NCBI GenBank assembly: GCA_033182465.1
Contig: CP137323.1
Coordinates: 620,001-684,000, forward strand
Direction: 5' to 3'
Source of the DNA: Sanghuangporus weigelae
Lineage: Eukaryota > Basidiomycota > Agaricomycetes > Hymenochaetales > Hymenochaetaceae
Length of the DNA: 64,000 bases
In this document: positions 1 to 64,000 of the stretch, piece by piece
Numbering within the stretch: the stretch's first letter is position 1
Layout: every line of letters starts with the position of its first letter
Made by a program: the position numbers and the translations under genes
The notes under the pieces: model-generated
Databases searched by the model: none
Told to the model about the DNA's origin: nothing
What the model saw: the letters and a program-made list of their open reading frames with translations, nothing else

Positions 1-1088
1 AATATAGAGCTGATCACTTTACGACTCACGACTATGAGTGCAATAAATTGAATCTTATATTACGAGGACAACGGATACGGCAAACTTGAAGCAGTTTGGA
101 ATGATATACTATCCTAGGGCCCGTCTTTTGATATCCTCCCTCGAGAGGTGCAACATTGTTTATAATACTCCAAAAAATTCATATGGACTAAGAAGTGCAC
201 ACTTGATACATTGCTGGACTTCCAGAAAACTTTTTATCAATTTTTTCTTCTTTTATAGCTTGGAATAGAGGTGGTGACTCTCCTTTCACAATTTGTCGCG
301 AAGTCACTGACAAGGGGTCTCTCTCAATTCTTCGCGTCAATACCAAAGACGAAATTTCAAAAGTCCTACTTGTTATAATATATATGCACAGAAAAATACT
401 ACGGAGGTACGTCAGGCCCGAGGCCAGTAAATGCAGAGTAGGAGCACTATGTAGAACGCATAAAATGCGAGATGTCAGTAAGAAGCAGAAAGAAAAGAAA
501 GATCGTTAAGGAGCGTGAATGATCTAATAATAATGCGATCTAGGAGAGGAGAGATGGGTGATGCATCGGCAAGAGATTGAGACAGAGACAATGTACAAAG
601 CAGAGAGGGACATGCATGGAGAGCAGAGATGACAGAAGGCAAGTGGAGGAACAAAGGAGTGTAGTGTATGTGTCAGCGAAGACAGTAACAGGGACAAAGC
701 GTTGGAACAGAGAGATGATGGGGATGGAGAGAGGAGATCTATGGACATGACGTGACTAGTACTATGTATTGCCGGATGTCCGAGAGAGAAGAGATGAGAC
801 GAGAGGAAAAGAAAGAGAGTATGGACTTTTGACGATAAAAAAAGGAAATGCATGCATCACCCGTGAGAACATAGAAAATAAAAAAGTGGATTAAAAGTAG
901 CTCCTTGAGCGATCATGAGAAATAAAGAGAAAGAAACAGTCCGTGCTCCGCACAGCAGAGAGCTCCCTCACCATTCCACTTCCACCTACCCACCTTCACT
1001 CACTTCCGCACTTCCTTCCACGATCCATCTGGTTCTCAACACCCAATGACCACTTCTCCGCACCTCGAGACTTCACCAAACATCAAAA
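1..1088. other. Gene-free stretch
   Basis: I see no supportable gene. Positions about 480-900 are strongly purine-rich on the plus strand (runs of GAGA/GGAG), which opens chance reading frames on the minus strand. The last part is probably the 3' flank of the minus-strand bestrophin-like gene that ends at 1089. Confidence 0.5.
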
Positions 1089-3923
1089 TCAATGGGCACG
1101 CGCAAGTGCATCCCTCATCGCACCCGTACCCCTTCGAATCCAATCCTCCGGAGTCAAACCCGCTCCCATCCCTGCAATCGCACTCATCGGCATAATCGGG
1201 CTCACGCTAACCCCACCAGGTACGCCTACAGCCAGGCCAATCTGGCCATGTGCACCAAGTCTCCCAGCTCCAGCAGTAGTCGAACCCACACCGGAAGTCA
1301 GTATGGATTTCGCATCTTTATCCTTGTCTTCCTTGTCGAGTGCCGCGATGTTGACATGCGAAGCGAGGAGAGGGTCGGCGACTGCGAAGAGCCTATCGTT
1401 ACGCGGAGAGAAGGCCCATGATTCGGGCGAGGGAGGCGGGAACGCTGTTAGAGCGCGCAGCTCGTTCCGGATGATGTTGTGCGTGAAGTGGTCCATGTTC
1501 TATCGCGTCACGAAAAACAATCATTCAGTATAGTTGGAGATAGGAATGGTAAAAAACACGCACCAGGTCATTCTTATCATAACCAAACGGATCTACGAAT
1601 TTCACACATTCTTTAGTTTGACGATTACTATCTTCAACGGACTAAAGCACGTACTTTCGATCTCCTCTCCAGCAACAAGGAACCCAAAGAAAATGAAGCT
1701 CATAATCCCACTCGCCGGAATCGTCAGCCATCGGAGGGTGGGATAAATCTGGAATGGCAACGCAAGGTTGTAGATCATCGTCACTAGCCACAGGTGAATC
1801 GAGTACCTATGAATAAATCCAGTCTTTACTTCGTGAGATTGATGATATATGAAATGTGAACATACGAGAACGGTATGGGCGTGGTGAGGATGCGCTCGAG
1901 ACCCGTAAGCGCGTCCGTCAGTTGGTTCACCGAGAGGATCAACAGGTCTTCAAGTCACCAATGCATCACAATACTTATATTTAGCTCTATACCAGAAATA
2001 TTCCGAAACGAGAACATACTGTTAGTAGGCACATCGATCACCTTCCTCGCTCCCAGAGTCGCGACGTACGAGGTCTGAGGCACATCACAGTAAGCAATCA
2101 GCAAAGAGAAACGCAAATTTAGAAATGGGCCAACAGTTACCGCTGGTACTCACCAAATACATCGAAATTTCCAACGGCACGTTCCTCGTCACGACAACCG
2201 TCTTCGCCCTCAGCTTCGCAGCCTTCTTCCCTTCAACCTGCTTCCCCCGGGTTGCCAAAAGCTTTCCAAAAAGGCTGAACGGGAAGACATCAAATAGCGA
2301 GTTCTTCGGAGGAAGCGAGGCAGGGAGGAGAGTCACGCTGTGATCGGAGGTGGAAATGAAAGTCGGACGACGGAGCAGATTCTGGATTTGCTGCTGCTGT
2401 TGCCGCTGGGGTCTGTATGTGCGTTGGGAAGAAGGGCTCAATGAGCGGTCTCTACCGGTGGCACGAGACAGAGAAGAGCGGATAGAGAGACCGCGTTGAC
2501 GGTGCGTAGACGCTGTAGCAGGCAATGGCAGATCGAGCGTAACGTGCGGCTGCGGATGCACCCTTGTCCCATCCGCAGGAGCACCAGGACTGTACCCATT
2601 CAAACCCTCGGGTGTGGCAGGTTCGATGCTCACAGAAGGCCTCATCCCTCCGTCCCCTTCGATAACCATATTATCCTGCTCCATCCTTGTCTCGATCCCG
2701 GTAGCTATCGTCGTCGCATCGTTCGCCTCTTTCAGCTTCTCGTTCGAGTAGTTTTTGTCGTCGTCACCACCGTGGATTGATACTGAAGCGGCTTCGCGAT
2801 AAGATTGCGTACGCGCGATATTAGCCTGCGCTTCTGCTTCGGTTGGTATGACTCCGGCTGGGAAGGCGTACGAGGGGAGGAACTTGACAAGGTGATATAA
2901 ATCGACGTAGGCGATGCCTTCTTCGCCTCGGAGGTAATGCTTTACCGCCACACTATAGAAGTTAACCAGTAAGAAATTGGGTTTGAGTTGAAGGTCAGTA
3001 CAGCAGAAGGATGAATTTTTGATAGTACAATATGAAAGAAGGTGATGAAATGAGATACAAAGATCAGGATTGATAGAAAGTGGGAGTACGTACGCGAACG
3101 CTTCGATGAGGTTGATCACCGTCTTCTTCTCAATCAAGTTCCTCGCCCTCTTCTCATCATCCGAGCGCCCTTCCTTCTCATCCTCAGGCGTCGCAGCAGG
3201 CAACTCTTTAGTTTACAAACACCGAATTTGGTATTCATCAGTCGAAATCCAAATGTTATTTATAGATCGAAAATTAGCAAATGAAGTCACACGGGGTGAG
3301 ATAAGCCACATATATGCGCACCTGGAACGTGGAACCATACTGTTCTTGCCAGAGTACGCGAGGCGAGGATGATCTGGGACCAGTACCGTCTCCCTTCGTT
3401 GTACCTCTCGAAGCTCGACGTTGTTCGATAGGAAATGACGAAACCCAGGACAGTACCAACGCTATCAAAAAGAGATTTTCCATCAGCATGCACGATTCAC
3501 ACAAAGCTCAGCTAAAAGAAGGAAGCTGGCAAAGAGCCGCCACTGGCAGTATAAACGCGCATGCACTCACACAGTCAACAAAGTCGGTTGAAACGTCAAC
3601 CCCGTGACCTTCTCATTCAGCAACGTCACCATCGTCGCCCAGCCCAAATAAAACACGAGAATATGCCAGCATCTGAACAACGCCGTAGCCAATATCGCGT
3701 TGAAGAACGTCGAGAGGAAGTGCGTGCTACCCGCGTCATGGAACGCGTGGATGTGGAAGTGGTTCGAATGCTGGTTCTCGTAGGCCATGAAGGAGTCCCG
3801 ACGGCCTTCTTCGAGATGAACAGATGAGAATGTCGAGGTTGACGGAGCGGGAGAGTGTAATCTGGGTGCTACGGGTTCTACGGTAGGTCTGGTCCCGGAA
3901 CGAGTGGCATTGCCGGAAACCAT
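1089..3923 (-). CDS. Bestrophin-like (UPF0187 family) anion channel
   Basis: Predicted chloride/anion channel of the bestrophin-like family, an integral membrane protein. I resolve nine exons: 3923-3571, 3461-3322, 3205-3094, 2952-2154, 2074-2020, 1947-1866, 1806-1655, 1592-1564 and 1499-1089. They sum to 2133 nt, an intact 710-residue frame. The family signature is clear: GTVLGFVISYR followed by ERYNEGRR in exon 2, the VAVKHYLRGEEG segment in exons 3-4, LALPFQIYPTLRW and GFLVAGEEIE in exon 7, NPFGYDKNDL across exons 7-8, and NIIRNELRAL in exon 9. The large fourth exon inserts about 200 low-complexity residues (Ser/Pro/Gln-rich) between the core parts, as in many fungal members, probably a cytoplasmic loop. 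The start is the only ATG ahead of the first hydrophobic segment. The membrane compartment cannot be told from sequence. Confidence 0.9.
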
Positions 3924-5992
3924 TTTGGATAAACGATTATGTTAGTATATTATACGGATATACGAAACGGACAGTATGAAGAAGTTAGGGAAGGCGGGAA
4001 GGAGGAAAAGAGGAGAGGGAGGGAGGGAGAAGAAAGGGAGAAAAAAGAAAGAAAAAGGGGGGTAAAGGAGCGGAAGACGAGCAGACAATGCATAAGTAGC
4101 ATGGAGGACGTCCGTAGTACGCACCCAGCTCACAAATCAAATCAAAACGGATGCACTTCTCCAATATTCGGCAAGGTAGTTGGCTGGGTAAAACGTTTCA
4201 CACAGTTTTCGCGAAATCCGATAATAGGAGTCGGCGAGCAAATGGATAAAAGCAGTCGTGGTGGTAGTAGTCGAGTCGACAAAAGGGTAGCGAGACCGAT
4301 GGAGAAAACCCACTTGCCACCCCCTTATTCCGACTCGGCTAAATCAACACCGTATATTGCCTCGCTTCTTCCCCTGCCTCTTTCTTGAGTCTATGTCGCT
4401 CGTTATCGATTCTTGCTTTTCGGGAGAGCCAAGAGAAACACGAGGCAGTTGCGTGAGACGAAGGCTGCGTTTGAGCTGTAGTTTTGATGATGAAGGGAGC
4501 CGTGAACTTGAGGTAGAGTAGGTACCTGTGATGATAGACGGTCACCATGACACGGGCTACGGGACGAGAAACTGCGATTCGGACTCTATCTAGGAGACAA
4601 GAACCGACGGAATCTGATTGCATCAAAAGTTTGCTGCCGTCTCTTGGCAATGAGCTGAGCTCGTCTGCACCTTTGTATTTGTATTTGTAATTGCATCGCT
4701 TTGAAATCGAATAGCAAATCATCCCACGAAAAGAAAAGCTCCGGAAAGGCTGGGACAAAGTGGTGGTAAGTAAAAGCAAAGTGCGAAATTAAAAAGAAAT
4801 GCGTATGTTTGTTTTGCTTACGTACGCGTAGATCACTTGGTCGATCCACAGGGGTCAGGTCCGCAATGCAATAGTGTGCCTTCGCTTCAAACAAAATTCG
4901 TCTTTTCTCCTGTTTCACAGTCAAAATATTTCCTTCCCCTCTATTTTCTTGCCGACACTGTCGTAACTAGGGCGAGTCGAGTCGATACGGCCGTGTCCAC
5001 AAACCTGATCTGCTCAGAGTCCAGAGCACGCAAATTATCAAAATCAAGAAGTCCCCGACTGCGAAGGAGATTTCATAGCCACGTGCTCGAGACAAGCTGA
5101 ACTTTATTGCACAAACTTGAACTCATACCACCACATTCTCTGTGGCATCATGATGCGTATTAGCAAAATTCGTGTATTTCTCGTGTCTTCCTCGTGCATT
5201 AATAGACTAAAACGAGGTAACCCTCTGATCAGTCCTGTACGGGAATTGCATGCACAGATCATCAACCCATTGTTAGGGAGTAGGCCCGGGGTTACACCGG
5301 TTCGATCCTTTTGCCTAAGCAGCGGTGTGTTGTGCAGAGGTGATCTTATCTACCCACATCTGGCTGTACCACGCGGTCCTTTACTAGCCTTCTTAGTCGC
5401 TGTCCGAGTTATGGATGCTTTCAGATACGAGGTGATAGTAAAGCAGATTGGGATTTCCAAGAGGCGTGATAGTACAAAGCACACAGTAATAGCTCGCTGT
5501 AGGGCAAGCTTTACACCAGTGTGTTAAGAGGATCGAAAGATGGGGAAATGAGGGCCTAATCCTACAACTATTTATGCTCCCAGATATTCCATTTTCTGTC
5601 CTATTTCTTACTCATCCTGTCTCCACTTTACTCCACTTTTCTCCACCATTACATCTGTTCCTTTGTCATCCTGCTGCGCTTCGCTCCACTTTGCTCCAAT
5701 CTTTGTAAGGTCATCTCCACTATGACAGAATTCTTTGGAGTTGCTGACTGAGACAATAGAGGTGGTGTTCCGATGTGGAATGCTCCACTGTCAGTACTCC
5801 ATAACAATGTCATTGCCGTCATTGAGTGGCATCTTTGCCCTTGGAGCGATGTAGGCTGCTCGGTATGTGATCCTTCGGAATTCATCTTGAGGTCCAGCGA
5901 GGGTAAGCATAACTCGCACGTCAGTGTTAAGGTGTCGGGTCGGTGTAGAGTATGGTCCAAGGCATATCATGAACTGCATAAGCTCTGCTGGC
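3924..5992. other. Intergenic, no supportable gene
   Basis: Short open frames lie on both strands (for example 4339-4924 minus and 5117-5527 plus), but none shows a domain, a plausible exon chain or coding-like composition. The first few hundred bases should hold the promoter of the minus-strand bestrophin-like gene; a plus-strand purine tract lies at about 3975-4080. Positions 5590-5700 repeat the word CTCCACTT several times. Confidence 0.4.
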
Positions 5993-7615
5993 GGTGTAGC
6001 GCACTGGCTCCTCCTGTGTCAGTACACTCATACTATGGCTCCCTCTTACTGCAGATACCATATCCCAGCACTGCCGACACCTGAGAGTGTGAGGGCACAC
6101 TCCTATTGCACTCGGGACATCATTTGAGCACGTATCCATTGATTCCAGCACACGTACTGTACTGCGGCGCCCTCCTATGACCCAAATTGATCCGCCGATG
6201 GCTCCCCGACACTCAGACAGGTCCGCCGACAGCTCCTACCCAGCACCAGGCACTATAGGGCACATCCCTCAGTGACTACGTGCCGCCGATCTTATGATTT
6301 ACCATACGTACAGCCGTGCGGCGACTCTGGATGCCTCCGAGTCGGCCCCCCTTGGCACCGATCAATGCAGCGGACACTCAGACATCCTCAGGTACCCTCG
6401 CCGACGCCTCCTACAGCTTACCAAGCAGTCCCCCATTGTCTAGGGAGCTATATATTGTTATATGTGCTTACATGCCTCATTACGATGTATCTGCCACCAG
6501 TCCGGCAGTCCCCCACAGCACTGCCGCTCCGGCCACTCATATTAGTCACTAGGGATCGCCCACACTCTGTATTGAATGCCGCCGATGCATCGGACACCTC
6601 AGGGACATCGGCTGATGCGCCCTTTGTCTTATATACGCGATATCAGCCTCCAATCATCGGTTCCGATGTTTCCCGACTTCCCCCCGACGCGGCGGCCAAC
6701 ATTAGACCATGTATGGAAGGTAGGCATGTGGTACATCGGCGTGCCAAGCCACCGACTCGCGCCGCCAAGCCCAACTCTGCCGGCGCCCGTGTTATTGCAG
6801 ATACTCAATATTTCATGTGATTGGATGCCCCCCTCACGTTGCCGCTCTCAGATTTCACCTGGGCGCTCCGGCAGCGGCCCTTGGTGACCCAGATGACTCA
6901 GGAGATGTTGTCAGACAGTAGGATGTGTCGGCAACAGCAGTAGAGTATATATAGAGCTTATACTAGCTTGTAGACGAAAGGATTCCAAGCCTAGCAAGGA
7001 TTCCAAGCCTAGCAAGGATTCCAAGAGCATGTACCAGACCGAGCGCCAGAGTTCGAGATATCCCTCACTCTGAGTCTCCCCTCATGTACTGAGCCTCCCC
7101 CTTGACTATATACTATCCTTGACATCTCCTCTTGTTTGACTCCACATTCTACTTGCCTTCGCCGCCTCCGGTACGCCTCTGCCGCTCTGACGTTCAGTGA
7201 ATTTGTGCAGCCTCCCCCTCAATCCGGCACCCCTCTATTCGACGTCGGCGGCCACCTGGCGACCCAGCCTTCCTATCATACACCCCTGCAGCGCCTTCTC
7301 CAGCCACTCACTCCAGCTTAGTCCATATATTCATCTTATACGGTCGTTTCTCTCCATCTATTGTGTTTACGCTACGTCAGCAGCCCCCTGTGATCCCCCC
7401 TCTCAAGCGGCGGTCCTGTTATCCTATTCCCTTTATCCAGCGGCATCCCTAGACCCATCCATTACGTCTCCGACGGTTCCTGGCACCTGCCGGGTAGTAG
7501 GTCTTTGAGAGTCTGATAGCGTCGGCATCCCATTTTTGGAGGTTCCTTCATACATTCAGCACCCTTAGTAGGACGGACATCTGTAGCACCTTCAGATACG
7601 ACACCGCCGATCAAC
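5993..7615 (+). repeat. Left inverted arm of foldback element
   Basis: The reverse complement occurs at about 8540-10306 with few mismatches over the outer 1.2 kb. It contains a TATA-like GTATATATAGAG near 6945, followed by an 18-bp tandem repeat and then a C/T-rich stretch. The arm carries open frames (6272-6820) whose Pro/Ser/Arg-rich product resembles nothing I know and may be fortuitous. Confidence 0.8.
6978..7025 (+). repeat. 18-bp tandem repeat, 2.7 copies
   Basis: The unit AAGGATTCCAAGCCTAGC is present twice in full, plus a 12-base partial copy. The matching place in the right arm (near 9293-9330) has fewer, more diverged copies, so copy number changed after the arms were duplicated. 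Confidence 0.85.
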
Positions 7616-8058
7616 AGCGGGTTCTGCTGGGTTCTGGTGACTAGCCATGCTTTGCCTTCATATCGTATGTCTCGAATGTAATGCCATATCCTTCGTTGTA
7701 TAAGGAGTTGTAACTGCTTGGTCTCCAGGTTTGCATCTCTTGGTAAATAAAGGTTTGCCTGTATCGTAGATGCTGGACATGGTGTGTGCAACTCCGGTCT
7801 ATACCATCCAATCATTCTCCAAGTTATCGGGTTCGCAGCTCGAGGGGTTCGAGTTGTGATCGTGAGTTCCTCTCGTTTCTTGGGTACTATTGGGTTTGGT
7901 GGATTGGAATGCATTGTATCTTGAAGGTGTCGCTCGGTTTTGATGTGACAGTCACACATGCCAACTGTTGCCGTGCATACTATGTAGTATACTTCATAAA
8001 GGACCATGTAAACTCGTGCACAGACTTGACAGTGCTGAAATGCCAGTGAGGTCTCCAT
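7462..8058 (-). CDS. Hypothetical ORF spanning spacer and left arm of the foldback element
   Basis: Uninterrupted 198-codon frame starting with an ATG at 8058. I do not recognise the product. It has no clear membrane segment or zinc-binding pattern; it does contain a basic, Gln-rich middle (around residues 110-150). The last 50 or so codons lie inside the left arm, so the same C-terminal coding end is repeated in inverted orientation at about 8547-8693, there without the upstream part. It could be the remnant of an element-encoded protein or a chance frame. Confidence that it is translated is low. Confidence 0.3.
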   Translation of the reverse strand: METSLAFQHCQVCARVYMVLYEVYYIVCTATVGMCDCHIKTERHLQDTMHSNPPNPIVPKKREELTITTRTPRAANPITWRMIGWYRPELHTPCPASTIQANLYLPRDANLETKQLQLLIQRRIWHYIRDIRYEGKAWLVTRTQQNPLLIGGVVSEGATDVRPTKGAECMKEPPKMGCRRYQTLKDLLPGRCQEPSET

Positions 8059-8539
8059 AAACCTTATTAGCCTTTAGCCTTTTAGCGTTTAGGCTTTAGT
8101 AGTTGTGCTTCTGGACTTCTAAGAAGTTTGATCGCTTCTTTTGATCGAGGTCACTCTGGTTGCTTGGTCGGCGGCGTTAGAGTGATAGTCCGCGGTAATA
8201 GGCGGTCGGCGGTGTTAGCTGTTAGCGGGATTACGTATCCGCTTCGGTGCTTCTAGCGCTCGGGTGGTAACGGGTTACTGTTGCCTAGGCCGCTCGATCG
8301 CTTGGGCCCGTGATAGCTGGCTTGGTTACCGGTCGTGTTTGGAAAGCTGATCGTGTAGATCTGTTGATCGTGTCGATCCTGATGCGAGTTTTTGAATGGA
8401 TCCTTTCACCCATCCATCATGAGGTAAGAAAGAACAGCCTTCTCCCTCAACCCTCTGCCTCTCTTTACTTCTAACCACTACCATCTCCATCTCCAAAATG
8501 GCTGATTTTCCTGGAGTGATCGATTTAAGCAACGCCCAT

Positions 8540-10306
8540 TGTTGGTCGGCGGTGTCGTATCTGAAGGTGCTACAGATGTCCGTCCTACTAAGGGTGCTGA
8601 ATGTATGAAGGGACCTCCGAAAATGGGATGCCGACGCTATCAGACTCTCAAAGACCTACTACCCGGCAGGTGCCAGGAACCGTCGGAGACGTAATGGATG
8701 GGTCTAAGGATGCCGCTGGATAAAGGGAATAGGATAACAGGGCCGCCGCTCAAAAGGGGGGATCACAAGAGGCTGCCGACGTGGTATAAACTCGGCCACA
8801 GGAAGGTATGAAGTGTATAAGATGAATATAAAGGATAAAATGGAGTGAGTGGCTGGAGAAGGCGCCGCTGGGTCGTCTGATAGGATGCCTGGGTCGTCGG
8901 ATGGCCGCCGATGTCGAATAGAGGGGTGCCGGACTGAGGGGGAGGCCGCAGGAATCCGCCGAAGTAGCGTAAACGCGATAGATGAGAGGAAAAGACCGTA
9001 TAAGATCAATATATGGGATAAACTGGAGTGAAAGGCTGGAAAGGACGCCGAAGGGGAGTCTGATAAGAAGCCTGGGTCACCGAAGGGTCGCCGACGTCGA
9101 ATAGAGGGGCGCCGGATCACTGAACGTCAGAGCGGCAGAGGCGTACCGGAGGCGGCGAAGGCAAGTAGAATGTGGAGTCAAACAAGAGGAGATGTCAAGG
9201 ATCGTATATAGTCAAGGGGGAGGCTCAGTACATGAGGGGAGACTCAGAGTGAGGGATATCTCGAACTCTGGCGCTCGGTCTGGTACATGCTCTTGGAACC
9301 CTCGCTAGGCTTGGAATCCTTTTGTCTACAAGCTAGTATAAGCTCTATATATACTCTACTGCTGTTGCCGACACATCCTACTGTCTGACAACATCTCCTG
9401 AGTCATCTGGGTCGCCAAGGGCCGCTGCCGGAGCGCCCAGGTGAAATCTGAGAGCGGCAACGTGAGGGGGGCGTCCAATAGCATGGAATATCGAGTATCT
9501 GCAATAATACGGGCGCCAGCGGAGTTGGGCTTGGCGGCGTGAGTCGGTGGCTTGGCACGCCGATGTACCACATGCCTACCTTCCATACATGGTCTAATGG
9601 GGGCCGCCGCGTTGGGGGGAAGTCGGGAAACATTGGAACCAATGATCGGAGGCTGATATCGCGTATATGAGACAAAGGGCGCATCAGCCGATGTCCCTGA
9701 GGTGTCCGATGCATCGGCGGCATTCAATACAGAGTGTGGGCGATCCCTAGTGACTAATATGAGTGGCCGGAGCGGCAGTGCTGTGGGGGACTGCCGGACT
9801 GGTGGCAGATACATCGTAATGAGGCATGTAAGCACATATAACAATATATAGCTCCCTAGACAATGGGGGACTGCTTGGTAAGCTGTAGGAGGCATCGGCG
9901 AGGGTACCTGAGGATGTCTGAGTGTCCGCCGCATTGATCGGCGCCAAGGGGGGCCGACTCGGAGGCATCCAGAGTCGCCGCACGGCTGTACGTATGGTAA
10001 ATCATAAGATCGGCGGCACGTAGTCACTGAGGGATGTGTCCTATAGTGCCTGGTGCTGGGTAGGAGCTGTCGGCGGACCTGTCTGAGTGTCAGGGAGCCA
10101 TCGGCGGATCGATTTGGGTCATAGGAGGGCACCGCAGTACAGTACGTGTGCTGGAATCAATGGATACGTGCTCAAATGATGTCCCGAGTGCAATAGGAGT
10201 GTGCCCTCACACTCTCAGGTGTCGGCAGTGCTGGGATATGGTATCTGCAGTAAGAGGGAGCCATAGTATGAGTGTACTGGCACAGGAGGAGCCAGTGCGC
10301 TACACC
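8540..10306 (-). repeat. Right inverted arm of foldback element
   Basis: Mirror copy of 5993-7615. It is about 145 bp longer than the left arm. Much of the difference comes from a tandem duplication near its inner end: the GTCGAATAGAGGGG block occurs at 8913 and again at 9096, a period of 183 bp, where the left arm has one copy. A minus-strand frame stays open across 9356-10132, but no ATG starts it and the product is unrecognised. Confidence 0.8.
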
Positions 10307-10544
10307 ATGAGGCTAGTTGCATATTGGGCTTAACAAGCACATCGGGCTCGGGAGTAATGACTCCTACAAAAGACCTCTCAGCTGAGCGCATGGGCCAACA
10401 ACTGGTACTTCACGCACATATCTGTTGAGGCTTATCGTTGATAAATATTAGGGATTTACTGGTTGTATTAGTCAAGCCGAATCTTTTTGGTCTCGGTTCG
10501 AGGAATCAGGAAATTGAGAAGACCTTGATTTAGCCATTTCTTAC
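10307..10544. other. Gap between foldback element and TPR-CHAT relic
   Basis: No gene seen. A plausible splice acceptor (TTCTTACTGACAAG) lies just before the first recognisable TPR codons at about 10547. The 5' part of the TPR-CHAT gene is missing here, perhaps displaced by the foldback element. Confidence 0.4.
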
Positions 10545-10728
10545 TGACAAGCTGCACTTGACTCCTGTTCTACTGATCATCCTGATCATAGCACAACATT
10601 ACCTTGGCTTGCATATCTCCTTTACATGCGACACGATCGATGGGGAGAGGTTGATGACTTGGAGAGAGCAGTAATGTTGAATCGTGCCATGCTGGAGTCT
10701 GAACCGGAGGGTCATCCGGATCATTCTA

Positions 10729-12054
10729 CAGCTGGGTATCAAAAGTGACCGTCACTGTCACACAAAACGTGTGCCGCATTGTGCGTCGTCTCACTTTGTC
10801 AGTTTCCACTCACTTCCGTCCTGCCCCCCTCCCTACTTTCATGACCCAAACACACTCCCTAAGGTCTCAGCTCACCTCCCTGGTGAAAAACCAGATTATT
10901 GGGGCCATTATTGGTGGCAAAAACAAGTCTCAAGCAGCAAAGGCATTTGGCATACCTCAGACGACCGTAAACGACCTTTTTGCACGCTACAAAAAAACCG
11001 GTACAACAAAAAACTCGCCCCGAACTGGCCGTCCGAAGAAGATGCGTGATCATGTCCGTCGCCTGCTCATACGAACTGCAAGAAAAAACCGTTTTGCGCC
11101 TCTCAAAACTCTGGCACAAAGTCTCGATGTCAAAGTGAGCCGTCAGACTATCAGACGTGAGCTAAACGCTGCAGGACTCAAGCAGAGGAAGGCCCGACGT
11201 GCTCCATACATCAACAAGGCCCATAGGGTCTTACGGCTAGCATGTGCAAAGGAACTGGTGAAGATTACGAAGAGGCAGTTGAAGTCGGTCATTTTCTCAG
11301 ACGAGTGCTATGTTTACCTTGGTTCAAACCCTGGCACCATTTATTGTACACATCGCTCTGATGAAACCTGACATGAGGACTGCGTTATACCATCCTTTAA
11401 GAAGTCCTCTGTATGTGTTATGGTCTGGGGTTGCATCATGTATGGTAGGAAGGGTCCGCTTATTGTGCTCAAGTATCCTGGGGGCAAGGGAGGAGGAATG
11501 ACTGCGAAAAAATATATTGAGCAGGTATTGGATGGCTGTCTTTTGGATTTTTACAACGAGGTCCGTCGACGCAATTGGTCTGTTATATTTCAACAAGACA
11601 ATGCACGGTGCCATACAGCAAAAACGACACAATGCTGGTTTGAAGAGCATGGCATTTCACTGTTCCCACACCCACCCACTTCTCCAGACATTAACGCTAT
11701 CGAACCTTGCTGGTTGGACCTTAAACGGAACATATGGGCCCGTCGGAATCACCCTACATCAGTTGGAGAGCTCAGAAAGACTGTTCTCGAGGCCTGGGAG
11801 GCAATACCAATCAATCATATCAATAACTATATTTTATCAGTGCCTCGCCGTGCACAGGCAATTATTAATGCTAAAGGTGGACCAACGAAATACTAATGGT
11901 GGAAGGAATATTATTAGATGCTAATCAATGTATATACATACTTAATTTTGTATAAAATTGTGTTTTGCGTGAGTGGTGCAGCATAGAAGTTGCATGAGCA
12001 CGACGCGACTTACGGGAAAGCGTGACAGTGACGGTCACTTTTGATACCCGGCTG
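10729..12054 (+). mobile_element. Tc1/mariner element inserted in the TPR-CHAT gene
   Basis: A 1326-bp DNA transposon. Terminal inverted repeats of about 32 bp begin CAGCTGGGTATCAAAAG on the left and CAGCCGGGTATCAAAAG on the right, followed in both by TGACCGTCACTGTCAC, with one mismatch. It is flanked by TA on both sides (10727-10728 and 12055-12056), the standard target duplication of this superfamily. Removing the element and one TA rejoins the host TPR frame exactly. It encodes one DD34E transposase. Confidence 0.95.
10841..11896 (+). pseudogene. Tc1/mariner transposase with one internal stop
   Basis: Cut-and-paste transposase of the Tc1 group. The first ATG inside the element that precedes the conserved part is at 10841. 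An N-terminal helix-turn-helix (SQAAKAFGIPQTTVNDLF) and a second DNA-binding segment are followed by the catalytic triad: Asp in FSDECYV, Asp in QQDNARCHTA, and Glu in SPDINAIEPCW. Thirty-four residues separate the second Asp from the Glu. A single in-frame TGA at 11369-11371 falls between the first and second catalytic Asp; otherwise the 351-codon frame is open with no shift. The length matches the family (about 340-350 residues). The copy is thus nearly intact and probably young, but inactive by itself unless the stop is bypassed. Confidence 0.92.
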
Positions 12055-14356
12055 TACGTCGTTGGCGAACCTTGCGAACAGCCTTAGGACGCGCTTTCAG
12101 CACGGCGGGAGGATGGACGATCTTGAGGAAGCCATCTCAATGAATCGCACCGTTCTGGAGCTTGAACCGGAGGGTCATCCGTATCGTCCTACGTCGTTGG
12201 CGAACCTTGCGAGCAGCCTTAGGACGCGCTTTGAGCACAGCAGGAGGATGGATGATTCTGAGGAAGCCATCTCAATGAACCACGTCGCACTGGAGTTGCG
12301 ACCGGAGGGTCATCCGCATCATTCTAATTCGTTGGCGAACCTTGCGAGCAGCCTTACGACGCGCTTTAGGCACGTCGGGAGGATGGATGATCTCGAGGAA
12401 GCCATCTAAATGGGACGCGCCGCGCTTGAGCGTTTACCGGAGGGTCATCCGCATCATTCTAATTCGTTGGCGAACCTTGCGAGCAGCCTCTGGACGCGCT
12501 TTAGGCACAGCGGGAGGATGGATGATCTCGAGGAAGCCATCTCAATGGGATGCGCCGCACTGGAGCTTCGACCAGAGGGCCATCCGTATCGTTCTTCGTC
12601 ACTGTATTGGCTTGCCGAATTCCTCTACGTTCGTTATGAGAAAGAAGGACGTACGGGTGATTTCGAGGAATCTATTCAGTCATTAAGGCTTGCTGCCCTT
12701 CACCCGTTCTCGAACTTCAAAACTCGTCTTGACACTGCGTACAGATGGACGACAATAGCTCAATCTCATGATCATAACACCGTCATTGAAGCTCACAGAA
12801 CAGCCATGTCTCTCCTGAAGCGTGCCCTCACCATAAGACCTACTCTATCCGAACAGCACAAGTTTCTTTGTAGTCACAGTCGTTATCAGGCACATGCATT
12901 AGACGCGGCTTCACATGCCATCGGCAAAGGTGAATTCGCCCTGGCTATCGAGTTCCTTGAGCAAGGGAGAGCGTTGCTATGGTCACAGATGCGCGGATTC
13001 AGGACCCCTCTCGAACAGCTTTCGGAAGTGGATGGAACGCTTGCTGAAAGATTCGAGGCCTGTAACCGTTGCCTGGAAGCCCTTATAACACTGTCCGAGT
13101 CACGTACGTCCGGTTCAAATACGAGTGCAATTGCAACTCGTGGATACGGCCTGTTTCAGGAACAACGTGCTATCGATGAGACGTTAGCACAGGTGCGACG
13201 ACTGTCGGAAGAGCAGGAAGTACTTATTAACGATATACGTCGAATACGCGGATTTGAAGACTTTCTCAGAGTCAAACCAATCGATGCTATACGGCAAGCA
13301 GCCTCAGAAGGACCCGTCATTGTTCTCAATCACTCCAAGCATAGATGCGACGCACTGATTGTCCTCGCACGCGAGAATGATCCATGCGTTTGCATTTCCC
13401 TGGACAAGGATTTTTATGCCGATTCTATCAGTCTGCATGAGGAGCTCATACGAATCCGCCGAACACGTAGAGTAAGTTCCAGCGCGTATGACGAGGTGCT
13501 TCGACGAGTGATGAAGACGCTGTGGGAGAGAGTCGTATCCAAAGTCGTCCAAAAACTTATAGAATCCGGGATCGAGGAGGGATCACGTATTTGGTGGTGT
13601 CCTACCTCAGTACTCTCTGCCTTCCCTTTTCACGCTGCAGGTCCGTACGAAGGTCGGGACGGTAGTGAGAAGTATTTCCTGGATGACTACATCTCGTCTT
13701 GTACTTCAACACTGACGTCGCTCGTCAATGCACGATCTGGTGTACCAAACGGAGGTGAAAGGATGCTCTTTGTTGCTGACACGACACTTCCCTCAGCCAA
13801 AAAAGAAAGAGATGCCATATTCAGTGTTCGTCGCTTTAAGCACCTCCTTGGTAATCGAGCAACTCCAAAAGCAGTGCTCAGGCTTCTTCAAGAAGCGAAC
13901 TGGGTGCGTTTTGTATGCCCTGGACGACTCGACGACGAGCCTTTCAACTCCTCTCTCAAGCTCTCTGGTGGAGGGCTTACCTTACTGGACACCGCGCGAG
14001 CCAACCTCCCGAATGCAGAGTTTGCATTTCTTTCAGCTTGCCATTCTGCGGAACAAGGCCCAAATTTTGCGCTGGACGAAGCACTGCACCTAGCAGCGGG
14101 TATGCAGTTCTGCGGATTCCGAAGCGTGGTCGGGACGATGTGGCAGCTGGTTGACAGGGATGGTCCTTTTCTTGCTGGTAATGTTTATAGGTATCTCATG
14201 CGCGATTTAGACGAAGGGGAGGTTAGATTCAAGATGGCCGCTGCGGCTGCTGTTCGGCAAGCTGCATTGAATCTGAGGGAATATGGGGTTGAAGATCCAG
14301 ACACGGGGAAGGTCATGACTGAGCGATGGGTCAACCTTGTGCATTTAGGTGCCTGA

Positions 14357-14782
14357 ATATGCTACAACATATGTAACAGTTTGGCTTATGGTGCCAATAA
14401 TTAAATTCAACTACTCGTATACCTTGTTTGTTTCCAGCTGCATTCGCCCTAAAGTTATGTAGAATTGTATTATAAATCGAATGCACCCGTTTGGTAGTAG
14501 ACTGCCATGCTCTGGCGGAATTCGCTGATTCAGAGCAGTCCAGATGCCATTTTTTCCTGCTCCAGATAGTATTGATGAGTCCGTCCCTGACCTGCAACAG
14601 CGTGTGTCCAACGCATTTTCATCTTCTATGATATTACATTTCACAATAACAAATACGTAACAACTCAACAGCACGTACATTTCATTATCTTTCTCACTAT
14701 AAGTTGAATCCTTATTTCGGATTAGCGCACATAACTTGCCTATGCCTATTTGGAGATGCAGCGGATGCAAATGTATTTCTTC
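14357..14782. other. Intergenic
   Basis: AT-rich, with no supportable gene. It probably contains the 3' flanks of the TPR-CHAT relic and of the possible minus-strand gene that ends at 14783. Confidence 0.4.
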
Positions 14783-15402
14783 CTATTTCCCATCTTTCTC
14801 CTGCATTAGAAATACTGTAGGTTTAGCTTTGCGGATTATCTGAGCTTGCTGCGGTCGCTCATGACAACTGCTGTATGGTGCAGGAACATAGGGCACTAGA
14901 GAGCGTTCTGATCTTTTCGTGTCTGACTGTAATTTACGGAGAGTCTCGAGGGTCTCACGGATACGTTCATCGAGATGCTGGTATCTTGCTGGTACTTCTC
15001 TATCGACGATCAAAGTTGGTGAAGACCAGGCATCTCTGCCAATCGAGTCAGTTCTGAACGATTGGTTGTTATTCCTGTACTATTTCATTTGATTCCTTGC
15101 CACCTTCTTGAGGTCCCGGTTTTGTTCGAGTCCGTTGACCCTGGAGAATGACGACTGAAGCGCAGCGATTGAGGGTTACATGTATTCTGAGAATGCATGC
15201 CTAGTACTTGGTGAGCTGAGGTCTCGGCATCGGAACCACCGGGCGAGGCACTGTAGTCGCGGTAGGCAGTAATAGACCTGGATAATACTGGACCCGTAAG
15301 TATTGCCGACGTAGATGCAGTCCAATCAACCCTATGTGATGCCCATATCAATGTCGTCGTGATAGATACCTGGCCATACTGATCCAGCTTTATATAGATG
15401 TA
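14783..15402 (-). CDS. Possible hypothetical gene, unrecognised
   Basis: Two minus-strand blocks could be exons of one gene: about 15390-15100 (Ser/Thr-rich, containing SRSITAYRDYSASPGG) and 15052-14783. The second begins after a plausible acceptor (CAATCGTTCAG) and ends with a stop at 14783; it contains RYQHLDERIRETLETLRKLQ, a likely amphipathic helix. No ATG was found for the first block, so the start and the donor are unresolved. I recognise no domain. It may be a small unknown protein or noncoding. Confidence 0.3.
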
Positions 15403-16310
15403 TCACTGTAAATCAGTGTCAGAAGTACCTTGTATTAGTTTGATAAGAAAAAGAGCTGAAACAGGAAAAAGGCACGGCTTTTGATTTAAACTGGAGTACA
15501 AGTGGAAAGCCGAGGCGACCAACCAAGGACTGAGACGACAAGTGATCGGCCGTCCAGAGAAATTTTCATGTTTTTCCCACAAGTCAATATATTCATAAAT
15601 ACAGAATCTTGCCATTCTTGCAGAGAGTGCTCGGAGAGAATAGAAGAGAGGAAGAGGGTGAATTAGGGTACGTGGACATGAAACGGTCGAGCTAGATCAT
15701 TACTACAAAACAATATATAATATGATACCTGTGTGACCCCTGCTGGAATACACAAGTCCATGATGTATTTGCATAGTTAGTACATATTTCTCTTGAAAAT
15801 CCAACGTGTATTTTCTTGTTGACTCATGTCAAGGAGGTGAATAAAGATTTATCGAGAAAGTTTGTTTTGTTGGACCTTACAATGATCTACATGTAGCGCT
15901 AGTGGAGAAGGAACCAAAGCGGGAAAAAAGAAATCACATGATATTTGATTGCCAGGCTAGCTATAGACCGGTGGAAATCTGCCACCTAACCTTGAAAGAA
16001 ATCACGCAGACGTCCGTCATCTGTCGTTATTGTAACGGCATTTGACGTTGCACGAACAGAAATAGAACACGATAACTTTTTTGCATTAGCCTACAAACTT
16101 GAATGAAGAAAACACGAGCACAGAAAAAGGTCATCGTATCGTCTAAGCCATTCCTCCCCACCTTCTCATTCGACGTCCTTCCTCCATCTGTGCAATCACA
16201 AATTCATTTCCCGCGCGTAAAGTTGGTCGGGTAGAAGTAGGTGAGATAATGAGGTAGAGATACAGCGGTGAAGCCAAGCCAACCTCCCCGGCAGTAAAAT
16301 GTGAATTACA
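15403..16310. other. Intergenic, no gene seen
   Basis: AT-rich. No open frame with coding character. Its right part is the 3' flank of the SDHB gene. Confidence 0.45.
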
Positions 16311-17383
16311 CTACTCCGTGGCAAGCTCGAGCTTAATCTTCGCAATCGCCATGGCGGGGTTAAGGCCCTTCGGGCATGTCCGCGCGCAGTTGAAGATAGT
16401 GTGGCATCGGTACATGCTCAAGTCGTTTTGCAGCTTCTCGCCTCGCTGTTTCTTGTATGAATCCTACGCAACCAACAGCAGTCAGAATCTTCCGAAAGCA
16501 ACCTTGACAGAGACAATAGGGGAACACATACACGTGAATCAGCCATCCATCTGTACGCTTGCATGAGCGTCGCCGGGCCGAGATACTCGTCTTGGTTCCA
16601 CCAGTAGCTTGGACAACTCGTCGAACAGCAAGCGCATAGAATGCATTCGTACATCCCGTCCAACTTCTTTCGGTCCTCGGGACTCTGGAGGTACTCGCCC
16701 TTTTCAGGAGGGTTGTCATTCTTCAACCACGGCTCGATGGACTTGTATTGCTTGTAAAACTGGGTGAGGTCGGCCACGAGATCTTTCACGATGTACACTG
16801 TTTTTGAATTGGAAATTAGCGGGAGAAACGGGTTTAAGCGCGAACATACTGTGAGGTAGAGGGTAGATCTTAGAGTTCTTCGATGTGTTCCTGTCGATAC
16901 GACAGAGACAAGCAAGAGTGTTTACACCGTCAATGTTCATCGCACACGACCCGCAAATTCCCTCTCGACATGATCGGCGGAACGTCAGCGTCGAGTCTAC
17001 CTCATTCTTGATCTTTATCAATGCGTCGAGTACCTATTCACTCGCCAACCCATTAGAATATGAATAAGGGAATGTGAGACAAGTAACGAACCATTGGCCC
17101 GCACTGATTCAAGTCGATTTTGTATGACTGAAGAGTCGGCTTCTGTGATGGGTTCTCTGGGTCCTGCTCATCTATCAGCCTTCACTGTCCAATGATAGCA
17201 TAGCGATATGCAGCTCACCCAACGATAGATCTTAAACTCTTTAATCGACGGTTGTTTCTGCACAGGCTCGGCTTGTGCACGGACAGCGGTCGAGGCGAAT
17301 CCACGCACGAGCACCGGGGCACGCACACCCATCGGTCGTGCTGCACGAACGGCATTAAACAAAGACGAACAGGCCAGCGACAT
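16311..17383 (-). CDS. SDHB: Succinate dehydrogenase iron-sulfur subunit (complex II)
   Basis: Electron-transfer subunit of mitochondrial complex II, passing electrons from the flavoprotein to ubiquinone in the inner membrane. Five exons (17383-17219, 17163-17092, 17033-16850, 16797-16532, 16463-16311) give 840 nt and 279 residues, the normal fungal length. The N-terminus is a basic, Arg/Ala-rich mitochondrial presequence. Cluster ligands are all present: the 2Fe-2S motif in [16 protein letters not shown], the 4Fe-4S motif in [16 protein letters not shown], and the last cluster in [17 protein letters not shown]. The His of CHTIFNC and the Pro of TSCPSYWW, positions altered in carboxamide-resistant fungi, are wild type. 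The last exon ends KLELATE. The start is the ATG that opens the presequence. Neighbours are unrelated. Confidence 0.97.
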
Positions 17384-18064
17384 TGTTACTGCAACAACGA
17401 AGGCGGCGATGAGGAGGAGGCAAAGTTAAGATATGATTTCATGGACCTGCATCGGGCGGACCCGGACGGAGGTTTCCTGTACCGCTCGCTGGCCAATCAC
17501 GTTCGCTGCATTCGGTATCATCGTCGTATGGTCACGTTCCTTTCGGCTGTGGCATCTGCTTTCAACCAATCGGTTTATGATTGTACATTTGTGAATTCAA
17601 ATTCATGTTCATTCGATTTTTCACCACACATAGCCTTGAGAATCGATGTCGGTAAGAAATGCCTCAGGCACTGATGTCTGGCACAGTTTTTCCACTGCTC
17701 AATTAGATGGTGAGTCCTAATCTGTCAAGAACGAAGCCCTTTCCACGTTTAGAGGCAGATCTGAGTACACTCCACTTATAATTTAATGATTGAATACATT
17801 ATTCTCTCGAAGCTTGACATATTATTATACTGCCTCTCCTCTCCTCAATGACGGCTAAGTTTCTACCATCCATGAGATTACATGGCTAAGCTAGCAGATA
17901 CCAGGCCGACGTGTAATTCATAACAACAGTCTAACGACCAAGACAGGTTTCGCATAATGATCAGACAAGCTGCTCAAGTAGTGTTATCTAATGCAGAAAA
18001 CAAGCATTAGTGTCCCTTCAGCATTGAACTGATGCATTAATATGCATGTACTAACCAGTCCGTT
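17384..18064. other. SDHB upstream region
   Basis: The first few hundred bases upstream of 17383 should hold the SDHB promoter; there is no obvious TATA. The remainder is the AT-rich 3' flank of the F-box gene. A plus-strand open frame at 17252-17674 overlaps SDHB exon 1 and looks fortuitous. Confidence 0.4.
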
Positions 18065-19444
18065 CTAAATACTTATATGATGCTTTCCCGGATACAAACT
18101 AAAGAAATCCAACTCGCCCACTTTCAGCATAAATCCTAGACTCCAAGGATCATCTATCCACAAATCGTCAAGGTGCTCGTGCAGCTCAGAAATGTCGATA
18201 GTGAGAATTTGGTCGCGCTTGCCGTTGGTGTAGGTTCGAATGGTCCTGAATGACTCTTGGATCTTTGCTCGAGATCTCAGCATTTCGGCCAAGGCTTCTA
18301 AGGTCTCCTCTCGGTCCTCCAGAAGCCCTGATGTTTGCAAGTGAAGCGTTTCAAGCAAGGGACAGATGATGCGGTCTCCTGCGTTCGCTTCGCTGGAATT
18401 GCTGACGATAGAAAGTAGGAGAAAAACCGATCTGGATACAGGTACCCGATTACACCTAAGGTGTCTGAGGGAAGGCAGAAGCCGCAGTACTGACACAAGT
18501 TGGTCTGGGTCTACGGTATGCTCACCTAGGCTCAACCAAGTAAGGGGAGGCCTAGAGCGCTGAACCAAGCTGAGAAGCATATCGCCCGTATGCGCTAAAC
18601 CTCTCTGCGTATAGCGCAATGCCTTCAGAGACGGCAATGTAAGGATATCAAAGAACGCCATCGAAGCGTCGAAGACCACTGTGTTCATAGCACGTAGTTC
18701 CTGTAGAAGGATAGGATGGCCATTATTTCTGGGTATAAAGGAAGGGAATATGAAAATGGCGTCAAGCTCCCTCAGGAAAGGAGTCCTCCGGAGGAGCGAT
18801 AGACAGTAATCAATCGATTCGATAAGCCACACACCGGGCCCTGGTGAAATGCTGATTGCTTCGAGCAAGAGGCTCGGCACCTCGTCGCCGACCTCAAGAT
18901 CAAAATCACCGTCAACACGTAGTCTTCTCAGCCGTGGGGACCGTGCAAGCCTAATTTCCACGCTTGGTGGAGGGTCCGTCAAGATCGACAACGATGTTAG
19001 CATCGGCATATTTGTCATTTTCAAAACCTGCGATATTTTTACTCCCCCCCAGTCAAACTCTACATCTTTCCACCGGCGTTGCTCGGAGAGGAGAGTCTTG
19101 ATGATATGCTTCGCACCGCGGCGAGTTTTGGCGTCCTTTACCCCATCTACCTTGCAAATGAAGGTATAACTAAGTGGAACGTTGTTCGTTCTCGAGAGCC
19201 ACGTATCAAAAATCTCCACCAATTTTGACATTTGTAGATTATCGACGTCTTTGTTATAATTGATGCAAAGGAAAGACCATAACTCTCCAAGGGATAACGC
19301 CATCGCTCTCCAGTCGCGGCAGACGTGCGAGATCCATAGCGGCGCCGAAATCGAGGCCGTTTGAAAGGAGCGATCTTTCGATCTGGAAGACGGCAAGCTC
19401 TTCAAGAAGATGTCACAGATGATCTCGGCGGGGAGTGTGTCCAT
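18065..19444 (-). CDS. F-box protein, single exon
   Basis: Predicted substrate-recruiting subunit of an SCF ubiquitin ligase. The frame gives 459 residues from the ATG at 19444 (MDTLPAEIICDIFLKSLP); the open frame extends further upstream but without an ATG. The F-box lies at residues 2-60, with the hallmark WISHVCRDWRAMALSLGELW. The rest has diverged leucine-rich character (PRLRRLRVDG, LPSLKALRYT, LPSLRHLRCN), typical of the large basidiomycete F-box/LRR family. It is intronless. It is clearly paralogous to the frames at 48029-49407 and 35061 in this window (shared FDTWLSRTN and IKTLLS blocks). The target protein is unknown. Confidence 0.85.
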   Translation of the reverse strand: MDTLPAEIICDIFLKSLPSSRSKDRSFQTASISAPLWISHVCRDWRAMALSLGELWSFLCINYNKDVDNLQMSKLVEIFDTWLSRTNNVPLSYTFICKVDGVKDAKTRRGAKHIIKTLLSEQRRWKDVEFDWGGVKISQVLKMTNMPMLTSLSILTDPPPSVEIRLARSPRLRRLRVDGDFDLEVGDEVPSLLLEAISISPGPGVWLIESIDYCLSLLRRTPFLRELDAIFIFPSFIPRNNGHPILLQELRAMNTVVFDASMAFFDILTLPSLKALRYTQRGLAHTGDMLLSLVQRSRPPLTWLSLGEHTVDPDQLVSVLRLLPSLRHLRCNRVPVSRSVFLLLSIVSNSSEANAGDRIICPLLETLHLQTSGLLEDREETLEALAEMLRSRAKIQESFRTIRTYTNGKRDQILTIDISELHEHLDDLWIDDPWSLGFMLKVGELDFFSLYPGKHHISI

Positions 19445-20028
19445 GATTCCGGATTCGTGTGGAAGACTTTGGACGTACCGAACCGTAGGAGCAGAGAGGA
19501 ATAGATGCGGCTTTCTTGTCAAGATCGGTAAGTACGCGAGGGCTTTGGACAGGTCGTGGTGGTGGGATGAAGAAGAAAGGCGCGACGACGGCGAGGAAGT
19601 GGGTATAGGGGTCAGATTGCGTGTGAAGACGATCTATTTCCGATGCAAAGCTTCTCATTTTTCAGACTCATTTCCTTCTAGCCTTGCCCATATAAGCAAC
19701 CATAGCCCTCCCGAAGATAGGTGTGTCCGACATATAGGACTCTGTAGCTCGGACGGACGAATCAAGGAGATGGGCTGATATCCTTCTAAGTATCAGTTGA
19801 AATATGATGAATACCTGTTGAATTCAGAAATTATGATTGGTAATAGAGTCGCCCGTTTTAGCAAGTACGGACACCACAAGGAAAGGGACCGACGCATCCA
19901 CAAATCCGGAAGGTGTCCCTCTCACCAACTTCGGACTTGACTATCATTTGGGCAGAAGAGAAATGTGAGTGACATGACATATATAGCCGAATAGCACATT
20001 TACGCTCATGAATTATCTTCAATCTCTA
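19445..20028. other. Intergenic
   Basis: Promoter side of the F-box gene and 3' flank of the GH92 gene. No gene seen. Confidence 0.4.
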
Positions 20029-23000
20029 TTAACTGGAAAAACCACCTGCAGCAAGGGAATCTGGCAAAGCGCTCGGTCCAGAACCGCATCCTTTCGTCTG
20101 TGCAGCAGCAGCATCACCATCCACGGTAATCACTATCTCCCCACCGCCAACGACGTCGTCAAACGAGAGCCAGCAGAGGGAATCATGCAGAGCTCCGTTG
20201 ATAGTGACGTTCGTAATGAAGACTCTGCTATCTGCCGGAGGGTCTGATGCGATGGAAGACGCATCAAAACCAGAGACAATAAAGCGAGTCGACGTGCCAA
20301 GGAAGTCGTTGTGAAGGGTGAAGCTTGATACAAGTGGTGAATTGAGCAAAAGCTGCTTCGAGGCTGGGACGGGATATAATCCTAGAATGTGAAAAGCTAG
20401 CAAAGCACCCATGGCGCCACTATCATCATTTCCGGGGATCTATAACCCAGTTTCAATTAGTATAGAGTAGCAAATCAAGAAAATATTCCTTACACCGTTG
20501 ATCCCTGTTCCGAAATCACTGAATACCACATTTCGCGTCCGTAAAGCGGACAAGTCTGGTCTATCAGCGTAATGAAACGCCAGTGGCATCGAAAATGACG
20601 GTTCATTTCCTGCAAGGAAATAACCTTCAGTGAAGTAATGCGTCGTCCTATTTATGAAAATATCGGTGCCACCCATGAGGTCCACGATCGAAGACATCGA
20701 ATGCGGCGCAAAGAAACTATATTCCCAAGAAGATGCTTTGCATGCAGTTAGCTACCCGCATACCATAGAAGGACAAGACTGACTGACATTCGTAGAACCC
20801 AACGTTGTTGTCGGTTCCTCGTGCGCAAGAATGACCAACTGTGTCTATCGGTGAACAGGCAACCGGATCGCTGAACGCAAATGTTCCGTTCTATGAAAGT
20901 AGGCGCATTAGAAAGACAATGTAATTAGATACAATAAGAGGTACGTACCGGATATCGACGTTGCATGAACCCTGTAAAACCATCGCTTGTGACATTTGGG
21001 TCCCAATGGTTCAGGAAGTTCATTGACCTATTCTCATATTTCTCAATATCTTCGGACGACTTGTTTAAAGCGATTCCGGCTTGGCGAACTGCAAAATCCC
21101 CAACAGCATACTACAATGTACTGTAAGGGGCCCTTCTCAAAGAGGTTACCAGAAGGCAGACGTACTTCGAGCGCCCGGGACGCCTCTCTGGTAGGCAGGC
21201 CGGTGGAACCCGACGGATCTGTCCACTCTATAGGGATATAACCAAAGGTCCTCCAGGCAGTGTTCTGTCTACCAACTAGTATCAAAGGAGTAGGGCTATG
21301 AGGATTAAGACACAAAATCAGAGCAATAAACGCACCCATGTACCAATTAAGGGGCTATTTGTGCTTCACTCAGCGCCTAGTCTTCTTTCAGCAATAAGCT
21401 GAGAGCATACCGTATTCTCCGCGGTGTCAACCAATGCTTGATATAGGTCATCCATCGGTACTCCGAGCTCAGTCGCATGAGATCCATATTTGACAGCAAG
21501 GTCGCCTAGAATAGGCATCCCGTCACTGCCTCCTTGCACGTATCCTCTGAAGACACGAAAGGAGTGAGCATACTAGCAGCTGTCGAATGATATACTCACT
21601 TCTTTGTGTTGTCGCGACATTCTGGGATATATCCTATGGGATCATAGGATGTACTTGAATGGGTCTTGCTTCAGCGTGAATGGTATGAATACCTGAATCT
21701 CGCCACCCGTCTACATACGCGTTAACTATTTCAGCCCACTCCCGCGGGGAAGTAAGTGAAAGTAGAGGATGCACTGTTCTGAAAGTATCCCAAGAGCTAC
21801 AAAACTTATCCATTAGCAAGAACGGCACTCGAGGACCATATAGGGACAGTTTACCAGAATAGTGCATCGTAAAAAGGATAAGAAGAATTCCAGTAAGGAT
21901 TCTCATCAGTCAGATTTGCGGGTACGAGTTGCGAACGATATAACTGTTATAGTAGAAATAATCAATCTATACGAGTGTAAGTCAGAGAAACTTGAGTTCT
22001 GCGGCTCACCGAAGAATATAGGAGCTCGACTACCGTTGAGTTCTCCACAGACGGGTCAACTTCAACCCTGCTCAGGACGTCCTCCCACTTGCTCACAGAT
22101 GCATTCTGGACAGTATCCCAATCCCAACTAGGAATCTCTTCCTCAGCATTCGCACATGCTTGGTCCATGTTGATGAAGGACACGCCAAAGCGCGAAAGTA
22201 TGGTATGTTGAGAGCTAATCGAATCAGAATCACCCCCGAACGAAAGGAGCGCACCCGCTTCAATGCCCAAAGGCGAGCTTGAGAACGGGAAAGACAGTGT
22301 ACTAGAGTTCTGCGTGATAGTCACATTTGCCTTGTCCGAAGAGCTGACAGATTGATAAGTTCCGAATTGAAGAAGGCTCTGATTTGCGACGCCTGTGGGC
22401 GGAACAAAATCATAACAAGCAAAAGCGGTATAATTATCCGTGCCGTAGCTCTGTAAGTCCGTGAAAAGATTATCGACACAGGGCTTCGCAACACAGCGTA
22501 CCTGGAGATACGTCCCGGAAAGTGTGACTCTGCCAGTAGATGCATCAATCCCAAGCTGTCCTCCTTCGAATGATCTTTGCAAATCGTTTGCTAAATCAAC
22601 CACAACTAGGGAGCTATTCGCAGCTGACGGGTATGTAAATCGAATCAGTCCCGCTCTTCGCGTTGAGGTTGTCTCCAATTTAATTCCATTCTCAAAAGCG
22701 GTCGTGAAGTAGCCAGGAGATGCCGCTATAGTTTTCCGTTGTAGGTCAAGGCAGTAAACCTGCAATTTAGTTGCCACAGCTCACCATCTGTATTAGTAGC
22801 TCTCAAAGCTTCCCTCGCCTCAAGCCCGACGGGGCATACATCGAAGGTGCAGTTCGTCAGTGGGAAAAGAGGGAATATTCCATATCCACCAGCTGCATTT
22901 CCACCTGTTCCTTCATCATGCATCAACGATATACCTATCCGCAGGATCAGAACCTTCTGTGAGGTAAAACTAAGTTTAATTAATACCGGTAACGGGAGAA

Positions 23001-23305
23001 TCGTCAGCGATATAACCTGCTTGTCTCGGAATCGTGTCACAGTCGATGCCGACCTAACGAAAGCTTTCGTATAGGTATCTTCATCTGAAACGAATTTGTT
23101 ATGAGAAACGCACCTTCACCATAGCATGAGGCACTGCAGCACCAGGAAACGCGTTTCCTCCACTTGCACCATTCGCTCCCGACGCCGTCCCAATAAACAA
23201 ATCAACCAGATTTGTGTACGACACGGCGAAGGCCACATTGCCAAGACAAAGAAGTGAAAGTGCTGTACGTTCCAGAATTCCGAGTTTATGCCAACCGATA
23301 GCCAT
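20029..23305 (-). CDS. GH92 exo-alpha-mannosidase, secreted
   Basis: Glycoside hydrolase family 92, calcium-dependent exo-acting alpha-mannosidases (mostly alpha-1,2) that trim mannans and N-glycans. Fourteen exons reconstruct: 23305-23114, 23053-22987, 22934-22785, 22725-22010, 21943-21855, 21796-21693, 21633-21600, 21546-21411, 21354-21336, 21275-21166, 21110-20949, 20890-20788, 20735-20494, 20439-20029. They total 2535 nt and 844 residues. An N-terminal hydrophobic signal peptide (TALSLLCLGNVAFA) is followed by VDLFIGTASGANGASGGNAF. Family signatures include HDEGTGGNAAGGYGIFP, DALFCSWDTFRTVHPL, GYIPECRDN, YVQGGSDGMPILGDL and, near the C-terminus, GIPGNDDSGAMGALLAFHIL, which carries acidic residues of the active site region. 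The length fits fungal members. The frame is intact; linkage specificity cannot be read from sequence. Confidence 0.95.
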
Positions 23306-24010
23306 CGTCCAGTTGTGACGGTAGTGGACAAACCGATGTCCTGGACGTCAGAAAGCAAGTACTATGAGGGCTATACCACCCCCATTTATATGTTTTCCAG
23401 GGTCAGCAGTAATCTATTTTAGCCATGACGATGGCATGTCGGCAAGCATTTTCTTGATGATTGCGCTCAAAACACCTGATCACTGCAACATGAGGTGCAA
23501 AGCGCACGTTCAACAGATATCTGTTTGCAACCTGCCTCGATATTGTAGCGAAGCCTGTTTGCCGGTCCGCAGAATCGCAGTAATGAGTGAATATCATGAG
23601 CTGTCAATTGACTTCCTGATGGAAGTTGAAGTCCAAGTGTGGTTCCTCTTCTTCGGACTGAAGCACGTGTCGGTATCGTTTTTGGCTACCGTCGCACCTT
23701 CAGTTTAATTGTTATTACAGAACTGGGAAACAAACATGCAATAAAGAGTGTGTTTGTACGTATCCACAACCTTTCCGCGAAAGACAAAACATAAAATAAG
23801 TAGAAATGACATCCGACCGAATGAAGGAGAAATCCGTAAGTTACGTACGTGTAAAAGAGCGAAACGGTCAATAATGTAGGGAATAGAACGCATGAACGGT
23901 CTCCTAGTGCCTATGTAGCATGACTTGCGGGAAGGAAATAAGAGTGTGACGAGCCGATGGTATATAACTATGTAAATTTATGTATGCATATGCATATGCC
24001 AGCAATTACA
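23306..24010. other. GH92 upstream region
   Basis: No gene seen. The segment holds the promoter of the minus-strand GH92 gene and the 3' flank of the LRR gene. Open frames at 23403-23893 lack coding character. Confidence 0.4.
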
Positions 24011-27000
24011 TCACAGAACCGGCGAAGAATTCGCAGAGGACGACCTACGCCGTCCGAGATACGGGACTCCACCACCGGAAGACTGCGCTTGTCCATTGGC
24101 GGGTGAGATCATACTCGACGCAGGCAGTTCACCGTCCTCCGGGATCGGACTATCCTTGATGGCACTCTCCGTCAGCCGTGGACTCGAAGTTGACGCTGGA
24201 CTGGTCACCGAAGATGATGAACGAGATCGCCGAAGATACGGGCGTGGTGCTGGTCTCGTCTGGTCGTGCGGGCTCGTCGGAGACAGCAAACTCGTCGGTG
24301 AAAGCATCTTCTCGGCATCGTTTGGTGTCAAGGGGGATGCTGGTAAGGGCGGTAGTTCCATTCCGAATTCGTCTAAATTGAGAGCTCGTGGTGGAGGTCG
24401 TTGCACCTCAGCTTCTAGTAGCTGTCAACAGATTATGTTACTGTCAAACGAATATAAGTAACAGATCGGAATCATACCTCAATACGCAGCTCCTCTCCGT
24501 CATATTCTCCTTCCATCTCATCAGGGCCTAAGAGAACAGTCCCTTTTCTAAAGACTTCTCCTTCCTCCTCTACCATGACCTTCGACCTGGAGAGATTGTT
24601 AGCTTGTTAATAAGTGATTTCAGGACCAACTTAAAGAGGATATACTTACAAATCAGTCGGAGTAGGCACTATAGTATCTTTTTCTAGATCTCCCTCATCC
24701 TTCACCCCATCATCATCTTCATCATCCGAGCTAGACAGCACGAAGCTTGGACTTAGTACTTTCTCAAACACTTCCGGTTCGGGCGCCGCGCGGCCCTTGC
24801 CCTTGTCCACCCTCGGTGTCTCAACGTCAGGCTCTGTTTCGCTCTCCGTCTCCTCCGCTTGAGTCGGTTGTCCAGCCGGAATTTGCAGACGCAAACCATT
24901 CAGCTTCGCATCAATTCTAGCAGCCTGTTCAGGAGAGTTTATCGCATGTTCAGTCTCAAGGTCTATACTCTCAGCAGGAGAAATGATGAGGCCAAGGCCA
25001 ACGCCTGTACTTGCCTGCGGAGTACTGGCGCCTGTAGAGCCGTGGCCATTCACAATGGGTGTCCTGGGACTTCTTCCCTTGCACAATTCATCAATCTGTG
25101 CGATGGCGTTCGTAATGTTGTCGTTAAGATACAGGAGTTCTTCGATTCGAATCGGGTCTGTCGTGGTCTGAATGACATCTCCTAGGACGACAAGAGCAGC
25201 CTTGGCACGCTCAACAAGTTCAGAAGCACCTAAATCGTAAACTCCTGATGATGCTTGCAAACGAAATAAGAGGTTCTCAAGTTGCGCTACGCATTCCTTC
25301 GTTTGAGAAACAAGGTCCTCGTCCACCTTTCGATACAAAGTTAGTTACACGAGTATCAGGACTCTTATGTGCTCGCACCTTCTTCTCATCATCCTTCTTA
25401 AAGGTCTTTGCTAGCTCGCTCTCCTCAATCATGTTCCAAACACCTTTGCCCAGTCCGCGTCCTGAGCTTGCGGCTTGAGAGCTGCGCTCCGCTTCTTCGG
25501 TATTTCGTACACATGTATTCAGAATGTCCCGACACATACTGCAAAAGCGCCAGCAATCAAGACACGCCGACCTCGAGCTAGCAAGAACTACTTACCGAGC
25601 GAATTCTTCGTCATCCGGCGGAATGTTCAGATCAAGGCAGCGCATTGCATGATTGGCCTTCAAACCTCCGCTTAGCGCCATGACAGCTGCTAGGTCAAGA
25701 TTGTTCTTAGTGAGATCAAGGTGCAGAAGGGAAGTCGATTCGGGAAGAAACTCTGCCAATGCAATGGCTCCAGCGGACGTCATGGACGTCGACGAAAGGA
25801 AAAGACGTTTTAACGACGTGTTCAGAGTGAACGCAGTTCGGAGTGATTGAATCTATAATATCTTAAAACCCTTGCTAAGGCTTAGTAGATCTAGCGCACT
25901 TACTCCTTCTAGTGAAGGACCTGAACAAGGATTCCGGCTTAGATCGAGAGTCTCTAGAGTTAAGTTGTATTTCTTCGCATCTTGTTTAGAAACTTTCTCG
26001 TGTATTGAGAGAGCGAATCTCTTACCAGGGCTTCCGCAACTACTACGAGACCTTGCACGTCGATCTTGTTCTCGCTAAGGTTTAGGACCTTCAGAGTCCG
26101 GTTTCGCTTTAGGACTTGCGCCACATATTGTATTCCGTTCTGTTTCTACGTGTGAAGAAAAACAGTAGCGAGCCAATAGCAGAAGATGGACGTACTCTAA
26201 TATCATTCCCTCTAAGATCGAGAGTTCGCAGTTCGCCTAATCGAGGAAGAGCATCCAATGCACGCACTTTGTCCAAAAGCGCTGCACTTGGCCCGTTCAG
26301 CTTCGCTGAGTCCTTCACCGAGACTGTAGCTCCGGGAGGGTGCCGCATTGTCACGCCCCCTTGCGCAGAGCTCGTGATGATCGGCACTTGCTGACCAGAC
26401 GCGTTGAGCGGATCTGGAGCACGCGTAGCGTGCTGCACAGCTCTCGCGTTTGCGGTTGCACCGGTAGCTAGTGCGGCAGCGCGTCGCGCTCTAGGAATAT
26501 AAGGTGTATAGGTTGTTTGAACCGGAGCATTTGCAGGATGTGTTGGCGGAGGAGGAATCGGACCTTGTCGCACTGGGGGAAGTAGCATCGTATTCGAGCG
26601 AGGAGATGCACCAGGGCTGCTTTGCTGTGAGGGGATTTGCAATGGTGTAAGGGGAGGTGTGTCGCCATTGGGTGTACTAGGAGGGGATAAAGTGCTAAAC
26701 AAATGATTTGAGTTCAAGGATGTTACAGATGAGGATGGGGATCCGGAGGTATTGGAAGGCGTGGAAGCGGGCATAGTGTCGGGATAGTCCTTGATCATGA
26801 GGGCGAGCGCAACTGCACCGGAGGCTGAAATACGATTGTGCCGTAGAGAAATATTGCGAAGGGACGATGTGCGAACATTCTGGGCTGTTATAAACGTGAG
26901 TTCAAGCATCTCAAATATTGAAGGCAAAATCATACCTAAAGTTTCTAGAGAAGCTGGTCGTAAGGAGCAATCATCCATTCGTAAGGAAACCAATCCTGGT

Positions 27001-28098
27001 TCCGAAGCCGACTTCAGAGCCAGCCCAATATATTCGACAGACTTCTTGTCTAGGGCATTCTGAGACAGGTCCAAGAATTGCAGATTCTTTGACTTCTGTA
27101 CAAATGCGCCAATAAGTTTGAAGGCCGGGGCCTTTAAACGTCGATTTGAAGCGACAGACAGAAAATTCAGCGTTCCCGGCATTAGAAGAGAGTGAAGGAT
27201 AGGTTTGAGGTTCTATAATTCAATGTGAGAAAAGCACAACTTTGTCCGAGTAAGATCAAACGAACCTGCTCATCAAGGTCGCATTCCTTCAGAAATAGTT
27301 TACGGACCCCCCATTCGACAGAGAACACATCGGAAAGAGTGGCAGACTGTCCAACAGTGATCTGGACTCCGGACAAATCAAGAGCTCGACTTTGTGCCCC
27401 GGAAGCTTTCTATTCAAGAATAGTGTCAGTCCAAACCAGGTCAGTATAAACGTTGATGGTAAATTGATTGATAGTTTGTGTCAATTAGAATCCTGATAAA
27501 GCAGGCGCCCCTCGCCATCAAGACAAGGCAAGCCTCTCCAGACGTACAATTCCATCGACAGACAGTCGATAAAAATAGTCACCGAGAGATGCCACCTAGT
27601 CTCGCGTAGCACTGAAGTTTAGCGTTCAAGCGAGCTCACCTTTAGCGCAGCAGAAATGCCTGGGTGCGGCTGTTCCTCCCGTCCAGTACAGCATTCCCGA
27701 TAAAATGCTTCCACTTTCTCCATGGACCACCAGTCTTCTGCGTCAGAAGGGCTTGGCCCAAGCGAGTTCCCTCGTACGATCCGCCGTCGCCGTTCTGCCT
27801 CCCGCGCTTCAATGACCTTCTTTTCCTCCTTCGCCGCGATGCTGGATGGTGGATTAGCAGAAGAGATTGGATATACCGTCGCTAGATGAGGTAGAAAGAA
27901 GTGCGCTCGTTTCAGATTCTCGTCCGGGTCTCCATTTGCGCTCGATGAAGAGAGATTTTGAGTAGGGAGGAGACGCGAGAGCCGAGAAAGGGAAAAGAAT
28001 GATTGTTGCGGTGGTGGCGGTTTTTTGAGAATTGACTTTCCTGGACGCGGTAGGGTGACCGCCGACGACGATGGCGAGCTGCAGGATGAAGACGCCAT
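24011..28098 (-). CDS. Leucine-rich-repeat (RNI-type) protein, PPP1R37-like
   Basis: A long, many-exon gene (about a dozen exons; roughly 1,100-1,200 residues). Exon 1 (28098-27640) begins at an ATG with a Ser-rich stretch, then GKSILKKPPPP and KRAHFFLPHLATVYPISS. The KRAHF motif resembles the RVxF docking site for protein phosphatase 1. The middle carries ribonuclease-inhibitor-type repeats (NLQFLDLSQNALDKKSVEYI, SLRNISLRHNRISASGAVAL, LRTLDLRGNDIR, LLHLDLTKNNL) interrupted by a Pro/Ser/Gln-rich insert of about 150 residues at 26370-26790. The C-terminal third is predicted helical, then acidic and Ser-rich (SSSDDEDDDG), ending at the stop at 24011. Overall order matches the PP1 regulatory subunit 37 type of LRR protein, but the functional link is inference. 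I did not fix every internal splice site. Confidence 0.75.
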
Positions 28099-28407
28099 AC
28101 ACGGATGACTTACGAGCGCATGGATGCAATGTTAAAACAGAGGAGACCTCATCCCGTTAGGCCTCGTCACGTGCACTACAGTTACCTACAGACACGTGCT
28201 TCATGAGATTTTTAAAGGATTTACATACATAAATTTAATTCTCTGGAAACGGGGTAAAGCAAAACTTCGGAGGTGATCAAGACAAGCGAGGCATGATTTC
28301 CACGAAAACAAATAGTGAAATTATTCACTGAATTCCGTAACACCACGATGATCCAACAAACAACCCCAGATGAGAGGCAAGGAAATCTACTCATAAATAA
28401 TCTCGGC
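28099..28407. other. LRR gene upstream region
   Basis: Short promoter interval of the minus-strand LRR gene. No gene seen. Confidence 0.4.
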
Positions 28408-28790
28408 TTATTCCGAGTCAGAATCCGGACCCGCGAACGGAGAAGGATTGTCACCTTCAATGATGATTAGCGCTTTGAGTGCAGTTTGTACAAATTCGTG
28501 ATTATAAAGGCCCATTCGATTGGGAGAAAGCACCAATCGTGATCCTCTTTAGAGATTTCACGCAGCTCCGACGAAATATCAACATCGCAACAAATGCATG
28601 TGTAAAAGTCTCGTGACTCTCCGTGAATCGTAGCGAAAAGATTGAAGGACGGGACATATTGGATAGCTCTCTGAGGTCCCATATCCCTGAATCAAGTCGT
28701 CGTCGTCGTCAGCTCCCGCAGCGAGTCCCCTGAAGAGGCGAGTTGATACTTTGGCAGCCACACAAAATTTCTACCGGCAAAATCAGCTAT
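28408..28790 (-). CDS. Possible small hypothetical gene, start unresolved
   Basis: Two pieces on the minus strand look protein-like: about 28755-28680 (with LFRGLAAGADDDDDLIQGYG) and, in another frame after a possible acceptor at 28555, a block ending LKALIIIEGDNPSPFAGPDS shortly before a TAA at 28408-28410. I could not find an ATG or a convincing exon chain joining them, and no domain is recognisable. It is either a small spliced gene or a coincidence of open frames. Confidence 0.22.
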
Positions 28791-29378
28791 TTTTCATGCC
28801 AGCTCTTTGTACGTAGAGTAGATCCCAGAACGTGTACTCTAATTCCATATTTCACCGCTCCCGAGGCCTTTGTAAATGCAAAGCAATCAATCTAGGCCTG
28901 GTTTCTCCCAGCATGTGTATACCTTATACATTGAACTTACGCCAACAAAAGAATGCATGAGACGGCAAGGTGCGTAAAGACCGATCCCCTTGATTTCTCG
29001 CAATATTTTCGTGATAGAATACGGCTGTGGATACATCTTGACTTATCGTACGTGAGCTTTTTCCATGTGGAAGAACGTTGTGGTGTGTGTGGTGTGGCTA
29101 GAGACTATGTCAAGTGGAATCATGCAATAAACCATTATTTTCCACATAAATTCTATCGTATCTAACATGAGGTAGGCAAAAGAGAACAGAAATTGACTAT
29201 GCATAAGAAAGCGAAGAGTGGTATTCTATCAGACTCTATAATTTATAAGAGGATAAAACAAACGATAACGATCGAGAGACGTCCAAGTAGTACATATCAT
29301 ACAACTCACAAGGGGCAAGCATTATAAATGAGAGGAGAAAAGATAGAGACAGCACGAGATTAGATAGCGAAACAACGA
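28791..29378. other. Intergenic
   Basis: AT-rich, no gene seen. A 70-codon plus-strand open frame at 28953-29165 has no recognisable feature. Confidence 0.4.
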
Positions 29379-31757
29379 TCAAGCGAAATCTAAGACTGTA
29401 ACCTCACTGGTGCCTGCCGTTCTGTCATCGGCACCAGCTCTAGTGTGAGGAACGCGCACAGCGACTACGCGTCCCATACCATCATCAAAATGTAAGGCCA
29501 GTTGACCTTCTCTATCTTCACCGATCGTGGAAGAAGGCGGCAAGACAGCTGCAGACCTCCAAGGCCAGAAGTCCACAGTAGGGACTGCACTCGACTGCAT
29601 CATACCGGCATTCTCATCGCCAAACCCAAAACCGAATCCAAAGCCTCCGAACCCAAACCCAAGTCTGGGAAGAACCACTTCTGAGCGCGTACACCTGAAC
29701 AGCGCACCATTCGTATCGGCACGTACACCCCGGCCTGAAGAACCGATTGCGAGAGCGGCGACACTACTCACCCCTGAATCATTCTCGGTGGACGTTGGGA
29801 TACGCGAGAGGCGGAACGTAAATTTGTCTTCGGCATTGGCGCTGGCAGGGCTGGCCTGTGGGTTCGGCGAGGCAGTCAGCACAGACTGTACGTTCCGGTT
29901 CGGATTTGCATGCGAACGAGCGACAATTGTCAATGGGTGCGGAAGCCCGAGCTCCTCCTTTCTCGAAAACTCGATGCCGTTGACATCGACATCACACAAG
30001 GAAAACGCAATAGGTGCCTCAACAGCCTCACTCAATGCAAAAATGACGTTTGGCATTGTCACCATCCGGTTTGGTTCTCGTTCCGGCTCGGTGAAGACAT
30101 TTGTATCCGAGTCCGATGCTATCTTTACGTCTTCAGAGTCCAGGCGTAGGTCTAAAACACTTCCGTTAAGACTCGATCGGGACGAACCGGATGACGAGTT
30201 CAGAGGCGAGGTTACGAGCAAAGGCGATAGGGATGATGAAAATTTCGAAGTACTCGGAGCGTGGGACGGAGTTGATGGTCTAGACGATCTCGCCGACGAT
30301 GACCCTGACGCCGATCCAGATAGCGATCCGGATAATGATACTGATGACGAATCTGAGTTGAGGAATGGTAACGAATACAAGGCGGCGCAGTTCTGCCATA
30401 CGACGAGAACCTGGTCCGCAGAAGCATGAACGTGTATGCCAACATATGAGCCGACCTGAATACGATAACGTCAGTGAACAAGATAAGAACAAAAAAACAA
30501 TAACGAACTGACCTGCGGGTCTGGATATTCGAATAAGACAGTCTTCGCTGGTTCATTCCAATCCAGGACCTCAATTCCGACGTATTTTGGTCCCCTTTCC
30601 CCTTCCTCATCGCCTTCCACAGGTTCAGGAGGGACAAACGACTCGAAGAACATCACCGATCCGTACACGAGGAGCAATTTCCCTAGTTTGCCTCGTGAAA
30701 ACCTTTGCGGTCCCCATTGTTCTCCGACCATCGTCTGGGCCGAGACCGAACCTTCCGGATACGAAGGTGTCAGCAATAACTCTGGGAGAGAAACCACAGC
30801 TTCGCGTAGGAATAATGGAACAGGCGTGGCGAACGGGCTTCTGGTTGCAGACCCGGGAGCCGCATCGTGGACATCAAAAGAACCAAGAGGACTGGAACGG
30901 AGAGGATCAAGACGGACAGATAAGATCTCGCATGTGCGCTTCTCGTTCTTCGCACTCGAAGGATTATCGGAGTGCCAGGAAGGGACAACATCCGGAGTCA
31001 ATGCGAAGGAAATACTGTATTCCTTATGGCGACCGTTTACGGAAACGGACGACGCTCCAGGATGAGTGTCCATGCACATCATGGCGTTTGATAGAATATG
31101 CGAGAATACAGCTTCTCCAGCACATCTTACACTGGTGACCGGAAGATCCTGCAATTTGCCTGAGCTGCTCGCATGCGGGACGCCAAGGTCCGAGCAGCGT
31201 AGTCTGTCCGCATGCAATGACACGACGAAACGTCCGCCTGGAAAGAGGAAGATGTCGAGAACAGGCGAAGGGGTTTGGAATGTACGCAGATGCGATTCAC
31301 TGGTTTTAATATTTGGAACATTCGGGGTCAGACCGGATGTGGCGATGGAGGTGGTAGAGGTATTCCAGGACTTGTCAAGCCGAAGCGCGTGCAGTGTGCG
31401 CGCCTCCAGGTCGCTAGCTTCGATAAGCTCTCGTGTTACGTCGTACTTGTCATCATAGAACTCCGGATTATCTAAGCTCTCGGAGGAAGAATCAAGAGCG
31501 CAGAGCTGTAAAAGTCGAGGCGTCGGGGTGAATGAAAGACCAGGTATTGGTCGATGACAAGTAAGAACATCGCGTTCAAAGAGTGCACGCCATACGGCAC
31601 GAACGCGAGAGAGCGCCTCCAGGCGTTTTGAGGTTTGACGAAGGTGCAAGACATCCCAGACAGGCAAGAGAGAAAGAATATGGATAAGGACGTCATCCAC
31701 GAGCGAGTCAAGACGCGACTGGATATTGTAAGGTGAGAGCTGGCTGATCACAGCCAT
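29379..31757 (-). CDS. F-box protein with long C-terminal region, two exons
   Basis: Predicted SCF adaptor of 773 residues. Exon 1 is 31757-30513 and exon 2 is 30455-29379 (2322 nt, intact). The F-box is at residues 15-60 (LVDDVLIHILSLLPVWDVLH, followed by LRQTSKRLEALSRVRAVWRA). Downstream, the order of short beta-like segments (FLFPGGRFVVSLHADRLR, GIEVLDWN, GIHVHASADQVLVVWQ) suggests a propeller-like substrate domain, though no clean WD repeats are visible. Exon 2 has a Ser/Gly-rich stretch (SVSLSGSLSGSASGSSSARS) and a Gly/Phe tract (GFGFGGFGFGFGFG). It is not closely related to the intronless F-box copies elsewhere in the window. The start is the first ATG of the frame. A long plus-strand open frame at 29527-30429 is its antisense shadow. 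Confidence 0.8.
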
Positions 31758-31818
31758 AGTGGTCGTAGACTCCGATAGTGTGAGGTCGATAGTGAGATGT
31801 TGAGGACAACATTTTATT

Positions 31819-32046
31819 TTATGACTCAGACCGAAGTTTATATACTCGCCACGCCACTAATAGTCGGAAGATTGCCCTTGACGGGAGTTCGGTATCAACG
31901 GAGAGCAAGAACGGTGAGATAAACGGACGGAGATCTGCGTTGTTGGGATCATCGAGGACAGACCGCAAATGCCACCCGGTCCTCGCCGCTCCGGTCTTTC
32001 CATCCCCGCCTGGAATGAGGGTCTTCATCGCCTTCCGGCTTCCCAT
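31819..32046 (-). CDS. Small hypothetical ORF, 75 residues
   Basis: Complete frame from an ATG at 32046, ending 62 bp upstream of the F-box start at 31757. The product starts MGSRKAMKTLIPGGDGKTG and contains HLRSVLDDPNNADLRPF and a final LLVAWRVYKLRSES. It has coding-like composition but no domain I recognise. The tight head-to-tail spacing leaves almost no promoter for the F-box gene if this one is real, so it could also be an upstream frame in that gene's 5' leader. Confidence 0.35.
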   Translation of the reverse strand: MGSRKAMKTLIPGGDGKTGAARTGWHLRSVLDDPNNADLRPFISPFLLSVDTELPSRAIFRLLVAWRVYKLRSES

Positions 32047-33048
32047 TGCATGATGCAAAAAAGCACATCGACATGCTGTTCATGCATGTTCGGCTCGATC
32101 AAAGTCGTACTTTCTCTGGTTCTGGAGACAAGACAAGATGCAAAAACTTGAATTCTTTTCTTCATTTCGCTTGATAAAAATCACGTGATCGGAACGCGTC
32201 GGTGCGTCCGGTTCGTCTCGGCCACCTTTTTCTTTCGTTACCTTCCCAACCTCATGTTTCAGAAGTTGTTTCTTGAAAGAAAGGGGCGCGAAAAGGTACG
32301 TGTCTTCAATATTCCTATTCCTTGATGCTTCACGAAGTACAAAGGCCATGCATGCTCTTTACTTACCTCCGTCCCGCTCCGATCCAGACCAGTTATTTTC
32401 AGAATCACTTTTGTTCGCAACGTCTTCTTCGCCTCAAGGTAGAGGATAAGTTGTTTTTGCAGCAAGGAAGATAGTCAGAAAGGTGTTTCTTTACTGCCGC
32501 TTGCCTTCCTGTCGGACGGCTGAGGAACGTTATGACTTCGGTATCTCCGTCATCTCGCGATACTCGTTCTCTTTGCTCCCTGCGGAAGCAAAAATGAGAT
32601 CATTGCTTGTGGCAGAACACTCGGACCGTCTTGTAGCAATAATACTATGCAGTGCCTGCTTTACTTCCCTGCTGTTGTTATATAGATTGCGGATCGAACC
32701 CGAGATGAACGGAAGCGGACAAGTACTAATGATTCAGAAGTAGACTCGTTGAGCATCACGAACTGATTGCGGCTCCCTGAATGAAGTGAAGGGTGGTGAT
32801 CGAGGCATCTATGTAATCCTGCCTGAGATACCAAGGTGGTGAACGACTTCATGAGCATCGTGAACGGTATTTCCTAACATCATTCGTGTGAGAACTCAAG
32901 GCCAGATAAGATGCTGCATATACACTACTGTACAAGAAACAAGCCCTTTGAATAGCAAACCTACAAGGAATAGTCCAGGCCCACTCTTATACAGATCTAG
33001 ATACCTGGGATGTCGTTTTGTCTGCTCTCTCCTCTCGGTACATCACAA
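32047..33048. other. Intergenic, no gene seen
   Basis: About 1 kb with only short open frames (such as 32483-32743 plus). I find no domain and no exon chain. The right end is the 3' flank of the aldo/keto reductase gene. Confidence 0.4.
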
Positions 33049-34584
33049 CTAAAACACGTCTATACCAAGGTATCCGCATACTCCCAACGCAGCAGCGCCT
33101 ACCAGAGCGACTACGACTGCGCGCTGTAAGAAAACACGAGCTGACATCCTCCGCTGGCCGATTGCACCAGCCGCGTCAATGTCTGCTATATCCTGCGTCG
33201 TGAGTTCCAGATCGGCTGCTGAGAGGTATCCCTTGAGCCGCGATTCTTTTGAACTTGTGCTGTTCCCGAGTAATTAAAGAATGAAATATACATGATAATT
33301 AGGTTAGGATCCAATCAAAATCGATGGACGGAGAATGAAATGGAATAACGCACGTAACGACTACGACACCCTTCGATATTGCCCAAGCCATGAGGACTTG
33401 GTCTGCTGTTGCTCCGAGTCGCGCTCCGATGCGCGCAAGTGGTTTGTCAAGTGGGCCTCCCGGCAGATGAGTTATCGGACTATGTAATACAGAAATTCGT
33501 TATGAATGACGCTTGGCTACTTAGACTGACCATGCAGTCGAGAATGCTACGTACATGAGCAGACTGTATGCTTCAATGACGATCCCAGCTGCCTTGGAAG
33601 CTGCTACGACCGGTGCCTGTCGGACGTGTACGTACGGATGGAAGAGAATCTAGAAGCAAATAGCATTAAATGATGTTGCTGCTCGCTCCGGGGAATTACC
33701 ACGACGCGAAATGAATAGCATAGTGTGGAACATATGAATCAATCAATTGTGACAGACCTGGTTCACAACAGGTTTGACCTTCGCGTGCGCAAGGAGCTCT
33801 GCAGTCTGCGCGGCGTCAAAGTTGCTTATTCCAATGCTCCTGAGTTCCCAAGACGCATATATACGTCAGCGAATGCAGGACAGTACCTTGAGAAGGATGG
33901 CGAGACATACTTCGCAAACCCATCAGCTTTGACTTTCTCCATTTGTGCCCAGACGGTCGGGATGTCTGGTTGTGCAAGACGCGGCGAATGGATGAGGTAG
34001 AGGTCGACATAGTCCACACCAAGCTACCGTGGTGTAACGCAGTAGCATGAATCAACGGACCAGTTTAGAGGCATGCATGAAAGGACAGCCAAAGCGATGA
34101 ATTAGTCTCAAAGCTATATCGGCCATCAAAAGGGAAGACACCAACATTCTTCAAGCTGTTGTGGATCGACGTCTGTATGTCCAAACCATCCCGACCACTC
34201 CACTTGGTGGTGATGAACACATCATTTCGAGCAAGTCCACTTTCTTTGAATGCTTGTCCAGCTTCAGCTTCGTTTTGATATGCTTGAGCCGTATCTATCA
34301 ATTTACCCGAAATTAGTTGCGAAAACACGGCAAGTCAGAATCACCATGTAATAATCATCCTAGAGATGACGAGTGTGTATATACCTATATGCGAAAACCC
34401 AACGTTCAAAGCCTGGTCGACCTGATCAACGACGCCCTGTCCGTTCCCAAGCGTCCAAGTCCCATACGCGATGCTCGGCATCGAGCGTCCTTCATTACCC
34501 AATCAGCTCTCTTCCCATACACACAACTCGCCACAGCTGAAATAACGACGCACCATCGTTCAGCGTGACCGGGTCCCAAGGCAT
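33049..34584 (-). CDS. Aldo/keto reductase with C-terminal membrane anchor
   Basis: NAD(P)H-dependent aldo/keto reductase. Eight exons (34584-34554, 34489-34385, 34294-34146, 34023-33911, 33839-33758, 33649-33555, 33479-33354, 33259-33049) give 912 nt and 303 residues. Motifs in order: YGTWTLGNGQG, IDTAQAYQNEAEAG (catalytic Asp and Tyr), VFITTKWSGRDG (catalytic Lys), YVDLYLIHSPRL (the usual active-site His), KSIGISNFD, and the cofactor-loop region GVVVVTTSSKESR. Canonical enzymes of this fold end soon after this loop. Here the chain continues to RRMSARVFLQR and a 20-residue hydrophobic stretch, AVVVALVGAAALGVCGYLGI, then DVF and stop, which suggests a tail-anchored enzyme. The start ATG (MPWDPVTLNDG) fits the family N-terminus. 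The substrate is unknown. Confidence 0.9.
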
Positions 34585-35060
34585 CTCAGTCTCTCGTACG
34601 TGCTATCTGATGCGTAGACGGACGCAAGCGCGAAGGAGTTAAGTGAGACAACGCGTTGCGAGCACCGTGGGCGCTCTAAATCCATTTCCCACCGGATGAC
34701 GCTATTCATGAATCCATGAGACTGTATAAGTTATTTCTAGAGCAACCGGACCGTAGAATTTATGATAGTGTTTTCTGCTTGTTCTACACTTCGGCATGTA
34801 TCGTCGTGTTCTCTAACTTTCATTGTAGCTGGAGAGGATCAATTTCAGGCCAATCTGGCAAACAAAAGGAAACTTGAACTTACGTAACTTAATGCTTACG
34901 TCATTACTATATTTTAAGTCTCCTTCCACGTCGAGGTTGTCGTCTAAGGCCACACCCACCATCATCTAGTAAGCGCAGTCTTTAATCTGTGTCGGCGAAG
35001 CTGAGGTGGACATTTCTAGAGAGTTGAAGACTTCCTCGATGCCCTTTGTATATGGGCATT
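34585..35060. other. Interval between reductase and F-box relic
   Basis: No gene seen. It contains the reductase promoter (reading left) and the old 5' flank of the F-box relic (reading right). Confidence 0.4.
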
Positions 35061-35990
35061 ATGGAGATCCTTCCAACCGAGGTCCTTTGCGATATCTTTT
35101 TGAAATCCTTGCTATCTCCCTCCGATCGAAAGTACCCGCCCTTTCAGACGTCAATTTCGACGCCCCTCTACATCTCACACGTTTGTAGAGCGTGGTCTGA
35201 AATTGCTCTTTCTCATGGAGAACTGTGGTCATATATTCAAGTTTGCATCAATTATACAAAACACTCCGATGAGGACTACTCCTTTTACTTTGAATGCATC
35301 ATTCTTGTCTTTTCCTCTCTATTACATCCACCACAAGCCGGTAAGAACATTATAAATGATTTAAAGGCATTCAACATGGAAGAAAGTTAAATACAAAATA
35401 ATTTTCTCTTTTCAGGATATCGATTTTTCTGAGATAGCATGGCACCAGAAGACATGAACAGTTGTCATGTCCCGGTAGGTCCTTTCTCTTCTGCCTACTC
35501 CCAACAATGGGATGCTCCCACCAATTGCAATGAATTGGATTTCTTTCCTACCTCAGATTTGATTCCCGATCCGTTCTCACGGATCATGAGCAGAGTGTCG
35601 AGAATACTAGCTAGGATGCCACGTCCTCGATCAGACCCATGCGCACTACGAATCAAGCTCAACATTTGTCAAGCTAGTTCCGGGAGCTGTCTGACCCAAA
35701 TCACAGCTCTCCCAATTTGACCACGTATACGATTTCGACAAGACTGGAAGGTTAATACGTCTATTTTGCGTTTTCCGTGAATTCATTGATCGGACTGCAA
35801 GCAAGCAAGCATCCAGATTTGCTTAGCGTTGCAAGACTGGGATGCCTATTTTCAGATTGCACCTCTAGTATTGCTAATGGTTTCGTTCGGACGCTCAGCA
35901 GCGGACCGCCTCGGAGAAATATGCACTGGCATGATCGTCATATGTTTTCCAGGTACAGATCGTCGTTGCCTTCTTCCGATTGAAACGACG
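35061..35990 (+). pseudogene. F-box protein relic
   Basis: The ATG at 35061 opens MEILPTEVLCDIFLKSLL and the frame runs through YISHVCRAWSEIALSHGELW, a good F-box clearly related to the frames at 18065-19444 and 48029-49407. The frame ends at 35390, and downstream only scattered resemblance to the paralogs remains (for example DIDFSEIAWHQ near 35420, in another frame). The LRR-like tail of the paralogs is not recoverable as a clean frame. It could be a gene with unusual introns, but decay is the simpler reading. Confidence 0.6.
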
Positions 35991-36221
35991 GAAAAATAGG
36001 GAGTCAAATCTACGAATCATGGATACCCGAAGGACTCGGATATGACAGTACTGGAAATGTGATCTCGAATACGCCGATGCTACGTGTGTTGGCTATAGAA
36101 CTCGCGGATGCTCGGCTCCGTCTGCAGAGTGACTGTATAAAACTGGAGTTGCTCGCGCATTGACGGTTGATTTCAAGTTTTCTCCTCGTCTCCTTCAATG
36201 CGAAAAGTCCATCTGGATAAG

Positions 36222-37182
36222 ATGAAAGTCACTCTTGCTGCACTTCTCACACTCCTTCCCTTCGCACTCGCTTCGCCGACGCTCGAGCGTCGTCAAGTGG
36301 ACACATCGCAGCACTGCGGTCAATGGGACACTGTGACCGCTGAACAATACACTTTGTTCCTCAACCTTTGGGGAATTAGCGGCGCAACTGGCTCGCAGTG
36401 CTCGCAGATCACGTCGATGACGGATTCTACTATCGCTTGGGAGACGGCCTGGCAATGGACCGGTGGGACCGGTGTCAAAAGCTTCTCAAATGTTCAGTTG
36501 GACGACGGTGTTGGCGTGCAACTGAGCACCATCTCCAGTATGCCGACATCATGGGAATGGTCGTACGATATTTCGAGCGATGCAGTTGCGGACGTTGCTT
36601 ACGACCTGTTCACGGCGGATACTGCGGATGGTGATAATGAGAACGAAATTATGATTTGGCTTGCGAACTACAATGCAGGTCCCATCTCGGCGACGTATGG
36701 CTCAGATGGTAACCCGACTCCAGTTGCATCAGACATTAGTATTGCAAGTCAAACTTGGTTCGTTATTCCTCATTAAATTGTTCTCTTTCAGACGGATGGA
36801 ATTGACTATGTTTCCCTAGGAATCTTTACTTCGGCTCTAATGGCGCGAATAACGTGTATTCCTTCCTTCCAAGCTCTGGTAGGGAGATCACCAGCTTCAG
36901 TGGAGACATCAATGATTTCTTCGCGGTAAATCTCAAAAGCATCTAGCAGAGTCGATTACTAATCAGATGTTTGATTCCGATGTAGTACCTCACTTCTAAC
37001 CAAGGTGTCGAGACAACACAATACCTGAAGACCGCGCAGGCTGGCACAGAACCGACTTCTGGGAGTGGTACACTATCTACGTAAGTTGTCAAGTTTTTTT
37101 CTTGAGTACTAGTTGATGAGCATCTTTCATCCTCAGAACTGCGTATACACTTGCAATCAACAGTGGGAATGCTCTATGTTAA
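36222..37182 (+). CDS. GH12 endoglucanase/xyloglucanase, secreted
   Basis: Glycoside hydrolase family 12 enzyme cutting beta-1,4-glucan or xyloglucan in plant walls. Four exons (36222-36757, 36820-36925, 36986-37080, 37137-37182) give 783 nt and 260 residues. A signal peptide (MKVTLAALLTLLPFALASP) precedes a likely Kex2-like site (ERR). Family marks: LFLNLWGISGA near the mature N-terminus, WEWSYD, the nucleophile-bearing ENEIMIWLANYNAG, and TWNLYFGSNG with the second half of the fold. The C-terminus comes from a 46-nt last exon (TAYTLAINSGNALC). An ATG 24 nt upstream is in frame, but the second ATG gives a cleaner signal peptide. The second catalytic Glu is expected around FFA/YLTS, where I cannot place it with certainty. 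Confidence 0.9.
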
Positions 37183-37480
37183 ACAAAACTCCGCTGTTAC
37201 TTCCCCTCTTTTATGTAATTATGAACGATATCTTTGTCCCCAGAAATGTACTACAATTAGTATCGCTGGTCTTGAGCATGAGGATCAACGCTGGTGCCTA
37301 AACAGGAATGTGTTTCCAAATATAGTGCATCAGATGCACCACTCGGACGACGTCACGAATATTCGGCACGCGCCAAGAACGTCATAGAGTGCTTATGAAA
37401 ATACATTATTAACTGAAAAGTATATAGGTTGTGTGGCTCTCGAAGAGTACTATGCAACCAGAGCACACTCCGTACACAAC
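37183..37480. other. Intergenic
   Basis: Short AT-rich interval with no gene. It carries the promoter of the following plus-strand gene. Confidence 0.4.
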
Positions 37481-38382
37481 ATGGCATCAACAACGCACGA
37501 ATTGCATACTATGAACACCCCGCAACCCTACGGTGGCAGCGAACTTGGCACTCAAGGACGCTCGGCATCGAACGTTGATACGAATACTAGTCCAGCTCCA
37601 TCTACTCATGGACCAGGCGCGACTGCAGGTGGCACTTCCGGGACCGATCTCGCTAGCGGTCAGAAGGAAGCCAGAGATCAAGGCAGCGGCATTCAGGGAG
37701 GTCGGAAGGACACGAATGGTGTAGCCGAACCCGCCGAGGAAGAAGGAGGTGCAGCGCGAGGGTCTGGCACAAACGCTGCTGAGGGAGAACAAGCGCCGCC
37801 TGAGGGTTCTAGCACGGAGCCTGAAGGTGGATACCCAGAGCAACTTCATGCTGGAAAACTCGATGGGCTTGGACCAGAGTACGGGAAGACCCATAGAGTT
37901 GTGAGTGCATTGATTGCATTTGAGTTGCGCTCCTCCAACTGATTCTTGTCTTCTCACCTAGACTCTGGGTGATCGTCTGCAAGGAGTGAAAGAAGAGATC
38001 AAGGGCTCAGTAAAGCGCGATCCTGAGTTGAAGAAGACCGGAAAAGAGCGAATGACAGGGGAATTGAAGCGCAAGCAAATCGAGAAGGTAGGTTTCTTCC
38101 TTTCTCCACTGCCGCTTGAAATTGACTCCGGTGACATCACAGGAAAGCAATCCGGATTCGCCCCAGATTGCAGACGACAAGAAAGATGACAAAAATGAAA
38201 ATCGGTCCGAGCCGAAGAAGACGAGAACAGAGAAGACGGATGAGCCAGGTTTGACGGAACACCCACAAGCACATCCGACGGAAAAGGGTAGAGAGGAGCA
38301 AGCAGGAAGTGTCCAGCCCGAAGGCACTGGACCATCGGGTACCCAGCAACGAGCAAAGGAGAATGCGTCTAGCGGTGGGTAA
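37481..38382 (+). CDS. Disordered hydrophilic protein, function unknown
   Basis: Three exons (37481-37900, 37962-38087, 38143-38382) give 786 nt and 261 residues. It is very rich in Gly, Glu, Lys, Thr and Pro, lacks hydrophobic segments and is almost certainly intrinsically disordered. Its only ordered-looking block is LGDRLQGVKEEIKGSVKRD followed by PELKKTGKERMTGELKRKQI, an amphipathic, lysine-rich helix across exons 2-3. The composition resembles LEA-like or stress-related basidiomycete proteins, but I cannot name a family. The open frame extends upstream of 37481 without an ATG. Clean splice signals (GTGAGT/CCTAG, GTAGGT/CACAG) support a real gene. Confidence 0.7.
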
Positions 38383-39468
38383 CGGTTTGTTCCCATCATG
38401 GCTGCTCAAAAACCGAGAAAATAATAATCGAAATTACTATCAGGTCAGGTGGCTTGAATATCACAAGATCAATTAGCAAACCAGTAGTCCTAATGTCGAA
38501 GAAATGAATACTCTTACGATGTGTATTAGTCCATCTATTCTAACGATACACAAGTTCCGTAAAAATCGCATATGGTGGATCTCGATGGGATCACAAACGC
38601 TCATCGTCATCGGCAACGGCTCCTTCTCAATTACATAAAAGATATCTTTTAGAATCACATAACTTGTATGACATAAGCTTTACTGAGCGTTAAAGTCACA
38701 TGATCCGATTACTTTATGAAAACGATCGGCAGATTCGGCACGTTTCGATTTCTGGTCTGAACTTTCTGAATTGGTTCTTTCTGCAGTGTTTCTTTCTTGT
38801 GCTGGACGAAATTGTTTTAATAGCTGTTCTGACGAAAATCCTAGTCACGTAGTCCAGGAACAGAGCATCAAGATAAAGATCCATGCGAGTGCCTAGGTGC
38901 GGTTACCTTTTTATCAATCTTGTTGGTCGGGCACAGTTTATCAATATCATAAGTGCGATTGCGTGACTGGTTAGTATTTTCGCGCCTTAATTTGCTTTTA
39001 TTCCTCGATCGCCACCAACGAGCTGTTTTCATGAAAGTCCTGCTTCAGAGCGATGAGAAAAAACATCGGTCGTCGAACTTCACGGTCTAGTTTGTATAAG
39101 ATGAGGCTATTGCCTCTAAGGAAGAAGATGAAGCACCCACAAGAAGCGCCAAAGGCTCGGCTGCTTGATCATGACTATTCGAAAAGGATGGCGATCCATA
39201 GTGATCCCTGCTTGCGCCATTACTACTTCTATACACGCCATTGGACGTGCTATCTTCCGGCTTTCTTGGCTCCACCAAAATATACATGCCGCCATGCTGC
39301 ACTTATCGGACTTCAACATAATCGTGACGCTCATCCGTAACAGAGATCGGACCGCTGCAGCACAATCTGAAGTATAAAAGAGCCGTCATGGAGTTCCTGC
39401 TTACCCTCGCAGCTGTCGTCAGTCCTTCTTTCCGGTATTAGGTAGGAAGGGACTTGCAATTTGCAACA
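38383..39468. other. Intergenic, 1.1 kb, no gene seen
   Basis: AT-rich interval between two plus-strand genes. The small minus-strand open frames (38473-38658, 39087-39334) have no support. The promoter of the MFS gene lies at its right end. Confidence 0.4.
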
Positions 39469-41757
39469 ATGGCGACCGCGCCTTATTCGGCAGAACGACC
39501 TTTGTCGGCTCACTCAGCCTCAAGTACATCGACTATTGAGAAGGCAGGCGGAGATCTCAAGAAGAGTCAGGACGGATCGACAGACGACCTTCTTCCGCCA
39601 GTTACCGAATCTGCAGGTTTCTCAGATATTCTATTCCCATGGCGTCGGCGCAGGAAGGAAGAGGATCACGATCTCGACGCGTGCGCTACTCGACGCAGCG
39701 TGTTCGATGATCCGTTGCTTGCGAAGCATTACTGGCCAACACCAAGGTATGAGAATCTGCACCGGTTTGATCCTAATGCTCGTTGGACTTTCCGAGAGGA
39801 GAAGGTTTGCAGCAGAATTAAAACAGGATCCGTCGTGAATAATTAACCTTTGGATCCTTTTGATTTAGTCCATTATCCGGAAGATTGACTGGCGTGTCGC
39901 GCTCTGGGCCTGTATTAGCTTCTCTGCGGTAAGTCTGGTCGCTGCCCGTTGCTTCAGACATGCGATGCTTATTGACTTTGGGTCACCGTATAGCTGTACG
40001 AAACATTTGACTACAATCCCGTGTATATTAACCGATTATGTGGTATAGGAACCTGGATCGCAATAATCTAACGAACGCAAACTCGGATAACATCCTAGGG
40101 GATCTCAGGATGACGACGAATGACTACAATCTCGGGAACACGATCTTCCGATGCGCATTCTTGGCGGCTGAACTTCCCTCTCAAATGGTCTCAAAACGGG
40201 CAAGTACTCCTGACTATGTTTAAACCAAGCCTGGATGATCCTGACTTCGGCGCAACAGGTTGGTCCAGATCGATGGATTCCAACGCAAATGGTTGCGTGG
40301 TGTATGTCCATCACGATTAGCACAGACCGCGGTCGCGATATTGATGCTCGATTTCCTTAGCCATTCTAACTATGTTTCAGTTCTTTTTAACATCAAGATG
40401 GAACTTCCTACTTTGTCGTGCACTTCTTGGCTTCATCCAAGGAGGATTCATTCCTGACTTGATCCTTTACCTTTCCTGTGAGTCTTCTCCTCTTTGTGAT
40501 CCACTGCGCCGCAGTTTATACGGTTGTCTGACTCGTGGATAATCTTAGACTACTATACGAAGACGGAGCTCCCGATTCGTCTCGCATTCTTTTGGATGTC
40601 AATGAACGCTTGCAATGTTGTCGGAAGCTTCCTGGCATTTGGTATTCTCCATATGCGGGGAGTCGACGATAGAGCGGGCTGGCGCTGGCTGTTCCTCCTC
40701 GAGTAGGCATCACCGCCTCTTCCTAGTACAGGCTCTTTCTCATAATATGTTCAGGGGTTTAATCACATTCGTCATTGCTGTTGCAACGTTCTTCATGATG
40801 CCACCAGCACCGACGAAAACACGAACTTGGTTCCGTCCCAATGGGTGGTTCAGTGAACGCGAAGAGACTATCATCGTATCACGTATTCTGCGAGACGACC
40901 CGACGAAGGGAGATATGCACAACCGCGAAGGCCTCACTCTGAAGCGCCTTTGGACCGCGGTGCTTGATTATGACCTCTGGCCATTATACATCCTGTACGC
41001 AGAATTTTTATGGTGACTTGCTTTTCTTATTCTGATCGGTGCTTGCAGGGGCTTGATGTTTGGCATCCCTGTCGGGCCCGTTACCCAGTATCTGACGCTT
41101 TCGCTCAGGGAACTCGGCTTTACCGTGTTCGAGACGAACCTGCTTACGATCCCATCCACAGCTGTTGCAATTGTCACTATGCTTCTCGTTTCCCTCATCT
41201 CGGAGAACGTTCATGATCGCGCACTAATATCTATGCTCGAGGATATATGGTCTCTTCCGTTCCTCGTTGCCTTGTATTGCCTTCCCGCTAACCCCAGTCC
41301 CTGGCTGTATTATGTGAGTTCGCTCTGTTTCTGCACACACAAAGAGTATCGTATTGATGCATGCGCAATACGATAGGGTCTTGCATCGGGCTTACTTTGT
41401 TATCCATACGTCCACCCCATCCAAGTCGGCTGGTGCTCGCGCAACTCGGGCGCCGTCGCGAGTCGTACTGTCAACGCATCTTTGTACAACATGTTCGTCC
41501 AAGCCAGTTCGGTCATTTACTCCAACATCTACCGTGCGGACGATGCTCCGCGTTACAGGCGCGGAAACCGGGTTCTCATCGCGATCTCTTGTGTCAACAT
41601 CGGCATCCTCTACCCCTGCGCGAAGTTGTATTATATTTGGCGAAACAAGCAGCGGGATAAGATTTGGAACGCGATGACACCGGAGCAGCAGGCGGAGTAT
41701 TTGGCGACGACGAAGGACAAAGGTAATCGTCGGTTGGACTTCCGGTTCGCGCACTGA
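39469..41757 (+). CDS. MFS transporter, Dal5/anion:cation symporter family
   Basis: Major facilitator of the allantoate-permease (Dal5) family, which import organic anions, vitamins or small peptides across the plasma membrane; the substrate is not predictable. Exons: 39469-39804, 39869-39928, 39994-39995 (only two bases), 40049-40199, 40259-40301, 40361-40477, 40549-40702, 40755-40994, 41049-41313, 41377-41757. The total is 1749 nt and 582 residues, in frame only with the two-base exon. Family landmarks: [97 protein letters not shown]. The N-terminal 110 residues are cytosolic and Ser-rich. The intron after 40199 starts with GC. The preceding open frame reaches 39454 but without an ATG. Confidence 0.92.
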
Positions 41758-42051
41758 GAGAAGTGTTGCTGCTTCGCTAGCGGTGGCTGGATACAAAATT
41801 ACACCCCCGTTCTTTTTAGACCTTAGAAACAACAACTTTTATAGATACTTATATTTTAACGAAAATCGATGTTGTATCGCCCATGCATCATGAAATATTA
41901 ATCCCAGATGCCTCAAGGGTTGCTTTACGAGAGTCTTTGTCGCTAAGTTCTATGGCCACGGACTTCGGAATCCCACAAGATGACAAAATGACAGCGGAAA
42001 TACAATTGATCAGACGAGAAGGGTACAAAGATTCCAAGCGTTGGCTTCTAA
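41758..42051. other. Convergent 3' flanks
   Basis: About 290 bp between the ends of the MFS gene (plus) and the proteasome gene (minus). Nothing else seen. Confidence 0.5.
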
Positions 42052-42919
42052 TTAGTCCATTCGTCCTTTTAGTGTACGCGTGATGACTTTGTCTTTTGTG
42101 CTATGAAGAGGGCCAGTCGTCAGTCCATCGAAATGATGATCCAGGAACTTTCGTTAAAAAAGCAACGTACATGACATGCACCACTGCACCCCAACCAGAG
42201 AAAGCATCACGATCAACAGCATTCAGAAGAGTTTGACTGATAGTCTCGAACAAATCCTCCGGCTCGAGGTCCGGCTCCCACAAACCCTCCGCAACACCAA
42301 AGAGCTTCGCACTCGCCGTACCACTCACGACGAAATCCTTCGCGAAGTTGATGCAGCCGATGAGGTCCGTCGCTGCGATGAAGGGCTCTAACTTCCCTGT
42401 GGGTGATGCTCCGAGTCCTGCGATGACTGGCTCGACAAAGTAAGGACCGAACCGCCGTTCGTATAACGTCGAAGAGACGAGTCGCGCGAACGTCTCTGGA
42501 GCGATTTCTCGCTCTTCTTTGATGGTGTACATATTGACTCGAAAGCGGAATCGTTCGCGCCTATAAAGCGCAAAACAAATAAGATTATGACCGGAGTTTC
42601 AAAGGATTTGGTCAACGCACAGCGTCTGGGTATCAGTTGCGAGACCTGGTAAACCTAGGAATATACGGTCGGTAACAGGGAAGACCTTGCACGTTCGCTT
42701 TCGTCAGTATCTGCAAAATGGCTGATCCAAATGGCGTGCATACCTTCTCATGGTTACAAGCAATTGTCAGCGCCTGGTTCCCTAGTCGAAGATCTGATGC
42801 AATGGCGACACATTCTTTCCCGACCATGGCCACTACGGACCCGCCATTATATTCCATAATCGACTATCGTCGACGTGAGCCAAGTTCAGCAAGAGAAGAC
42901 GTCCCCTTAAGCTTACCAT
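42052..42919 (-). CDS. PUP3: 20S proteasome subunit beta-3
   Basis: Non-catalytic beta-3 subunit of the 20S proteasome core. Five exons: 42919-42917 (the ATG alone), 42863-42744, 42685-42621, 42560-42171 and 42100-42052, in total 627 nt and 208 residues, close to the yeast length. The N-terminus MSIMEYNGGSVVAMVGKE fits the family, which lacks the processed catalytic Thr1. Further marks: CVAIASDLRLG, VFPVTDRIFLGLPGLATDTQ, TLYERRFGPYFVEPVIAG, CINFAKDFVVSGTASAKLFG and the conserved end ITKDKVITRTLKGRMD, supplied by the small last exon. The start context is CCACCATGG-like and the donor GTAAGC follows the ATG directly. The frame is intact. Confidence 0.96.
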
Positions 42920-43236
42920 GGTGGTAAATAACTAACTGTGTGCGACAAGCCGGGCGGGTGTATAGGTGTATGTGAAGGAAGGGTATGCGCAACTCGATCG
43001 AGAACGCGTAACTTCGGTGACGCGTCCATCACTACTAGTACTTGCACGTGAGCGACTCAAAAATGCAAATAAACTCTGATTTTTTCCATCCAAGAATGCG
43101 AATAAATAACAGTGCTACTTAAGTAACTGGATTTGTCGTGGAAAAAAGGTAATACACGTCATAAAGCGAAGCATCCTGATAACAAAAGAGATTAACTTGA
43201 ATGCTCAAGCTCACATCCCTAACCCATTTCGACAAC
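42920..43236. other. Proteasome gene promoter interval
   Basis: About 315 bp between the proteasome gene start and the 3' end of the membrane-protein gene, both minus strand. No gene seen. Confidence 0.4.
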
Positions 43237-44845
43237 TCAAACCCTGGCCGCTGTGTTCCCAGACGGACCTCCGGCTCTCTCTTTGTATTCAGGAGGGACA
43301 TCTAGAATGTCATCCGCGTCGTCGTGCTGAACGACCTCCTGCTGCCTCCTAATTTCCTCCTCCCTTGCCATTAACCGCTCCTTCTCTGTCATCGGACGCG
43401 AAGCTGCAGAAACAAGTTGTAGCGCGGCGCTAATTCCCGGAACGCACTCCGCAGAGGTAAAATGCGAGACTTTGGGACCTCCCGCTACGTCTGGGGTGGA
43501 ATAGACACTCCCAGAATGCGACGAAATATGCTCGCCACGTAGGAGCGTCGGGTTGCGCGAGATGTGCTGGTTGTGCAGCATCGCAGACTCCGAAGTGTCC
43601 GAAGCTGATCCTGACATCGTTACAGACGACGGAGGTACGCGAGCAAATAATGGCGCAGAGAGACTCTGCATCTGCATATTTGGATCTGGAGGCAGGACGT
43701 ACGGCGAGACATCCTCATCGTCAAAGGGCATCTGTCATCGGTTTGCTGCTGATAGGCGTGTATCCCTTCTACGCTTGAGGTAGAAGTACGTAGCAGTGCC
43801 AATTGCTAGCAACAAAACTACGAAACCGCCTATGATACCGCCTATAATGGGACCTTTGTCGGACGAGCTTGAAGCCGACGACGACAGACCGGTTGACTCT
43901 TTCCTGGGACATGACAAATCAGTCGACCCCACGGAGCTGATGAGGTTCGTGCCGACAGCCCACTGCCCTTTGCTAAAAGTGATTGAGTATTTCGAAAAAT
44001 AGGAAAGGACAAATTGACATACGCGTCCGAAGCAGTGACTGGAAGCAAAATCATCAGCTACAGTCCACAAGACGGCAAGAATCGTGTGTACTTATGAAAG
44101 ATTCGCCAGGAGCGTTTTGATTAACATAATCGAAACTATCGTCATTTTCTCCGAGGGTATAGTTGAGAACAGTATCGCCCACGACCGTGACGGTGTAAGG
44201 CTTTGTTCCGCCGGACATGGACACGATGAGATCATCGCATGTCGCGTCCTGGGACGAGTCCACAGAGACCTTGAAGTTTGATTGGACCTGCGTGGGGCGG
44301 CAATTTGTGGTATTACCCGCTACATACACTTTGTTTGAGAATGTCCGACACGCGAAAATACTTATGCGACTGACCTAGGACTGCTGATAGTCCTTCGTCG
44401 CTCATGTTTCCTGCTCCATCAACTATGTAGAAAAGTATCTGAGTGCCTACATCGCGAACGTTAGGGAAACTCGCACATCAAACACTTAGTTTCCTTACCT
44501 TGAGGATGGGGAACCGTCCAAGTTAAATTCTGAGGATCGGCACCAAGGAAATCGATCCGTCCAATTCCACCCAGTTCGAATGACAACATGTAAAATGGAG
44601 GAACGACATCCAAAGCCGACCCATTTGTCAGCGGAAGAAGCTTCATTTGTAACGATTCGCATTCTGAAACGTCATCGACGACGTCTATAGGTACCTACAA
44701 TTCAGAAACTCGATATCTGTCGCGGTGTACATGACAAAGCATCCAAGAAACTCACGGAGATGTTGAAACTCGGCTGTGTCTGCTTTTGTGCATTTACAGA
44801 ATGCAGGAAACCACAGAAAAGGAGAGAAAAAGTAAACGGAAGCAT
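43237..44845 (-). CDS. Secreted/type I single-pass membrane protein with in-frame TGA before its tail
   Basis: About seven exons on the minus strand. The ATG at 44845 opens a signal peptide (LPFTFSLLFCGFLHSVNAQ). The ectodomain has scattered Cys and N-glycosylation sequons (NLTW, NTTNC, NYTLG) and a conserved-looking block, CDDLIVSMSGGTKPYTVTVV. A Ser-rich stalk precedes one membrane segment (GPIIGGIIGGFVVLLLAIGT) and a basic stop-transfer, YFYLKRRRDTR. In the same frame a TGA follows at 43735-43737, then CAG ATG and 164 more open codons (SPYVLPPD, PEYKERAGG) to the stop at 43237. The tail has the composition expected of a cytosolic domain. Either an intron I cannot place removes the TGA, or it is read through, or it is a mutation. 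This architecture is common in Agaricomycetes; function is unknown. Confidence 0.65.
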
Positions 44846-45894
44846 GGTCCTGGGCCAGTCAGAACCAGAGAGGGGAGGCGGGATGCAAAAGGGAGCTTGC
44901 CTTCGTAAATAAAGCCCCATTATAAGGGGTCATCTAGATGCTGTGAAAATTCAACACGGCTAGGTACGCAGACGGTGACGAACGGACCTGATACAAGCAG
45001 GAGACATCATAAAGCCTTCGATGCACTTGCTATTCGTGTACGCAGAGAAATCTGCGTCTTAGGTATTGGATCATTGCCGTTTGCAAATAAGCGATTCGAG
45101 GTTTCGACGATTGACGATGGGCCAGATGGCCGTCGGAGGTGAGGTAGAACAGTGATGTCGCCGGGAGAGATTAGTTGGATTGGGAATTGATATCATGCCG
45201 GTAACTTTGGCCGATCACTGACGAGTCCGGTGCCAACGGCTTGATCGCTCACGGAGCACCGACTGCCACCTGAAACTGCTCGTGAGTATCGATTCTTTCT
45301 GATCAGCGAACTCGGTGGAGGGCTCTTCGTGGTATAAGATTACCAATAAAAGCAGGAATGTGCAATCGAGTTGAAAGACAGCACGACTACAGCACGACTA
45401 GAAGCGTCTTTTCCTGTCCGTGAACCCAAAGGCGTACTGAACCACCGATATCGGGAGGAGAGGATTATTAAGAGCTTTGTCTGTTAATCAGTCTTCTCGT
45501 GGATATGACTTGTGGCCTAACTTGAAGTCGGACACGTAACGATCTGATGAAGGGAGTTTACGTCTTTGACTCTGAACAAAGGAGGCGAGCAGAAATCAGC
45601 ATTCATTCCGCTCGAGTAAGAGAATACACGTAAGAAACATATATAAGAGCGGAAAGCAGACAATGGGCAGGTAACCATAATAAAAGTAAAAAAAGAGTCC
45701 TCATCAAACAACCGTCGCAGTATTAGAGAAAAACTCAGCGCCAAAACCTCTCAACAACTATGAGCACCCTCCGACACTCCATCATTACAACACACGTCAT
45801 ATTGCTCCCGAAACCGTAAAGCAACAAGTAATCCTGAGAAGTGGTACTTGGCATAGGTAGATACGCGAGATTATCGTGACGAGTAAGCAACGCA
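44846..45894. other. Intergenic, no gene seen
   Basis: About 1 kb. A direct repeat of CAGCACGACTA lies near 45384-45410. The right end holds the 3' flank of the R-SNARE gene. A 75-codon minus-strand open frame (45517-45744) has no support. Confidence 0.4.
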
Positions 45895-46812
45895 TCATGT
45901 TGTTGCCTTCACGATGGGAACGATGATGATTATAAGGATAATGACGATGGCAATGCCAATGATGATGCGCATCTGAAAATAGCGAATCCATCAGACAACG
46001 TTCAAATCAACATAAAGTACATAGGCTTACCTTCATATCCTTCCACCTACGTAGTTCCACCATTGTACGTGAGAACTATATCGACTGCAGAAATAAAGAA
46101 ACATACCACATATTCTGAACATATTAGTCAGAACCATACGTGGCATCAAACAGCTCAGAATTGCTTACCTTTCGCACTTTGTTTGCGCCCCTTCGGAAAC
46201 TCTGCGCTGAAACAGCGAGACCATCTTATTCATTACAGTACAATGTCAGGACGGATCGGTTCGCATTAACAGCCTGGTAGCAGGAAGGCTCTTTGGAGGA
46301 CTTCGCTACTACGCATGACCGCGTAGATTCAAACGGAACAGTACTCACCAGTCTTGTCTTGCAAGTTTTGCAGATTGTCCTCTCGCTCCCGCACTAAGTT
46401 GATGTTGTTTCGCATAACACCCTGAGCCTCTGCGACTTCGTTCTTGAGGCGATCAATCCTCGAATCTCCTCCACCCGGAGCAGCCGGGCCACCAGGTTCG
46501 TTGCTGCCTCCCGCGCGGGGCATAGGCGGATCATATCTGCTGAGAAAAACACAATCGGGTCAGAGGTTGTCGTCGTGATGCGACGCACACGTCACGTCGG
46601 TAAAGCAGGAGACTTCACCTATCTGCAAAGCAAGATTGCGTCGGTCGATGTTGAGCGCACACTTTACATTGACGAAGCCGATGCACTCACAATTGTCCAT
46701 TCTCGTCGTTGGTGGTACGTGAGTAAGGTGTGTGGAGACTGTTGTTGTTGAGAGTGGGATTCAGGGCGACGACACCGTGACCGGCCGGCTGCGCATTCCT
46801 ATTCGGGGTCAT
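45895..46812 (-). CDS. R-SNARE, synaptobrevin/VAMP family (Snc-like)
   Basis: Vesicle SNARE for fusion of secretory or endosomal vesicles, tail-anchored with its bulk in the cytosol. Six exons: 46812-46691, 46539-46349, 46224-46169, 46114-46107 (8 nt), 46046-46031 (16 nt) and 45972-45895. They total 471 nt and 156 residues. The N-terminal 50 residues are Asn/Pro/Gly-rich. The SNARE motif runs from RIDRLKNEVAEAQGVMRNN through INLVREREDNLQNL, with the zero-layer Arg in RERED, to SAQSFRRGANKVRK. The two tiny exons encode the juxtamembrane NMWWKDMK, matching the conserved WWK of synaptobrevins. The last exon encodes the anchor IIIGIAIVIILIIIIVPI and a short luminal end, VKATT. The second exon has a double acceptor, CAGCAG. 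Confidence 0.95.
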
Positions 46813-47310
46813 AGCCTTAGTCAGCTTTTATGTAAAAACTTTCATTGCATTGACTATTTTTTCTTCTTCTTTCCTCTCTACTAGTATCGTAATCTGTAGT
46901 CCTGCGATTATGCTCCTGAGTCGACAAAGACTCAAAATTGTTGGAAGCTTTACCTGGTCAAATCCAAGTGGAAGCTCATGGACCACCAGTCACCAATTTA
47001 CTTTGCTTTTTATCCTGCGCAATCTAGTGGTCTTAAGTCATTGTCCATCACCGCCGAAATCCATCGCCCTTTTACCGCTTCAGCCTCGACTTCTAGGATG
47101 TGATTTGTGCGGTATGCAAGCAAAGCTCCTCAAAGTTTTGTCGCCAGTATAAAGGGACGACAGATCGCAAAAAAATGCTCCAAGCACAGAGCGAATCTCA
47201 TCACACAGAGATATACTACTAAATCTTCAGTACAACTGTAAGTAGTGCGAACTGTGCGATCCTGGAAGCGAAAGGAGTATTTGACGGTGTTCCTCTCAAA
47301 GCTCTAAAGC
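46813..47310. other. R-SNARE upstream interval
   Basis: About 500 bp with no supportable gene. It is the likely promoter region for the minus-strand R-SNARE and the plus-strand small gene at 47311. Confidence 0.35.
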
Positions 47311-47695
47311 ATGTCAGGCATCTTCAGCAGGGTGAGCATAACTAGCATACAACTTCAATGAATTGTTCACGTCGCATGATCAGTGAAGAATTACCTCGGA
47401 ACCAGTACGTCTGTACCTCTCATCGTAGCGCCGATCTTACTTTCATCGTCGAAAGAGTTTCCTGGAAGAGCTTTTATAAGCGTTAGCAGAGAGGGCACGG
47501 ACTGGGTCATACATGGTTCGTCCCTGTTAATTTCCTCGTATATCCACTGATCCTCAGCCCAAACGATGATTATTGAAAGTGCAAACGGACTTCCCATACC
47601 CGGCAACGATGGAAGACTACAAGCGTCATGGAACTGAGATGAGCTTGACTCAGATCGACAGCGAATTGAATTACGAGCCGAGGTTAAAGGATTGA
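47311..47695 (+). CDS. Small hypothetical gene, copy A of a duplicated pair
   Basis: Spliced plus-strand candidate. The ATG at 47311 (MSGIFSR) is followed by a donor GTGAGC, and an exon opening at about 47382 continues with KNYLGTSTSVPLIVAP and then a frame running to 47550. Further plausible acceptors lead to a terminal block, DYKRHGTEMSLTQIDSELN, ending at 47695. That terminal block is homologous to the one of copy B (ending 49985), which is the main reason to think it is coding. The internal splice sites are not fixed and the family is unrecognised. It could be a decayed copy. Confidence 0.4.
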
Positions 47696-47930
47696 AGATA
47701 TCTATCAAAGGAAATGGAAACCGCCCGCTAAGCGCACCGGGACGGGGGCATCGTCATCATAAGGATAAAAATCCTAAATAAACATGAGGCTACATAGCAT
47801 GGTCATCGAGCAAAAAATGTCCTAGCCATTCTTCGATAATCGTGCTCTATCATGTGCAGGTATTTCTAGAGCGTAATATGATACTTTGCACATCCTTTCC
47901 GCTGTCCCCATAATGCGATTCAGAAGCGTA
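47390..47930 (+). repeat. Diverged direct duplication (partner at about 49680-50160)
   Basis: Several blocks align in the same order and orientation: CAGTACGTCTG near 47405 and 49699; GGAAATGGAAAC near 47709 and 49965; CATGTGCAG near 47853 and 50106; and ATACTTTGCA near 47881 and 50131. The two copies are well diverged, so the duplication is old. The intervening DNA holds the frameshifted F-box gene. Confidence 0.6.
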
Positions 47931-48028
47931 CAGCTCTTTAGTGAGAGCCGGAAGCACGTCATATGCGATTTAAGCAGTCAGCCATAGTGGTCGGAGAAGC
48001 ACGACGCAACGCAGGTACGCATCAGATC

Positions 48029-49407
48029 TTAGTCCGAATTCGGAGGGAAGGAGTTGCGAAACGCGCTTTCGTAGTCCCCGACGATCAAGTGTCCCTTCTT
48101 ATCCTCGAAACATTGCTCCAATGCCTCTGTATACTTCTCGATATCAGAAATGTTGATTTCAACGAAGTTTGTAGAGTCAAGTTCAAGGCGTATGTTCTCG
48201 AACGACTTCTGAATCCTCGCCCTCGACCTCGTCATGGTAACCAATGATCCAACGCACCCGCTGACACTATCGATAGGCAAAAGATTATGAAGGCAAAGTA
48301 TATCGAGTTTGGGGCAGATAGGCCGCTCGAGGGACAATGCGTTCTCCTCGATCTCTTCAATGCCCACCGCAAGCTCGCGGAAGAAGCGTTTCGATACAAT
48401 TGAGTTTGAGTATCGTAATGCTTTAAGACAAGGTAACAGCCGGAGTATTCCAAGGATTTCATCTTCTCCCGTGCAAGAGTCGCATAGCGCTAAGAATGTG
48501 AAGGGTGGTCTCGACCGTCGGAAGAAATTGAGGAGTATTCCCTCTTTGACACTGCTTGCATAGTATAATGCCTCTAGAGACGGCAACGTCAGGTTATCGG
48601 CCGGTGCTTCTCCGTATTCCAGCTTGACAGCTCGCAGGGAAAGTAAAAGAAAGCGAGTATGATGATCATGTCGATTTGATAAAGCCAAGTTCGACGAAAA
48701 ATCAACATCAAATTTCGTGAGGAACGGAGCATTTTTTAAGACATCCAAGCTTATTTGAACTGCGCGATCACCAGTGAATCCAAATGCGGAACGGAACATG
48801 AGGACGCATCGATTCAACGCGTACAGCGGCTCCCCAATGACTGATAGATCGAAATTACCAATCAGATCGATGCTTTTCAGGCGCGAGGACTGCGCAGCGT
48901 TGATAGCAGCACGCACCGGGAATTCGACGTGGAGGGAGAGCGATGTCAAGATAGGCATGTTGGACATATCCAGTCCTGTAAACTCGTCGGAACATTTTAC
49001 ATTGAACCAGGCAAAATTCACATCCTTCCATCGGTGCTGTTGTGACAGCAAAGTCTTGATCATGTATTCGGTGCGACGATAATCTTCGACATCGTCCATC
49101 TGATCCAATGAGCATAGAAACATGTAGGAGATCGGGAACCATTTGTCCTGGAGAGCCACGTATCGAAGATATCCACCACCATTCTCCGTTTATTTCGACT
49201 CATGATCTGGTAATGGATGCTAAGATATGACCATAGTTCTCCGTATGAAAGAGCCAAAGAGTGCCAAGCTCGACAGACGTGAGAGATGTAGAGAGGCGCG
49301 GAGATAGATGCCTTGGGAGGGATATCATATTTATCAGACGAAGGTGGCAGAGACTGCAAAAAGATATCGCAGAGGATTTCGGGAGGAAGCGCCTCCACAA
49401 AGGCCAT
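48029..49407 (-). pseudogene. F-box protein with a one-base frameshift
   Basis: The ATG at 49407 opens MAFVEALPPEILCDIFLQ and continues through YISHVCRAWHSLALSYGELW and VDIFDTWLSRTN, near-identical in layout to the F-box gene at 18065-19444. Around 49150 the homology passes to another frame (KWFPISYMFLCSLDQMDD, then IKTLLSQQHRWKDVNF), which stays open to 48029. No intron fits this spot, so a single-base insertion or deletion in the codons just after the FDTWLSRT block is the simplest explanation. Apart from that one shift the gene is whole (about 459 codons), so it is either a recent pseudogene or a sequencing error. It is divergent from the small gene starting at 49554, with only about 145 bp between them. 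Confidence 0.75.
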
Positions 49408-49553
49408 TCGAAGCGAGGGCCTGTTTTGAGGTAAACGAACAGACGGCCCCGCAAGCTGAGTTACATGAGCTCGATTCGCTAAGCATAAAAAAACGTACAC
49501 TTACACAAAAGCAAGTTAGTTCACGGTTTCATTCGAGTTGTCCACGGTGGAAG

Positions 49554-49985
49554 ATGTCGAAGAGCAGAAACGCGTACGTACGCAGATTACGTAATCAGCT
49601 ATGACACACCAAAAGAGGGGATCAACCACACATAACATAGGCGAGCTGCTCATACATGATTCACTCAATAAGTACGTAGGATTTACCTCAAAATCAGTAC
49701 GTCTGTGTTTGCACTCTGTAGCCGCGTCGTTGTTCTGACCCTGCGCCATCGAAAGGATATCTCGTTCGGAAAGGTGCCGCACGTGTTAGCTATGCGGAGA
49801 GGGCAGTGCATGTACGTATCCCTCGTATATTCGCCACAGCTATCCCAAGTGCAAGTGGATCTTCCTTGCCTGGGAAAGACGCAGATTATAGGCGTCGTGA
49901 AACTGAAATGAGCTTAGACGACGAATTGGGATCCAAGATTAAACGGATTGAGAACGCCTACCAAAGGAAATGGAAACGATCTTAG
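49554..49985 (+). CDS. Small hypothetical gene, copy B of a duplicated pair
   Basis: Paralog of the candidate at 47311-47695. The ATG at 49554 (MSKSRNA) is directly followed by a GTACGT donor. Later exons appear to begin at TACGTCTGTG near 49700, and the end reads DYRRRETEMSLDDELGSKIK then RIENAYQRKWKRS with a stop at 49983-49985. The shared TEMSL block with copy A supports coding in this frame. The short basic C-terminus has no known domain. The internal exon chain is not resolved. Confidence 0.4.
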
Positions 49986-50645
49986 GCACCAGGACCGAGG
50001 CTTCGCCATCAACTAACTAAACAATAAGGTAAGAATAATAAACGACTGTGAGACTAAAACTGAGCGAAGAATCCCGTAGCTATTCCTCGGTAATTACGCT
50101 CTAACATGTGCAGATATTCCAATACCATACTTTGCATGTCGCATCCAACCGTAAGGAATCTCCGAGCTCTGTATCGCCGATGCGATGTATTGCGATCCAT
50201 CCTTCATGATACTCCCTCCCAAGTCTTATTGCTTCCCGTGCAAACAATACTGCGCAGATTATCTAGGAACTTTGTCTAATGAACTCTCGACCGCGTCACA
50301 GTTCTTCTCTTTGGACCGTCGCGAGCCAATCCGGTGGAGATGCGAAATAATGCGTTCGAACTTTTAATAATCTCGCCTATCAGGTGAAGCACGACTTCCT
50401 GACTTGGTCACCAGCTCCGGCGCTATATATATTCTAAAGGTGTTATATGATAGCGTTTGGTTCTGCCTCAAGCCGGTCTTAGTCTGCCTCCAAAGGAGTT
50501 TCCGGCTCAATGCGCTAGCAATTGTCGCTGCAATCTCAACGCCAACTAGTACCTTCTAGCTGCTTTGGGATATCTGCGACGAAAACGAGCTATAAAACAG
50601 CAAAGTTAGTTATCGCTCACTTGGTGACCTCGTTAGTCAGATTCC
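49986..50645. other. Intergenic
   Basis: The part up to about 50160 belongs to the diverged duplication. Beyond it nothing is recognisable. Confidence 0.35.
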
Positions 50646-51405
50646 TTGCCCCATACCTTAGCAGAGAGGACCACATTGCCAGGGACAGGGGATAACTGTG
50701 TGAAGTCACAATACGAGCTCCCTCACACGGATGATATTACTGGACGCATTGCTCGACACTTTCATTCTCGAAGCTCCCCTAAACGAGCTGAGAAAGAGGA
50801 ACCTGGACGACGCTCGAGCTCTAGATCTGGTTCTTGTCAGAACGATTAACTAGTGAGGATAAAGTCTGACTTGGAAGATGCGTTGCATATAGCTTTTCGA
50901 GACTTATTGTACTGACATACGGTATATGTTCATGCATTTGATCAGCTACTCATCACCTCAGACAGAGTACGAGATATCCAATTTCTCAGGAGTCTTGAGT
51001 GCATCTGACTGGATATGAAATCACAGAATTTGGTGAGAGAGGTGTCCAGATTGACGTTCAGAAGGAAAATGCCGTACGGGTTGCGTACGGTAAGTAACTG
51101 AAACGTATATGCATTTCAATCCAGCATAAATAACGCTCTATTCATTCACTCATCAGTTTCGATAGCTTTTACCAACTCAACCGGTGAAGGGAGTGAGGTT
51201 GTAGGATGGCATACCAGTAATGAAGGATTTAGAATACAAGGCGGAGGCTGAGATTGATTCCATTGAGAAAGAGCATAACACTACGCGATCACGATCAAGG
51301 AGGTCGTCTGTAGTATCTGAGAATCATAAAGACGAGAGCTACGGAAGTGGTACTGCCAGAAGCAGGAGTGGAAGTAGGACAAGAAGAGCTTCTAAAAATG
51401 GTTGA
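50646..51405 (+). pseudogene. Serine/arginine-rich small gene, copy 1 (start lost or unresolved)
   Basis: Upstream sister of the gene at 51740-52449. A central exon at 51027-51089 is bounded by CACAG and GTAAGT and is 63 nt long, the same length as in the sister, and encodes EFGERGVQIDVQ. The next exon starts at 51157 (VSIAFTNST). After a possible 38-nt intron, the frame ends with KDLEYKAEAEIDSIEKEHN and an RS-rich tail (RSRSRRSSVV, RSRSGSRTRR) at 51405. The first exon is uncertain: an RS-rich open frame at 50646-50849 lacks an ATG and ends in a stop. It could be a live gene with an exon I missed. Confidence 0.45.
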
Positions 51406-51739
51406 TTGTACTATGTTCATGGACACAAGCTTGCTTTTTTTTGTTTCATGGACAATACTTATGGATTTTTTAGTATACTGAACGTGCTTGCAAGGATTAT
51501 TATTGTAAAGTATTCCCCAGCACGGCATCGTGGCTGGCATATGACTTGATATGATATCATCACCCAGACGCAATGCATATACACCTGACGCAAAATGGAT
51601 TGTTTCGGATTGCAGTAGAGGCGCAAAGAAGACTGCGTAGAATAATCAGTCTTTAAGCAAACTTGCTTGGCCTGAACTGAAAACCCGGTACTCTCGATCT
51701 ACAGTATCACCTCGACCATAACTTTGTGTACAAATACCC

Positions 51740-52449
51740 ATGTCGGCGTATCCTCAAGACCATCCAAGTGCAACTGGACGCTCTCATAGACGTAATTCAG
51801 TATCCTCCAAAGATGAGACTAGTGGGGCTGGCCGAAAGTCTCGCTCAAATTCACACTCGAGTGTGCAGCCTCACGACAAGGAAATGATCTCAGCAGTAGG
51901 TGAGCGTGTTTGGCGCCAGTCATCAATGTACCTGTAAATGTCATTTGTTTAGCCACTATGAGGTTCAAAGAAAGTATGCTTAAGCTTTCATCATCTAATC
52001 GATATACACTTGAACATCTCTTACTTCACAGAATTCGGGCCTCGGGATGCGCAGGTCCGTGTCTTAAGGAAAAAAGAACGATGGATCGCTCTTGGTAAGT
52101 TGATACTGCGTGTGCTCTTGCAATCCAGGACTCACCGTTACTAGTTGCGATCTCCAATCCCGCGAACAAAGAAGCGATGGAGGACATAGTGATGAATTTT
52201 AGCGACAGCGATCTCGATAAACTGGAAGAGAAGGTAGATGCAGGTATAAAGGAGGCTGAAGCCAACTATAGTCCTGAGAGTCAGACTCCAGTATCAAGCA
52301 GGCAGTCGCTAGCCTCGCTATATGATGACGACGATACCGATTTCGGTACCATCAGTAGGACGAGTAGCGACCAATCTGGCAGGGGTCTTCTTTCTTCGCA
52401 GAGAAAGGAAGGCCGAGGATCACATCGAAGTAAATGCACTATGTCCTAG
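51740..52449 (+). CDS. Serine/arginine-rich small protein, copy 2
   Basis: Three exons (51740-51899, 52032-52094, 52145-52449) sum to 528 nt and 175 residues, with good splice sites. The N-terminus is Ser/Arg/His-rich (GRSHRRNSVSSKDE, GRKSRSNSHSS). The 63-nt middle exon encodes EFGPRDAQVRVLRKKERW. The last exon carries a helix, LDKLEEKVDAGIKEAEANY, then Ser-rich and acidic parts (SLASLYDDDDTDFG). There is no membrane segment or signal peptide; the protein is predicted mostly disordered, with phosphorylation-prone RS dipeptides. I recognise no family. Copy 1 lies directly upstream in the same orientation, so this is a tandem pair. Confidence 0.6.
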
Positions 52450-53604
52450 CAGAAATCCTATCCTATAAAGTACATGTATTAGGGTGATGATGTTCTGTTC
52501 GGGCCTCCGTAGCGCAGTAGTACAGTATGCTTGAATTGCCCACACTTTGATTCCATGTTGATCAGCCGTCAGCTCTTCGCGTCACGTACCCGGAAACGAC
52601 AACGCCAATTCTCAGTTATAGACATGTAATGCAACAATCTGTGGAGCTCCTGGTTGCAGTAACGATTAACCATTCACGAATAGGATATAGGCTCATCAAA
52701 ACATGGTAGTTGGTTCAACTCCCATGACATAGGAGACTTGAGCATTCAAGTTCGGCAATACGAAAAAGCCGCGGGTGAGAAAAAGTGGCGTAGTTACTGA
52801 CGGAAGCGTAGATGAAAGGCAAAAGGAGCATGCGAAATAGTTCAGACACTTGTGTCCGAGCGATGATATGAAGAATAAGCGCGTCCCTAGGATCCCGCAG
52901 TAGACAAAAATGTTTCCAGTAGAACATCGACTGCATGGCATCAGTAGAACGGCGACGGAGTGATACCTTTCCGTCATCACGTTCAGTATTTCAGTCGTTA
53001 TCTGTGTATTTTCTTGACTGCACCTGTGAATACTCCGCTAGATGAATGGATGATTAAACGGACATCCTCACACCAAAGTATCGAAGATCTCTGCTCCGAC
53101 TTAGTACTTGGTTTCATCTATTGAGAAACATTGTAGTCACGAGTCAGTTGTAGCGAGCTGACGGAAAGGCAAGAACATATATCCTCTCCGGCTCTACCTC
53201 CGTGGAAAGCAGACCAGCACTTGAGAGGATTTGGTGGTTGAGTTCCATGATATGATATGGTGACTGATCAGGATACCATGAGAGGGAATCGAAACCATGA
53301 CTCAGTAGCACAGCCTCAACTGCCTCCTATTTGCTGACTATCGCCGACGTTGACGACGACAGCGCAAGACAACCACCAAGGTGAGCAGCCATTTCTCTTG
53401 AATCAGTAGGCCTGGATGCCGTCGTTGGAAATCAGTCTATTGTTTGGGTATTTGGAAAGAAGTTGAAGACGGTGATCGAGGTGGATGGAGGTCGTTGATG
53501 CTGGATGGTGTAGAGAACTTGGCGTTCATGAGCACCGAAACTTGTTGAATGGAACTACACGCTAACGTTCTGTGTCTTTCTGTCGCTTTGTTGTCGTGCT
53601 TCAG
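52450..53604. other. Intergenic with a tRNA-like 5' fragment
   Basis: No gene seen. Positions 52503-52520 (GCCTCCGTAGCGCAGTAG) match the acceptor arm and A-box region of a fungal elongator tRNA-Met, but the downstream anticodon and T arms are absent. The right end is the promoter of the eL24 gene. Confidence 0.4.
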
Positions 53605-54257
53605 ATGGTGCGTCAACACTTTGTTCTTACAGTTGTACATATCTAACGAGTGTTTCTTGGGTATACAGAAGGTCGAGATCGACTCTTTCTCGGGTTACAA
53701 AATCTATCCCAGCAGGGGACGCTTGTTTGTCCGAAGCGACAGCAAGGTTCGCTCTAGTTTATTTGGTCCTATCGCGCTTCTCATATGGACCATTTCTTTT
53801 GTTTGTTTTGTTTCAGGTGTTCCGCTTCTCGACTAGCAAGACCGAGTCACTCTTCTTGCAACGCAAGAACCCACGTAAGATTGCATGGACTCAGGTCTAC
53901 CGTCGTATGCACAAGAAAGGACTGTCGGAGGAGACTACAAAGCGACGTACACGCCGTACCGTTAAGCACCAGGGAGGCATCGCTGGTGTCAATCTCCAAA
54001 CCTACTTTGATCGCCGTCCCACATCCGAAGCTGAGCGCCGAAAGGCCCGCGAGGCTGTCATCGCAAAGGCTAAGGAAGCCAAGAAGGCGAAGGAAGCGAA
54101 GAAGGAAAAGGATAAGTCGAAGGTGCGTCACTTCTTGTTGTGTTAGGCTATGTTTTTGGCTCACATTTTCGGTTGGTTGTTCCAGCCTCGTCCATCTGTA
54201 CCGTCTGGACCCAAGGTATCGAAACAACAGATGAAGGGTGGAAGGGGAGGCCGCTGA
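53605..54257 (+). CDS. RPL24: Ribosomal protein eL24 (60S)
   Basis: Large-subunit ribosomal protein at the subunit interface. Four exons: 53605-53607 (ATG only), 53669-53746, 53817-54122 and 54186-54257. They sum to 459 nt and 152 residues, normal for the family. Motifs: MKVEIDSFSGYKIYPSRGRL, FRFSTSKTESLFLQRKNPRK, IAWTQVYRRMHKKG, RRTRRTVKHQGGI, a long Lys/Ala/Glu helix near residue 115-130, and a basic end (QQMKGGRGGR). The ATG is followed at once by the donor GTGCGT, so the first intron splits codon 1 from codon 2. A start-proximal intron is common in fungal ribosomal protein genes. The frame is intact. Confidence 0.96.
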
Positions 54258-55643
54258 GTGCATCTGTGGCTTTATTTTCTCTTTCTTTACATGCATCGTC
54301 GGATCTTGCATGTCTTCACGACTTTCGTCATACCCATGTATATGAACCGACATTATCATGCATATGTACGATGCCCCGATGAACCTCGTTCTTATCGAAA
54401 ACCTGCAAAGAATGCATAAAGAGCATTGAATTCTTCCTTCATGATAATTGCCTTTGGCGTTCACAGGGACTGGTCCCCTCATGACCTTACAGTGATGCTG
54501 CTATGACGTTCTGATGGCTATGATTCCTGCTCTCAGAGTTGTCTGCCGAAAGGAAGCAATCTACATTCACAAGCTCTGGTATCGTCGGTCTTGGTGACAT
54601 TCCGTTAGGCTAAGGTGCAAAGCTACTCGACCATCACCTGATTCATGCTGGACAATCTCTGGCCGGCCCGCTTCTATGTCTGGCAAGACTCTCTCCCACT
54701 GTCTTATTCTTGAGCTAAACTTTGCTTTGTGCTACCCCGTTATTCAATACTCAAGACAGAATAGTCAACTGAGACTTCATTGGAAATTGAAGTTTATCCA
54801 AGTCCTAGTAAAGTTGAGTCTACTTACGCAATCCTTAGGCACATCGGCACTTGACAATTCCCTATGTGTGTCCATGCATGTATAGAGTTGATCAGCCTCT
54901 GAAATCAGAAAGAACCGAAGACAAGAGGGATAAGGACGATCTATCATCCAGCCTTCATCGTCCTCCTTTCGGTCGACCTCGGCACGATTTTATCGTTTGT
55001 TCATCCAAAACAGGTGCTTCCCAATTTTACTCATTTTTTACGAATCGTGGAAACGACCCGGTTTACTTTTACACGTACATGACATTACGGACGTTGGTCC
55101 GCAATCATCGTACTTCGAGCCGGGACGTTTCGAATACGAGCAAAGGTTCCGATGAGCCTCGCTTGGCGTGAATAATAACGCACGTTCCAGAGAGATGGTA
55201 CCGATCATCTCGGGACGAGGCGAACTTCTGTACTAGGACCAAAGGTTTATACATGCCGCCAGACTTTCTCCGCCCCTATGTGTTCGGCCACCACATATTG
55301 AACGCCTGAGATGTTTGCGGCTGTGAACTGGAAAGCTTGGATTGTATTCCTCCGACATTAGAACGTACTCATTGTGCACGACGTGTCTGTCGGTGAGAAC
55401 ACGAGGTACAATATGAACGGCATCATTCGTGCTTCACTCGCTTCGATCAGGACAAGTTATAATTTATACGCTCACATGTGTTTTCCGCATAGTAAGATCC
55501 CCGCAACTTTCCGCGTAGAGTAAAATTTTCTCCTTTTCATGAGATAAAAGTTAGGTAAATCTAAAGAACGAGGCATTCTAGGGTGGCTCGTACCAATCTC
55601 GTACCGAGGGCCTCGAATCGGTCGTCCACTTTGGACTAACCTG
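54258..55643. other. Intergenic, no gene seen
   Basis: Short frames only (for example 54676-54885 and 54851-55171 plus), with no domain or exon chain. Confidence 0.35.
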
Positions 55644-56201
55644 ATGAGTCATTGCATGAGTAAGAAAAGGGACGAGAAGCATGATGGTGACTCAAAGGCC
55701 ACCTGGCCACACGGAAGCATTTATTCATATCTCTCTCCTATCAATTCATTTTTGCTAACTGATGACTTAGTCTTCCACGAGGTCGAAAGCCTAAGTACAC
55801 GAACTTCTCCGATCATGAATCCTTCGCTGGAAGAAGCCGCTTCACGCCGAACTCCGGACCGACTAAGGATGGAACTCAGGGGATGAAGAGATAGCAAATA
55901 TAAGTTCAAGCTTCTTTAGTGAGCGGACATCGATTCAAACTTGTACCATCAGCTGAACTGACTGACTTCAGGGTTGGACAGGAGTTACACAGGCGATCAT
56001 GAGGAGCATGTACCGAGATACGATTCCGCGACAAAGTGGACGGACCTTGTATACTTAGGTGCAGGTCAGGTAGAAGTCGGAGACGGAGACCTCCGAAGTT
56101 ATTCTGAAGTTAGGAGGGAGGTGAAAGATTCCAATTCGCCGCCAGAACTCAATAAGACCGAATATAGACAAACAGTCTGGGGTATTTGTATTCATACCTA
56201 G
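55644..56201 (+). other. Possible decayed or unknown spliced gene
   Basis: Two plus-strand blocks, 55644-55886 and 55974-56201, the second preceded by a plausible acceptor (CTGACTTCAG). The second contains KWTDLVYLGAGQVEV and a charged stretch, SEVRREVKDSN, loosely similar to a segment of the GNAT protein at 57750 (DGTDFVFLGAFKAEV, ARREVENQN). It may be a fragment of an old GNAT duplicate. No start or full domain can be assigned. Confidence 0.25.
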
Positions 56202-57743
56202 TCATGCGAGACGACAGTAAAATTAGGTTCTCCGTGTTTAAAGCCTCCAATGTGTACAACTGAACATCGAGCCAATTACTGGACCAGATGACAATGGCGG
56301 GACATAGAATTCACCAGGCGAACTCCTGCAGGAATACTTCTTGGATACATCGGAGTTTCAGTTGAGACGTTCAGAAGTCAAGCTAGTCTGTAGGTCTATC
56401 TATGCTTGATCATTGCTTAATGGAACGGAATGAAACTGGACTCTTGCAGGTTTTGCTCAGATAGTAATAAAGGATCTAACGGTAGCCGGAAGGACCGTTT
56501 TCTGAGTCCGAACAATTAATCTCTCAGGTCATAACGTAAATCTTTATCCAAATATCAGTAAGTCCGGATGGGCGCCTATCAGAGAATCATCACAAAACGT
56601 CCGGGATAATTTATTCGCAGGAAGGCTCACATATTTTCCTGACCGGGGAACCTGATATTTTTATTTTGGCCGAATCTGATTCCGTGAATTCCGTGCAGCT
56701 CCAAAAGCCAAGTGCCTGGATTAAGGTAACCAATACCTTTGTTAAAGACTCAGCGCGGATGGCGCGGAATGTTTCGTCGAGCCGACGAGAGAGGCAAGTA
56801 TAATATACCCGGTTAGCCCCCGGAGAAGATGCTCCTTTTTGATATTACTCATGAACGACAAGGACCTGCTCTTTAGTGGGAGCACCAGGATAAGGAAGCA
56901 TCGCAGATCCTCCTAAACGTCGGACGGTATTACGGAGCTCCTTCGTGAGCCTCCGAATTTGATTGGGAGAGTGTTGAAGCCAATGACGTGTTAAGATTGT
57001 AACAGTTGATCAAAGATGACGACTTACTGTGACTCATCATCGGGCCGGGAACGGGTGCGAATGGTAATGAGGCGTATCGAAGAGCTGAAAGAGAACTCTC
57101 ATAACCAAGAGAAGATAGGTCGCAGCGCTATGTGAGGTACCAGGCTGTTTACAGACCAAGTCCCTGGTCTTGAAATCCAGTCGGAACGTCCGGGAATAGA
57201 AAAGCAGATAGTTTGCGCCATGCTGACCCGTGGCGAAGATTTTCCGAATGACTTATTAGGAACGTGCCAAACCTGAGCATCGAGCAATGATCTCCTTTCC
57301 CGAGTTGCCTCACGGTCTCTGATTGCTTTAGTCGTCCAAAATGAAGCATACCAGAATAAGTTTTCTCGAAGCTCAAGACATCTGACCCTAGCACTTAAGA
57401 TCATTGAAATCCTGATTCGGATGCCCTCTAATGTAACAGAATGAACAAAGTTTCAAGAAGCATACAGTGTAACTCACAATGATCGTTGGGATTATGTAAC
57501 GACTTTGTGTTTACATGCATTTGCGCCCGTCGGTTTTTTATCTGCCTGGAATTCCGAGCTTACGATGACTATGCGCAAAGTTGGCATGAATCCGGTAACG
57601 GATCCGAAGGGCAGGTGATGTCGGGCATGACCCGCCAACCAGTCTTCATTACATGAACACCCGTGGCGAGCGCAAAGTCCGCAAGACATAAATACCAGAA
57701 AGGTCTACACAGGGGTCTGCGAAATTCTAATTCCCATAGACTC
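56202..57743. other. Intergenic, no gene seen
   Basis: About 1.5 kb. A minus-strand open frame at 57099-57404 has no support. The right end is the promoter of the GNAT gene. Confidence 0.35.
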
Positions 57744-57749
57744 ATGGTA

Positions 57750-58676
57750 ATGGCGGTCGAAAGAACCCCCGTGTTCGATACATCCGCTATCAAAGAGGTA
57801 TCTCCAAAAGAAGAGGTTCAGGTCAAATCAAAGCCGATCATTTCTAGAGTTTCTCCAGAAGACTTGCCTGTGATAGTCGAATCTGAGCTGCTTTCCTTTA
57901 CGGGAATAGCCTCAGAAGAAGCCCTTGCACGGCGCCTGCATCCTTTTCGCGCAGACCTTACTCGCGCGCAGGTCCGTGTACCGCTATGGCCGGATTTCTT
58001 GCCGACCTTACAAAGGTACAGGACATCATTGAAGGACGAGAGGAATGTCATGCTTAAGGCGGTAACAAGATCGCAACGAGAGGATGGGAAGGAAAATCGC
58101 TTGAACACGGTCCGACATGTTACAGTGGGGATGGCGTGGCTCAGGTTACCATCTCCACCCGATGCTGGAGGAAGAAATTCAATGAAGGTCGTGAAGGACT
58201 TGACCATTCCATACGTTTCAAAAACCCTGGGTAGACTAGAGAACATGCTTTATTCCGGGGCCGATGGAACAGACTTCGTATTTTTAGGTGCCTTCAAAGC
58301 CGAAGTGCTACGGGCTAGGCGGGAAGTCGAAAACCAAAATCTGAAAAATAGGCCCTATGCTTCGCTGTGAGTTCGATTTGAACGTGTCATATCGTCCACG
58401 CTGACGCGAAACCCTAGTGAGTTAATATTCGTGCATCCTGCTCATCGTGGGTCTGGAGCCGGGGCTGCACTCCTCTCGAGTTGCATTGAAATGGCCGAAT
58501 CCTACACTGTCACCGGGAGTGATACCGGACTACCGATCCTCCTGGAATCGACATGCACGGCGACGCCTCTGTACGCACGATTTGGGTTTCGCGAGGTATA
58601 TCGCAGTCGCATCAAGTATGGCGGGAACAACTACGAATGGCCCGTGATGCTGAGAGAACCCACTGGAAAAAAATAG
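57750..58676 (+). CDS. GNAT-family N-acetyltransferase
   Basis: Acetyl-CoA-dependent N-acyltransferase of the GCN5-related superfamily; substrate unknown. Two exons, 57750-58366 and 58418-58676, make 876 nt and 291 residues. An ATG six bases upstream (57744) is in frame and equally possible. The acetyl-CoA pyrophosphate-binding motif A is encoded at the start of exon 2: ELIFVHPAHRGSGAGAALL, with the R-x-x-G-x-G/A pattern kept. It is followed by LLESTCTATPLYARFGFREV, the conserved C-terminal strand and turn. The N-terminal half (VSPEDLPVIVESELLSFTG, RRLHPFRADLTRA) matches the layout of fungal GNATs of about 250-300 residues. The intron falls just before motif A. The frame is intact. Confidence 0.88.
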
Positions 58677-61600
58677 GAAAGGCCCGTCTTGAAATAGTGA
58701 CGTCTAGCGCGTCCACCACAATCGCGAAACGTATTAGTATCTGTTACAGAAGATGTATAAAATAAGTATTCAGAGGAGGGCATGCTTATCCTTATTTTTT
58801 TGCCTTTTGCACCTGTGTCCATCGCTATTATTATCTATATTATGTGCTCACCTAGTTTCTCATTCCTGACACGGCAGCATGACTCAGTATTCATATAACT
58901 ATTTAGACCTAGAAGGCCTGGCACGTACCGAAATCTACGCACTTCTATTCCGGAACGAGCGACGAGACCATGTCATAAGGAGAATCATATTCTGTGTTAC
59001 CATAACGGATGTGATCGTCAAAGTCGACGACTTGTGACACGTACTGTACGTCTTTGGTACGGTACGAGAAGGTTTATTGGTCCCGTCAAGGCAGACACGA
59101 CGGGGTGCATGAGACCTCCGCTTGTTTGGAGCTCAATTCGGATTATGACGCTATAGTGAAGTTTAGACGTACTTCGGCTTTGTATGCAATATGAATCGAC
59201 GTCAGTCTGGACGAAGACGCCGTGTCAGAAGCTGGACTTGTGACCGTTTATACCGGACGACGGTCATAGCTTCAACCCAGCAGATCAGCTGATATGCAAA
59301 AAATAGTATAGATGTGTTGAATTCTCAAGCACTCTAGTGTAAAATAGATAGCAGAACCGAATCAAACATTGTTAAATCGTAACTGACGCCCGTCCTCACC
59401 AAAACTCCGGCACGTGACCGTTTCTTGGACCTTTTGCCAAAATTGGCAAGAAGATCCAAGGCTCTTGATTCTCGATTCCTTGTTGTCTTGATCTTCACCG
59501 ATTCTTATGACGATGACGCCTCATGAAAAGAAGCGTTGTCTCTTCTCGTGCTTACCGATCAAGATTGCTTGAGAATAAAGCACGAGAGTATAATAAAGTA
59601 GACGTATAAGGGTCAAAGAAGTTCGATAAAAGGCTACTGCCTCCATGACTCGAGACCAGCTGACCAAGGCTCGGCCCCGTAAATCGGAATCCCAAGGGTA
59701 AACGCGGAAAAGAACATACAGCTTCAGGGCATTGCACGCACTAGAGCGGAGGCAAAGTGGAGTGGCTTTAAATGTGGGCGGCAGGGAAGTCCGTGGAATC
59801 AATGTTCATTTAGTGGAAGAAGACCTTGGATAGCAGGCGGAGACTTGAAAATGAGGAGGAAGGAGATTATTGATAGTCTTGGGAAGATAACCTTGAGAAG
59901 ATAATTAGCAGGGTATGGGAAGCAGAAGAGTCAGAAAGGGCGAGTTGTAGCTTGGGCGTTGGCTCGCGCAAAAAGCTACGAGCTGCGCGTTAAATGGGAA
60001 GATGCAGAGCCACTCTACAAAGCCCAAGATTAGTATAAGTGACTGACCTATTGATATTTCGGTAGCCAAAACAGTCCGGCTGGCGTCTTCTGATTCTGGA
60101 CCAACCATAGCATTACGCTATTCGCGGGTACCAAGAATTACAGTGTAGAAAGAATGAACTCGGACGCTCAGCACTCCATAACAAGTAGAATTCGTCTATC
60201 TCCGCCTCTGCCGCGCGAACGTCGAGCATGTTATCTTCAGTCCGAAGACGTAAAGCACAACGAGGTCGCATCGAATGACCGTTTTTTGAAGAAGTACGAA
60301 GTTCGGTAGATTAATGTGCAGCCACCTTATCGTATGCCCGGAACGTCGTTAGCCGTCAATTTTCCCATCATAAGGATACCAAGTGCGTCTGGAACGCACG
60401 CATGTATAGCAGCCAGTGAAGTACAATATACTTTCGAAGCGGGAGAACGAAGAAATAATTAACGCCGCATCCGAATCCCGACGATCTATCCTACATCGAT
60501 GAGGCAAAATATTCGAACAAGGCCGCGAGGCATGGACTTCTCGATAGATAGAGATTAGACTGGGTTACAGTAATTCGGACCGTATTGAAGTCGTGCTGCT
60601 TTGTACCGGCCACTCCGCGGAGTGCCGCTCTCAGATGCAGATCCCGAAGGTCCAATGGGAATTTCGTCTGAGCGAATGAACCAAAATCGGTGGTGGCGTC
60701 TCGGTTAGCAACTAAAGCAGTAAGACAGACGTTCCTGAAGAAACGTATACGCTATACAGGATGCCGTGTATTTCTTATTACGATAGCTTCTCCGGGCAAT
60801 TGTGTGAATTACGAGATAAGAAAATAGAATTGAATCTTAAAAAAAAAGAAATAGCAACGTACGTAAAAAGACCCATTTTTTAATATTTTCCAACCAGACT
60901 AAAGCAGCATGCGCACACTTTCAAATGCGTTCTACTGAGCATGGAAACACTAAGAGTAAATCTTGTGGTGCCGCGTAGGGAGACCTTTCGCTACCTTGGG
61001 CAGCCTTTTGTCAGCGTGTTTGTCTCCAATCCAGACAGAGCAACGTGGATGCTCATGTCAGCGGATGCCTTACCATTTGAAGTCTGAGCGCTCAGCAGGA
61101 TTCAACCTAATGCCATTGAGGCGTGGTAGTGAATAGAGAAGACATGTGCTTATCAAGAGGATCGAGGCTGTTGAATGCACTGGCAGTGCAAACTGGTTAA
61201 TCACGGGTGTAACTCTAAACAGCAAAACTTACTGCAAATTTCCCTACGGCCGAGCCTCAGGTCGGAGTTTGTTCCAGAGAGAGCAGCAAGAAGACGCCCG
61301 AGCAACCGAGTATGGTAGTCAGCCATTCTATCTTTATATCAAAAAAAAAATGCATCCGTTTTCCTAAACTGGTAGGACGAGTCCTCGCCTTCGCCGGGCA
61401 ACTGGGCAGCCTTACCGAGAAGACAACAGAGATGAAGCCAAGGCAGAGGGAAATGGCAGACAAGGTAATAGACTGTAGAAAATTTGAACCCGGTATTCGG
61501 ACCCACGGTCGTTGTCGATGTCGATAGACACTTTTACCGAGAAGCTGACTTCATTTGGCTCCCTCTGAGACTTCTAGGAATTCAAAAACGCCTGAGTGAT

Positions 61601-62700
61601 GATCGCGAAAGAGATTTGCTGAGTGCCTAAGAAGACGTCGGCGCGCCGGATCGAAGGGTCAGGTTGTTTACCGGGTTCCAGGCGATAGAAGTCACGAAGA
61701 GTGACGCCGTTCTATTGGTCGGTATGGATGTAGCCTGTCGGAGATACGCATCCAAACGACACTAGCCAATGGACGGCGTGGAGGCAACTGAGAAGCGCGC
61801 CCTGGAGATGAGTTGGTCAGGGCCTACGACTGCCAGGAAGGGTCATAAATAGGGGGAGGAGGGAAAAGGATCATTTTATTCGCTCACCTTGCAACATGCA
61901 TTTCGCCGCGCGGCAAAAAATGCTGATGATGCAAGCGCGAGTCGAGTCATTAGCCAATCGTGTCCTTCTACTACGATCGCGCTCATAGACAGAAATCATC
62001 GTCTTAAAGACGACATCCACATATGTTTGGTCTTTCATAGTCCAGGACAAGACATATTTGATAATAAGATAACTCATGTGGATATCATGATGTCTCCTGT
62101 CTCGCGTCCTATTACATGTATAAACGGTGTTAGAAAGAAGCCGAAAATCGACAGACACGACGCGACATAGCGCAACGGAAATACCTCTTCCGTAGCGATT
62201 TGTTATAAGATTGAACGACATGAGGCCAATTAAAGCAAAGCAGTAGGCGTCAACGAAATACCGCATGAGAAATCGTTGATCCGGAAAGGTAGCGAGGCCG
62301 ATCGTCGGACGCGTTGCTCTCGATACCTGGCATCGTTCTTTCTCTGCAACGTGTACATGTACTCACGACGAGCAAACTGAGAAATTATCCTTTCTGATTT
62401 GAGGCCGGCAGCAAACAGAAAGAGTGGAAAGGAAAAAAAAAGGGACAACGATCATCAAAATGACTGAGTGGCAAGAGTCGATTGCTCGGCAGCATCCCGT
62501 CGATATCAATTTCTTTTGCCCCGACTCGACTCGATTCGACTTCATGCTTTCCAATCCGGATATTCATCCAAATTACTAGCCCTCTCCTTATACTATACTT
62601 CTCCCTAATCAGGCAGCTCCGACTTAGTTGCATATCCTTCTGTGAATAAAAGGATCCCGTATCTTTCTTCATTGCTCACGCTCGTGTAACAAATCCATCC
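58677..62700. other. Long gene-free stretch
   Basis: About 4 kb with only short open frames (such as 59521-59802 minus and 61871-62266 minus), without ATG starts, domains or exon chains I can support. Base composition is ordinary and no large repeat unit was recognised. Confidence 0.35.
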
Positions 62701-63108
62701 ATGGGGGGGGATGCAAGCCCTAGTCTTGTTTGTTCACACGGCCTCAACCCACTATGTAACAAACACTATGTACTGTATCTGTCATCAATTATTCGGGTCG
62801 TTCAGACTATCCTCTCTCTCATGAGAGCTAGTTTGAAAGAAAAAAAAAAACTCTGTATACAGTATATCCCATGCCATGTATATCACCCAAACAAATATTT
62901 GTAGGTAGGATAACAATAGCAAGAGTACAGGGATCAGTATTGCTATTGTAGCTACATATTAGTATCGACCTATCTAATAATTCAACAAAGGATGAGGGTG
63001 AGGGCACTCCAAAAAAAAAAAGCTGAGCTGAGCCCGGATCCAGATCCAGACCTCCTAGACAGTCGGTCGACTCTCTTTCGATTCGATTCGAGATACTGCA
63101 TGTACAAA
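62701..63108. other. Gene-free, homopolymer-rich
   Basis: Contains short homopolymers (poly-G at about 62703, poly-A at 62840 and 63012). No gene seen. Confidence 0.4.
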
Positions 63109-63152
63109 TAGTGATAGTGACAGTAATAGTAATAGTAATAGTGTTAGTAATA
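63109..63152 (+). repeat. Imperfect AGTAAT/AGTGAT microsatellite
   Basis: Six-base period words (AGTGAT, AGTAAT) repeated about seven times with a few changes. Confidence 0.8.
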
Positions 63153-63885
63153 AAGAAGTCATAACCACGAGGCAGGTGTACAGTAGAAACAGAGATAGAT
63201 TGAATCAGAAATCACATACGTGTAGATGTAGATCTCACTTGCTGCAATGATAATGATAATGATAAAATGCATCCGTCATTCAATAGAGGAGAGAGAGGAG
63301 GCCATACTCCAGAGCGCGCGCGCCCGGACATGAGGACGGACGAGGGACGCATGCGTCGGATCGAGTTCGTTTCGCTGTTCCGCCTGCTCTCCTGCATCCC
63401 CCCCTCTCAGTCGCAATCGCGTGTCCATGTTCTTCCGTTCCATACGTATTGAAGTTACCGCACCGCCTTCATCTCGAGATATCGATATTCATGAATTGGT
63501 ATTGATGAGTACGTACGTAGATTGAAGAGAAAAAAAGGGGATTAAAGAAAAAAGGATGAAAGAAAAAAAGGGAAAAACACTATGTACGTACGATGGGAGA
63601 CGATAACGGACGAAAAGACCAAAACGAAAAATATCAAAATCAACAAAAGGGGGCCGACAAGCAATGTTAGGTAAGTAAGTAGGTTTGTATGTATGTACGA
63701 TCTGACGAGACAGAGAGAGAGAGACAGAGAGAGAGAAAGGATTGATTAGCTACAAAGACAGAAGATTTGTTATGTGTTTCGGTTGGTTGGTTGGTGGATG
63801 CGGAAGATGGGGGGCATGCGGCATGCGACGTGCGGTGTGATTGCAGTGAGGTGAGTTTGGTCGGAGAATTACTTGGTTTGGTAGG

Positions 63886-63890
<5 letters not shown>
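63153..63890. other. Gene-free, simple-sequence-rich
   Basis: Many short tandem words (TAATGA, GTACGTAC, AGAGAGAG, GGTTGG). It could be an untranslated or promoter region of a gene beyond the window, but nothing in it is coding-like. Confidence 0.35.

Positions 63891-63930
<40 letters not shown>
63891..63930 (+). repeat. (GA)20 microsatellite
   Basis: Twenty perfect GA units. Further GA-rich runs lie at about 63711-63738 and at the right edge of the window. Confidence 0.95.
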
Positions 63931-63933
<3 letters not shown>

Positions 63934-64000
63934 CAGAAGAGAGAATGGGGAAGTCTATGTTTGTATGAGTCGAGATGATACGAGAGAAGAGAGAAGAGAG

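Follow-up and report, generated by a model that had tools for sequence, protein, structure and literature searches.

The dinucleotide CT at positions 39994-39995 of the window, the whole 64,000-nucleotide stretch of Sanghuangporus weigelae DNA analysed here, is very probably a genuine constitutive coding exon only two nucleotides long, a reading based on frame, family spacing, profile scores and shuffled sequences. The exon belongs to an MFS transporter gene at 39469..41757 on the + strand. Rebuilding this gene joins ten exons of 336, 60, 2, 151, 43, 117, 154, 240, 265 and 381 nt into a single reading frame of 582 codons plus a stop, open throughout, and reproduces the total of 1749 nt (583 codons including the stop; 582 aa) proposed in the initial annotation. 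Eight of its nine introns begin with GT, one begins with GC, and all nine end in AG. The GC-AG intron is intron 4 (40200..40258, + strand; GCAAGT...CAACAG), which links ...SKR to VGPDRW in frame, and the seven introns other than those flanking CT measure 52-71 nt.

Inspection of positions 39900-40060 bears out the coordinates, letters and intron lengths first proposed for this arrangement, all of which lies on the + strand. Exon 2 (39869..39928; 60 nt) encodes TM1 and finishes with GCG in phase 0, at the boundary ...TCTGCG|GTAAGT (39928/39929). Intron 2 (39929..39993; 65 nt) reads GTAAGT...TTGAC...TATAG with the A of its branch motif 18 nt before the end, and is followed by CT in the setting TATAG|CT|GTACGA (39993/39994-39995/39996). 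As exon 3 (39994..39995), CT forms positions one and two of a CTG codon for Leu. Intron 3 (39996..40048; 53 nt) then reads GTACGA...TTAAC...TATAG, with its branch-motif A 17 nt before the end, and meets exon 4 at GGTATAG|GAACCTGG (40048/40049); the opening base of exon 4 (40049..40199; 151 nt) completes the split Leu codon. That is to say, two complete GT-AG introns are separated by nothing but CT, each carrying a YTRAY branch-like motif and TATAG. The predicted mRNA junction is GCG-CT-GAACCTGG, its translation is SFSALNLDRNNL, and the join of GCG, CT and G both rebuilds the Leu codon and gives TM1 its family length. Skipping CT, with the whole of 39929-40048 excised as a single intron, breaks the frame and brings a stop at codon 138; that unsplit intron would measure 120 nt, outside the 52-71 nt range into which 65 and 53 nt both fit. 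CT thus has what is looked for in an ultra-small exon, an adjoining acceptor upstream, a donor downstream and a role in keeping the frame of a conserved protein.

A loss of frame across a 120-nt intron could also arise from a sequence or assembly error, or from a real frameshift in a pseudogene, with an indel in exon 2 or exon 4. The sequence does rest on a single assembly. Against this reading, with CT in place the other seven introns yield a single uninterrupted frame of 582 codons, and two complete sets of splice signals lie inside the 120-nt interval. Moreover, the only runs of four or more identical bases in 39850-40120 are TTTT at 39858, within intron 1, and GGGG at 40098, within exon 4. 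We therefore regard an error or pseudogene as very unlikely.

To compare splice sites, donors and acceptors were scored with a small matrix built from the gene's seven other introns. The initial annotation had called both the acceptor and the donor at CT good. The TATAG acceptors of introns 2 and 3 each score 4.74 bits, within the 4.29-6.14 range of the other introns, and the YTRAY branch-like motif of introns 2 and 3 recurs in six of the seven others. GTAAGT at 39929 scores 7.72 bits and is the best GT donor in the stretch. GTACGA at 39996 is the second-best GT site at 3.34 bits, little above the unused GTATAT at 40023 (3.05 bits), and falls below all seven other donors (5.01-7.04 bits), which makes the second donor the weak point of the two-nucleotide exon model. 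The gene model has the boundary CT|GTACG at the donor of intron 8 as well.

Each splice path between exons 2 and 4 was then enumerated with GT or GC donors, AG acceptors and introns of at least 30 nt. The statement that the flanking exons cannot be joined in frame is correct for those two exon ends, but 34 routes, the one through CT among them (5 with a single intron and 29 with two), reach the natural stop in frame, nested paths being counted separately. Among these 34, the path that retains CT is alone in using the consensus GTAAGT donor. One two-intron path, 39901-39957 with 39988-40048, leaves a 30-nt mini-exon and matches the CT path in W-Asp spacing (16) and in protein length (582 aa); it was given no weight, having poor donors (GCTCTG and GTATAG) and a TM1 unrelated to that of the family. 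A splice from the donor at 39929 to the acceptor at 39957 (CTTCAG, the top-scoring AG in the stretch) was set aside as well, its intron of 29 nt being below the 30-nt minimum.

Among the single-intron paths, exon 2 may read through GTAAGT into one ordinary intron at 39988-40048 (61 nt; donor GTATAG) or 39982-40048 (67 nt; donor GTCACC). Leu is then replaced by 20 or 18 residues, with or without SP, for products of 601 or 599 aa. Both remain in frame and stop-free to the natural stop codon, their lengths are typical of the gene (52-71 nt), and annotation software that disallows very small exons might settle on one of them. Nevertheless, such a path bypasses the 7.72-bit donor in favour of one that scores 0.01 or 0.21 bits, and TM1 gains charged residues together with 17 or 19 extra positions. 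These features, combined with the family comparisons below, leave a single intron a very small chance of being correct. An mRNA junction reading ...GGGTCACC-GAACC, or GCG-GAACC, is incompatible with the retention of CT.

To estimate how readily chance yields such an arrangement, the 120-nt interval was dinucleotide-shuffled 20,000 times with the outer 6 bases at each end held fixed. A frame-restoring AG|NN|GT flanked on either side by 45 nt or more appeared in 802 of the 20,000 shuffles (4%), and a frame-restoring mini-exon no longer than 30 nt in 2,988. Once donor, acceptor and branch-like motifs on both sides had to be equally good, the counts were 5 of 20,000 for a 2-nt exon and 24 of 20,000 for a mini-exon of any length up to 30 nt; these counts are guides and not strict probabilities, because the thresholds were set post hoc at the observed values. 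Origin of the intron pair by duplication was considered and rejected, since the similarity observed was reached in 286 of 500 shuffles and the two are no more alike than chance.

The product with CT retained matches Pfam MFS_1 at 81.5 bits, above the cut-off of 33.4. It may be a transporter of ACS/Dal5 type; the best NCBIfam models, TIGR00893 (132 bits, cut-off 395) and HpaX (96.9 bits, cut-off 615.4), both score under their cut-offs. A search for a solved structure of a close relative gave none at E 0.001, and matches at E up to 10 comprise nine distinct chains, 2 of DgoT and 7 of SV2A. Fungal orthologues were sought in viral and genome contig collections, and none was found there; six spellings of the motif gave no paper in the literature search.

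Elsewhere in the window, a near-palindrome of about 4.3 kb occupies 5993-10306, with arms at 5993-7007 and 9292-10306 that are 97% complementary over 1015 nt and four further nested arm pairs inside. It sits just upstream of Tc1-like transposase pieces at 10703-11893 (HTH_Tnp_Tc3_2 at 10703-11368 and DDE_3 at 11372-11893), which we take to be of Tc1/mariner type. A CHAT domain lies in the open frame 12410-14353 (region 12032-14353), and a 267-nt repeat is present at 12059-12730 in four overlapping copies spaced 135 nt apart. Gene pieces of Glycosyl hydrolase family 12 (36171-36773, + strand) and Glycosyl hydrolase family 92 (21965-22780, - strand) are also found. Rfam and ARAGORN scans returned no match.

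The protein family was used as a ruler for the length of the join. The relatives, read from bacterial DNA, number 92: 12 from plasmids, hand-picked from 40 shown of 563 records, and 80 from genome contigs, the best 80 of at least 583, which were retrieved with peptide patterns from the downstream part and verified by a search with the CT-containing product. They are not a random sample, and we take most to be Proteobacteria. The spacing count was anchored only on sequence downstream of TM1, and 86 of the 92 could be scored; the anchor pattern failed in the remaining six (L007, L028, L030, L042, L056 and L070), where the pairwise listing also places a basic residue 15 before Asp/Asn. In 85 of the 86 scorable relatives the residue exactly 15 positions ahead of the motif Asp is R or K; W lies 16 ahead of it in 59, and P lies 12 ahead of it in 83. 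The CT-containing product likewise carries R at position 15 and W at position 16. A product shorter by one residue needs R/K at 14 and W at 15, and neither occurs in any scorable relative (0/86). Pairwise comparisons agree, with an aligned W-D spacing of 16 in 88 of 92 relatives, 12 in one and no alignment in three, and an alignment of the CT-containing product with 12 relatives has no gap in TM1, between the conserved KxxWR and DR motifs. The initial annotation had described the join as exactly the pattern of the Dal5 family. The spacing is indeed conserved, but the Leu itself is not: the comparison covers bacterial relatives only, and at this position the 92 carry Ala (61), Ser (17), Asn (6) or Ile (1), with 7 unaligned.

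This spacing also bears on a nested intron of the [D1,2] stwintron kind. Here the excision of 39929-39993 comes first and re-creates an outer donor, G|CTGTA; of the nested paths this one disturbs TM1 least, but CT is lost and the product, SFSANLDR, is one residue shorter; the mRNA would lack GCGCTGAAC, and a CT-less mRNA shorter by one codon would read GCGAACCTGG. Two equivalent paths of this sort exist if GC donors are allowed, and the gene already holds a GC-AG intron at 40200-40258. Pfam MFS_1 likewise favours the product lacking Leu, at 84.6 versus 81.5 bits, a difference of 3.1 bits. In contrast, the GC donor GCTGTA is poor beside the gene's own GCAAGT, and with GT donors alone the sole nested solution removes most of TM1. 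The family spacing it requires is the one counted in 0/86 relatives, and a profile built from the relatives prefers the CT-containing product by 1.7 bits. A [D1,2] stwintron regains a canonical outer donor once its internal intron is out, and no exonic base stays behind; the CT site does not present this pattern. We consider a nested intron the least probable of the alternatives, with a slim chance at best.

Scores over whole products separate retention of CT from the remaining paths to different degrees. On the profile from the 92 relatives, the CT-containing product reaches 157.3 bits, the one-residue deletion 155.6, the two single-intron insertions 142.9 and 142.0 (a loss of 14-15 bits), and the fragment with CT skipped 1.5. 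In pairwise scores against the 92 relatives, the CT-containing product wins 71 times against the deletion, ties 5 times and loses 16 times, with margins of at most 5 in 14 of those 16 and of 10 in the other two; against the better single-intron product it wins 88, ties 2 and loses 2. Among general models, TIGR00893, HpaX, PgtP and UhpC favour the CT-containing product by 0.8 to 1.8 bits and TIGR00880 by 0.1 bits, the SV2 model gives a tie, and the NarK model leans to the deletion (29.8 versus 29.4 bits). The spacing count is the stronger argument, because the margin between retention and deletion on the profile is small, a single gap being cheap. With the splice paths enumerated and the main ones compared with relatives, the two-nucleotide exon first proposed for this gene is still the best reading.

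Exons of this size have precedents. The nearest is the CYP621A P450 genes of Fusarium, where a 1-nt exon is reported in 20 orthologues and is backed by 18 SRA reads (PMC12940212). Both cases are fungal, involve an exon-phase mismatch in a conserved motif, use family spacing as the ruler, and split an apparent intron, in Fusarium more than twice the median length, into two (PMC12940212). They differ in that the Fusarium exon has 1 nt and not 2, belongs to an ascomycete P450 and not a transporter, and is supported by reads and orthologues (PMC12940212). From an earlier study, the Fusarium paper cites exons of 2-5 bp in Arabidopsis, Drosophila and humans (PMC12940212), and exons down to 6 bp are reported in Phanerochaete P450 genes (PMC1184071). 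In Arabidopsis APC11, a 1-nt exon was shown by cDNA and a GFP reporter, and an engineered 2-nt version (A>TT) was included in Arabidopsis cDNA but mis-spliced in rice (PMC4674806). That exon shares with CT an ultra-small constitutive length needed for frame, whereas it is a plant exon in a 422-nt interval with cDNA and GFP support (PMC4674806). Plant microexons of at most 15 nt, including the 1-nt exon of VPS55, rest on RNA-seq and RT-PCR (PMC8831610). They resemble the CT exon in that sub-3-nt exons are overlooked by annotation and omission of the VPS55 exon also changes a transmembrane helix, and they differ in being from plants with RNA-seq and RT-PCR support; the term '2-nt' does not occur in that text (PMC8831610). 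The initial annotation called exons this small very rare, which is fair, although 1-nt exons are proven in plants and read-supported in one fungal gene (PMC4674806, PMC8831610, PMC12940212). The two-base exon is thus rare but of an already known kind, because exons of 1 nt are proven in plants and supported in Fusarium CYP621A. Among the matches listed from the open-licence literature, judged mostly by title and the start of the abstract, none reports a naturally occurring 2-nt exon from a fungus.

Two other splicing systems are related to the CT site. The [D1,2] stwintrons are likewise fungal and require two short U2 introns to be removed consecutively, but leave no exonic base between them, whereas the CT site keeps two (PMC5639578). 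The CT site fails the definition of a stwintron because two bases are retained. Ratchet points, the sites of recursive splicing, are not known to leave any exonic bases. As at the CT site, their acceptor and donor adjoin and serve one after the other, but they are sited within long Drosophila introns (PMC8605326).

For removal of introns 2 and 3, each would be recognised alone by intron definition, and the two would be removed stepwise, one after the other, because a 2-nt exon cannot carry splice factors at its two edges simultaneously. The authors of the APC11 study similarly suggest intron definition with stepwise removal (PMC4674806). Intron 2 would most likely leave first because of its consensus GTAAGT donor, and ...GCGCT|GTACGA would then act as the donor for intron 3; the opposite order would give the same mRNA. 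Transcripts that keep one or both introns are all three truncated in translation, with stops at codons 155, 158 and 172. Failed splicing would therefore yield no transporter, since every intron-retaining form is truncated. A fuller account, in which a mushroom-type fungus splices two minimal introns around a constitutive 2-nt exon in an obligatory stepwise fashion and the order of removal may gate transporter production, is one we hold to be doubtful and put forward tentatively.

How the spliceosome deals with a pair of splice sites that it cannot fill at the same time is put to the test by exons of 1-2 nt, which also defeat automated gene models. If the two-nucleotide exon is real, it would offer a compact natural test substrate, flanked by introns of only 65 and 53 nt, in a short-intron setting unlike that of plants.
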